IMG/VR virus record: IMGVR_UViG_3300010148_000041
Span: 1-36,469 of that record
Strand: one strand, 5' to 3'
Origin: a virus
DNA: 36,469 bases
Numbering within the stretch: position 1 is the first letter of the stretch; the number at the start of each line of letters is the position of its first letter. Shown in pieces: positions 1 through 36,469 of the stretch. The translations under genes were made by a program, and so were the position numbers. The notes below the pieces were generated by a model. That model saw nothing but the letters and a program-made list of their open reading frames with translations, made no database searches and was not told the DNA's origin.

Positions 1-99
1 ACGACCCATAGCTTGTCTTAAATCAAACTCTAATACTTGCAGCTTATCTGGGTCAGTTTCATTAGCTATCATTTCCATTATTTCTTGAACACGGCTCAT
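1..99 (-). CDS. Partial hypothetical protein following the portal gene (N-terminus only)
   Basis: The first 33 codons of a gene that leaves the window at its left edge. The ATG lies one base after the portal stop codon (TAA-A-ATG), so it is in the same transcript. The visible protein starts MSRVQEIMEMIANETDPDKL and continues with a charged helical stretch. Its place directly after a portal suggests a head-assembly role such as scaffold, capsid assembly protease or capsid, but nothing in the visible residues decides this. The reading frame is open to the edge. Confidence 0.7.
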   Translation of the reverse strand, partial: MSRVQEIMEMIANETDPDKLQVLEFDLRQAMGR

Positions 100-100
100 T

Positions 101-2464
101 TTAATTTTTCCTTGTAGCTAGAGAGACGTTCGCCCGAAGCGCAGCAATATCTTCATCAGATTCTATTTCTGCCCGAGCAAGTTGAGCTTGCTGTTGAAGT
201 TTAGCGGCTTCAAGTTGAGCTTTTTGTTGATCTGCTGCAGCTTTACGTTGTACTTCAGCTTGTTGTATCTGAAGCTCTTGTTGTTTCAACATAACAATAG
301 GATCAGATTGTCCTGTCCCAGCTGCTTGTTGAGCCATTTGACTAATTTGTTGAGTAGCCATTGCTGTTGCCTCCGCTAATGCTGCCTCTTGTTGTGGATC
401 CATTACCATGCCCTCAGCAGGTATAGGACGACCAATAATCTGCTCTACCTGTTGCTTATACTTCATACCCAAATGCTCTTGCATGTGCGCCATCAAAACT
501 TGACTAGCGACCTGATTCTTTTGTATATTTGGGTCTTGTAAAAATGCAGAATGTGTAGCAACGTGAGCGTCGTGGTTCTGACTTTCAAACGCTTTTAACG
601 GCTTGCCTATTAAAGAATCTATGTTTTCACTTACAGGGTCTTTAGGTATTGCCTCATCCTTTGGCGGTAATATATCATCTATATTTTGTATTCCTAAAGC
701 AGAATACATCCTACGGTACGCTTCATGTAGATCATGTATTTGCGGAGCAGTTTGCGCCATTTGTAGTTGAGTTTGCGCCATAGTCACCCTTTGACTCATA
801 CTAAACATCGCAGGATCACTCACTGGCACTACATCAATTCTATCGTCGAAATCATCTATTTTAGCTTCAGAATTAGCATTAGGTACTTTGTAGGGATAAG
901 AATTAGGAAGAAAATTCTTTATAACTTCTGCTAAGATACGAAGTTCTTGCCTCTGAGCGTAGTGAAGACGCTTATGGATAGCTGATAAAATCTTTGTGCC
1001 TTGTTCTAATAAGGCCACTGTTGTGCCTACAGGGTTCGCCTGACTCCCTTCGCCTACGTTTAGGTCAGTTACAGAGGCAAAACGTCTACCGCTTTCTATG
1101 AGGACGCCTAGCATCTGTAAAAGGGTGCCAGACGGCTCTTTATACGGTAAAGGCATGATTGCCTCGCGTATAGACGATCCTGGAGCATCTACATCTCTAA
1201 ATTCTCCAGGCTGTAGGGGCAAGTCTTCATCGCGAACACGTAATCCTCTTGCTTTAAACCCAGCAGGTAGATTAGCTAATGTTCCTGCATCAATGAGCTG
1301 ACGTAAAATAGAAGTTGCTGATTTAGTTAAGCCCCCAATCATATGTATGAGGCCAAAACCATAAAATCCCAATCCTGGCATGAATTTATAATGGGTAAAA
1401 TAACGAATTTTTCTCTTTTTAGCGTCATCTTTTTTGTAATTACGACGAATAGATAAAATTTCATTACTGTCTTCGTGAATCGTTACAATATATGGAACAG
1501 CTATGCCTGTTTCTTCTCCGTCTTCGTCCACATGCCCAAATCCTGGAAGATCAAGGTCAACGTGCATTTCTAAAAGGGTAATACTGTCTTCGTTTTGTAT
1601 TGTTCTACGAAATCCAGTTAAATCTGCAACTTTTTCTTTAGCTTCGTTTTCATTTAGAGAGGCACTATCTTCTTGTATTTCTGTTTCTCTATAAAACCCG
1701 TCAACTTGTAACTTGAGAATATCATTCGAGTTCATAGTTACAGAATGTGTGATCCGAGGGCAAGTATCTAAATTAGACTCAGTGTACGAAACGACTAAGT
1801 CGTCAGGCATTACAAACTTACTAACTGGTCTATTAAGAGTAGGGTCAAAATAAGTCTTTTTAAACGTAGACCCAGAAAGAGGAAGGTAAAACAACATCTG
1901 GTCTAGCTCTGGATCATACTCTTCCATGACATCTAGAACCATAAAGTTCATATAATTACGAACACGTTCCGCTTGTTCCTCTATCTCTCGGGTATGCTCG
2001 CCTATAATCCGTGTTTGTACTGGTCCTCCTGGAGGGATCAGCTCTTTGTAGGCTTGCGCTTGGAACTGGGTCGCAGCTTCTGCAAGTAACGGATGGGTAA
2101 CGCCAGAAGCCCCTCTAAACGGCTCATCTCGATCTTCCGTCTTAACACCCAAAAGGTCCAAACCGTCTGTATATGCATCCAACCAATCTTGACGCGACTC
2201 CAAATCGTCTTTGTAAGACGCAATAAGGTCTGAAGAAAGCTCTTGAAGGTCTCTTTCGTCCATTTCTTCAGCGAGGTTAACGTAGAAATCACCTTCTTCA
2301 TCATTTTCATCCTCTTCAACATATCCAACAATCGCGCCACCGTCTTCTAACATTACAGTGTCGTCTTCAGAGAAAAGAGAGGGCTGTTCTTCCTCTACAA
2401 CTTCTATTTCAAGCTCTTCTGAGGGTGTTTCAACCAGTTGTGCAATAGATTTTTCAACAGCCAT
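101..2464 (-). CDS. Portal protein, P22-type
   Basis: A 787-residue protein that would form the dodecameric ring at the capsid vertex, through which DNA is packaged and ejected and to which the terminase docks. The first 70 residues are very acidic. A portal core follows, with a block near residues 105-145 (RGASGVTHPLLAEAATQFQA), a wing/clip region rich in aromatic and charged residues, and a helical stem near 440-540 (GTTVALLEQGTKILSAI). From about residue 680 to the end the protein is Gln/Ala-rich and probably coiled coil, like the C-terminal barrel of P22-type portals. The length fits the long P22-like portal class. The ATG has a good Shine-Dalgarno site (GAGGTAAGTT-ATG). It lies 8 bases after the large terminase gene, the usual terminase-portal order. 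The call rests on recalled family features and context, not on an alignment. Confidence 0.88.
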   Translation of the reverse strand: MAVEKSIAQLVETPSEELEIEVVEEEQPSLFSEDDTVMLEDGGAIVGYVEEDENDEEGDFYVNLAEEMDERDLQELSSDLIASYKDDLESRQDWLDAYTDGLDLLGVKTEDRDEPFRGASGVTHPLLAEAATQFQAQAYKELIPPGGPVQTRIIGEHTREIEEQAERVRNYMNFMVLDVMEEYDPELDQMLFYLPLSGSTFKKTYFDPTLNRPVSKFVMPDDLVVSYTESNLDTCPRITHSVTMNSNDILKLQVDGFYRETEIQEDSASLNENEAKEKVADLTGFRRTIQNEDSITLLEMHVDLDLPGFGHVDEDGEETGIAVPYIVTIHEDSNEILSIRRNYKKDDAKKRKIRYFTHYKFMPGLGFYGFGLIHMIGGLTKSATSILRQLIDAGTLANLPAGFKARGLRVRDEDLPLQPGEFRDVDAPGSSIREAIMPLPYKEPSGTLLQMLGVLIESGRRFASVTDLNVGEGSQANPVGTTVALLEQGTKILSAIHKRLHYAQRQELRILAEVIKNFLPNSYPYKVPNANSEAKIDDFDDRIDVVPVSDPAMFSMSQRVTMAQTQLQMAQTAPQIHDLHEAYRRMYSALGIQNIDDILPPKDEAIPKDPVSENIDSLIGKPLKAFESQNHDAHVATHSAFLQDPNIQKNQVASQVLMAHMQEHLGMKYKQQVEQIIGRPIPAEGMVMDPQQEAALAEATAMATQQISQMAQQAAGTGQSDPIVMLKQQELQIQQAEVQRKAAADQQKAQLEAAKLQQQAQLARAEIESDEDIAALRANVSLATRKN

Positions 2465-2472
2465 AACTTACC

Positions 2473-3954
2473 TCAATAATATGTAAAACTTTTTAGTTTA
2501 TAATCTAGTTCATCATCTTCGTAATCGGAGGGTTGACGTATAAACCCACCCTGCCTAAAGCGCAAAAGGGCTTGCGTCGTAGAATCGACCAAATCGTCGT
2601 TTTCTCCGTTAGGGAATTCACATAATTCTTCGATAAGTTCCTCTCCGAACCTCGTTTCTGGTACCCAGACCAGTCCAGACTCGAAAATGGGTGCCACAGC
2701 GTTAGTCCGAGCAATTTTATCATTCCCTCTAGTAGGTGTATAATTTTGTACGGGTATGCCCATAGCCCTCAATTCCTGAGTTAAAGGCATCCCAGAGGCT
2801 TTCGCTTCGATAATAACTGAATCAGGCTCCCAATGTATATAACTTTCGTAAGCGATTTTCTTTAACTGAGGAAAATCAAGCCTATCTTTGACGGAATCTA
2901 GTAAAACTATGTGGTAATTACCGTGGTCCTCGTCGTTTTTAAAGACTCCCCACGTTGTAATTGCACTAAAATCCGCTTTTTCGTTCTTTGAAAACGCTGT
3001 ATCATAACTTTGTATTATGTATTCGGGGATAGGAGGCTCAATTTTGTCCCAAGTCATAATCCATTCACGTTTTATAATGGCACCTTCGCCACCAGTAGGC
3101 TGTTGCATCCACTGTGCAGCCCATTTTGCGTGTGGCAAAGAAGCACGAACTCCTTCTAACTCCTCAATTTTCCAAAATTCAGGCCAACAAGGGTTCCCAG
3201 AGGGCATAATTGCAGGAAATTCTATAACTTCCCATTGATCAGCCTTTGGATCAAGGGCTTGAGCCTTAATTAGCTGGCCTGTTAGGTCTTTTTTCGACCA
3301 TCTTGTCATAACAAGAATGATTGTTCCTCCAGGCTGGAGACGCTGACGAGGACCAGACGTATACCATTCATACGCTGATTCCATCGCCGTTTCGCTCATC
3401 GCATCTTGTTCCGAGTGGGGGTCATCAATTATAAGAACATCAGCACCACGACCAGTAATCGCACCGCCAACACCAGCCGCAAAGTATTCTCCGCCTTTTG
3501 CCGTCTCCCATCTTCCTGCAGCTTTAGAGTCTGCTCTTAGAGAAACGTCAGGAAATACCTTTTTATAATCATCGGTATCTACAAGGTCACGAATTTTACG
3601 ACCAAAACGTACAGCCAACTCGCCTGTGTGCGTAGCTTGAATAATTTTTAGATCAGGTTTAAGACCCAAGAGCCAAGATGGAAGCATATAGGACGACATT
3701 TCTGATTTCGAATGTCGTGGACCCATATTAATAATTACACGTTTTAATTCACCTCTAGCTACGCGATTAAACGTCTGCGACATTTTACGGTGATGGTAGC
3801 CTTCAATAAATGATGGCCACATTAACCTAACGAAACTTAAAAAATCGTCGCGTGATTGTTTACGAACTTCGCGTTGTTTTAATTCTTCGGCGATTATAAA
3901 CGCTTGTTCCGCTTTTTCGCGAGGAAGGTGGGAAAAATCTAAATTATCAAGCAT
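2473..3954 (-). CDS. terL: Terminase large subunit (packaging ATPase and nuclease)
   Basis: A 493-residue DNA-packaging motor. The N-terminal ATPase has a variant Walker A, GPRHSKSE at residues 78-85, as in many phage terminases. Walker B with the catalytic acidic pair is VLIIDDP at 173-179, and a coupling motif is VMTRWS near 215-220. The C-terminal RNase H-fold nuclease shows the expected acidic triad: D318 in SYDTAF, E383 in IIEAKASG, and D453/D454/D457 in NDDLVDS. It would cut concatemeric DNA and pump it through the portal encoded next. The start codon shares one base with the stop of the upstream gene (TAATG). The small subunit is not adjacent; it is encoded about 6 kb upstream at 10168-10809. 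Confidence 0.95.
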   Translation of the reverse strand: MLDNLDFSHLPREKAEQAFIIAEELKQREVRKQSRDDFLSFVRLMWPSFIEGYHHRKMSQTFNRVARGELKRVIINMGPRHSKSEMSSYMLPSWLLGLKPDLKIIQATHTGELAVRFGRKIRDLVDTDDYKKVFPDVSLRADSKAAGRWETAKGGEYFAAGVGGAITGRGADVLIIDDPHSEQDAMSETAMESAYEWYTSGPRQRLQPGGTIILVMTRWSKKDLTGQLIKAQALDPKADQWEVIEFPAIMPSGNPCWPEFWKIEELEGVRASLPHAKWAAQWMQQPTGGEGAIIKREWIMTWDKIEPPIPEYIIQSYDTAFSKNEKADFSAITTWGVFKNDEDHGNYHIVLLDSVKDRLDFPQLKKIAYESYIHWEPDSVIIEAKASGMPLTQELRAMGIPVQNYTPTRGNDKIARTNAVAPIFESGLVWVPETRFGEELIEELCEFPNGENDDLVDSTTQALLRFRQGGFIRQPSDYEDDELDYKLKSFTYY

Positions 3955-5111
3955 TAATCACCCATCTCTGGAAACAGCTTGGAGGATTTGTCAGAGTAAT
4001 AGTCCCTATCCGTGCGGAAGGTCGTACTAGGGTCTGGATCTTTCATTGGCGCACCCATATAGGATGGTCTTGATATAGCTAACTCTCTTTGCATATCCAT
4101 ATCGACTAAAAATCCTGGCTCTGGATCTACATCATAAAGACTATCTATATTTTTAGATTTTAAAACAGTATTAATTTCATCGTCTACTTTTTCTATAGCT
4201 TTCCGTAAAGTCATTCCTGGGTTTTGATCCATAAAATCTTCAAGTAATTCTAAACTAATTGGAGACGATAACGCTTCTCCTGCGTCACCTTCCCTTTCAA
4301 CTAACTCTACAAGTTCTTGTTTTTTAACACGTACCGGCTCAGAAAAATCTCTTAAAGCATCATCTATTTTTAATTCCTCCCCTGCATCATCTAAAAGTGG
4401 GGGTAATCGTGGTCCAGCTAATCTAGGCATTCCTGCTAATTCTTTTAATTCTGTTTTTAATTCATTTAAATGATATATACCTTGTAAATCCCCTTTAGGA
4501 GAATCTTTTGTTAAGTAAAAAACATTACGAAGTTGGTTTTGTACAAAAGGTAAATTATCCAAGAGCGAAGAACCAGTAACCTTGGGTAATGTTTTTGCAG
4601 CAGCTTTTGTAGCTGTCGCCGCGCCCATCGGTAAATCACCGATTACTTTTGCAATTCCTGTTGCGGCTATCGGTAAAGCTGCAATCCCTTGCGTAACTTT
4701 CCGACGATCTAAATCAACGTCTTTAGTAGGACTACCTTTCGGCAACATCCGCTTTATACCTTTAGCCATAAGCGCAGTTGCTGGAAACGCTTCAAGCGCA
4801 CTTAAGCTAACCGTCGCAGCTCCAATACCTTTTCCAACTAAATCATCAGCACGTTTAAATTCTCGCGCTCCTTCTTGGCCACCATATAACGCTTCGGCTG
4901 GTGAAAAAGTAGCCGCGCCTAATGAACCTAAAATCGACTCTGCGTTAGGGTTTCCGAAAATATCTTGGGCTAATTCAACAGCTTTATAATTATCCATACC
5001 AAATTTATCGCGTAATAAATTTGCTACAGTCCTAGTAGACCGTTCACGAAACGTAGGATTATACGCTTGTATCCCTGTTGCTTTCGATAATATTTCTTCG
5101 CTAGTTTTCAT
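3954..5111 (-). CDS. Probable virion-associated protein, function unknown
   Basis: A 385-residue protein not recognised as a named family. The N-terminal 60 residues are polar (MKTSEEILSKATGIQAYNP). Residues from about 65 to 195 are Ala/Gly-rich and amphipathic to hydrophobic, with stretches such as GIGAATVSLSALEAFPATAL. The C-terminal half is acidic and rich in Leu and Pro. This composition is common in internal or ejected virion proteins of podoviruses that interact with membranes. It is sandwiched between large terminase (one-base overlap) and another unknown virion-type gene (2-base gap), so it belongs to the late transcript. An internal or ejection protein is the best guess by composition and position only. 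Confidence 0.75.
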   Translation of the reverse strand: MKTSEEILSKATGIQAYNPTFRERSTRTVANLLRDKFGMDNYKAVELAQDIFGNPNAESILGSLGAATFSPAEALYGGQEGAREFKRADDLVGKGIGAATVSLSALEAFPATALMAKGIKRMLPKGSPTKDVDLDRRKVTQGIAALPIAATGIAKVIGDLPMGAATATKAAAKTLPKVTGSSLLDNLPFVQNQLRNVFYLTKDSPKGDLQGIYHLNELKTELKELAGMPRLAGPRLPPLLDDAGEELKIDDALRDFSEPVRVKKQELVELVEREGDAGEALSSPISLELLEDFMDQNPGMTLRKAIEKVDDEINTVLKSKNIDSLYDVDPEPGFLVDMDMQRELAISRPSYMGAPMKDPDPSTTFRTDRDYYSDKSSKLFPEMGD

Positions 5112-5113
5112 AA

Positions 5114-5899
5114 TTACATCGCGTCTAATGGCACTGCGCTACGCATTTCTCCAGATGCCTTTTTCGCATCCTCTGATCTTTCCTGCTGCATTTTAGCAAC
5201 AGTCATTTTAAAATTATTATAAATAGTATCAAATTGTTCAGGATCCATCCGATAAAAAACATCAGGGTCTACGCCCATAGCTTGACCAACTTCTTCCTCA
5301 GCATCTAATCCTGTTTCGGTTGCTCCTGTTATAGCATCTATTGGTAATCCGGCAAGACCAAAAGCTGCTTTAGGTAATGCTCTTGCGGCTCCAGTTAAAG
5401 CAGCTATTCCAATATTACCACGTTTAAATGTTTCGCCAATATCTATTGGACCTTTTTTATCAAAAACCCCTTCTTGTATCGTCGATTTTAACATAAAGTT
5501 AAAACGATCACGATCAAGAGTTCCTTCGTCTAATTGTTTTTTAACTGAAGTATGAAAATCATCAATCTCATTTAAATCTTTAAAATAAATATTTTCAGCT
5601 TTAGATTTTTCAACACCGTTTTTTAAATTAAAGGTAAGTGCCGATTTAGCGTGTTGGTATCTTGCTTTCCTAGCCGCCTCGATTATTTCGTCAGGACTAA
5701 CGTCCATCGTCCTTGTAACTGCGCCGCCAAGTATAGAAGGACTTTTATCAAACGGATAGCGTTTAGCTTTATCAGCTGTAAAACCATACCAACGACCAAC
5801 GGCATCTTCATCAGGAGATAACGTCTGGCCAAGACCTTTAATTAAGTTCTCACCTCGAAAAGCTCTAATACTTTGATCAGGCGTAACTTTATCAGACAT
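5114..5899 (-). CDS. Probable virion protein with an ADP-ribosyltransferase-like N-terminal motif
   Basis: A 261-residue protein if translated from the ATG at 5899, which overlaps the previous stop by 8 bases (ATGTCTGA). A GTG at 5917 would add six residues and is less likely. The N-terminal 75 residues show a run of motifs often seen in phage ART-like domains: FRGE at 14-17, then GRWYGFTADKAKRYPF at 35-50, then a beta-strand-like AVTRTMDVSPDEI. The middle is helical and charged. Residues around 160-190 are Ala/Gly-rich and hydrophobic (GIAALTGAARALPKAAFGLA). If the ART assignment holds, the protein could be carried in the virion and injected. A purely structural role is the alternative. Confidence 0.72.
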   Translation of the reverse strand: MSDKVTPDQSIRAFRGENLIKGLGQTLSPDEDAVGRWYGFTADKAKRYPFDKSPSILGGAVTRTMDVSPDEIIEAARKARYQHAKSALTFNLKNGVEKSKAENIYFKDLNEIDDFHTSVKKQLDEGTLDRDRFNFMLKSTIQEGVFDKKGPIDIGETFKRGNIGIAALTGAARALPKAAFGLAGLPIDAITGATETGLDAEEEVGQAMGVDPDVFYRMDPEQFDTIYNNFKMTVAKMQQERSEDAKKASGEMRSAVPLDAM

Positions 5900-7790
5900 T
5901 TCTAGTAGGGATTCCACCTATCCCATAATAAGGACGAATTGGACCCATCATCAAAGGAGGGAATCCTGAATTAGAATTAGAGGGAGGACTAAACGGACTG
6001 TTCAATCGTGGCAGTGGATACCCTCCTGCATAACCTGCATAAACTTCTGGTAAATTTTGTACAGGGTCAAATATAAAACCGCCCTTTGGACCTTGATATT
6101 TTTCTTGACCGAAAAGATCATCTGGTGAAGTTATCTCGTCAACTGGTTCTTCTGGGTCTCTAATAATATCCTCTTGGTCACTTTCTCCTGCTCCATCTCT
6201 TCCACCACCTTCTGGGTATTGGTTTTGATTTTGACCATATCTTTCGTTATAACTACTTTCACCACCAAATAACCGTTCAAGAAAATTAGGACGATCATAA
6301 ATTCCTACATCTACTTGAGCATTAGCACCGCTAGTTAATCCAGGAATATCAGGTTGTTTGTTAACTAAACCTGTAGCTAATTCCGAAGCTCTATCTATAG
6401 CTCTCGTTCCCGCACCACCCGTTGCTACATTAAATAATTGACCTAATCCCCCTTGACCAGGAGCAGATACAAAAGGTTGCCCGTCTGGTCCTGGCTGACC
6501 TTCGATCCCTAATTCTCTATTAAGACCAAAAGCTGCTTCAAGACCCGCTAACGGTATCCCCATTGGAGTCATAGCAAAAAGACCTCTTGCTACCAGTTCC
6601 GAATCACTCATTTCACGGGGTCTACCAACAACACGTCCGAGATCAGTTATATCACCTTCACTTAATCCAGGACGAATTGTATTTGGCTGTCTATATCTTG
6701 AAGAATCTTCGCCTAATTTATCAGCATAATCCGCATAAGTTACAACTTGCTGAGGTTTGTCCGTTTCTTGTAATATTTGTTGCCTTTCGTATTCAGCCTT
6801 TTCTGCAGGACTAAGGTTATAGTTCTTCATAGTTACGAACATTTTCCCTTGGCCATAAGGGTCTTTATATCTTTCATATGCTTGCTGGCGATAAAAATCT
6901 TGTTGGCCTTTAGTCATACCCGCTCTTTTATCACCAACCTTTAAACCTAAAGCTCTTTGCGCAGCAGTAATTCCTCGACCAAACGCCGTTGAACTTCCCG
7001 CAGCAGGATTATCACCCCTCGGATTAGTATCCGTAATTCCCGCAATTCTTTCAAATTCAGATTGGGTAAAACCTTTATTATCCGTTAAAAAATCACCCTC
7101 TTCATCAAAAGTATCTTTGCTAGGATCATAACTTCCTGATCTTCTTTGTTGATCTAAATCGGCTGCTGTAAGGGGAACACTTTGACTTCTTGCATTTAAA
7201 AAATCAAATAAAGGTTCTGTAACAGGTCCAGTGTAGGGTTTCCCTCCTTTTAGAAACTCTTGTGATGAGAAATCTGGTGTTCGACCAACACGACGGCCAA
7301 AATTTTGAGCATTAGGATATTGAGGGTTTATATTTAAATAATCATCATATGGAGAAGGAGGAGTAGCTTGGTCTCTAGCAAAGTCAAGTGCTTGCTTTCT
7401 CGCTCGCGCAGCATCTTCCGATTGACGATTTTGTTCTTGACGCTGTTGTTCTTGTTGTTGAGCAGCTAGTTCATCACGGTATCTATTAAGAGTATCTTCC
7501 ATCCCCCCGCGATCTTGACCGCCGCCGCCACCACCACCTGTGGCACCTCCACTAGGCGAATAAGTATCAGAGGTTACACTGTCTTGACCCTCATTCATAC
7601 CGCCGCCACCATAATCGTCAAAACTGTCGATGCCGTAACTTTCGTCAATATCATCATAAGCAGGAATACCCATTGGTCCTGGTCTGCCAGACCCTCCTAA
7701 AAACTTCAAAATATCAGCCTCCTCAGGCGTGATATATGACAATATATGATCCTGACCACGAATGTCAGCACGACGAGGGGGATTGCTCAT
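5892..7790 (-). CDS. Large Gly/Pro/Gln-rich probable virion protein
   Basis: A 632-residue, mostly low-complexity and probably disordered protein. The N-terminus carries the phrase ITPEEADILKFLGGSG (residues 20-35), which I recall from the starts of internal or tail-associated virion proteins of podovirus-like phages. A Gly-rich run lies near 85-95, a Gln/Arg-rich helical stretch near 100-135, and Pro/Gly/Asn-rich sequence occupies the C-terminus. It is the first gene of the late transcript running to the portal. It has a near-perfect ribosome site, TTGGAGG seven bases before ATG. No enzymatic motif was seen. Structural or ejection-associated is inferred from position and composition. Confidence 0.75.
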   Translation of the reverse strand: MSNPPRRADIRGQDHILSYITPEEADILKFLGGSGRPGPMGIPAYDDIDESYGIDSFDDYGGGGMNEGQDSVTSDTYSPSGGATGGGGGGGQDRGGMEDTLNRYRDELAAQQQEQQRQEQNRQSEDAARARKQALDFARDQATPPSPYDDYLNINPQYPNAQNFGRRVGRTPDFSSQEFLKGGKPYTGPVTEPLFDFLNARSQSVPLTAADLDQQRRSGSYDPSKDTFDEEGDFLTDNKGFTQSEFERIAGITDTNPRGDNPAAGSSTAFGRGITAAQRALGLKVGDKRAGMTKGQQDFYRQQAYERYKDPYGQGKMFVTMKNYNLSPAEKAEYERQQILQETDKPQQVVTYADYADKLGEDSSRYRQPNTIRPGLSEGDITDLGRVVGRPREMSDSELVARGLFAMTPMGIPLAGLEAAFGLNRELGIEGQPGPDGQPFVSAPGQGGLGQLFNVATGGAGTRAIDRASELATGLVNKQPDIPGLTSGANAQVDVGIYDRPNFLERLFGGESSYNERYGQNQNQYPEGGGRDGAGESDQEDIIRDPEEPVDEITSPDDLFGQEKYQGPKGGFIFDPVQNLPEVYAGYAGGYPLPRLNSPFSPPSNSNSGFPPLMMGPIRPYYGIGGIPTRNV

Positions 7791-7861
7791 TAGATACCTC
7801 CAAAAATATATGCGGAAAAAGATATACTAATTTTTTATCTCTGACTAGGGATCTTGGACCA

Positions 7862-7890
7862 TTAATAATAGTATGAGTGGTTTATGTAAA
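7862..7890 (-). promoter_or_regulatory. Possible promoter for the late virion operon
   Basis: On the minus strand TTTACA is followed 17 bases later by TATTAA, about 70 bases before the start of the 632-residue gene. The match to sigma-70 consensus is modest, and the surrounding region (7791-7985) is generally AT-rich, so other start sites are possible. It lies just downstream of two terminators, as expected for a new transcription unit. No gene was found between 7791 and 8060. Confidence 0.35.
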
Positions 7891-7985
7891 TTTTTTGTAA
7901 AATTTTTTGGCATATCTCGAGGCTGCTATAAGACGATGTTGTTTATATAAAGTCCGTGCGCGGATTTAGGGGTGGTGGGGGTACG

Positions 7986-8020
7986 AAAAAGCCCCAGCCA
8001 GACCGTGTCCGACTGGGACT
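7986..8020 (-). terminator. Rho-independent terminator, second of a tandem pair
   Basis: On the minus strand AGTCCCAG pairs with CTGGGGCT (one G-U pair), with a further internal helix CGGAC/GTCTG. A run of five T follows immediately. It lies about 40 bases after the first terminator and would insulate the late virion operon from the accessory region. Confidence 0.8.
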
Positions 8021-8021
8021 C

Positions 8022-8054
8022 AAAAAGTAAGGCTGGGACCGCGAAGCCCCAGCC
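8022..8054 (-). terminator. Rho-independent terminator, first of a tandem pair
   Basis: Just after the stop of the 118-residue gene, the minus-strand transcript can form GGCTGGG / CCCAGCC (7 pairs, 10-base loop), followed by TTACTTTTT. Part of this arm (GGCTGGGGCTT) is repeated in the next terminator, so the pair may have arisen by duplication. Confidence 0.8.
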
Positions 8055-8060
8055 AGTGGG

Positions 8061-8417
8061 CTAGACGCCCGCTTTAAGTAAGCCTTTAGCCAAGAGACCT
8101 TTACGATAAAAAGTCAGGATACGAGTAGACGTCTGGACAGTAGACAGCACGCTATCGCTATCGTCCAAAGCCTTAATCAAATCCGCTTGACTAGCAGTAC
8201 CACCGAGCTGGTCAAGCGTATAAAGAATAGCTTGGGCTTGGGGTGGCAAAGGCTTTTCAAGCGCAGCCATTTTATCAGCCGCATCCGGAGCCAAAGACAA
8301 CTTAATATTACCGCGACCGTTAGCAGTCGGGGCAGGGATACCGCAACGCGCAATAGAAGTGGCGTCGACAGTAGGAGTTACAGTGGCAGAAGTAGAAGGC
8401 TTAGAAATCTTAGACAT
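8061..8417 (-). CDS. Small winged-helix-like protein, paralogue A
   Basis: A 118-residue protein, start chosen at ATG 8417 because of the site TTGGAG eight bases upstream; the upstream TTG extension has no such site. A Ser/Thr/Pro-rich disordered N-terminus (about 50 residues) leads to a compact C-terminal domain with pattern QAQAILYTLDQLGGTA then VQTSTRILTFYRKGLL. The same domain pattern appears in the products of 9349-9708 and 21214-21693 and, more weakly, 15732-15953. It looks like a winged helix: helix, GG turn, helix, long recognition-type helix ending in FYR. A DNA-binding or regulatory role is inferred; no exact family name is known to me. It has its own promoter and a tandem terminator. 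Confidence 0.8.
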   Translation of the reverse strand: MSKISKPSTSATVTPTVDATSIARCGIPAPTANGRGNIKLSLAPDAADKMAALEKPLPPQAQAILYTLDQLGGTASQADLIKALDDSDSVLSTVQTSTRILTFYRKGLLAKGLLKAGV

Positions 8418-8472
8418 ATTCAAATCTCCAATCAAATCCGGAGACGACAACCGCGCCGTCTCAACACGATTA

Positions 8473-8500
8473 ATTATAGCGATTTTCTTACTATAGTAAA
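8473..8500 (-). promoter_or_regulatory. Sigma-70-type promoter for paralogue A gene
   Basis: TTTACT and TATAAT are separated by 16 bases on the minus strand, about 55 bases upstream of the ATG at 8417. The -35 box is embedded in a 12-base perfect palindrome (TTACTATAGTAA, 8488-8499), which could be an operator. Confidence 0.65.
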
Positions 8501-8557
8501 CCCCCTGCTCATACTTTATTTATTATCAGCTGATAGTTGATAACTATACTATAGTAA
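8488..8557. promoter_or_regulatory. Cluster of perfect palindromes, operator candidates
   Basis: The palindromic decamer TACTATAGTA occurs at 8489-8498 and 8547-8556, and a third time at 9107-9116 next to another promoter. Between the first two lies a different perfect 12-base palindrome, TATCAGCTGATA (8524-8535). Repeats of a palindrome at promoters are typical of repressor or activator sites. The stretch 8451-8648 otherwise holds no gene that I can support; it also contains a short TGAC/TGAT array at 8572-8592. Confidence 0.5.
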
Positions 8558-8648
8558 GAGCGAAACAACGCCAGTCAGACAGTCAGTCAATCAACGCCCC
8601 CGCGCAAAAAGAGAGCGTGAGCGAACTTGTACCCACGCTGCTGCTTTC

Positions 8649-8774
8649 TTATGATGATGAAGAGTCCCTCCTCCTTTCCCTCTCCATCTCAACGCATACG
8701 CACGACCAGAAGCCAACGACTGCAAACCACACAAAGATGAGTAACACGACAATCTTCCACTCTTCCATGATCAT
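8649..8774 (-). CDS. Small membrane protein, 41 residues
   Basis: Starts MIMEEWKIVVLLIFVWFAVV: a short acidic head, one hydrophobic segment of about 20 residues (7-27), then a strongly charged tail (EMERERRRDSSSS). The ATG overlaps the stop of the upstream 100-residue gene by four bases (ATGA), with GGGG upstream, so it is translationally coupled. A single TM with an Arg-rich cytoplasmic tail is all that can be said. Small membrane proteins of this kind in phages can act in lysis control or host takeover, but no function is assigned. Confidence 0.65.
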   Translation of the reverse strand: MIMEEWKIVVLLIFVWFAVVGFWSCVCVEMERERRRDSSSS

Positions 8775-9073
8775 GACCCCAGCTGCTGGGCATGACGCCA
8801 ACCAATCATTTCCATCATAAGGTCAGCTTTATCGCGACCGCCAGCGACACCTGTCTCATTTTCCACAGCTTCTTGAAACAGGAGAGAGACTTCCCTAGGA
8901 ACATGATAAGACTCACCATCCATCCAACGAATAGATCGAGCGTGGATAGGGTCTAGAGAAAGAAGACCATACTTATGATGGGACAGATAATCAAAGCCAT
9001 CGCAACCCACGTCACCATACTCAGGTAATGAGACTAGAGACAACCGACCATTTTCAACGCTAACAGCTTCCAT
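8771..9073 (-). CDS. Hypothetical protein, 100 residues
   Basis: Not recognised. The protein is soluble and mixed alpha/beta in composition, with the phrase SLPEYGDVGCDGFDYLSHH near the N-terminus and RSIRWMDGESYHVPREVSLLFQ in the middle. It starts at an ATG with AAGGAAG six bases upstream. It is driven by a strong sigma-70-like promoter at 9113-9141, which is nearly identical to that of the 119-residue paralogue B gene. It is followed by a coupled small membrane protein. Confidence 0.75.
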   Translation of the reverse strand: MEAVSVENGRLSLVSLPEYGDVGCDGFDYLSHHKYGLLSLDPIHARSIRWMDGESYHVPREVSLLFQEAVENETGVAGGRDKADLMMEMIGWRHAQQLGS

Positions 9074-9110
9074 AACTTTCTTCCTTTCTATAACTAACTA
9101 CCTTTATACT

Positions 9111-9163
9111 ATAGTATAGTAAAGCAGCAATTTAAAGTCAAAATAACGTACAAAATAAACAAA
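9111..9163. repeat. 53-base direct repeat containing a promoter, copy 1
   Basis: Matches 9768-9820 over 53 bases with a single mismatch (T here, G in the other copy). The repeat covers the -10, the -35 and the upstream AT-rich box, so two neighbouring genes are under the same promoter sequence. Confidence 0.95.
9113..9141 (-). promoter_or_regulatory. Strong sigma-70 promoter (TTGACT-17-TATACT), copy 1
   Basis: On the minus strand TTGACT and TATACT are separated by exactly 17 bases, about 40 bases upstream of the ATG at 9073. The -10 lies inside a perfect 14-base palindrome TATACTATAGTATA (9105-9118). Ten bases above the -35 is an AT-rich box (9152-9169) shared with other promoters of this region. 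Confidence 0.85.
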
Positions 9164-9181
9164 GTTATCAGCTCCCTTACG

Positions 9182-9293
9182 CGAGTCAATCAATCAGACA
9201 ATCAATCAATACCTTTGATAAAATCAAAGGAAAGAAGTCAATCAATCAATATGCGTGCTGCTTATGATGATGAAGGGTAGTCAGTCAGTCACT
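9182..9293. repeat. TGAY tetranucleotide arrays; includes 29-base repeat copy 1 (9182-9210)
   Basis: Between the terminator of the 119-residue gene and the promoter of the 100-residue gene lie three short arrays of TCAA/TCAG units (9182-9210, 9238-9250, 9279-9293). The first is identical over 29 bases to 9853-9881. Similar arrays occur at 8572-8592 and 11048-11065. No ORF, spacer regularity or CRISPR-like structure is present. The stretch 9164-9310 holds no gene that I can support. Confidence 0.8.
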
Positions 9294-9310
9294 CAGGAAC
9301 AGAGGATGAT

Positions 9311-9340
9311 GAAAGGGCGACCAGCAGATGCCAGCCGCCC
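9311..9340 (-). terminator. Probable weak Rho-independent terminator
   Basis: Eight bases after the stop of the 119-residue gene, the minus-strand transcript can pair GGGCG with CGCCC around an inner region with weak pairing, followed by TTTC. The T-tract is short, so termination may be partial. Confidence 0.5.
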
Positions 9341-9348
9341 AAGGGAGA

Positions 9349-9708
9349 TTAGTCAAGTTTGATATATTCTTCTTCAGTCAACAGCTTGCGATAGAAGTCA
9401 TAGATACGCTTGGGAGCCTGGACAGTCTTAAGACCATTATCCACTAGTGCATCAACGATCTCGCCTTGCGTAGCAGTACCGCCCAATGCTTCAAGAGTAT
9501 TCAGGATAATCATCGCCTGACCAGCGATCTTGCGATTAGGTATTTCCTTAGTCAAGAGGGTGACCTTGCGACCATTGAAACCTTTTGGTGCAGGTCTAGG
9601 AATACCAGAGTTACCGACAGGATCGACAACAGTTAAAGCTGTCTTCTTTGGAGCTGGTGACTTAGTCGCCTTTGGAGAAGTGGCGGTCTTCTTTGCTGCT
9701 TTGGCCAT
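9349..9708 (-). CDS. Small winged-helix-like protein, paralogue B
   Basis: A 119-residue protein. ATG 9708 is preferred because of the excellent site AAGGAGG five bases upstream; the longer GTG form has none. The N-terminal 30 residues are Lys/Ala/Pro-rich and histone-H1-like (KKTATSPKATKSPAPKK), which suits nucleic-acid contact. The C-terminal domain, QAMIILNTLEALGGTATQGE then TVQAPKRIYDFYRKLL, is clearly related to paralogue A (8061-8417). Both also share a GIP-P phrase before the domain. The promoter is a near copy of that of the neighbouring 100-residue gene. A sequence-specific or architectural DNA-binding role is inferred. Confidence 0.82.
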   Translation of the reverse strand: MAKAAKKTATSPKATKSPAPKKTALTVVDPVGNSGIPRPAPKGFNGRKVTLLTKEIPNRKIAGQAMIILNTLEALGGTATQGEIVDALVDNGLKTVQAPKRIYDFYRKLLTEEEYIKLD

Positions 9709-9767
9709 GATGGCCTCCTTTCTGCTTTCTAATTGGTAGGACACCCCGCCCTAACCATGCTCTTAAT

Positions 9768-9820
9768 ATAGTATAGTAAAGCAGCAATGTAAAGTCAAAA
9801 TAACGTACAAAATAAACAAA
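9768..9820. repeat. 53-base direct repeat containing a promoter, copy 2
   Basis: Partner of 9111-9163 with one mismatch. Its presence upstream of paralogue B points to a local duplication of a promoter module, or to conversion between copies. Confidence 0.95.
9770..9798 (-). promoter_or_regulatory. Strong sigma-70 promoter (TTGACT-17-TATACT), copy 2
   Basis: Same boxes and spacing as the promoter at 9113-9141, located about 60 bases upstream of the ATG at 9708. It drives the paralogue B gene. The upstream box aaaataaacaaaataatc (9809-9826) begins ten bases beyond the -35 and is identical to 11827-11844. Confidence 0.85.
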
Positions 9821-9852
9821 ATAATCATGCTAGTCAAAGCCGAGATATGCCA

Positions 9853-9881
9853 CGAGTCAATCAATCAGACAATCAATCAAT
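9853..9881. repeat. 29-base TGAY repeat, copy 2
   Basis: Identical to 9182-9210. This copy includes the last codons and stop of the VRR-NUC gene (…LID, TGA), so the C-terminus of that enzyme is partly written by the repeat. The array continues with variant units to about 9895. Confidence 0.9.
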
Positions 9882-10271
9882 CAGTCGGTCAGTCAAACAA
9901 ACATCAGCCAAAAACTGAGGCCAGTCAATAGGGGCATTGTATGATGAAGCAGTAGATGATGAAACACCATGGTCCATTAACCGTAGGGCATCAACCCCAC
10001 GATGTAGTGTCAGGGCTTTAGGTGATGAAACCAGGATCCATGAAGCACCCCCAGCTGATGCACGGCGCATGTGCCAAGAACATTGGAACGGGGATAGTGA
10101 TACTCGGTCGTTTAATGTACACTTAAGTTCAAGCCAAAACTCACGACCACCATAACAAGCATTGACGTCAGGTACTCCCTGCTGCAACGCTCCCGTCTCG
10201 ATCCTCTGCCAATGGACCTTGGGCAAGTTCTTCTTCAGAGCCTGATACAGCTTCTTCTCTGTACGATACAT
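9873..10271 (-). CDS. VRR-NUC-type nuclease
   Basis: A 132-residue protein with the compact PD-(D/E)XK signature of VRR-NUC phage nucleases: GVPDV with D35, then EFWLELK with E48 and K50. The N-terminal helix (TEKKLYQALKKNL) also fits. Members are thought to act as structure-specific nucleases, for example on Holliday junctions or flaps. The first 34 codons lie inside the end of the small terminase gene, in another frame. There is no internal start that would keep the catalytic D35, so the overlap is required. The end of the gene runs into a TGAY repeat. A role in resolving branched DNA before or during packaging fits its coupling to the small terminase; this is inferred. Confidence 0.85.
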   Translation of the reverse strand: MYRTEKKLYQALKKNLPKVHWQRIETGALQQGVPDVNACYGGREFWLELKCTLNDRVSLSPFQCSWHMRRASAGGASWILVSSPKALTLHRGVDALRLMDHGVSSSTASSYNAPIDWPQFLADVCLTDRLID

Positions 10272-10809
10272 CGTTCACTACTTTCATGTTGTCTCCGTCA
10301 AGCAGTTGCTTTAACTTTGAAGCAAGCTCTTCGTCCGACATTGTTTCAACCTTTGATACAGTTACTTCCTTCTTCTCGATATATAGCCCAGCGACTCGGC
10401 CTCTCGAGACCTCAGCCGAAATAGCTGCACTGATTTGGCCAGTTATCTTAGCCTCGTCGCGAAGATGGGAAAGTTCTGTAAGATGCGAGTCCATCGACAC
10501 AGCTGCACGTTCTCGCTCGACTTGTATCAATTCTATTATATGATTTGCGATAAGAGGATTCTTACGAAGCAAGGCAGACCCTTGGACTTTTGCTCCAAAT
10601 TTATGTTTGGTAAATCCTGCCCTACGAGCAGCTTCGGCTCCTGACGCTCCTTGTACATACAACTGGCAGAACTTTTTGTGTGCTGGCGTCAATGGTCTTA
10701 GTCTCTTACCGTCGGGCGTGACCCAATATAATCCGCACTCTGACGGTTCGACTGGTGTGTGTTCTAAGGTGTCCAAAGAAACTGGGGGCTTTGCCAAGAT
10801 CTTCTCCAT
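10168..10809 (-). CDS. terS: Terminase small subunit
   Basis: A 213-residue protein. Residues about 38-145 match the Terminase_2 pattern. LTPAHKKFCQLYVQGASGAE is a helix-turn-helix start, followed by AARRAGFTKHKFGAK, a segment on partners/lengths near LLRKNPLIANHI, and a long helical oligomerisation region (SHLTELSHLRDEAKITGQI). It would recognise packaging sites and recruit the large subunit encoded at 2473-3954. The C-terminal 40 residues are acidic and low-complexity (SGSEEELAQGPLAEDRDG). They overlap the VRR-NUC reading frame by 104 bases, which suggests that the tail grew by loss of an earlier stop. No clear Shine-Dalgarno precedes the ATG. Confidence 0.85.
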   Translation of the reverse strand: MEKILAKPPVSLDTLEHTPVEPSECGLYWVTPDGKRLRPLTPAHKKFCQLYVQGASGAEAARRAGFTKHKFGAKVQGSALLRKNPLIANHIIELIQVERERAAVSMDSHLTELSHLRDEAKITGQISAAISAEVSRGRVAGLYIEKKEVTVSKVETMSDEELASKLKQLLDGDNMKVVNDVSYREEAVSGSEEELAQGPLAEDRDGSVAAGST

Positions 10810-10829
10810 TTATGCTTAACAAAGTAAAC

Positions 10830-10858
10830 ATAATAGTTTCTCTTACCAAGCGCAACAA
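10830..10858 (-). promoter_or_regulatory. Possible promoter for small terminase
   Basis: Minus strand TTGTTG, 17 bases, TATTAT. The -10 is only about 20 bases before the ATG at 10809, so the leader would be very short, consistent with the missing Shine-Dalgarno site. The match is partial. Confidence 0.4.
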
Positions 10859-10949
10859 CTATCCAATGTTGTTCTGTGTAGGTTTATACAGTGTATGTAT
10901 AAGAAACTTTTGCCGCGACGTCTTATCGTTTCTATGACATTTGACAACC

Positions 10950-11040
10950 CTATGATTTATACTATTATAAATCTCATAGTCCAAGATCCAAGGTAGAAGA
11001 GCATTACAGCAAACATTATGAGATTATGAGATTATGATCT
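10950..11040. repeat. Inverted repeat and TATGAGAT repeats upstream of small terminase
   Basis: Positions 10950-10979 form an imperfect inverted repeat (CTATGA…TTTATA against TATAAA…TCATAG, with a two-base bulge). At 11015-11040 ATTATGAGATTATGAGATTA is a triple repeat of an ATTATGAG unit. Its 17-base core TTATGAGATTATGAGAT is found again at 26699-26715. No gene was found in 10820-11082. These elements may be binding sites for a phage regulator or replication protein. Confidence 0.6.
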
Positions 11041-11082
11041 AGCTTTTAGTCACTCAGACACTCAAACCTGTAGGAAATAACA

Positions 11083-11102
11083 TTGGGGGCAAAAGCCCCC
11101 AA
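11083..11102 (-). terminator. Rho-independent terminator
   Basis: A perfect 8-pair stem TTGGGGGC/GCCCCCAA with a four-base loop directly follows the stop of the 118-residue gene. The minus-strand transcript continues TGTTATTT. On the other strand GTTTT follows, so it could work both ways. Confidence 0.8.
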
Positions 11103-11105
11103 GTT

Positions 11106-11462
11106 TTAGTAACGAACCCAGCCGTCTTCGATATGCATGACATCTTCCCAAGGTGCTGTGTCTCTATTGTATTTTTCGAAATGTTCTACGATCCATTTAC
11201 GCCAAAGATCTGGGTCTTCTTGTAATTGGAATTGGGTAAAGCTCACTGTTAATGCATCTTTCATACAAGATGGATGTGGCTCGTAATTAAGGTTTAATGG
11301 TATAACAGTAACAACAACATACCCAGCTTGATAGTATGCTAAATATGAGATCATTTCTTCACACTCGATAAGGATAGTGCGATTAAGATCGAATTGCGAA
11401 ATGCCTCCATCCTCTCGAACAAGATGCTCGAACTGAGGGATATCTTCGTTTCCTATTTTCAT
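11106..11462 (-). CDS. Hypothetical protein, 118 residues
   Basis: Not recognised. ATG 11462 is preferred: it sits two bases after the stop of the preceding gene, with GGTGGGGGT upstream. An in-frame ATG at 11477 would overlap that gene. The sequence is acidic and aromatic, with a beta-rich central phrase (AGYVVVTVIPLNLNYEP) and a Trp-containing end (DLWRKWIVEHFEKY). It forms a two-gene unit with the 98-residue gene upstream and ends in a strong terminator. Confidence 0.72.
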   Translation of the reverse strand: MKIGNEDIPQFEHLVREDGGISQFDLNRTILIECEEMISYLAYYQAGYVVVTVIPLNLNYEPHPSCMKDALTVSFTQFQLQEDPDLWRKWIVEHFEKYNRDTAPWEDVMHIEDGWVRY

Positions 11463-11464
11463 AA

Positions 11465-11761
11465 CTACCCCCACCATTCTTGTGCGTCGCTGGCTGGACC
11501 ATATGACGGAGTAGGTGTATCGAAAACCTCAGGCATCTTATCGACCAAGAACGAAGAGCGGCTATCGAAACTACCCAGCACTACAAGAGTATCGGTAAAG
11601 TGATACACAACTGGATAAGCAAAGATAACAGCTTCGTAACCCTCTGGCCAATAACCATACTGGTCTACCAAATTAAGGAAGGGTACAACTTGGTCAAGCT
11701 CATCAAGTGTAGCAACTAAACGGTCTTGACACGCCTCGCGCTGTGCATAAATGTAAATCAT
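11465..11761 (-). CDS. Hypothetical protein, 98 residues
   Basis: Not recognised. The protein begins MIYIYAQREACQDRLVATLD and is rich in aromatic and acidic residues, with a central hydrophobic beta-like segment (GYEAVIFAYPVVYHF). ATG 11761 has AAAGG a few bases upstream. It is the first gene of a two-gene unit with its own promoter at 11798-11826. Confidence 0.72.
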   Translation of the reverse strand: MIYIYAQREACQDRLVATLDELDQVVPFLNLVDQYGYWPEGYEAVIFAYPVVYHFTDTLVVLGSFDSRSSFLVDKMPEVFDTPTPSYGPASDAQEWWG

Positions 11762-11797
11762 CTTTCTACCTTTCTTTATTAACTGTACATATATTAT

Positions 11798-11826
11798 AGT
11801 ATAACAAAGTAATCAATAGTAGTCCC
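11798..11826 (-). promoter_or_regulatory. Promoter of the recurrent accessory-region type
   Basis: TATACT lies 17 bases from GGGACT on the minus strand, keeping the last four bases of the TTGACT box seen at 9136-9141. The upstream box aaaataaacaaaataatc follows at once (11827-11844), identical to 9809-9826. It drives the 98- and 118-residue genes. Confidence 0.65.
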
Positions 11827-11845
11827 AAAATAAACAAAATAATCA

Positions 11846-11914
11846 CTAAAGAGATAACCCCAAGGTCAGCAGCGAACCTTGGGGCATGTTGGAGGCCACC
11901 TTCTGGTCGGCCTC
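11846..11914 (-). terminator. Double hairpin terminator after DUF932 gene
   Basis: Two hairpins follow the stop at 11920 on the minus strand. The first is GAGGCC/GGCCTC (11892-11914). The second is a perfect 9-pair stem CCCCAAGGT/ACCTTGGGG (11858-11884) followed by TTATCTCTTT. The second is the likely Rho-independent terminator. Confidence 0.8.
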
Positions 11915-11919
11915 GTTTC

Positions 11920-12927
11920 TTATGCAGCTGAGGCGTACTCGATAGCTTTTGAAAGAGCCTTAGCTTTTCGGTTAGCCCCTGCACCAAACCATGCGCTATG
12001 AAGGGCGTTACCCCCATTGGTCTCACGTCGCTTATGATCCTCGATATAGGTCACACCGTTTAGAACACCCCACCATGTACCTTTGGCAGCTTTGAGGGTA
12101 GCTCCTGGAGACTGGTCGATAGAATCAAGAACCATCTCTGAAGTCTTATTAAACTTCTCCTGCATGACGAAGTCATCCTTGGCTGACGCCTTACCTTTTT
12201 CGATAAGTAACTGTGGCTGGTACAACTCAGCGATATAGTCCATGATAGCCTCTGTCTTAGAAGACTTAGAAGCGAGGAACTCTGCCTGCTCTTTGAACTC
12301 CTGCTGCCTAACCTTAGATAACCCAAGAGCCTCCTCTGCGGCAGTACGAACATCCATATCGAACTCACGAATATGAGGCATACGGAACGCTGTACCGCCA
12401 TCTTTTAAGGCGACGGTCAATGTATTATTACACACAACCCTGATAGGAGTAAACTTGATGACCATAGCCTTACCAGCAACGTGGGGCTGGTTAATGAGTA
12501 AGTAACCTTTAACCTCATCACCACCAGCAAGCTCAAAGTCTGCAGCGATCTTAGCTAGACCCCAGATCTCAGAACCATTACGCAACGAACCTGCAGTCTC
12601 CATAGTCATATGACCAGCTTCGGTAAACTTCTTGAAGAAGTCGAAGATCTGATCGTTTTGGATAGGAACGTAATCGTCGCCACAATGCGAAAGGATCCTA
12701 TTATCGCTATCGCGAGTAATGAAATGGTGACCGTCGGCTGTCATAACGCCAACACCCTCATGCCATGCCGACTCATCAAGAGTATAAGCAGGACGCTTAG
12801 ATACTGTCCAATCAAGCTCAGCAGCTTTCATCATCTGAGCTGGTGTCAGATCAGCAGTAACCTCGATACCCAAGCCATGCCACGGAACGTCGCCAGCCCA
12901 AGCCATAGTTTCTATTTGGTGTGCCAT
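11920..12927 (-). CDS. DUF932 family phage/plasmid-like protein
   Basis: A 335-residue protein. The ATG at 12927 is preferred over an upstream GTG because of GGAAG seven bases before it. The N-terminus MAHQIETMAWAGDVPWHGLG is the hallmark opening of the DUF932 / phage-plasmid TIGR03299-like family. Further family-like phrases are RILSHCGDDYVPIQN, PTRVVCNNT-type (here FTPIRVVCNNTLTVAL) and a Trp-Gly core near the end (GTWWGVLNGVTYIEDH). Homologues are common in phages and plasmids of Proteobacteria and their biochemical role is not established. Here it is a single-gene unit with its own promoter, an operator-like palindrome and a double terminator, so it is separately regulated. Confidence 0.9.
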   Translation of the reverse strand: MAHQIETMAWAGDVPWHGLGIEVTADLTPAQMMKAAELDWTVSKRPAYTLDESAWHEGVGVMTADGHHFITRDSDNRILSHCGDDYVPIQNDQIFDFFKKFTEAGHMTMETAGSLRNGSEIWGLAKIAADFELAGGDEVKGYLLINQPHVAGKAMVIKFTPIRVVCNNTLTVALKDGGTAFRMPHIREFDMDVRTAAEEALGLSKVRQQEFKEQAEFLASKSSKTEAIMDYIAELYQPQLLIEKGKASAKDDFVMQEKFNKTSEMVLDSIDQSPGATLKAAKGTWWGVLNGVTYIEDHKRRETNGGNALHSAWFGAGANRKAKALSKAIEYASAA

Positions 12928-12964
12928 GAATTTCTTCCTTTCTTGCACGTTTAAGTTATAATAT

Positions 12965-12993
12965 AGTATAGACCACCAAAACGGTGATTACTA
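12965..12993 (-). promoter_or_regulatory. Promoter with embedded operator-like palindrome for DUF932 gene
   Basis: The -10 TATACT (12965-12970) lies about 38 bases before the ATG. The 17 bases upstream are almost entirely a near-palindrome, ACCACCAAAACGGTGAT (12972-12988, arms ACCACC/GGTGAT with one G-T type change). The -35 position (TAGTAA) is poor, so this promoter may need an activator or be blocked by a repressor at the palindrome. The shared box ACAAAATAAT lies just above. Confidence 0.55.
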
Positions 12994-13010
12994 TAACAAA
13001 ATAATGGTAT

Positions 13011-13148
13011 TTAATGCACCACGATACTAACGACAAAGGTTATTGTCATTAGTACCAAAAGACCAGTAAAGAAGCTAGATAGCTTGAACTTTGGTTTCGT
13101 AACTTCAGTCGCTTGATCGAGATGCATATAGATCAGTTTTCTGTTCAT
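13011..13148 (-). CDS. Small membrane protein, 45 residues
   Basis: Starts MNRKLIYMHLDQATEVTKPK and ends in a hydrophobic segment of about 20 residues (SSFFTGLLVLMTITFVVSIV), so it is tail-anchored with a basic cytoplasmic side. The ribosome site AGGAG seven bases upstream is excellent, and the ATG overlaps the previous stop by four bases (ATGA). No family is recognised. Confidence 0.7.
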   Translation of the reverse strand: MNRKLIYMHLDQATEVTKPKFKLSSFFTGLLVLMTITFVVSIVVH

Positions 13149-13321
13149 TTGATATCTCCTCGTTTTTTCAAGTTTTCATATAAAGCTGATTGAAAGAGTA
13201 CAGGGAACGTAGGCGAAATATTTTTCAGTTCTTCTACCAGCTCGTCGACCTCCCAAAAGGTTAACTCTTTTATTCGATTTGCCAAAGAGTGAATTTTTAT
13301 TTTTTGAAGATCGTCAGTCAT
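13145..13321 (-). CDS. Hypothetical helical protein, 58 residues
   Basis: The start is taken at ATG 13321, which overlaps the previous stop by 8 bases (ATGACTGA) and has GGAG eight bases upstream; in-frame ATGs at 13327 and 13342 are alternatives. The product MTDDLQKIKIHSLANRIKEL… is short, helical and charged, with a basic end (ENLKKRGDIK). Not recognised. Part of a four-gene coupled unit, 13734 to 13011. Confidence 0.65.
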   Translation of the reverse strand: MTDDLQKIKIHSLANRIKELTFWEVDELVEELKNISPTFPVLFQSALYENLKKRGDIK

Positions 13322-13562
13322 CTTCATACTCCACCCAACCATCTGGACCCCAAATGCTTACACCAGTAGGACGACCAGTCTGCGCTTCTGGAGGCGGTGA
13401 TATTTTTGCTTTAGTAAGGGCTTTAGCAAAAAGGATAGCATACTCTACACGATGAAACTCTCCGTAGATAAAACCATCTTCTTGCACTTGATAAGGGATA
13501 CCGCTTGGATACCACTGCCTATCGGCGATCTTTTCTCGCCAAGATTGAGGTAACTCAGTCAT
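13314..13562 (-). CDS. Hypothetical protein, 82 residues
   Basis: Not recognised. The product begins MTELPQSWREKIADRQWYPS, has several aromatic residues, and ends with an acidic tail (GWVEYEDD). It is coupled on both sides by the same 8-base overlap ATGACTGA: at its start with the 59-residue gene and at its end with the 58-residue gene. Confidence 0.68.
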   Translation of the reverse strand: MTELPQSWREKIADRQWYPSGIPYQVQEDGFIYGEFHRVEYAILFAKALTKAKISPPPEAQTGRPTGVSIWGPDGWVEYEDD

Positions 13563-13734
13563 CTTTCCTAAACTCCTTCATCCATGTGTTTACGACTTCT
13601 GTAGCAGAATGTCTTGTTAGCCCAAACTCTTCCATGATATACGCGGTAGCACCGAACATATTCGTTTCGCCGCTTTCGCGAAGATCATCGAGAAACTTTT
13701 TATAGCTTTTGCTAAGACCAGCAGAATTACCCAT
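13555..13734 (-). CDS. Small conserved-looking phage protein with NMFGA motif
   Basis: 59 residues: MGNSAGLSKSYKKFLDDLRE, then SGETNMFGATAYIMEEFGLT, then a helix ending WMKEFRKDD. The NMFGA plus FGLT plus W-M-F pattern is one I recall from small helical proteins of many phages and prophages; their function is unknown. Three predicted helices could form an HTH- or UBA-like fold. It is the first gene of the unit, has AGAAAGG eight bases before the ATG, and lies below the promoter at 13769-13797. Confidence 0.72.
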   Translation of the reverse strand: MGNSAGLSKSYKKFLDDLRESGETNMFGATAYIMEEFGLTRHSATEVVNTWMKEFRKDD

Positions 13735-13768
13735 TTTGTAAACCTTTCTACTTTCTATTTACTATATT

Positions 13769-13797
13769 AGTATAAGAGATCAATTAAAATCAATATA
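13769..13797 (-). promoter_or_regulatory. Promoter of the recurrent type, weak -35
   Basis: TATACT at 13769-13774 on the minus strand lies about 35 bases before the ATG of the 59-residue gene. The -35 position 17 bases away (TATATT) is poor. The shared box TATAACAAAATAATC follows at 13796-13810. Confidence 0.5.
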
Positions 13798-13810
13798 TAA
13801 CAAAATAATC

Positions 13811-14145
13811 GGGTAAGTATTCCACAGCTTCGCCCGTGCATGTTTAAGGCAAACTGAGCTTTAGATCTTTGTATCTCTATCAGACTCACTGAGGGTAAAG
13901 ATACTTAGACAGCTGTGGCCTTGTGTTCCGCTTCCACACTTTAGAGTAAACAGCTGAGAAAACATTTCTTTATGAAAGGTTATGGATAAAGACCCATAAT
14001 TTTCTGTAATGTTATCTTCTGTGCAGTAGCTGTTCGAGAATTACTCATACTTACTCCCCAAACGCAAAAAAAGTAAGAAAGTGTTTTCACTAGGACGTCG
14101 ATAAACTCACTGCTCGTCGCCCAGAAAGGAGATTTGTTTGCCCCC
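13811..14145. other. Gene-poor stretch with nested inverted repeats
   Basis: About 335 bases without a convincing gene. Three inverted repeats are nested around a common centre: CCACAGCT (13822-13829) with AGCTGTGG (13911-13918), GTATCT (13871-13876) with AGATAC (13899-13904), and the small palindrome CTCACTGAG (13885-13893). This symmetry suggests a folded RNA or a complex protein-binding site. A 22-codon ORF (MSNSRTATAQKITLQKIMGL…, ending at 13980) with GGGAG upstream is possible but too short to support. Confidence 0.45.
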
Positions 14146-14310
14146 TCAATTTCTATCCGCTTGTTGTGGAGCGAACTGTCCGTCGCCCCAATCTTTGCGG
14201 TCTTGTTCTTCGTTCCAACCTCGCTTATATTCTTCTTCACTCATTCTAGGTTGGTACTTTCGACCATAATAACGATCAGCAGCCCCTTGTTTATAAGGCA
14301 CACTAGACAT
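14146..14310 (-). CDS. Small phage protein with ADRYYGR…KDWG signature
   Basis: 54 residues, MSSVPYKQGAADRYYGRKYQ then MSEEEYKRGWNEEQDRKDWG. The ADRYYGR start, the EEEYKRGWNE helix and the KDWG end form a pattern that I recall in many small phage proteins of unknown function. The ATG overlaps the stop of the 169-residue regulator gene by 8 bases (ATGTCTAG), so it is translationally coupled to it. Confidence 0.72.
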   Translation of the reverse strand: MSSVPYKQGAADRYYGRKYQPRMSEEEYKRGWNEEQDRKDWGDGQFAPQQADRN

Positions 14311-14812
14311 GAATCATTCTTCCATATTTTTGACGATACTGGTTTAATATCACATCTGTTAAACGTATCGGAACCGTATCACTTAAATCTTTAGCAACAA
14401 ATCTTCCGAACTCTGATAATTTATAACAGTTGTCTGGTGTTCTTTCAACAAGACCTGATGAAACAGGTTTAGAAACTACACTATCAGTATTACGAAATTT
14501 ATAATTCATAGCAGTTACAATTTGTTGTATAGAAAGAGAACCAAGCTCTCTATTTTTCCACAAACAAATCAAAAGTTGCCACGTCCTATACATAGAACGT
14601 GTATCATCTGCTATAAGAGCATGACGAACAGACTTTAGAGAATTATCCTCTTCAATCTCTTCTAGGTTTTGAAACAGGTCGGGGTAATGCTTATGGAGCA
14701 TATAAGCGATCTGTTTAGAGGGGGTACGAAACTCTCGTTCCGCAACCGTTTTTAAGACTTTGTATGTTGGTAGCTCAATAGCTACTGATTTATGACTTTC
14801 TGGCGTTGTCAT
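14303..14812 (-). CDS. Putative transcriptional regulator: RHH-like N-terminus plus winged-helix-like C-terminus
   Basis: A 169-residue protein. Residues 8-45 have the beta-helix-helix pattern of a ribbon-helix-helix DNA binder (KSVAIELPTYKVLKTVAERE, then PSKQIAYMLHKHYPD). Residues about 78-145 look like a winged helix with a final strand (TWQLLICLWKNRELGSLSIQ, then VSSGLVERTPDNCYKLSEFG). The Shine-Dalgarno site AGGAGGTG is very strong. A TATAAT-like -10 lies near 14864 in an AT-rich region, without a clear -35. If the two domains are real, this is a good candidate for the regulator of the many palindromes in 8.4-13.0 kb. Function is inferred. Confidence 0.72.
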   Translation of the reverse strand: MTTPESHKSVAIELPTYKVLKTVAEREFRTPSKQIAYMLHKHYPDLFQNLEEIEEDNSLKSVRHALIADDTRSMYRTWQLLICLWKNRELGSLSIQQIVTAMNYKFRNTDSVVSKPVSSGLVERTPDNCYKLSEFGRFVAKDLSDTVPIRLTDVILNQYRQKYGRMIHV

Positions 14813-14897
14813 TTGACACCTCCTCGCGTATAAATGACATTCTTTCTAAAACTTTACTATATTATAACACATCATATTATAGAATAATAGATGAAAG

Positions 14898-14923
14898 TGC
14901 TGGCGACTAATAAGCCGCCAGCA
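14898..14923 (-). terminator. Terminator-like hairpin
   Basis: TGCTGGCG/CGCCAGCA, a perfect 8-pair stem with a 10-base loop, lies about 30 bases after the stop at 14952 on the minus strand. The following ACTTTCAT gives only a short T-tract, so termination may be incomplete. Confidence 0.55.
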
Positions 14924-14951
14924 AGTCTAAGGGAGGATTCACATAGGTTTT

Positions 14952-15452
14952 CTATGCACCTATTAGTTTGACACAATAATCGTCCATTATCAAGCCTGAA
15001 TTTAATCGCTCCCAACCTCTTCTGTCACCAGTAACGTGCCAGTGCTTTAGGTCTTCCATATCTTTTACAGAGCTATCTCGATCGTGAATAACGATTACAG
15101 CGTCATCACTCCACTTAATGCCCCATGCAACTCGAACCGTCCAAGACCAGACTAATCGCTGAACTTTATCGTTAAAGTCTTTGACACCGTAACCATTGAA
15201 CCTACGGTCTTGTTTTATGGTCGGAGGTCCAAGGACGTTTTCTAAATCAGCGTAACTTGCGTCACCGAAGCCCAATAGTTTACTGTTAGAAGAACCAGAT
15301 AAAGCCCCAAGTATCATCTTGGAGTCCATGTAATCGTAGTCCATAATCATCTTTTTGACTGCACCCATAACTTTTTCCTTTCTATCGGGATCCATCCATT
15401 GACGACGAGCTATACGAAGCTCACGCATTTCTTCATCTTCTTCAAGCGACAT
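14952..15452 (-). CDS. Hypothetical protein, 166 residues
   Basis: Not recognised. The N-terminal 40 residues are charged and helical (MSLEEDEEMRELRIARRQWM). The middle has a Gly-rich phrase GFGDASYADLENVLGPP. The C-terminal half is Trp-rich and beta-like (QRLVWSWTVRVAWGIKWSDD, AVIVIHDRD), with a short acidic ending. The ATG overlaps the previous gene by 11 bases, with GGAG ten bases upstream. It is the last gene of the three-gene unit starting at 15953. Confidence 0.72.
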   Translation of the reverse strand: MSLEEDEEMRELRIARRQWMDPDRKEKVMGAVKKMIMDYDYMDSKMILGALSGSSNSKLLGFGDASYADLENVLGPPTIKQDRRFNGYGVKDFNDKVQRLVWSWTVRVAWGIKWSDDAVIVIHDRDSSVKDMEDLKHWHVTGDRRGWERLNSGLIMDDYCVKLIGA

Positions 15453-15705
15453 CTTGATACGGCTCCATTTGCGCTAAATAATCAATAAGATGTTGCTTTT
15501 TCATTTCAACAACTTCATCCCACTTTAAAACTATTTCGACCCAATCATTAGCAGAATTAAGAAGCCAATGATGTTTATGGGGACAATAAAGAGTAGGGAA
15601 TAAACGAGCTTCTCTAGCTTCGTTAATGTAATGACGCAGATAATCTTTTGCTTTTTGTTTTTGAGCGCAAGCCTTACCATATTCTTCTATATAATAGTCT
15701 ATCAT
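15442..15705 (-). CDS. Hypothetical protein, 87 residues
   Basis: Not recognised. It has long charged helices at both ends (MIDYYIEEYGKACAQKQKAK; VEMKKQHLIDYLAQMEPYQ) around a central segment with a Cys-Pro-His-Lys-His-His cluster (YCPHKHHWLL). The cluster could bind a metal, although no standard zinc-finger spacing is present. The ribosome site is weak (AGAAAGAT). Confidence 0.65.
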   Translation of the reverse strand: MIDYYIEEYGKACAQKQKAKDYLRHYINEAREARLFPTLYCPHKHHWLLNSANDWVEIVLKWDEVVEMKKQHLIDYLAQMEPYQDVA

Positions 15706-15731
15706 ATCTTTCTCGCTTTCTAATTTAGAGG

Positions 15732-15953
15732 TTAGTGTAATTTAGTCTCCTCGGGCATCTCATCAATAAGCCCGTTAACAATTAGATACTCACGATAAAA
15801 GTCTAGCGACTCCTCGGCTGTAAGTATAGGCTCAAAGCCCTGACCTATAATAGCGGCGGCAAGAATATCTGCCTCCGGAGCCTCGGCCTCGTTTAGAATT
15901 TTCCACACACCCATAGCAAACTCTGCATTTATTTTAACACTGCCCTCTGACAT
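15732..15953 (-). CDS. Small helical protein, possible member D of the winged-helix-like family
   Basis: A 73-residue acidic protein. Its layout, AMGVWKILNEAEAPEADILA then ILTAEESLDFYREYLIVNGL, resembles the C-terminal domain of the products of 8061-8417 and 9349-9708: an initial helix with I/L, a second helix, then L-T-x-x-x-S-x-x-F-Y-R with hydrophobic ending. The similarity is weak and needs a profile search. The ribosome site AGGAG six bases upstream is good. A TATAAT box lies near 15983-15988, without a well-spaced -35. Confidence 0.65.
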   Translation of the reverse strand: MSEGSVKINAEFAMGVWKILNEAEAPEADILAAAIIGQGFEPILTAEESLDFYREYLIVNGLIDEMPEETKLH

Positions 15954-16017
15954 AATTTTCTCCTCATAAAAATATAGATTTATTATACGGTATCAAAAAA
16001 CGTCAATATATATCAAA

Positions 16018-16176
16018 TTAGTGGCCAGCGAGCTTTTTGCCCCTCTTTGCGTTCATATATGTCCTTGTGTTCTTGGCGTCTTTCCTTTTATCTTTCACAG
16101 TTTTCTCATATTCGTAATAGTGAGTCACTTTATGGTTTAATTCACTTAAATAATTAGAAAACTCATCGATTGTCAT
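16018..16176 (-). CDS. Small basic protein, 52 residues
   Basis: MTIDEFSNYLSELNHKVTHY followed by a strongly basic tail (KDKRKDAKNTRT…KRGKKLAGH). It follows the DNA polymerase stop by 20 bases. Shine-Dalgarno support is weak (GGAAAAG, distant). The basic tail suggests nucleic-acid contact, possibly as a polymerase accessory; this is inferred only from charge and position. Confidence 0.55.
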   Translation of the reverse strand: MTIDEFSNYLSELNHKVTHYYEYEKTVKDKRKDAKNTRTYMNAKRGKKLAGH

Positions 16177-16196
16177 ATTTATTGCATTCTTTTCCA

Positions 16197-18128
16197 CTAT
16201 ATCTGTACCTCCTTTGCATCACCCCAACTTGGTCCAAGATCAACATCCACTTTGCTAGGCACGTGCATCTCTACGCAAGTCTCCATAATTTCTTTTATCT
16301 TGTTAATTTGCTCTGGCGAGTTCACAGAAAAATCTAATTCATCATGCACTTGAATATGAGGGGTTATACCCTCTTCATACAACACCTTCATTGCCATCTT
16401 AGTCATATCCGCAGCTGAACCCTGAATTAATCTATTCATCGCCTTATATGTAAATGCACGTTTAATACCGCCCATACCATACTCTGCAAAAGCAGTCTTA
16501 TGATCCATAATCTTACGACTACCGAACTGATTCGGTTCCCACTTATCGAAGCGACACCTCCGGCCTAACAGCGTTCTAATACTACCTTGTTGAGAGGCTC
16601 TCTGAGTTGCACGGTCGGCTAACGCTTTAACAAAAGGAACACGGTCATGATACTTAGCAAAAAGTTCTTTACCCTCTTCGAGAGTGAGACCAAGCTCTCT
16701 GGAAAGTTTAGTAACACCCATAGAATAAAACAAACCAAGGTTAATGTTCTTAGCTTGCTTACGCGGTATGTCAGCCATGTCTGCAACTATTTGGTGGAAA
16801 TCTGCGTCTTTATTCTTAAGAGCCTCTACAGCCTCGTCTGCGCCCCTTAAACCCATTAAAGAAGCATAGTGGACTACGATCCGTGGCTCTTGCTGTGAGT
16901 AGTCAAAAGCCCCCCACTCACATCCTTCTTCAGGTATAAACAACGACCTTATTGCCTGACCTATTTCAGGGTCTCTAGCAGGAACCTGTTGTAAGTTTGG
17001 ATTACTATAACTAAACCGCCCAGTTACTGTCCCACCGTCGTCAGAGCGTAAAGGATGAAGCTCAGCATGTATTCGACCATTAATTTGGTTTGACATAATC
17101 ATTCCATCAATGAACGTAGTCCTTGCTTTATTCATCTTTCTAGCTTTAACAATCATCTTGGGTACTTCATGTTGGTGATTCTCTAGCCATGTTTGTTGAA
17201 ATGATGGTGCGCCAAGTTCTGTGCGTGGGAACTCGATCCCTAATTTGTTGAATGCTTTTTCGATAGAAGCATTAGCCCAGATCTCTACTTCTTCGCCACA
17301 TGCTGACTTTATATGATGAAGGGCGTCCTCCTCCTTGGCTCTAAATCCTTTTGATAATTTTGCTGTTTTATCTAAGTCTACTCGAACACCGTCCCAACGC
17401 ATATCTATGAGCAAAGGAGTAATCCCAGATTCAAGATCAAAGATCGACCATAAGTCTTGTCGGGTCATCTCTGTCTTCTGCCAATCCCAAAGTTTAAGAG
17501 TTAGAAGAGCATCTTGTTCTGCGTATGGACCAACATACATAGGCGGAAGATGATGTAATCCTCCTTTAGCGTCTACGTTCCATGCTTCAGCGGCATCCCT
17601 AAGTAAGCTCTCATCTTTCCGTTCCTTTAAATATTCTTTACCGAGAGCGTTTAAAGCATAACTAAATCTATTTTCATCAATTAATGGAGCAGCAACCATA
17701 GTATCAATTATTTTATTACCATGAAGTTTGATACCCTCTCGTCGCATCCAACCGATATCATAAGAAGCATTATGACAAATAATATCTGAGCCGCCTTTGA
17801 TCTGATCTTGTAACCAGTTTTTGATTAACGTCTTATCAAGGTTGCCTCCTGCCTCATGAGCTACGGGTAAATACCCAGACCAAGATTCTGTAGCTACGGC
17901 ATAGCCTACAACATGGCCTTCTCCTCTTGCCCATCCAGCACCTTTTTCCCTAAGAGAAGGATCATGCGTTTCTAGGTCAATACAAATTTCTTTAGCCTTA
18001 GAAAGATCAGGTAAAAGCTCAGGAGGTGTCCACGAACTATCAGGACTAAACAATGGTTGTTGTAAAGGATTCTTTGGCATAGTTTTCTTTCCCTTTTGTT
18101 TGGGAGAGTTTACTATGTTATTAGTCAT
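16197..18128 (-). CDS. polA: DNA polymerase I, family A, with 3'-5' exonuclease
   Basis: 643 residues from ATG 18128, which overlaps the previous stop by 8 bases (ATGACTAA); ATG 18080 and ATG 18158 are alternatives. The proofreading domain is intact by motif: Exo I IDLET (D51, E53), Exo II HNASYD (N120, D124), Exo III YAEQD (Y202, D206). The polymerase domain has motif A FDYSQQEPR (D409, E414), motif B RKQAKNINLGLFY (R456, K460, L464, Y468) and motif C VHDE (H595, D596, E597). There is no 5'-3' exonuclease domain, as in most phage PolA. The residue equivalent to E. coli F762 is leucine, a known marine-phage variant. Motif A departs from the usual DYSQIELR. It would be the replicative polymerase, downstream of the nucleotide-modification genes. 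Confidence 0.95.
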   Translation of the reverse strand: MTNNIVNSPKQKGKKTMPKNPLQQPLFSPDSSWTPPELLPDLSKAKEICIDLETHDPSLREKGAGWARGEGHVVGYAVATESWSGYLPVAHEAGGNLDKTLIKNWLQDQIKGGSDIICHNASYDIGWMRREGIKLHGNKIIDTMVAAPLIDENRFSYALNALGKEYLKERKDESLLRDAAEAWNVDAKGGLHHLPPMYVGPYAEQDALLTLKLWDWQKTEMTRQDLWSIFDLESGITPLLIDMRWDGVRVDLDKTAKLSKGFRAKEEDALHHIKSACGEEVEIWANASIEKAFNKLGIEFPRTELGAPSFQQTWLENHQHEVPKMIVKARKMNKARTTFIDGMIMSNQINGRIHAELHPLRSDDGGTVTGRFSYSNPNLQQVPARDPEIGQAIRSLFIPEEGCEWGAFDYSQQEPRIVVHYASLMGLRGADEAVEALKNKDADFHQIVADMADIPRKQAKNINLGLFYSMGVTKLSRELGLTLEEGKELFAKYHDRVPFVKALADRATQRASQQGSIRTLLGRRCRFDKWEPNQFGSRKIMDHKTAFAEYGMGGIKRAFTYKAMNRLIQGSAADMTKMAMKVLYEEGITPHIQVHDELDFSVNSPEQINKIKEIMETCVEMHVPSKVDVDLGPSWGDAKEVQI

Positions 18129-18483
18129 CCTGACTAGCCCTATTACACATTTCTGCATCTATTAGAAAGAGATAGCGTCTAAGGTCTCGTATATCGTCGA
18201 GGATGCCCTCTTCTCTTTGGTCAGCCTCCATAGCTGCGAAGACGTCGTAGTTATGGTTCTCAACCTGTTTTTCTAACCGATCCCATTTACGAGCCGCCAT
18301 CATAAACGCACCTATACCGCCACGTTTTTTCCAACTGTCGCCATAAGACTGCTCGGCTTTATGAAGCTCATCTGGATCTTCTATACTAAGCTCCTGAACA
18401 GTGCTTATAGTCTTAGAACGTCTATCTTCTAATTCTTGCGTCTTCATATATTCTTCGTGTCTCATCTTTTTCTTTCTAGCCAT
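18121..18483 (-). CDS. Conserved-looking phage protein with SYGDSWKKRGG motif
   Basis: About 120 residues from ATG 18483. A second candidate, ATG 18465, gives a four-base ATGA overlap with the TS-like gene and is nearly as likely. The core SYGDSWKKRGGIGAFMMAAR KWDRLE, then GILDDIRDLRRYLFLIDAEM, is very motif-like. I recall such SYG-SWK-RGG-GAFMM-RKWDR sequences in many phage and bacterial hypotheticals, but know no proven function. It lies between the thymidylate-synthase-like gene and DNA polymerase and is coupled to both, so a role in nucleotide or DNA metabolism is plausible. Confidence 0.75.
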   Translation of the reverse strand: MARKKKMRHEEYMKTQELEDRRSKTISTVQELSIEDPDELHKAEQSYGDSWKKRGGIGAFMMAARKWDRLEKQVENHNYDVFAAMEADQREEGILDDIRDLRRYLFLIDAEMCNRASQDD

Positions 18484-19445
18484 TCTACACACACCTTTCT
18501 CCAATCGGTTGCTTTTATAGTTTTAGCCATGTCTATGGCCTCAGAAAGCAATCCTTCTTTATACAGCCACCATGCTTCTACCATAGGCATAGCAGTTTTA
18601 TTAAACACAGAGTTTTTATACTCAAACCCAAAGTGGTCTCCTTCATGTAGCCACTCAAAAAATAAAGCCATTTCAATATCAAACCTATCTGGGTTATCTA
18701 CCAGAGGTGATGGTTTAACTACTGAAGTTTCATAAAAGCAGCCGATTATACCTTTCGGTAATTTAAGATCTAATGGATCCCAAACTTCTTTATAGATATG
18801 AGCGTTATTACTTACTTGATAATACTTACCTATCTTCATACCAACCATACTTGCTACATATTCTTGTACCATACTAAAGTGAACAGCATTCGCCCCATAC
18901 ATACCCCAGATCATATCGTTAGAGCGATTAGTAACCGTCATGTCTAAAGCATCGTTTACACATCTAAAATAAACTTGAGTATTACAAGGCACATCTTTAG
19001 AGTCTGAGCCAAGGTCTCTGAACGGATCCCACATTTGTAATACGATACGTCGATCTAATGGATTTTGTTTTAATAAATCTATAACTTTAGAAAGCTGGTC
19101 TCTACCAAACCATTCTCGCCAACGATAGCCGTATGCTCCGTTAACATGCTCTCCATCATCAGAAAAGTCTGCCATCTTCTTAGCGAACATAGTCAAAGTT
19201 CCAAGGTCGTCACGACCCTCGATCATCCATAAGCCTTCAATAAAATGGAAAAAAGGATTACAGTTACGTTCTGGAGAAAATAAAACACGTTCATCAGGAT
19301 ATTTATAAACACTTGTAACAGGCGTAGGGAAACTTAACACTTCTCCATTACGAGAGTCTTGCGCAAGTAAACTTTCTGGACTTCTAAAACTCATTGTAGC
19401 TATTTGAAACAGCTCATTAACATTTCTACCTGATATTACTTTCAT
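18462..19445 (-). CDS. Thymidylate-synthase-superfamily enzyme, possible dUMP hydroxymethylase
   Basis: 327 residues. TS-fold landmarks are present: GAYGYRWREWFGRDQL (103-118) and the arginine pair DRRIVLQMWDP (131-141) that normally holds the partner's phosphate. The nucleophile is C154 in VPCNTQVYF. RSND with D177 is followed by WGMYGANAVHF (N186), then NNAHIY (H216, Y218). The last segments differ from classical ThyA: VPCN replaces PPCH, and GMYGAN replaces GLPFN, with one extra residue before the base-binding Asn. Such divergent TS homologues can be thymidylate synthases or dUMP/dCMP hydroxymethylases. Its start overlaps by four bases (ATGA) with an aGPT-Pplase-like gene, which favours hydroxymethyl-dUMP production. 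This inference is from context. Confidence 0.88.
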   Translation of the reverse strand: MKVISGRNVNELFQIATMSFRSPESLLAQDSRNGEVLSFPTPVTSVYKYPDERVLFSPERNCNPFFHFIEGLWMIEGRDDLGTLTMFAKKMADFSDDGEHVNGAYGYRWREWFGRDQLSKVIDLLKQNPLDRRIVLQMWDPFRDLGSDSKDVPCNTQVYFRCVNDALDMTVTNRSNDMIWGMYGANAVHFSMVQEYVASMVGMKIGKYYQVSNNAHIYKEVWDPLDLKLPKGIIGCFYETSVVKPSPLVDNPDRFDIEMALFFEWLHEGDHFGFEYKNSVFNKTAMPMVEAWWLYKEGLLSEAIDMAKTIKATDWRKVCVEWLERKR

Positions 19446-20266
19446 GGGTATCTCCCCCTCGGTGCGCCCTCTCCATTACGGACACGCTCATACTTATCGA
19501 ACTCACATAAGCTATGCTCGATATCTCTCATTTCTAATTTAGGAAATCCTTCACTAAGATATTCTGAAGAGAACTTAAGAAGCTCAAGCATTTCTTCGTT
19601 CCAATCGTGCTTTCTACTTGTATAATTTAATTCTCTACCATATATGCGGTTAAGACCTCTCATGGCTCCTGGACCAGCATTTGCCCAAGTATAGATATCT
19701 TTAGCCTCGTTTAGAAGATATGTGTGTCGTAGGTCAGTAATTATTTCATACGACATGAATGGACCTTGGTACGGAAATTGCATAACAACATGCCAAGAGC
19801 GGTGAAGACTACTATCTTTCAACTCGTTAATGAGGTTATCACGTTGTTCCCACATTTGATCAATGCACCATATAATCCCATCAACTTTATCCATTCCGTT
19901 TGGAGACTTAATTATATAACCTCCAGTTATATATTTTTGTTGTTTCTTTATCTCCTGACGCGCCAACTCTGGCTTCCAATCTACATGGAGATTGTTAGAC
20001 AAAAGAGTCTCACCTGTTTCGATAAGATTAAACCATCGGAATATTATCGTAGCCATCAAGACCTCAGATCGGTTCTTCAATGGGTCTCGCATATTTTCCC
20101 TAAACCAAATGGTTGTTTTGTCGTTTTCTCTAAATGGATTTGTAAAGCGATATGATTTTAAGATTTCGTCTTTAGTCCAGTCGTCGCGAGAGATACCAGC
20201 ATTCCTTCTTCGAAAAATGCGGTGTCTCTCCTCGATCCACCAGAAGAACCTTTCAACAGGCTCCAT
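19442..20266 (-). CDS. aGPT-Pplase-like DNA base hypermodification protein
   Basis: 274 residues. The N-terminus ERFFWWIEERHRIFRRR, the segment WTKDEILKSYRFTNPFREND (30-49), the late phrase AGPGAMRGLNRIYGR (197-211) and the end RDIEHSLCEFDKYERV (247-262) match my memory of the alpha-glutamyl/putrescinyl-thymine pyrophosphorylase group. That group has a helical DNA-glycosylase-like fold. It includes the helical domain of 5-hydroxymethyl-dU DNA kinases and amino-acid:DNA transferases of thymine-hypermodifying phages. No P-loop (GxxxxGKS/T) is present, so a kinase domain is not fused here. It is coupled to a methyltransferase gene (TAATG) and a TS-like gene (ATGA). The most likely role is modification of hydroxymethylated thymine bases in phage DNA; the precise subfamily is uncertain. 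Confidence 0.78.
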   Translation of the reverse strand: MEPVERFFWWIEERHRIFRRRNAGISRDDWTKDEILKSYRFTNPFRENDKTTIWFRENMRDPLKNRSEVLMATIIFRWFNLIETGETLLSNNLHVDWKPELARQEIKKQQKYITGGYIIKSPNGMDKVDGIIWCIDQMWEQRDNLINELKDSSLHRSWHVVMQFPYQGPFMSYEIITDLRHTYLLNEAKDIYTWANAGPGAMRGLNRIYGRELNYTSRKHDWNEEMLELLKFSSEYLSEGFPKLEMRDIEHSLCEFDKYERVRNGEGAPRGRYP

Positions 20267-21105
20267 TACTTCTTCCTCATAATCCAGTTTACATTATTAG
20301 CTGTTTCTGGATAAGCAGTAGCAAGGATAACTCTTTGCCAATGTTTATCGAAACGACCCTGAATATCATCAATCACATGCTGTGGCCAACGAGCAGTAGC
20401 ACGATGGTTGTTTTTAAAATTATTCATTTGGGTAAACGTGCCGTAATGTCTTTCGATAACGAAGTATTTTTCGAGGAGTTCTTTGAGTTCTTGATACCCC
20501 CACTCGTAGACGTGGTCTTTTGGGAGGATATCGTTTGATCCGTCGTGGTTCGGCGTCGAGACATACGCAACGCCCCCTGTACGGAGTTTACGTGAGGCGG
20601 CTTCGATCCATGGCTCAATGAACTCTCTCCCCATATGCTCAATAACTTCAGTTGTCATAAATACATCTATAGACTCGTCCTCGACAGGAGGTTCAGGATC
20701 AAGAGTTAAATCTTGAAGGACGATACGACCTTTTCCCCCTGACATAGTTTGAAACCATTTATGTTCGTCGACAGGAAGATTATCGTCCACCCACCAGTCG
20801 TCAAGGCAAGCCGGATCAATATCCATGCCCGTGTAGCTGTTTACGATCTCGGCCTTACGAGATACGAACGCCTTATATAAATAACGTAGAGTCCAAACTT
20901 CCCCACATCCTATTTCTAAGATATCCACAGGGCGACCAAGTTGTTTAGCCCTGCCCATAATTATCTGTCCCATTTTACAGAACCTAGATATATGAGCCAA
21001 TTCATCAGGACGCCAGTTAGCCAATGTACCAGCACTAGCTATATCCATACGAGTGTTTTTTGAATTATTTGCGTTTACCGCAAGTTTCTTTCTAATAGAT
21101 GCCAT
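20266..21105 (-). CDS. Class I SAM-dependent methyltransferase
   Basis: 279 residues with a Rossmann-type methyltransferase core: motif I DILEIGCGEVWTL (61-73), the acidic ribose-binding loop YTGMDIDP, motif IV-like DVFMTTEVIEHMG, and post-motif GGVAYVSTPN. It most resembles the Methyltransf_11/23 small-molecule or sugar type. The N-[DNS]PP[YF] motif of amino-DNA methyltransferases and the PC motif of C5-cytosine enzymes are absent. The unfused N-terminal 55 residues are basic. Its gene starts the TS-like/aGPT-Pplase-like trio with a strong site, AAAGGAG. It could methylate a modified base or its side chain; the substrate is unknown. Confidence 0.85.
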   Translation of the reverse strand: MASIRKKLAVNANNSKNTRMDIASAGTLANWRPDELAHISRFCKMGQIIMGRAKQLGRPVDILEIGCGEVWTLRYLYKAFVSRKAEIVNSYTGMDIDPACLDDWWVDDNLPVDEHKWFQTMSGGKGRIVLQDLTLDPEPPVEDESIDVFMTTEVIEHMGREFIEPWIEAASRKLRTGGVAYVSTPNHDGSNDILPKDHVYEWGYQELKELLEKYFVIERHYGTFTQMNNFKNNHRATARWPQHVIDDIQGRFDKHWQRVILATAYPETANNVNWIMRKK

Positions 21106-21130
21106 TTATTTCTCCTTTGGCAAAATGGGT

Positions 21131-21201
21131 GGAAAGGACGGCGAGTTTGTGAAGTTCATACACAGCAAGCTGTAGTAACCCCCAGTGTGACCGCCCTTTC
21201 C
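21131..21201 (-). other. Long imperfect stem-loop between operons
   Basis: GGAAAGG (21131-21137) pairs with CCTTTCC (21195-21201), extended inward with one mismatch. A second hairpin ACAGC-AA-GCTGT (21162-21173) lies in the loop. It is located between the stop of the 159-residue gene and the methyltransferase start. There is no real T-tract, so it may be a processing site or partial terminator rather than a strong terminator. Confidence 0.45.
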
Positions 21202-21213
21202 GCATCGGCGAGA

Positions 21214-21693
21214 CTAGCTAAGAATACGGATGTATCCTTTGTCGACCATCTCACGATGATAGTGTTTATAGATTTTATCTACAGATTGTTTAGTTATGAG
21301 AACAGGTTCTAACTTTTCCCATAAAAGACCTATGGTTGTAGAGCCTTGAAAATCTTTATCTAAGACGTTTAGGATAGCCATCATTTGAGGCGCACCTTTT
21401 TCAGGATATTTAACAAACTCCACCCTTGTGTTTACTTTTAAACGTCCTGTATTAGAACGACCCTGCGCTCTTAACATTTCTGTCCTGCGAGATTCGGCAT
21501 TACTCATAGCCGCTTCTTTATCAAGCATAGCCACATGCTTTTGACCTTTATTATTAAACTGATCTGGTTCCATAATTAACTTTCCCTTATGAAATTTAGA
21601 TTTGTATTTATGACGAGGAAACTTCTCCTGTTCACCAAAATCGTGGTCAGGAGACCACTGCCATGCGTCATGAGCTGTCTGTATCCATCCCAT
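21214..21693 (-). CDS. Small winged-helix-like protein, paralogue C
   Basis: 159 residues. The N-terminal 50 residues are basic and aromatic (HDAWQWSPDHDFGEQEKFPR), followed by a charged helix. The C-terminal 65 residues, APQMMAILNVLDKDFQGSTT then ITKQSVDKIYKHYHREMVDK and GYIRIL, parallel the domain of the products of 8061-8417 and 9349-9708, including the Q-S-x-x-K/R-I-Y-x-x-Y-x-R recognition-like helix. The ribosome site AGGAG is eight bases upstream. It lies between the replication helicase and the base-modification genes. A DNA-binding function is inferred. Confidence 0.78.
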   Translation of the reverse strand: MGWIQTAHDAWQWSPDHDFGEQEKFPRHKYKSKFHKGKLIMEPDQFNNKGQKHVAMLDKEAAMSNAESRRTEMLRAQGRSNTGRLKVNTRVEFVKYPEKGAPQMMAILNVLDKDFQGSTTIGLLWEKLEPVLITKQSVDKIYKHYHREMVDKGYIRILS

Positions 21694-21761
21694 TCTTCTT
21701 TCTCCTCTTACTCTATTAAGATTTTAGACTTAATTTAGATTTTTTTAAATAACAAAATCTT

Positions 21762-23264
21762 CTACAAGGGAAAATATTTATTGGTCATCGGCTGTACGAT
21801 ATGCAAATTTTGTTTAGCTCTAGTTAATCCTACATAAAATACACGAGTATCATCGTCAGGATGTTTTTCATATTCTTTCCAAGTGCGGTGAGGAATATCA
21901 GTAAGTAACAAAACATTGTCTGCTTCACCACCTTTAGCAGAGTGTATAGTAGATAGTTTAACGCGAGGTGTTTTAGTTATCTTCTCACCCCTACGAAGCA
22001 TCGAAAGAATATAACTTCTCTCTGCAGGGCTTATGGCATCAAACATGTCGTGCCAGATCAAAGGCTCACCAATGGAGGCTTTTTGCAAGACTTCCGCCAG
22101 AGTGAGCTTCTCGTCTTGCGGAGTATCTTCGAGTATCTTCTTTTTCGAACTTTTGATGTACGAAACAGCTGAAACCGCCTGTTCGGGATAAAGAGTGTAT
22201 CCTTTTCGTAATTGTTCCCAGTTTTTAACGGCATTTATTTTCTTTTCAGAAATAGAGGGGTTTTCCTTACGCTCAAAATATACACCAAGACTGCGACAAT
22301 GTGCGTCTATTTCATTTAACAAATAATTAGACCGTGATAATATTAACCACTGCCCAGAAAGGAGATCAACATGCTCGAAACTTGCTTCGCTAATGACCTG
22401 TCCTTTTTCACTTCGGGGCTTCCAAGTTTTATTTGTTCTTGTCTTAACACGTCTTATCACTCTGTCGGCTATCTCATGGACGGAACTAGGGATGCGGTAA
22501 CTTTGATCCAAAACTCTAGCATTCCCTTTACTTATAGAAACGAGATGATCCACGTCTGCCCCTGCCCATCTAAAAATAGCTTGATCATCATCTCCGGCAA
22601 TATAGACTCTCTCCGAGTTTTGTGCCAATACATTTACTAGCTTCCACTGTAAAGGACTAAGATCTTGAGCTTCGTCTATGAACATAACTTCTAGTTTCGG
22701 AGACAATTCTTTTTCTACACAAAGTGAAAGCATGTCTGTGAAATCTAAAAGACCTCTCGCTTTTTTAAATTGTTGTAACCCCTTAGAAAATCTCTCTAAC
22801 ACGTGCCAATCAACATCCTCGTCATAATGCTGATGCCATTGCTGTCTTAACTCTACGTTTCTTAAACGAGATAAACCTTCTATAAATCTAAGCCTATCAT
22901 CTTTAGATAGCATAGATATAGACCCCTCCTCCATTTTTGAATCACCAGTAAGACGCATACCCATTATATCGCTGAACTCGCGATACTGTGGACCGTTCAT
23001 AACGCCCTGACGAGATAGACCTAACATCTTATAACAAAGAGAATGTAGCGTTCTAAAATTTGGTAATTCTTTTTCGTCTAAACCAAACCTATCTATCGTT
23101 CTCTCTCGTCCTTCTTTAGAGGCTTTTTTAGTGAAGGCAAAGTATCCTATTCGATCAGGCGGAGTACCCTGCTCCATCTCCATTTCTATAAGGTTCAATA
23201 TTGTTGTTGTCTTGCCTGTTCCAGGAGGACCAAGGATAATCGACCATGTGCTGGGGTCTTCCAT
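21762..23264 (-). CDS. UvrD/Rep-like superfamily 1 DNA helicase
   Basis: 500 residues. Motif I GPPGTGKTT (12-20) and motif Ia FAFTKKA precede a helical insertion. Motif II is FIDEAQD (195-201) and motif III GDDDQAIFRWAGA (224-236). QSYRIPSSV (motif IV), LSTIHSAKGGEADNVLL (motif V) and FYVGLTRAKQNLHIV (motif VI) follow. It is shorter than cellular UvrD (about 700 residues), so the 1B/2B subdomains are reduced. The ATG shares one base with the stop of the primase gene (TAATG), so the two proteins are made together. It probably unwinds the phage fork or acts in recombination-dependent replication. Confidence 0.93.
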   Translation of the reverse strand: MEDPSTWSIILGPPGTGKTTTILNLIEMEMEQGTPPDRIGYFAFTKKASKEGRERTIDRFGLDEKELPNFRTLHSLCYKMLGLSRQGVMNGPQYREFSDIMGMRLTGDSKMEEGSISMLSKDDRLRFIEGLSRLRNVELRQQWHQHYDEDVDWHVLERFSKGLQQFKKARGLLDFTDMLSLCVEKELSPKLEVMFIDEAQDLSPLQWKLVNVLAQNSERVYIAGDDDQAIFRWAGADVDHLVSISKGNARVLDQSYRIPSSVHEIADRVIRRVKTRTNKTWKPRSEKGQVISEASFEHVDLLSGQWLILSRSNYLLNEIDAHCRSLGVYFERKENPSISEKKINAVKNWEQLRKGYTLYPEQAVSAVSYIKSSKKKILEDTPQDEKLTLAEVLQKASIGEPLIWHDMFDAISPAERSYILSMLRRGEKITKTPRVKLSTIHSAKGGEADNVLLLTDIPHRTWKEYEKHPDDDTRVFYVGLTRAKQNLHIVQPMTNKYFPL

Positions 23265-24799
23265 TAGAACGGCTCCTCTTTCATGTCTGGTATTTGATAA
23301 CCCTCTTGCTGTAATGAATATTCAGGTATAAACCAAACTGTTACACCTTTACCCTTCACATGAAAAAAGTGATGACTACCGCCTAACTCACGAAGCCTCG
23401 CCGCAATATGATTACGACCATATTCTCTAAACTGTTGTCTGTTAAAATAGTCTAATAGATCTTTAAGCCTGAAATATGTTTTACCTTCTTCTGTCCAAGG
23501 CTTACCTAAAAGTATTTCATCTCTGCTTTGAGCTTGCGCTCGCTCAGTACAGAACGCTTCTAAAAGCTCCATGAACTGTCCTTGCACCGATACGTCTTGT
23601 GGTACTTCGATTATCGACACGCTATCCAGTAACTGCTGTATCGTAGTTCGCCAGTTATTTTGACGTTGGGTAGGAGGCATGGTATTAATCGCATCCATAC
23701 ACCTACGTTGAAACTTCGTCTGGTTTTGTAACTCTTCTGTCGTAAGCTCTATCCTTTGCCCCTCGACATCTAAGAACCATATAGGCGGAGAAGAATCTTG
23801 TTTTTGAAGATTACCAAACTGTGGCAATCCTCCTGATGCCCCTACCCCATACTCACATGTTCTACAAACAGCTGCATTACAAAAAGCAGCGATAGGCTGA
23901 TCATTACATTTATATTGGTAGTCTTTATTTCCTAAAGCTCGAACAACAGTCAATACTTCTTGCGCACCGAGAGGTGGCTTCATGTACTTAAAATTAAATT
24001 CTTCTACTTTACGATCCCAATCGTCTTGATGCTTTTTTCGTAGAAATACACCTAAATCAAATAAACCATTATTACGAGTTCCTTCGGGAAACCCCATAGA
24101 ACAAAGAACCTTGAGACAAGGTGGTGCGCCTACTAAATCAGGGTTATCTTCTGCATTAACAATAGATGGAGGAGCAAGGTTTTCTAATTCACGTTTAGAA
24201 ATCTTTTTATCGTTTGCGTGTTTTAAAAACACCTTAAGATCTAATATACCCTCGCCTTCATCGTTATGCGCATATCTTGTAGAATTAGATCCCCCAAAAT
24301 AAGGCATGTTTAGAATGTTCCCTCTGTCTCCTTTTTCTAAAAGAAGTTTCGTTTGTTTAGGGAATATTTCAGCTGTTCCGTAACCAAAAGATGCCGCAAT
24401 CTCTTTTAACTTAGACTGCATGAGAGAGGCTGATACAGGCTCCGATACAAAACAAAATACATGCGCTCCTCCTGATTTAGAGCGAGCGACTATAAAAGGC
24501 ATTTCGCCTCGTTTTACTAAACGCTCAATAAGCTCTGCAAGATTAAGAGGATAAGTATCAATATCTATAGCACCCCAAACGCAAGTGTTATCCTCGCATA
24601 TTGGAACTATGCCTAGAGACTCTTTACCATCTAAATGATTAGTCCAAAGTTCTATGAGACGATCGTCATCTATATCTTCTGATACGACACGATATTGTCC
24701 TTTTTGTTTTCCTGGACCATTATCTTCATTTGGCCTATAACTTCCATAGGCTAATTTTAAACCAGTAAATAAACTAGCGAATTCTGACGCAAGTGACAT
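23264..24799 (-). CDS. Archaeo-eukaryotic-type primase (AEP), TOTE-like
   Basis: 511 residues. AEP catalytic motifs: WGAIDIDTYPL (D79, D81), ARSKSGGAHVF (S109, H113), then EIFPKQ (144-149) and GNILNMPYFGG (160-170), an arrangement typical of the TOTE/phage AEP group. A Cys cluster CNAAVCRTCEYG near residue 310-322 resembles the zinc-binding segment of these primases. The C-terminal part has a Lys/Arg-rich helix-turn-helix-like segment (RLKDLLDYFNRQQFREYG). It would make primers, or act as primase-polymerase, for the family A polymerase. It is translationally coupled to the UvrD-like helicase. No DnaG-type primase is present. Confidence 0.85.
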   Translation of the reverse strand: MSLASEFASLFTGLKLAYGSYRPNEDNGPGKQKGQYRVVSEDIDDDRLIELWTNHLDGKESLGIVPICEDNTCVWGAIDIDTYPLNLAELIERLVKRGEMPFIVARSKSGGAHVFCFVSEPVSASLMQSKLKEIAASFGYGTAEIFPKQTKLLLEKGDRGNILNMPYFGGSNSTRYAHNDEGEGILDLKVFLKHANDKKISKRELENLAPPSIVNAEDNPDLVGAPPCLKVLCSMGFPEGTRNNGLFDLGVFLRKKHQDDWDRKVEEFNFKYMKPPLGAQEVLTVVRALGNKDYQYKCNDQPIAAFCNAAVCRTCEYGVGASGGLPQFGNLQKQDSSPPIWFLDVEGQRIELTTEELQNQTKFQRRCMDAINTMPPTQRQNNWRTTIQQLLDSVSIIEVPQDVSVQGQFMELLEAFCTERAQAQSRDEILLGKPWTEEGKTYFRLKDLLDYFNRQQFREYGRNHIAARLRELGGSHHFFHVKGKGVTVWFIPEYSLQQEGYQIPDMKEEPF

Positions 24800-24824
24800 A
24801 CGCTTCCCTTTCTATGGTCAAACT

Positions 24825-24850
24825 AAGGGCAGAGCTTTCACCCTGCCCTT
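24825..24850 (-). terminator. Hairpin between ssDNA-binding protein and primase genes
   Basis: AAGGGCAG/CTGCCCTT, a perfect 8-pair stem with a 10-base loop, follows the stop at 24866 on the minus strand. The next bases AGTTTG are a poor T-tract. It could act as an attenuator that makes ssDNA-binding protein more abundant than primase and helicase. Confidence 0.6.
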
Positions 24851-24865
24851 AATAAATTTACTAAC

Positions 24866-25648
24866 CTAGAAAGGCACTTCGTCAGAAGGTTCTTCTACCT
24901 CAGTTTCTTTTACAACAACTTCTCCGCCCTTTATCATACCGAGGAACTTTTTGCCCTCTTTCATTATATCAGGGTTGGTAGTTGGTCCTTCTAAACCAAT
25001 CGAATATCCATACCAAGAGCCACGATCGTTTTGTTCAGCTACCGTTTTCACACGGTATTTGTACATGAACATAGGCGCGTCCACCATCTGTCCGTTATGC
25101 TGTACTTTCCGAGTTTTAAGCTGCATAACCCACTTCTTGGCCTTACTGAGCTGACTAGAAGACATGGCAATTACGGCTTCAGACCATTGAGACTCGTCCT
25201 CAGAACAAATCATCACATAGAAGTTTGCTGTTTCTGCTATGTAATTACCGTTCTGTAAAACGAACTGACCCCTGTCGTTTTTTGTACACTCAGCAAGGAT
25301 ATCACGACTCATGTGGTCATCTACTTTACCACCGCCACTTTCGCGTGGTTGCCACTCGACATACCTTTTTTCATAGTAACAAGGGACAACTATAATCCCC
25401 TCATCCCCATCATGCGCATCACCTAAACCTGTATTATACAAATTACCTTGCTCTGCGCCTTGGATATATTTACCATCGTTTTTATTAAGCTGAGGACTTA
25501 GTGCCTGTAAGATGGTTAAATAAGGAACTGTAGTGTCATCCTGAGTAAGATGCTCTAAGCCTGTACCAAGTTCTAATAAATCATCTGTAATTACAGCTAC
25601 TGATCCGCCCTCTGCTTTTACAGCTACTTCTGAAGTTTTTTGAGCCAT
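24866..25648 (-). CDS. Probable single-stranded DNA-binding protein
   Basis: 260 residues. The body is beta-rich with many aromatics (YYEKRYVEWQPR, NFYVMICSEDESQW, GSWYGYSIGLEGP). The C-terminus is an acidic tail ending in EEPSDEVPF, the same kind of acidic-then-hydrophobic tip by which SSB proteins dock partners. Many phages of this type carry such a protein just before primase/helicase genes. No canonical SSB motif was identified, so an equivalent functional analogue is assumed. Shine-Dalgarno AGGAGG is strong, suggesting high expression. A hairpin follows the gene. Confidence 0.7.
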   Translation of the reverse strand: MAQKTSEVAVKAEGGSVAVITDDLLELGTGLEHLTQDDTTVPYLTILQALSPQLNKNDGKYIQGAEQGNLYNTGLGDAHDGDEGIIVVPCYYEKRYVEWQPRESGGGKVDDHMSRDILAECTKNDRGQFVLQNGNYIAETANFYVMICSEDESQWSEAVIAMSSSQLSKAKKWVMQLKTRKVQHNGQMVDAPMFMYKYRVKTVAEQNDRGSWYGYSIGLEGPTTNPDIMKEGKKFLGMIKGGEVVVKETEVEEPSDEVPF

Positions 25649-25657
25649 AGTATCCTC

Positions 25658-26230
25658 CTATTTGGCTATCGTGGTTTTGAGTCCAGTGTACAAGCCGAAT
25701 AAATCGACAGGCACATCTGTTCCCTTTTCAAGTTGTTCTTTTGCAAATGCTTTTAATCGCATATGATGCACGGCTTCTTTAGTAGTAAGTTTACAACCGT
25801 GAGAATGCAAATGGTCAAACATCTGATTGAACTTTTTTAGTTCTACTTCAGTCCTACCAAACTTCGCATTTATCTCTTTGTCGATTAAATCACCAAAGCC
25901 ATTATCTTCAAGCCAAGCATGGGCTTGCTCTAAATTAGCCTTACTGATGTGTGCGTTTACAAAAGGTTCTACTTTTATTCTTGAACCGTCAGCTAGTTTT
26001 ATCTCTGATAAACCAGCTTCTGCCAAAGCATCTGGAAGATCATGCTCTCTTACGTTACGCAATTCTTCTTTTTTAGCCTTCAGTTGATCCTCAAGCGTAG
26101 TTACACCACGCTCTAATTCCAACTGTTTATTTGCCAGATCGGCAATGCGACGCATTTCTGTGTCGGTTGCTTCGACGGATAGAGTATTTATCTCCTCGCT
26201 CCCGAGGATATCGTCGAGATTTTCACTCAT
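25658..26230 (-). CDS. Coiled-coil protein of the replication cluster
   Basis: 190 residues. The N-terminus is acidic, followed by a clear coiled coil near 25-65 (IADLANKQLELERGVTTLED). Then comes a beta-containing central domain (EIKLADGSRIKVEPF) and a C-terminal basic helical part with a His-rich phrase (FDHLHSHGCKLTTKEAVHHM). I do not recognise a family. It is nine bases upstream of the ssDNA-binding protein and coupled by an 8-base overlap (ATGAGTGA) to the 109-residue gene, so it belongs to the replication unit. Confidence 0.7.
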   Translation of the reverse strand: MSENLDDILGSEEINTLSVEATDTEMRRIADLANKQLELERGVTTLEDQLKAKKEELRNVREHDLPDALAEAGLSEIKLADGSRIKVEPFVNAHISKANLEQAHAWLEDNGFGDLIDKEINAKFGRTEVELKKFNQMFDHLHSHGCKLTTKEAVHHMRLKAFAKEQLEKGTDVPVDLFGLYTGLKTTIAK

Positions 26231-26552
26231 CTATGTCTCCATAGTTCTTAAGGTTTATGTTGATAGGATAATACATCCTTTCTTGTTTATCCCATTTTAG
26301 AAGATTTAATTTACCGTTCAGATAATCTGAAACGATAGCGGATGCGACTCCAATCGCCGCAGGATCACCAGACAATAACAAATAATCATCGTCGGTAATT
26401 TCTCGTAGCTCTTGCCTCAACCTATTTACTGTTGGAGCCGAACTAAAAATAATCTGTCGTCGTGCTGGCAGTAAAACTTTTATATTCCCAAACTCAAGTG
26501 CAGGGGTCAAGTTCCATGTGCCAAAATCCTGTATGACGTAAACTGTGCTCAT
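26223..26552 (-). CDS. Conserved-looking phage protein of replication cluster, 109 residues
   Basis: The start is placed at ATG 26552 with GAGGA upstream; the ATG at 26630 would add 26 residues but has no ribosome site. The product begins MSTVYVIQDFGTWNLTPALE. It contains DDDYLLLSGDPAAIGVASAI and LNLLKWDKQERMYYPI, a combination that I recall in small phage proteins near DNA polymerase genes, with no known function. It is the first gene of the replication transcript below the repeat-bearing stretch 26553-26706. Confidence 0.75.
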   Translation of the reverse strand: MSTVYVIQDFGTWNLTPALEFGNIKVLLPARRQIIFSSAPTVNRLRQELREITDDDYLLLSGDPAAIGVASAIVSDYLNGKLNLLKWDKQERMYYPININLKNYGDIDE

Positions 26553-26626
26553 TCTTCTTTCTTCCTCTTTTTTAATCCTATATTTATTTATACAGGTTTT
26601 AAAGTTTAATTTGTTGTAAAAGCTCG

Positions 26627-26712
26627 TCATAATCTCATAATGTCATAATTTAGTAGGTAACTCTCTGAAAATATTATTAAACTATCCTATGAGATTAGTT
26701 ATGAGATTATGA
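26627..26712. repeat. 14-base inverted repeat upstream of replication genes
   Basis: TCATAATCTCATAA (26627-26640) and its exact complement TTATGAGATTATGA (26699-26712) flank about 58 bases of AT-rich DNA. The right arm continues as TTATGAGATTATGAGAT (26699-26715), a 17-mer also found at 11017-11033. The element lies between the HD gene and the first replication gene and may be an operator pair, a replication origin element, or both. No gene was found in 26553-26706. Confidence 0.65.
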
Positions 26713-27318
26713 GATAGATAACACGTCGCAAGGCACTTTATGGTCTTTAGAAAATTTATCTGCTAGAAAACCACTATAGGCTTTTATATATTCCTGCACA
26801 TCTACTGCTTGTGAAGGATTAAGTTTTAGCAAATCATCGTTTAGTTTTTCACGCACATTTTCAAAAACATCCATCAATAACAGATTGCCCATATAGATTT
26901 GTTCTAAACAATAAAATAAAAGCTCTACACGATCCGCTATTTTTATATAAAGTCTTTCGTTATGCCAATTTTCTGACCCTGCTAGATGCGGAACTCCGTG
27001 TTTTTCACTCTCCGTAGGCCAACCCATTCTTTCTAAAAACCCTTCCTCTATCCATTCTAAAGTATCTTGAAGTCCAGGATGTTGCCATTTCACATTAGCA
27101 GGAACATCGCCTGTCACTATTTCTGGAACATCGTGACGAAGAGCGAATACTAAACAACTTCTTGATACACAGGGGAAAAGATCTAATAGGATCATAGCCA
27201 CGCCCCAACTATGAGCTGCTATATTCTGTTCGTCTCCGTTCATAGGTTTTATATGTAACCTACGGATGCGTCCTGCCATGCGGTGATTATACACCGCTTC
27301 GCTTCGAGAATACTCCAT
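26707..27318 (-). CDS. HD-domain 5'-deoxynucleotidase (YfbR-like)
   Basis: 203 residues with the YfbR-type HD pattern: QNIAAHSWGVAMI (H36), ALRHDVPEIVTGD (H62, D63, E66, D71), then K in VKWQHPG and a second acidic site KIADRVELL (D129). This family removes the phosphate from deoxynucleoside monophosphates and so trims dNMP pools. In phages with modified bases such enzymes remove unmodified competitors such as dTMP. The gene is the first leftward gene next to the divergent SNF2 unit. The Shine-Dalgarno is AAAGG, ten bases upstream. Confidence 0.88.
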   Translation of the reverse strand: MEYSRSEAVYNHRMAGRIRRLHIKPMNGDEQNIAAHSWGVAMILLDLFPCVSRSCLVFALRHDVPEIVTGDVPANVKWQHPGLQDTLEWIEEGFLERMGWPTESEKHGVPHLAGSENWHNERLYIKIADRVELLFYCLEQIYMGNLLLMDVFENVREKLNDDLLKLNPSQAVDVQEYIKAYSGFLADKFSKDHKVPCDVLSIS

Positions 27319-27338
27319 TACTTTCTACCTTTCTATAC

Positions 27339-27367
27339 TTTACTCACCCAACATACTTTAGTATAAG
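27339..27367. promoter_or_regulatory. Divergent promoter region with shared palindrome
   Basis: Rightward: TTTACT (27339-27344), 17 bases, TATAAG (27362-27367), about 27 bases before the ATG at 27394. Leftward: TATACT on the minus strand at 27360-27365, upstream of the HD gene at 27318, with no good -35. Both -10 boxes overlap the palindrome ATACTTTAGTAT (27353-27364), so one bound protein could control both directions. The HTH protein encoded downstream is a candidate. Confidence 0.55.
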
Positions 27368-27393
27368 TAATTGTAGAAAGATAGGAGAAAGTA

Positions 27394-28839
27394 ATGTATA
27401 ATTTCAAATTTAAAACGAAACCTTATGACCATCAATTAAAGGCGTTAGAAAACTCTTGGCAAAAAGAAGAGTTCGCATTGTTGATGGATATGGGTACTGG
27501 CAAGTCTAAAGTCTTAATAGATACGATAGCTGCACTTTATGACGCAGGTAAAATAGATTCAGCTGTAATTTTTGCTCCGAAAGGGGTATATAAAAATTGG
27601 GTAGCTAAAGAGCTTCCTGCGCACATGCCAGAGCATATTGAATGTAATATAGCTTATTGGGCTTCGCCTCTTACGGTAGCTCATAAGGACTCTATAAGAG
27701 CGATATGGATTCCAAATTATGACCTTCATATATTTGTTATGAACATAGAGGCTTTATCCAGCGGTAAAGCAGAAGAGGTCGTAACTAAATTTATTAGAAG
27801 TCATCAAGGGAAAACTTTAATCGCTATAGATGAATCTACTGTTATAAAAAATCATAGTGCTAAAAGAACTAAGGCTTCGATAAGAGTATCTAAAACGGCA
27901 AAATATAAACGAATATTAACAGGTTCTCCAATTACTAAATCTCCTCTAGATCTTTACTCTCAGTTTTTATTCTTAAATGAAGAGCTACTAGGGTTTAGAT
28001 CTTATTATGCATTCTGTAGTAGATATGCTGACATGGTCAGAAGAACATCTAGTTCACATAGTTATAATCAAATATTGGGATTTAGAAACTTGGAAGAATT
28101 AACCGAATCAATACAGCCTTTTTCTTATAGAGTTACGAAAGATGAGTGTTTAGATCTACCTGATAAAAACTATATAAAAAGATCTATAGAACTAACACCC
28201 GAACAAAAGAAAATGTACAATCAAATGAAAAAGACTGCTGTAGCTTTACTGGACGATATGGAAATGGTTACAGCTAACGCAGTGATTACTCAGCTTCTTA
28301 GGCTACATCAAATAAGTTGCGGTTTTGTAAACACTGACGACGGTAATCTTGTTCGTTTTAAAAATAATAGAATGTCAGAATTACTTTCCATACTCGAAGA
28401 AGTAGACGGTAAAGTAATCATATGGGCTAATTACCGACACGATATTATGGCGATCGAAATGGAACTTGCAAGAGCTTATGGTCCAAGTTCCGTAGCTACT
28501 TATTTTGGAGACACAGACGGAGAAGCAAGACAAGATATTGTTGAGCGTTTTCAAACGAGTGAAGATCTAAGGTTCTTTATAGGACAACCTAGAACTGGTG
28601 GATACGGTCTCACGCTTACAGCAGCAAAAACTGTAATTTATTATAGTAATAGTTACGATCTTGAAGTAAGGTTGCAATCAGAAGACAGAGCGCACAGAAT
28701 AGGGCAAACTTCTTCTGTTACCTACATAGACATCGTTGCTGAAAAAACAGTAGATGAAAAAATAGTTACTGCATTGCGAAAGAAGATAAATATCGCAACA
28801 CAAGTTCTTGGAGAAAACTGGAAAAAATGGTTGATCTGA
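27394..28839 (+). CDS. SNF2-like superfamily 2 helicase/translocase
   Basis: 481 residues. Motif Q-like YDHQLKAL (11-18). Motif I MDMGTGKSK (31-39). Motif II is IDEST (D146, E147) rather than DEAH, a form common in phage SNF2 proteins. Motif III is LTGSPIT (175-181). The second RecA domain has VIIWANYRH, motif V GGYGLTLT and motif VI QSEDRAHRIGQ near residue 430. It is shorter than cellular SNF2 enzymes and close to a minimal motor. Phage members are thought to act as replication or recombination helicases. The start has AGGAG seven bases upstream. It is the only large rightward gene in the window and overlaps the HTH gene by 13 bases. Confidence 0.93.
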   Translation: MYNFKFKTKPYDHQLKALENSWQKEEFALLMDMGTGKSKVLIDTIAALYDAGKIDSAVIFAPKGVYKNWVAKELPAHMPEHIECNIAYWASPLTVAHKDSIRAIWIPNYDLHIFVMNIEALSSGKAEEVVTKFIRSHQGKTLIAIDESTVIKNHSAKRTKASIRVSKTAKYKRILTGSPITKSPLDLYSQFLFLNEELLGFRSYYAFCSRYADMVRRTSSSHSYNQILGFRNLEELTESIQPFSYRVTKDECLDLPDKNYIKRSIELTPEQKKMYNQMKKTAVALLDDMEMVTANAVITQLLRLHQISCGFVNTDDGNLVRFKNNRMSELLSILEEVDGKVIIWANYRHDIMAIEMELARAYGPSSVATYFGDTDGEARQDIVERFQTSEDLRFFIGQPRTGGYGLTLTAAKTVIYYSNSYDLEVRLQSEDRAHRIGQTSSVTYIDIVAEKTVDEKIVTALRKKINIATQVLGENWKKWLI

Positions 28840-29045
28840 TTGAAGAATTTAAGACTTTACGAAAAAAATCTGGTTTAAGTCAAAAACAAGTTACCGATGA
28901 CACTGGAGTTAGTGTAATCACGGTATATACTTGGGAGGCTAAACAGAGACAGCCCACTCTTTCTAATTTTAATAAGGTACTAGAAACAATGGGCTACGAG
29001 CTTACTATTCAGCCAAAGACCTCATACGATCCACCAAACGTCTAG
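28827..29045 (+). CDS. Small XRE-type helix-turn-helix regulator
   Basis: 72 residues, almost entirely one HTH_3-type domain: LRKKSGLSQKQVTDDTGVS (helices 1-3) and VITVYTWEAKQRQPTLSNF, then KVLETMGYEL. It overlaps the SNF2 gene by 13 bases and so is co-expressed with it. Its end runs 41 bases into the convergent endolysin gene. It may control the divergent promoter at 27.35 kb or the early/late switch. The sequence supports DNA binding; the target is inferred. Confidence 0.88.
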   Translation: MVDLIEEFKTLRKKSGLSQKQVTDDTGVSVITVYTWEAKQRQPTLSNFNKVLETMGYELTIQPKTSYDPPNV

Positions 29046-29451
29046 CTCGATTTGGTACTTGAGTATACCACTTTGAGTCTACCATTTCATCTGCGGCTTT
29101 ATCCCAATCTCTAGCATCAACCCCTGCTTTCATGCCTTTAAATTTAGACAATCTTGGTCTGCCCATATTGAACATCATGTTACAAATGATGTGTTGTGCT
29201 TCTTCTGGTAAGTCTTCAAAATCTTCATAAAGAACTTTGCACTCATCAATAGTTACTGCCATGTCTAAAGAAAATAACTTTTTGACACGCTCTTGTTCTA
29301 CTACTGTTCCAACAGGCTTACCATATTCTTCATCAGACTCGGTAATTAAATGTCCAATACCGCAAGTTGGTAAGCCAAGATGATCTAGATAGACCTCATA
29401 CTTACAACCTTCGTCTTCAGCTATTTCTTCTCTTAATCTATCTTTGTTCAT
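29005..29451 (-). CDS. Endolysin, GH24 T4-type lysozyme
   Basis: 148 residues. The catalytic layout equals T4 lysozyme: E14 in EDEG, D23 in YLDHLG, and T29 in LPTCGIGHL (T4: E11, D20, T26, same spacing). It hydrolyses beta-1,4 links of peptidoglycan in the periplasm. No signal peptide or SAR-type hydrophobic N-terminus is present, so export needs the holin encoded just upstream. The start overlaps the holin stop by four bases (ATGA). The 3' end overlaps the convergent HTH gene by 41 bases, with no terminator seen between them. Confidence 0.93.
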   Translation of the reverse strand: MNKDRLREEIAEDEGCKYEVYLDHLGLPTCGIGHLITESDEEYGKPVGTVVEQERVKKLFSLDMAVTIDECKVLYEDFEDLPEEAQHIICNMMFNMGRPRLSKFKGMKAGVDARDWDKAADEMVDSKWYTQVPNRARRLVDRMRSLAE

Positions 29452-29825
29452 TTTTTAAATCCTTTTAATCCACGAATACCAAAACTTGCACCTATCGAGG
29501 CGTACATCGCCCACTGGAACCATTCTGGTGTACGCGACAAAGCTGCAAAACCGTCCTCAACATATGGTTGAGTAAATGGAATGAAACACATTCCAATTAT
29601 GACGATAAAGAGGATTGTCCACGCCTCGTCTTTCCATGAGTTATCTGACGCTTGCGCCATAATTTTTTCCCAGCCAGCTTCGTGTGTTGCGGCTGTAACC
29701 ATAACTTGTGCCTCTGCTTCAGCGCGAGCTTTAGCTACTGCGCCCTTGGCCTTAGTTTGCTCAACTTTTGATTCCATCCACGACCCAGCAAGATTCGCTA
29801 TTGGTCCTATAAGAGCCTGTATCAT
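29448..29825 (-). CDS. Holin-like protein, three-TM GTA type
   Basis: 125 residues. The N-terminal 55 residues form a charged amphipathic helix. Two clear hydrophobic segments follow (AWTILFIVIIGMCFIPFTQP near 68-87, and FQWAMYASIGASFGIRGL near 102-119), with a third weaker one at the N-terminus (ALIGPIANLAGSW). The phrase HEAGWEKIMAQASDNSWKDE before the TM region is typical of the gene-transfer-agent-type holin family as I recall it. It lies directly upstream of the endolysin, overlapping by four bases. It would make the membrane lesion that frees the endolysin. Confidence 0.85.
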   Translation of the reverse strand: MIQALIGPIANLAGSWMESKVEQTKAKGAVAKARAEAEAQVMVTAATHEAGWEKIMAQASDNSWKDEAWTILFIVIIGMCFIPFTQPYVEDGFAALSRTPEWFQWAMYASIGASFGIRGLKGFKK

Positions 29826-30040
29826 TCTATTATCCTTACAATATAGTTTGAACCATCATCATTCTTCTCAATCACAACTGTTTTGTTTTCACAAGCATAC
29901 CTGACAGATGTTGATTTTTTGTATAGGTTTCTTTCTATCTTTCGTTTGGTCTTAAGACATTTAGATATTTTTTCAAATGCCGTATGTTCTGCAACATCAC
30001 CGCCCATATAGAGTATCAATGTGATTGTTTCAGTTACCAC
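29822..30040 (-). CDS. Hypothetical small protein, 72 residues
   Basis: Not recognised. It has a short hydrophobic start (ETITLILYMGG), a strongly basic middle (KISKCLKTKRKIERNLYKKS) and a beta-like end (KTVVIEKNDDGSNYIVRIIE). It overlaps the holin gene by four bases (ATGA) and the previous gene by 11 bases, so it belongs to the lysis operon. Confidence 0.68.
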   Translation of the reverse strand: MVTETITLILYMGGDVAEHTAFEKISKCLKTKRKIERNLYKKSTSVRYACENKTVVIEKNDDGSNYIVRIIE

Positions 30041-30434
30041 GTTGTCCGTTCCTCATTTTTTCTATCTGTTCTTCAATATTAGTTAATCGTTTCTCATAGA
30101 AATCTAATGTTAGCTTTTGTTGTTGGTCATGGGGCGCACGACCTTCATCAATTTGTTCTTGCAGTTTTGCAAGCTGCTCAGACAAATGTTCTATTAACAT
30201 AAACTGCTCTGAGTCTGCTGGCAACGAACCAGCTTCACCTCTAGGCCACTTAATACGAAACTCTGTATTCTGTTCCAGGTCTGCTTCTATCAAGATAATT
30301 GTATTCTCTATACTATTTAATCTTTCTATGATTCCAAAATAAGCCCAAGTGCCAATGGCGGCCCCAACTACCATCGCAATTAAGTTGCGAATAGGCATGG
30401 ATAATTCAGTATTCTCATTTAGTTTGGTTGCCAC
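30030..30434 (-). CDS. One-TM coiled-coil protein of lysis cluster
   Basis: 134 residues beginning at a GTG, with the stop of the previous gene sharing one base (TAGTG) and AGGTG seven bases upstream. An N-terminal membrane segment (PIRNLIAMVVGAAIGTWAYF, 14-33) is followed by a long periplasmic helical region with heptad-like spacing (RLNSIENTIILIEADLEQ; LTLDFYEKRLTNIEEQIEKM). This topology and position fit an inner-membrane spanin-like or lysis-accessory protein, but no outer-membrane partner was identified. Confidence 0.72.
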   Translation of the reverse strand: MATKLNENTELSMPIRNLIAMVVGAAIGTWAYFGIIERLNSIENTIILIEADLEQNTEFRIKWPRGEAGSLPADSEQFMLIEHLSEQLAKLQEQIDEGRAPHDQQQKLTLDFYEKRLTNIEEQIEKMRNGQRGN

Positions 30435-30646
30435 TACTCAACACCTAGAACTTTTGACAACCCAAAAACTTCAAGCATTATAAAAGTAAAGAAAAGCAAT
30501 AAGATTGAACCAGCTATTAATTTACCACTAAAATTAGTAGACCCTATTTTTATAGCTACAAACTCATTACCAAGTATACGCAAAACGAGTTCAAAACTAT
30601 TTTGACCAACATTAACAGAAACAGTCTTTTTCTTTTCTTCAGTCAC
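30434..30646 (-). CDS. Small one-TM protein, 70 residues
   Basis: The start is taken at GTG 30646, which overlaps the previous stop by 8 bases (GTGACTGA), the same geometry seen elsewhere in this genome; an upstream GTG at 30664 is possible. A charged N-terminus leads to a C-terminal membrane segment (GKLIAGSILLLFFTFIMLEV). Not recognised; part of the lysis and membrane cluster. Confidence 0.65.
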   Translation of the reverse strand: MTEEKKKTVSVNVGQNSFELVLRILGNEFVAIKIGSTNFSGKLIAGSILLLFFTFIMLEVFGLSKVLGVE

Positions 30647-30863
30647 AGCTTTCTTTTCCCGCACACTCTTCTGGAAAACAATGCGCCATCATTCGATAAT
30701 ATTTATTTTCGTACGTTGCTTCCCACATATCTTCATCTATAAGGTAGACACATTGTTCTTCTGTCATTACTTGCTGCAGAACTATTTGATTACCAATATA
30801 CTCCCAGTCGATACCGTTGTTGCCCCACATAGTTATTACTAATAGGAACCCTTTATCCATCAT
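30639..30863 (-). CDS. Small Cys-containing protein with signal-like N-terminus, 74 residues
   Basis: The N-terminus MMDKGFLLVITMWGNNGIDW is weakly signal- or TM-like. The rest is acidic and soluble, with four cysteines (EEQCVYLID, AHCFPEECAGKESCD) that may form disulphides in the periplasm. It overlaps the previous gene by four bases (ATGA). Not recognised; a role near the envelope during lysis is only inferred. Confidence 0.65.
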   Translation of the reverse strand: MMDKGFLLVITMWGNNGIDWEYIGNQIVLQQVMTEEQCVYLIDEDMWEATYENKYYRMMAHCFPEECAGKESCD

Positions 30864-31177
30864 TTTTTCGCCATATAAGCCTGTGCGCCAAAATAAAACC
30901 CTACAATAGATGCTTGACTAAGAAATAGCATATCACTTAAACTAGCTAAAAACTCTAATCTTTTTTCTGGTATCCATGGTACAAGTGGCAAAAGTGCGAA
31001 ACCAACCATACTAGCCACAGCAACCCAAGCCATTCGCTTTTGAGCATCAGCTTTCTCCTCTCGGAGTTCTAACTCAAGCATATCTTTAGAATGAGCGATC
31101 TCTTTGTCAGTTACAACACCGTCGTCATCTAAATCAAATTTATTAAATCTAGAATCTTTTTCTAATTTTTTAGACAT
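30860..31177 (-). CDS. EF-hand membrane protein
   Basis: 105 residues. Residues 14-28 (NKFDLDDDGVVTDKEIAH) contain a perfect EF-hand loop, D16-x-D18-x-D20-G-x-V-x-x-x-E27, expected to bind calcium. A charged helix follows, then two hydrophobic segments (MAWVAVASMVGFALLPLVPW and FLSQASIVGFYFGAQAYM). The EF-hand and membrane segments together suggest a calcium-sensing or calcium-tuned membrane protein of the lysis cluster. Similar small phage proteins are known to me from marine phages; none has an assigned function that I can cite. Confidence 0.75.
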   Translation of the reverse strand: MSKKLEKDSRFNKFDLDDDGVVTDKEIAHSKDMLELELREEKADAQKRMAWVAVASMVGFALLPLVPWIPEKRLEFLASLSDMLFLSQASIVGFYFGAQAYMAKK

Positions 31178-31178
31178 A

Positions 31179-31667
31179 TTAATTTTTCGCTACTGAAATC
31201 ATCATAAACAAGAATAACCCAACTACTACCATTACCAAAGCAAATATACCGACTCCTAGTTTTATGTTTTCTTCTAGTTCTCTAGCCTTTTTCATTTGTT
31301 CTCTATGTGCAGCTGCTGCAGCCTCTTTTGCTTCTCTTATTCTTCTTGCTCGTTCATCCACAATAGATCTCCATGTACCATGACCAAACCGCATATCAAC
31401 CATAGTGGCTATTTCTTGCATCTGTTCTTGAGCTAATTTAGCGTCTATTATTTCTTGAGCGACATTTTTAATGCCAAACTGGTCTCCAACAGATTGTCCT
31501 GATTTTTGATTACGTTTTTGCTGAACTTGTTTTTCACCTTCAAACAAGTTGTCAATATAATGTGCAATGTCCGATACATCATTAGCTGTGCCAATCGCTG
31601 ACTTTAGACCATCGACAGCTGCTTTAAATAAAGAGATACCAGCAAGTGCGGTAGAAATAGGTTCCAT
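31179..31667 (-). CDS. Helical protein with C-terminal TM, 162 residues
   Basis: The N-terminus MEPISTALAGISLFKAAVDG is an amphipathic, weakly hydrophobic helix. The middle is a long charged Ala/Glu/Arg helix (ARRIREAKEAAAAAHREQMK). The C-terminus is a strong membrane segment (VGIFALVMVVVGLFLFMMIS). It is located between the large virion proteins and the lysis genes. It could be a virion-associated membrane-penetrating factor or a lysis accessory; the sequence does not decide. Confidence 0.7.
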   Translation of the reverse strand: MEPISTALAGISLFKAAVDGLKSAIGTANDVSDIAHYIDNLFEGEKQVQQKRNQKSGQSVGDQFGIKNVAQEIIDAKLAQEQMQEIATMVDMRFGHGTWRSIVDERARRIREAKEAAAAAHREQMKKARELEENIKLGVGIFALVMVVVGLFLFMMISVAKN

Positions 31668-31670
31668 GTA

Positions 31671-34610
31671 TCATCTATTCCCCGCTTCTAATTCTTGTAA
31701 AATTGCTCTTGCGTTTCCAGGTTTATCTATTGTTTGATTATCATCAATAGGGTAATCGTATCTTCCAAAAAGAACACGTCCTATAGTTTTTTCAAGCTCA
31801 GAGGATAAAGGTGACTTCATAGAGGCTTTAGCTGCTTCCGCCATTGCTCTAGGGTTTGCAAGAGCCGTGGTTAAAGCATCTTCCTTTACGTTCCCTCGAA
31901 CTTTATTAAAGGCTGTTAGAAAGCGTCCAGGACGGGTAAACAGACCAACGTAGCTTCTTATAAGACCTGTTAAAATATCACCTTCTTTTCTTGCCCCACG
32001 TGTCGGAACATCTGTAAGAGCCGCTTCAGTTGCGTCAACTACAGTACGAAGATTTTGTACATATTCTTGACCAAATAAAGTAGATAATTTATCTTTATTT
32101 CCGTCTATATACTCGCGCATAGCAACAGGATCCATGACCTCTCGACCATTGACTGTTTTAGTTCTTCCTGCGGCAGGGTTCCATATATCTTTATAGACGA
32201 AGGCTTTATAGGTATCCAAAAGTTCTGGAGACTCACGAAGTAATAGATGAACTTGATCGAATTTAGAAAACCTATCTGCTTTCCAAGTATTTTCAAATAT
32301 TGTTTCTGGCTCTACAGCTTTACCGCCTCCTAAATCAAACTGACGGTTTATTTTATCAAGGGTAGCTTTTTGTCTAGCCTGAACTTGAATAACTTGCTCT
32401 GAGAACTCTGAAGCTGAACCAAGAGCAGCTCTTTCGCCTTGAGATAAATAAGTATCCATTACCGCGCCATACTCGTCTATAAAACGATTATGAGCAGCAA
32501 CATCTATTTTTTGTATCTGACCACGACTATCTCTTTTTACTACTGTGTCTTGCCATTTTTTACGAACAGCCGCACCCACATCATAATACAAACTAGCATT
32601 AACAGGAGTTTTAAGTTCAGACGCTATGTCAAGAACAGCCGTTTTTCCTGTTCGATCCTTTTGAAATAATAGATTCCAAGCGGCTTCAGGATTTTTAGCA
32701 TTGCGTAATTTAGCAACAGCTGAAAGTTGTGTATTTCTAAATTTCCTAGAAAAGTCTGCAAACGAATCATCTAATACTTTTAATTCATCGGCTAACCCTG
32801 CTGGAGCATCTTTACGAGAGATAACACGACCACGGGCTTTTTCTAAAGCATCTACCATTTTTGATAATGTTTCAGGATAAGGAGCGTCTTCCCCTGTCAG
32901 TGTCTTTTTATATGCTTGTCTTTCAAGTCTTCTAAGGTCTCTAATATTTTCATTAATAGTACGGAGCGATACATTTTTTACTGAAATCGCTCCGCCTTTT
33001 TCTCCTGTTACAAAGTTGTCGTAAACTTTATTTACGACTTTACGTTCTGCGTCATTTAAAAAAGGTCTATCAGCAAAAGTTTTACGAATATCTGCAGCAA
33101 TACGTGCCGCTTCACTTGGCTTTATTCCGCCTTTACCAACAATAACAGAATCCACACTAATACCAGTTGAATTAGACCAACGACTAAATAAATCCTCGTA
33201 TTGTTTACCAATAGCAGCACTAGCATTTTCATAAGACTTTCCGATAGCTTCTTTAGCAGCGTTACCAATAGAAGAAGCATCAGCCACACTAGATGGTAAA
33301 TTAACTGCGTCATCTATAGCTTTTTCGACATTCATTAAAGCGTCATCAGTAAGAGCTTTTGTTTGCGCAGTTTGAACATTTAAACGAGTAGCCGCTTCTT
33401 CTTGTATACTTTCGCCTAAACGAAGACGTTCTACTTCGCCCATACGAGCAGCTTGTCCTTCAACTCCTATGGGCATAGGAGCTTCTTGCGTAGCCTCTTT
33501 AACAGCTTTTTCAGCGGTAAGCGCGGCTGTTCTACTAGGCGTTAATACTGCTTCAGCTGTTTCTCGAGAAGGAGAAGTAGCTATTATAGCTTCACGTTCA
33601 GCAAGTTCTGTTGCTGCTGCTTGCATTGCACCCGCTTCAGCAGATCCAACTTCTTTTGATGCTGCTTCTAAAACTTGAGCAGAAGAAGGAGTGATACCTT
33701 TTTCCGTTGCCATTTTACCAGCAGGAGAGGCCATATATTTATCATAGGCTCTAATAAATGTAGCTTCGTCAATATCAAAACTAAATTTCGGACTAGCTAA
33801 ACCCACCGCCCTAAAAACAGGTTTTAATATTTTAAACGCAGCTGCACCACCTACGCCAAAAATAGCACTTAATTTTCCTTCTTGAATCGCTTGTTGTACG
33901 ATTTGTTCATCACCAATTTCTTGAGGCAAATATCCTTGTAATTGAGCAAATTTTAATCGTGCCATAGAGGAAACTGCTGCAGCAATAGAAGCAGCAGCAA
34001 TAGAGGGTACACCTGTTTGACCAACTCCTGGAGTGAGTGCAGCTAAAGACCCTGCTGTAACTTCACTAACTATTGGTAAAATTGTATCGGCTGAAATATC
34101 CGCTAAATCTCCAGGAACATCCAAATAGTTTTCGAGAGTAGCAAAAGGATCAAGGACATTGTACTTACCTTCAAAGCGAGGGTCTTTAAATTCTAATTTA
34201 CCACTTGATGGACCAATCCGAAGTCCAAGGTCATAAGAATCATCTATCAAACCTTCATTTTTAAAATAACGCTGTAGATTAAATTCTATATTCTTTTTAT
34301 TAAGCTCATCATCAAAAAGGCTAGTAGTGCTAATTTCAGCTCTTAATTTCGTAGGGATACCTTCGTTAAGGATTCCAGATTGTCGCGCAAGTTCAAATGC
34401 TGACGGTTCGTCTGGTTGACTACCGCTAGTTAATTCATCCTCTGGCATTAATGTTCCAGTAGGCGAAAACATGCCAGCTGTTCCCACTATGGCAGGACGT
34501 ACCCCTGTTGCAGGAAGCCTTGCATTGACTTGTGGTAGAACATTTGTCGAAGTAGCTTGTTGACTAGCTTGCATCAACCTTTGGTCAATAATATCGTCAA
34601 GCAGACCCAT
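31671..34610 (-). CDS. Very large probable internal (ejection) virion protein
   Basis: 979 residues. No enzyme motif was seen. Residues roughly 175-275 are rich in Ala/Gly and hydrophobic (SIAAASIAAAVSSMARLKFA; IFGVGGAAAFKILKPVF). Most of the remainder is alternating charged and Ala-rich helix (MQAAATELAEREAIIATS, ERLRLGESIQEEAATRLN). Large, helical, partly hydrophobic proteins in this position are typical of podovirus internal-core proteins that form a channel through the cell envelope during DNA ejection. That role is inferred from composition and gene position. The gene sits two bases after the preceding large gene. Confidence 0.78.
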   Translation of the reverse strand: MGLLDDIIDQRLMQASQQATSTNVLPQVNARLPATGVRPAIVGTAGMFSPTGTLMPEDELTSGSQPDEPSAFELARQSGILNEGIPTKLRAEISTTSLFDDELNKKNIEFNLQRYFKNEGLIDDSYDLGLRIGPSSGKLEFKDPRFEGKYNVLDPFATLENYLDVPGDLADISADTILPIVSEVTAGSLAALTPGVGQTGVPSIAAASIAAAVSSMARLKFAQLQGYLPQEIGDEQIVQQAIQEGKLSAIFGVGGAAAFKILKPVFRAVGLASPKFSFDIDEATFIRAYDKYMASPAGKMATEKGITPSSAQVLEAASKEVGSAEAGAMQAAATELAEREAIIATSPSRETAEAVLTPSRTAALTAEKAVKEATQEAPMPIGVEGQAARMGEVERLRLGESIQEEAATRLNVQTAQTKALTDDALMNVEKAIDDAVNLPSSVADASSIGNAAKEAIGKSYENASAAIGKQYEDLFSRWSNSTGISVDSVIVGKGGIKPSEAARIAADIRKTFADRPFLNDAERKVVNKVYDNFVTGEKGGAISVKNVSLRTINENIRDLRRLERQAYKKTLTGEDAPYPETLSKMVDALEKARGRVISRKDAPAGLADELKVLDDSFADFSRKFRNTQLSAVAKLRNAKNPEAAWNLLFQKDRTGKTAVLDIASELKTPVNASLYYDVGAAVRKKWQDTVVKRDSRGQIQKIDVAAHNRFIDEYGAVMDTYLSQGERAALGSASEFSEQVIQVQARQKATLDKINRQFDLGGGKAVEPETIFENTWKADRFSKFDQVHLLLRESPELLDTYKAFVYKDIWNPAAGRTKTVNGREVMDPVAMREYIDGNKDKLSTLFGQEYVQNLRTVVDATEAALTDVPTRGARKEGDILTGLIRSYVGLFTRPGRFLTAFNKVRGNVKEDALTTALANPRAMAEAAKASMKSPLSSELEKTIGRVLFGRYDYPIDDNQTIDKPGNARAILQELEAGNR

Positions 34611-34612
34611 AA

Positions 34613-36469
34613 TTATTGCTCGCTCTTATATTTTTTATAAAGTTCTAATTTATCAGCATCTACTTTATCAATAGCATTTTTTAACCCATTCGGGTCGTTC
34701 GCAAATATAACCCCGAGCTGATCTATAGCATTAAAAAGACTCAAATCTTCTTGCGAATAATTTGAAGGAGGCGGAGGATCAACAGCCCCTGCACCATCGC
34801 CGCGATATTTATCTAAACTTTGCATACGAATAATTTGACCGTTTGCTCCTGACGGATCATAAATAACACGGTCTACTATATTTTTACGAATACCTGAATT
34901 TTTCTTTAAAAAAGAATTTAAATCAAAATTTGTTCGATCTTCAATATCTGAGTCTTCTAGCTCCTCTACCTCTTTTAAATATTTAATATTTCCAGGAGAT
35001 TGATGAACTTTATTATAGCGAACTGCATAATCGTTCGTTGCTGTAGTTAAGGCTTGATTAATACCTGTAACTAAAGTATCTGCATTAGCAAACCACTTAC
35101 CTTCGGCTATATCGCCTCCGCCAAAAGTAACGAGAGCTGCTGCAACGTCTTTATCTGTTAATTTACCTGTTTCGCGACTACCTGCTAAAGCATATGCAAA
35201 ACTCATTAATTGACTTTGTAATTCAGTATTACCTTTAGCCATTTTTTGTAAATTTGAAAACACTTGACCTACTGTATATTTAGAACTTCCAAGCCCCGAC
35301 GAAGATACAGCTTTTTGAGTGCTACCTGTCATGGCATTTGTTATAGCACCGCTAGTATAACTACTTTGATTATCAGAAGCGTTTTCACCGTAGGCATTAT
35401 ATAGTGCGGTAAGTTGACCTTTAACACCACCCGTGTATCTTCCAAGCCTAGCTAAAACACCAACATTATCTCCAGGAGTCTCTCCTGAAGAAAGAGAACG
35501 CATAAGACCGTCTGCAAGACCGAAAGCAGAAGCTAAAGCATTTCCTTGTTTACTTAATGCATTAGCTTTTTCAATCGCGTCAGAAGCTGCGTAAGCTCCT
35601 GCTGCTCCCTCACCTGCCGCAACCATTTGACCGTCTGCAAAAACATACGACATTGGGATTTTACGTGAAGTTAAATTAGTAATAGCTCCATCTACTTCTG
35701 ATTCTTGCTCGACTAGAGCTTTATATTCTGGAGTATTTTCTTTACCCTCTAAGCCTTGAATAGCTTTTCTAAGATCAGCTCTTTGTACAAAAAATCGTTG
35801 AAGCTGATCGGTAGGCTGATCACCAATAGATCGTTTAATACCAAGAATACTTACTAATCCACTTCCTGCTTCACCAACTTTAGACTTATCAGAAAAACCT
35901 TCAATCGTATAAAATTTTCCATCTTGAAACTCTTGATTACCAAATTGAGTTGGAAATAATTTTTTATATCGATCAAATTCTTCTTTAGTTGAAATAGTAA
36001 ATGAAGACTCTACAATACTTTTAGAATCAGCGACATTCGCTAAGTTTAAGCCCTTATTTTTTAATAAACCAAAAACATGAGCAGGAACGTCTTTAGCGTC
36101 AACATCATCAAACGCGCCTTTAATTAAACTCTGACTAATAATCGGTAGAGCTTGTGCTTTTTGATCATTACTCAAAAGATTTATGGTAGAAGTAATTGAA
36201 CTAGATATATTTTTAGATGCTGTTTCCTCCATTTTTCGTTCATTTTGGAAAAACTTAGAAAACTCCATTATAAGTTTAGCAGATTCTTTCTTTTGATCTC
36301 CGATTTGTTTAGCAAGTTGTAGACCTAATGTTTTACGTTGTTTTTCATCTTCACGATAAACACCAAACGCTAACTTATTCATCATATCGGAACGGCCACG
36401 TTTTTCTTTAGCCCTAGCTTTACCAACAGCTAATCCTTTTTTACCTGAAACAGCAAGATCACCTAAGAA
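34613..36469 (-). CDS. Large probable virion protein, 5'-truncated at the window edge
   Basis: At least 618 codons are in view. The frame is open upstream of the first in-frame ATG (36385) right to the window edge, with coding-like sequence (SGKKGLAVGKARAKEKRGRS), so the true start lies outside. The protein is helical and charged at the visible start (REDEKQRKTLGLQLAKQI). An Ala/Gly/Ser-rich middle follows (GEGAAGAYAASDAIEKANAL), then a Pro-rich linker (AVDPPPPSNYSQ) before the last helix. It has no recognised domain. Its position next to the 979-residue protein suggests an internal core or tail-associated virion protein. Confidence 0.8.
   Translation of the reverse strand, partial: FLGDLAVSGKKGLAVGKARAKEKRGRSDMMNKLAFGVYREDEKQRKTLGLQLAKQIGDQKKESAKLIMEFSKFFQNERKMEETASKNISSSITSTINLLSNDQKAQALPIISQSLIKGAFDDVDAKDVPAHVFGLLKNKGLNLANVADSKSIVESSFTISTKEEFDRYKKLFPTQFGNQEFQDGKFYTIEGFSDKSKVGEAGSGLVSILGIKRSIGDQPTDQLQRFFVQRADLRKAIQGLEGKENTPEYKALVEQESEVDGAITNLTSRKIPMSYVFADGQMVAAGEGAAGAYAASDAIEKANALSKQGNALASAFGLADGLMRSLSSGETPGDNVGVLARLGRYTGGVKGQLTALYNAYGENASDNQSSYTSGAITNAMTGSTQKAVSSSGLGSSKYTVGQVFSNLQKMAKGNTELQSQLMSFAYALAGSRETGKLTDKDVAAALVTFGGGDIAEGKWFANADTLVTGINQALTTATNDYAVRYNKVHQSPGNIKYLKEVEELEDSDIEDRTNFDLNSFLKKNSGIRKNIVDRVIYDPSGANGQIIRMQSLDKYRGDGAGAVDPPPPSNYSQEDLSLFNAIDQLGVIFANDPNGLKNAIDKVDADKLELYKKYKSEQ

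Follow-up and report, generated by a model that had tools for sequence, protein, structure and literature searches.

A predicted late protein of marine phages with an ADP-ribosyltransferase-like N-terminus that is probably not an ADP-ribosyltransferase

We analysed a gene upstream of the terminase in a viral DNA of 36,469 nucleotides (IMG/VR record IMGVR_UViG_3300010148_000041); the whole stretch is called the window, and the gene and its product are called the window gene and the window protein. Sequence comparison places the window protein in an unannotated, lineage-specific family of marine phages related to HTVC023P and CRP-901, and its N-terminus carries a conserved motif resembling the front half of ADP-ribosyltransferases (ARTs). 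At slightly less than even confidence, we suggest that it is associated with the virion, probably lacks enzyme activity and has a front end like that of an ART. Judging from the alignments and the predicted structures, it is probably not an ART enzyme.

The window gene and its surroundings

The open reading frame is real and its coordinates had been given correctly by the first-pass annotation, which left out that it lies on the minus strand (Table 1); the plus strand across the same interval was full of stops in a reading-frame check. The ATG at 5899 is a likelier start than the GTG at 5917, because MSD/MSE recurs at the same place in the relatives on contigs L002, L024 and L028. Residue numbers of the window protein nevertheless follow the GTG numbering throughout. 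Most relatives are longer at the N-terminus by about 24-40 residues, part of them predicted to be helical; the window copy (5899-5917 and upstream) does not have this extension.

Table 1. Features of the window and of the window protein (positions in the window; residues in GTG numbering).
Feature	Position	Strand	Basis
Portal protein	101..2464	-	phrog_1216, E 1.4e-53
Terminase large subunit (TerL)	2473..3954	-	phrog_38, E 4.8e-108
385-aa neighbour, constant N-module and exchangeable C-terminus	3954..5111	-	family alignment
Constant N-module of the neighbour, about 125 aa	4698..5072	-	alignment; 27 IMG/VR loci; CRP-3 gp36
Window gene	5114..5899	-	261 aa from the ATG; 267 aa from the GTG at 5917
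Gly/Ala/Pro-rich, mildly hydrophobic segment, residues 171-199	5321..5407	-	hydropathy
Three helices, residues 75-149, at the place of strands 4-6 and the catalytic acid of an ART	5471..5695	-	AlphaFold2, both models
GGAVTRTMDV, residues 64-73, predicted strand	5699..5728	-	G65 and T68 invariant; strand at 66-73
GRWYGFTADKAKRYPF, residues 41-56, strand 2/helix motif of ART-like type	5750..5797	-	G41, K50, A51, Y54 and P55 invariant
FRGE, residues 20-23, predicted strand 1	5849..5860	-	R21 and G22 in 20/20; E23 is E or D; strand in both models
632-aa upstream neighbour, short leader known from other phage lineages	5892..7790	-	sequence comparison

In the order of transcription, the 632-aa gene is followed by the window gene, the 385-aa gene, TerL and the portal gene. 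The portal protein is 46-50% identical to those of Phage DSL-LC04, the pelagiphages HTVC023P and HTVC027P, and the roseophages CRP-901 and CRP-902. Phage DSL-LC04 encodes a PcfJ-like protein between TerL and portal (L005 9406-11883; PF14284, E 5.2e-9), which is another mobile-element domain beside the terminase. The leader of the glycine-rich 632-aa protein, IRGQDHxLxYITPEEA...GPMGIP, recurs in other lineages (L126 2994-3119; L127 8861-8986), where the copy stands directly after a 726-aa portal-like gene. By eye, a similar stretch opens CRP-901 gp72, and L008 6754-9327 is among the sites listed. This could be a virion-targeting leader.

When we scanned IMG/VR, relatives of the window protein were found on 29 contigs. 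The gene that follows is the 385-aa gene in 15 of them and TerL in 13, together all 28 contigs that extend beyond the gene; contig L108 breaks off within it and is not part of this count. In the accessible parts of PMC5512222, phage polyvalent proteins are described as encoded among portal and terminase genes, near the late genes, and as predicted to be packaged and injected; the window gene or its relative stands among late virion and packaging genes in 28/28 continuing contigs. The accessible text of PMC9503650 argues that ARTs are frequently packaged into virions. Judged by the late-gene context given in these two sources, as far as their accessible parts go, proteins encoded in the slot upstream of TerL are good candidates for delivery, and we infer that the window protein is expressed late and associated with the virion. 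The accessible parts of PMC10149686, PMC6918029, PMC9599517, PMC9038755 and PMC10386132 contain no virion proteomics for the window protein or its neighbours.

A lineage-specific protein family

A second IMG/VR scan, seeded with a divergent member, again returned 29 contigs, so the family appears saturated at this sensitivity. All loci together hold 23 distinct sequences, 20 of which carry the N-terminal motif. Among GTDB genomes there were 155 pattern matches, none of them a relative of the window protein. In tblastn searches of named phages, the window protein gave no match at 1e-5, and a fragment and two divergent members gave only weak unrelated matches. The window protein and 15 relatives had no match in Pfam, PHROGs, NCBIfam or PDB sequences beyond scattered weak ones, none of which was to an ART, and a literature search, which was not exhaustive, found no paper on the family.

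The dN/dS values were 0.12-0.42 in six pairs of family members (0.30 for the window gene against L002), and the window protein is therefore under purifying selection. In the comparison with L002, the value is somewhat higher for the N-terminal part (0.39) than for the middle (0.24). L023 and L036, whose TerL proteins are 89% and 86% identical, respectively, do not have the gene and carry others in its place, as expected of an accessory gene.

A conserved ART-like front end

Nine residues are invariant in the 20 distinct sequences that carry the motif (R21, G22, G41, K50, A51, Y54, P55, G65 and T68), and the consensus of the front end reads YRG...GxWY...KAxxYP...GGxVTR. Column 44 is Tyr in 16/20 and Asn in 4/20. 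Column 47, the position of the strand-2 Ser/Thr, is Thr in 14, Ser in one and Asn in five of the sequences, with no S-x-S.

The front end shares the order and spacing of its elements with the ART-PolyVal family (PF18760), whose prototype is the vRNAP of Roseovarius Plymouth podovirus 1. The shared elements are [YF][RH]G, about 20 residues, G-x-aromatic-aromatic, A-x-x-[YF] and then a beta strand. The counterpart in the Roseovarius phage vRNAP, which matches PF18760 at E 9.8e-9, reads YHGT...GLFFTNSLELARDYA. According to the accessible parts of PMC5512222, H-Y-D-type ARTs such as these are the commonest protein-modifying domain of polyvalent proteins. In addition, Y-R-G in strand 1 is common to the window family and T4 Alt/ModB (phrog_832), with R21 conserved in 20/20 and located in a predicted strand. 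Detailed comparison with both groups also revealed differences. First, the window family has Arg instead of the His of the H-Y-D triad in strand 1 (20/20), and the Tyr is not invariant. Second, neither strands 4-6 nor a catalytic Asp of the ART-PolyVal kind is visible in the low-confidence models. Third, unlike Alt/ModB with its R-S-E triad, the window family has no conserved equivalent of S-T-S and no E-x-E.

A loose motif pattern, written post hoc to cover both the window family and known ARTs, matched 61 (redundant) family ORFs and two others among 4016 ORFs, compared with 0.1 matches per pass on shuffled ORFs. Both non-family matches come from the Roseovarius phage vRNAP, a protein with a real ART that is present in two copies. 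This count is modest evidence for the ART likeness of the motif, and the sequence comparisons indicate that the motif of the window protein is more than chance. In 17 distant relatives, a similar motif pattern matched 0/33 ORFs among the large genes that separate TerL from portal.

The catalytic half and the predicted structure

The first-pass annotation had proposed an ART-like motif, of which the front half holds, with RG and A-x-x-Y conserved in 20/20, and a recognisable catalytic half is missing. No E-x-E columns were conserved at 80% or more in the 20 sequences. Asp is conserved in columns 119, 153, 159 and 205, none of which falls in a predicted strand, and the low-confidence models contain no strand 5.

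AlphaFold2 gave a mean pLDDT of 59.7 for the full window protein (15-sequence alignment) and 65.3 for the N-terminal 180 residues of the relative on L019 (18 sequences). Both models show two strands followed by long helices, with block means of 78-91 for much of the helical part; in the full-protein model, the block means are 81-91 for residues 71-140 and 66 for residues 141-150. The helices take the place of the strands that would hold the catalytic acid of an ART (Table 1). A beta-hairpin-like segment, as had been suggested, was not recovered: strands fall on FRGE and GGAVTRTMDV in both models, with no clear hairpin and at low pLDDT.

Foldseek with these low-confidence models returned nothing at E below 0.35 in BFVD or 2.1 in the PDB, and no ART was listed. 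The VIA fold search gave unrelated proteins at Z of at most 6.1 and likewise listed no ART, an absence that excludes nothing. None of 15 family members matched PF18760 at E up to 1, and PDB profile searches, NCBIfam and PHROGs yielded no ART with the window protein or its relatives. Pfam found no domain in the window protein, hence not the two recognisable domains of a polyvalent protein; compared with those proteins it is small (267 aa) and has no second recognisable domain. In an hhalign comparison with ART-PolyVal, the motif columns were freely chosen by the alignment, which was not significant (probability 0.15 on a 0-100 scale, E 0.39). This comparison has no power, because two true ART profiles, ART-PolyVal and ModB, did not find each other in it.

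Structure prediction thus gives helices and no ART match, and it is not decisive since the mean pLDDT is only 60-65. The lack of an ART-like fold or of a catalytic Glu, which had been named as what would speak against an ART, is close to what we found, with no conserved E-x-E and with helices replacing the catalytic strands. Assignment of the window protein as an ART enzyme is not supported, and we infer that it has no enzyme activity. No ART showed significant homology, and the likeness could therefore have arisen by convergence; equally, the front end may descend from an ART.

The middle of the protein had been thought hydrophobic enough for ejection through membranes, a claim that is weakened by the hydropathy values. 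The usual Kyte-Doolittle cut-off is 1.6, and the best 19-residue mean was 1.14 in the window protein; in 17 relatives it ranged over 1.12-1.66, with 13 of them below the cut-off. A relation of the mildly hydrophobic segment (residues 171-199) to part of the N-module of the 385-aa neighbour was considered (hhalign E 0.012, probability 3.7 on a 0-100 scale) and is not relied on.

The 385-aa neighbour and an Alt/ModB-type ART in a sister contig

In the alignment of the 385-aa family, the N-terminus is constant and the C-termini diverge. The N-module is shared with CRP-3 gp36 and present at 27 IMG/VR loci. Members of the family lie at window positions 3954-5111, at L093 1368-2252 and on L007, L128 and L142-L151. 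We examined 29 C-terminal parts (the 27 loci, CRP-3 and CRP-212), three of which (L134, L139 and L146) are contig-cut and too short. The remaining 26 form seven groups by single linkage, an approximate number since the group of L151 is a contig-cut fragment. In having a constant part with exchangeable effector-like parts, and in its place among portal and terminase genes, the 385-aa family resembles the MuF-type polymorphic toxins of temperate phages (PMC5576092) and phage polyvalent proteins (PMC5512222).

In CRP-3-type proteins, the N-module stands after a cell-wall hydrolase domain (PF07486). Closely similar flanks (L142 and L145, 94% and 83% identical) enclose different contents in these proteins: some have no insert, others a methyltransferase-like stretch (PF13489 at best, E 0.001, which misses the cut-off), and others again a phrog_30118 domain. 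The last was seen at E 1e-35 to 8.5e-45 in L144 19-4038, L143 135-4514 and L128 4482-8093, and this cassette is inserted about where CRP-3 has its methyltransferase-like domain.

Contig L093 holds a relative of the window gene immediately upstream of a 385-aa-type gene with a fused ART. The C-terminus of the fused protein matches phrog_832, 'RNA polymerase ADP-ribosylase', at E 5.7e-10, and tblastn gave 7e-11 to an Erwinia phage protein; DRAT and ADPrib_exo_Tox matches were weak and below the Pfam cut-offs. The R, S-F-S and E-x-E elements are intact, and R, S-F and E-x-E are invariant with three phage ModB-type proteins. A search against PDB sequences found no ART in the L093 protein, and NCBIfam recognised none either in it or in the three ModB-type proteins. 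The phrog_832 match and the intact elements make a convincing case that the C-terminus is an Alt/ModB-type ART. An IMG/VR scan with the domain gave one further, very short match only and no second contig with the fusion. The complete ART beside the window-gene relative in L093 shows that effector-type domains do occur at this locus. The analogy with T4 Alt, which had been drawn for the window protein, fits this neighbouring gene and not the window protein itself, and it is plausible for the locus.

Interpretation of the window protein

The window protein would be a late product of the terminase-portal cluster that is most likely packaged in the virion or assembled with it. Its ART-like beta-helix-beta N-terminus may be a degenerate or minimal ART remnant that serves binding rather than catalysis, and the remainder is predicted to be helical with one mildly hydrophobic segment.

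The main rival, which we regard as somewhat unlikely, is a packaging or head-assembly accessory, such as a helper of the terminase or the portal, that does not enter the host and whose ART-like motif arose by convergence. The tight coupling to TerL and portal, with ORFs often overlapping, is consistent with such a role, as are the mostly helical models and the lack of significant ART homology. However, the gene's absence beside TerL proteins that are 86-89% identical would be odd for an essential assembly factor, and polyvalent ARTs have motif columns of this kind too.

A wider proposal, which we consider rather unlikely, is that the slot upstream of TerL is an exchangeable cassette of injected effectors. 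The N-module, which follows the cell-wall hydrolase domain in HMO-2011-type phages, would deliver swapped C-terminal effectors, namely the Alt/ModB-type ART in L093 and the methyltransferase-like and phrog_30118 domains in CRP-3-type proteins. The window protein would belong to this delivered set as a second protein derived from an ART, with helices in place of its catalytic half.

It is improbable that the window protein, as a pseudo-ART, binds NAD or ADP-ribose or acts as a partner or inhibitor of the neighbouring effector, protecting the phage's producing cell. A conserved front half without a catalytic half would suit this role, and wherever the 385-aa effector-like gene occurs, the two ORFs lie close together or overlap, but 13 contigs hold the window gene's relative directly before TerL without a 385-aa gene. 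Least probable is an active ART, injected with the DNA like T4 Alt and with an unusual catalytic centre hidden from alignment and model: the invariant R-G and A-x-x-Y at the right spacing, the loose pattern shared outside the family only with a known ART-bearing gene and the true ART next door in L093 speak for it, but the missing E-x-E, the Asn at the strand-2 Ser/Thr (5/20) and Tyr (4/20) positions, the helices at strands 4-6 and the lack of any family or fold match argue against it.

The window protein represents an unannotated family, and its lineage is related to ocean phages of very high abundance. Should it be delivered along with its neighbour, the two would form a host-directed set for phages whose early host takeover is little known. 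As a candidate delivery module, the N-module predicts, among the unannotated proteins of HTVC023P/CRP-901-related and HMO-2011-type phages, those that may be injected.
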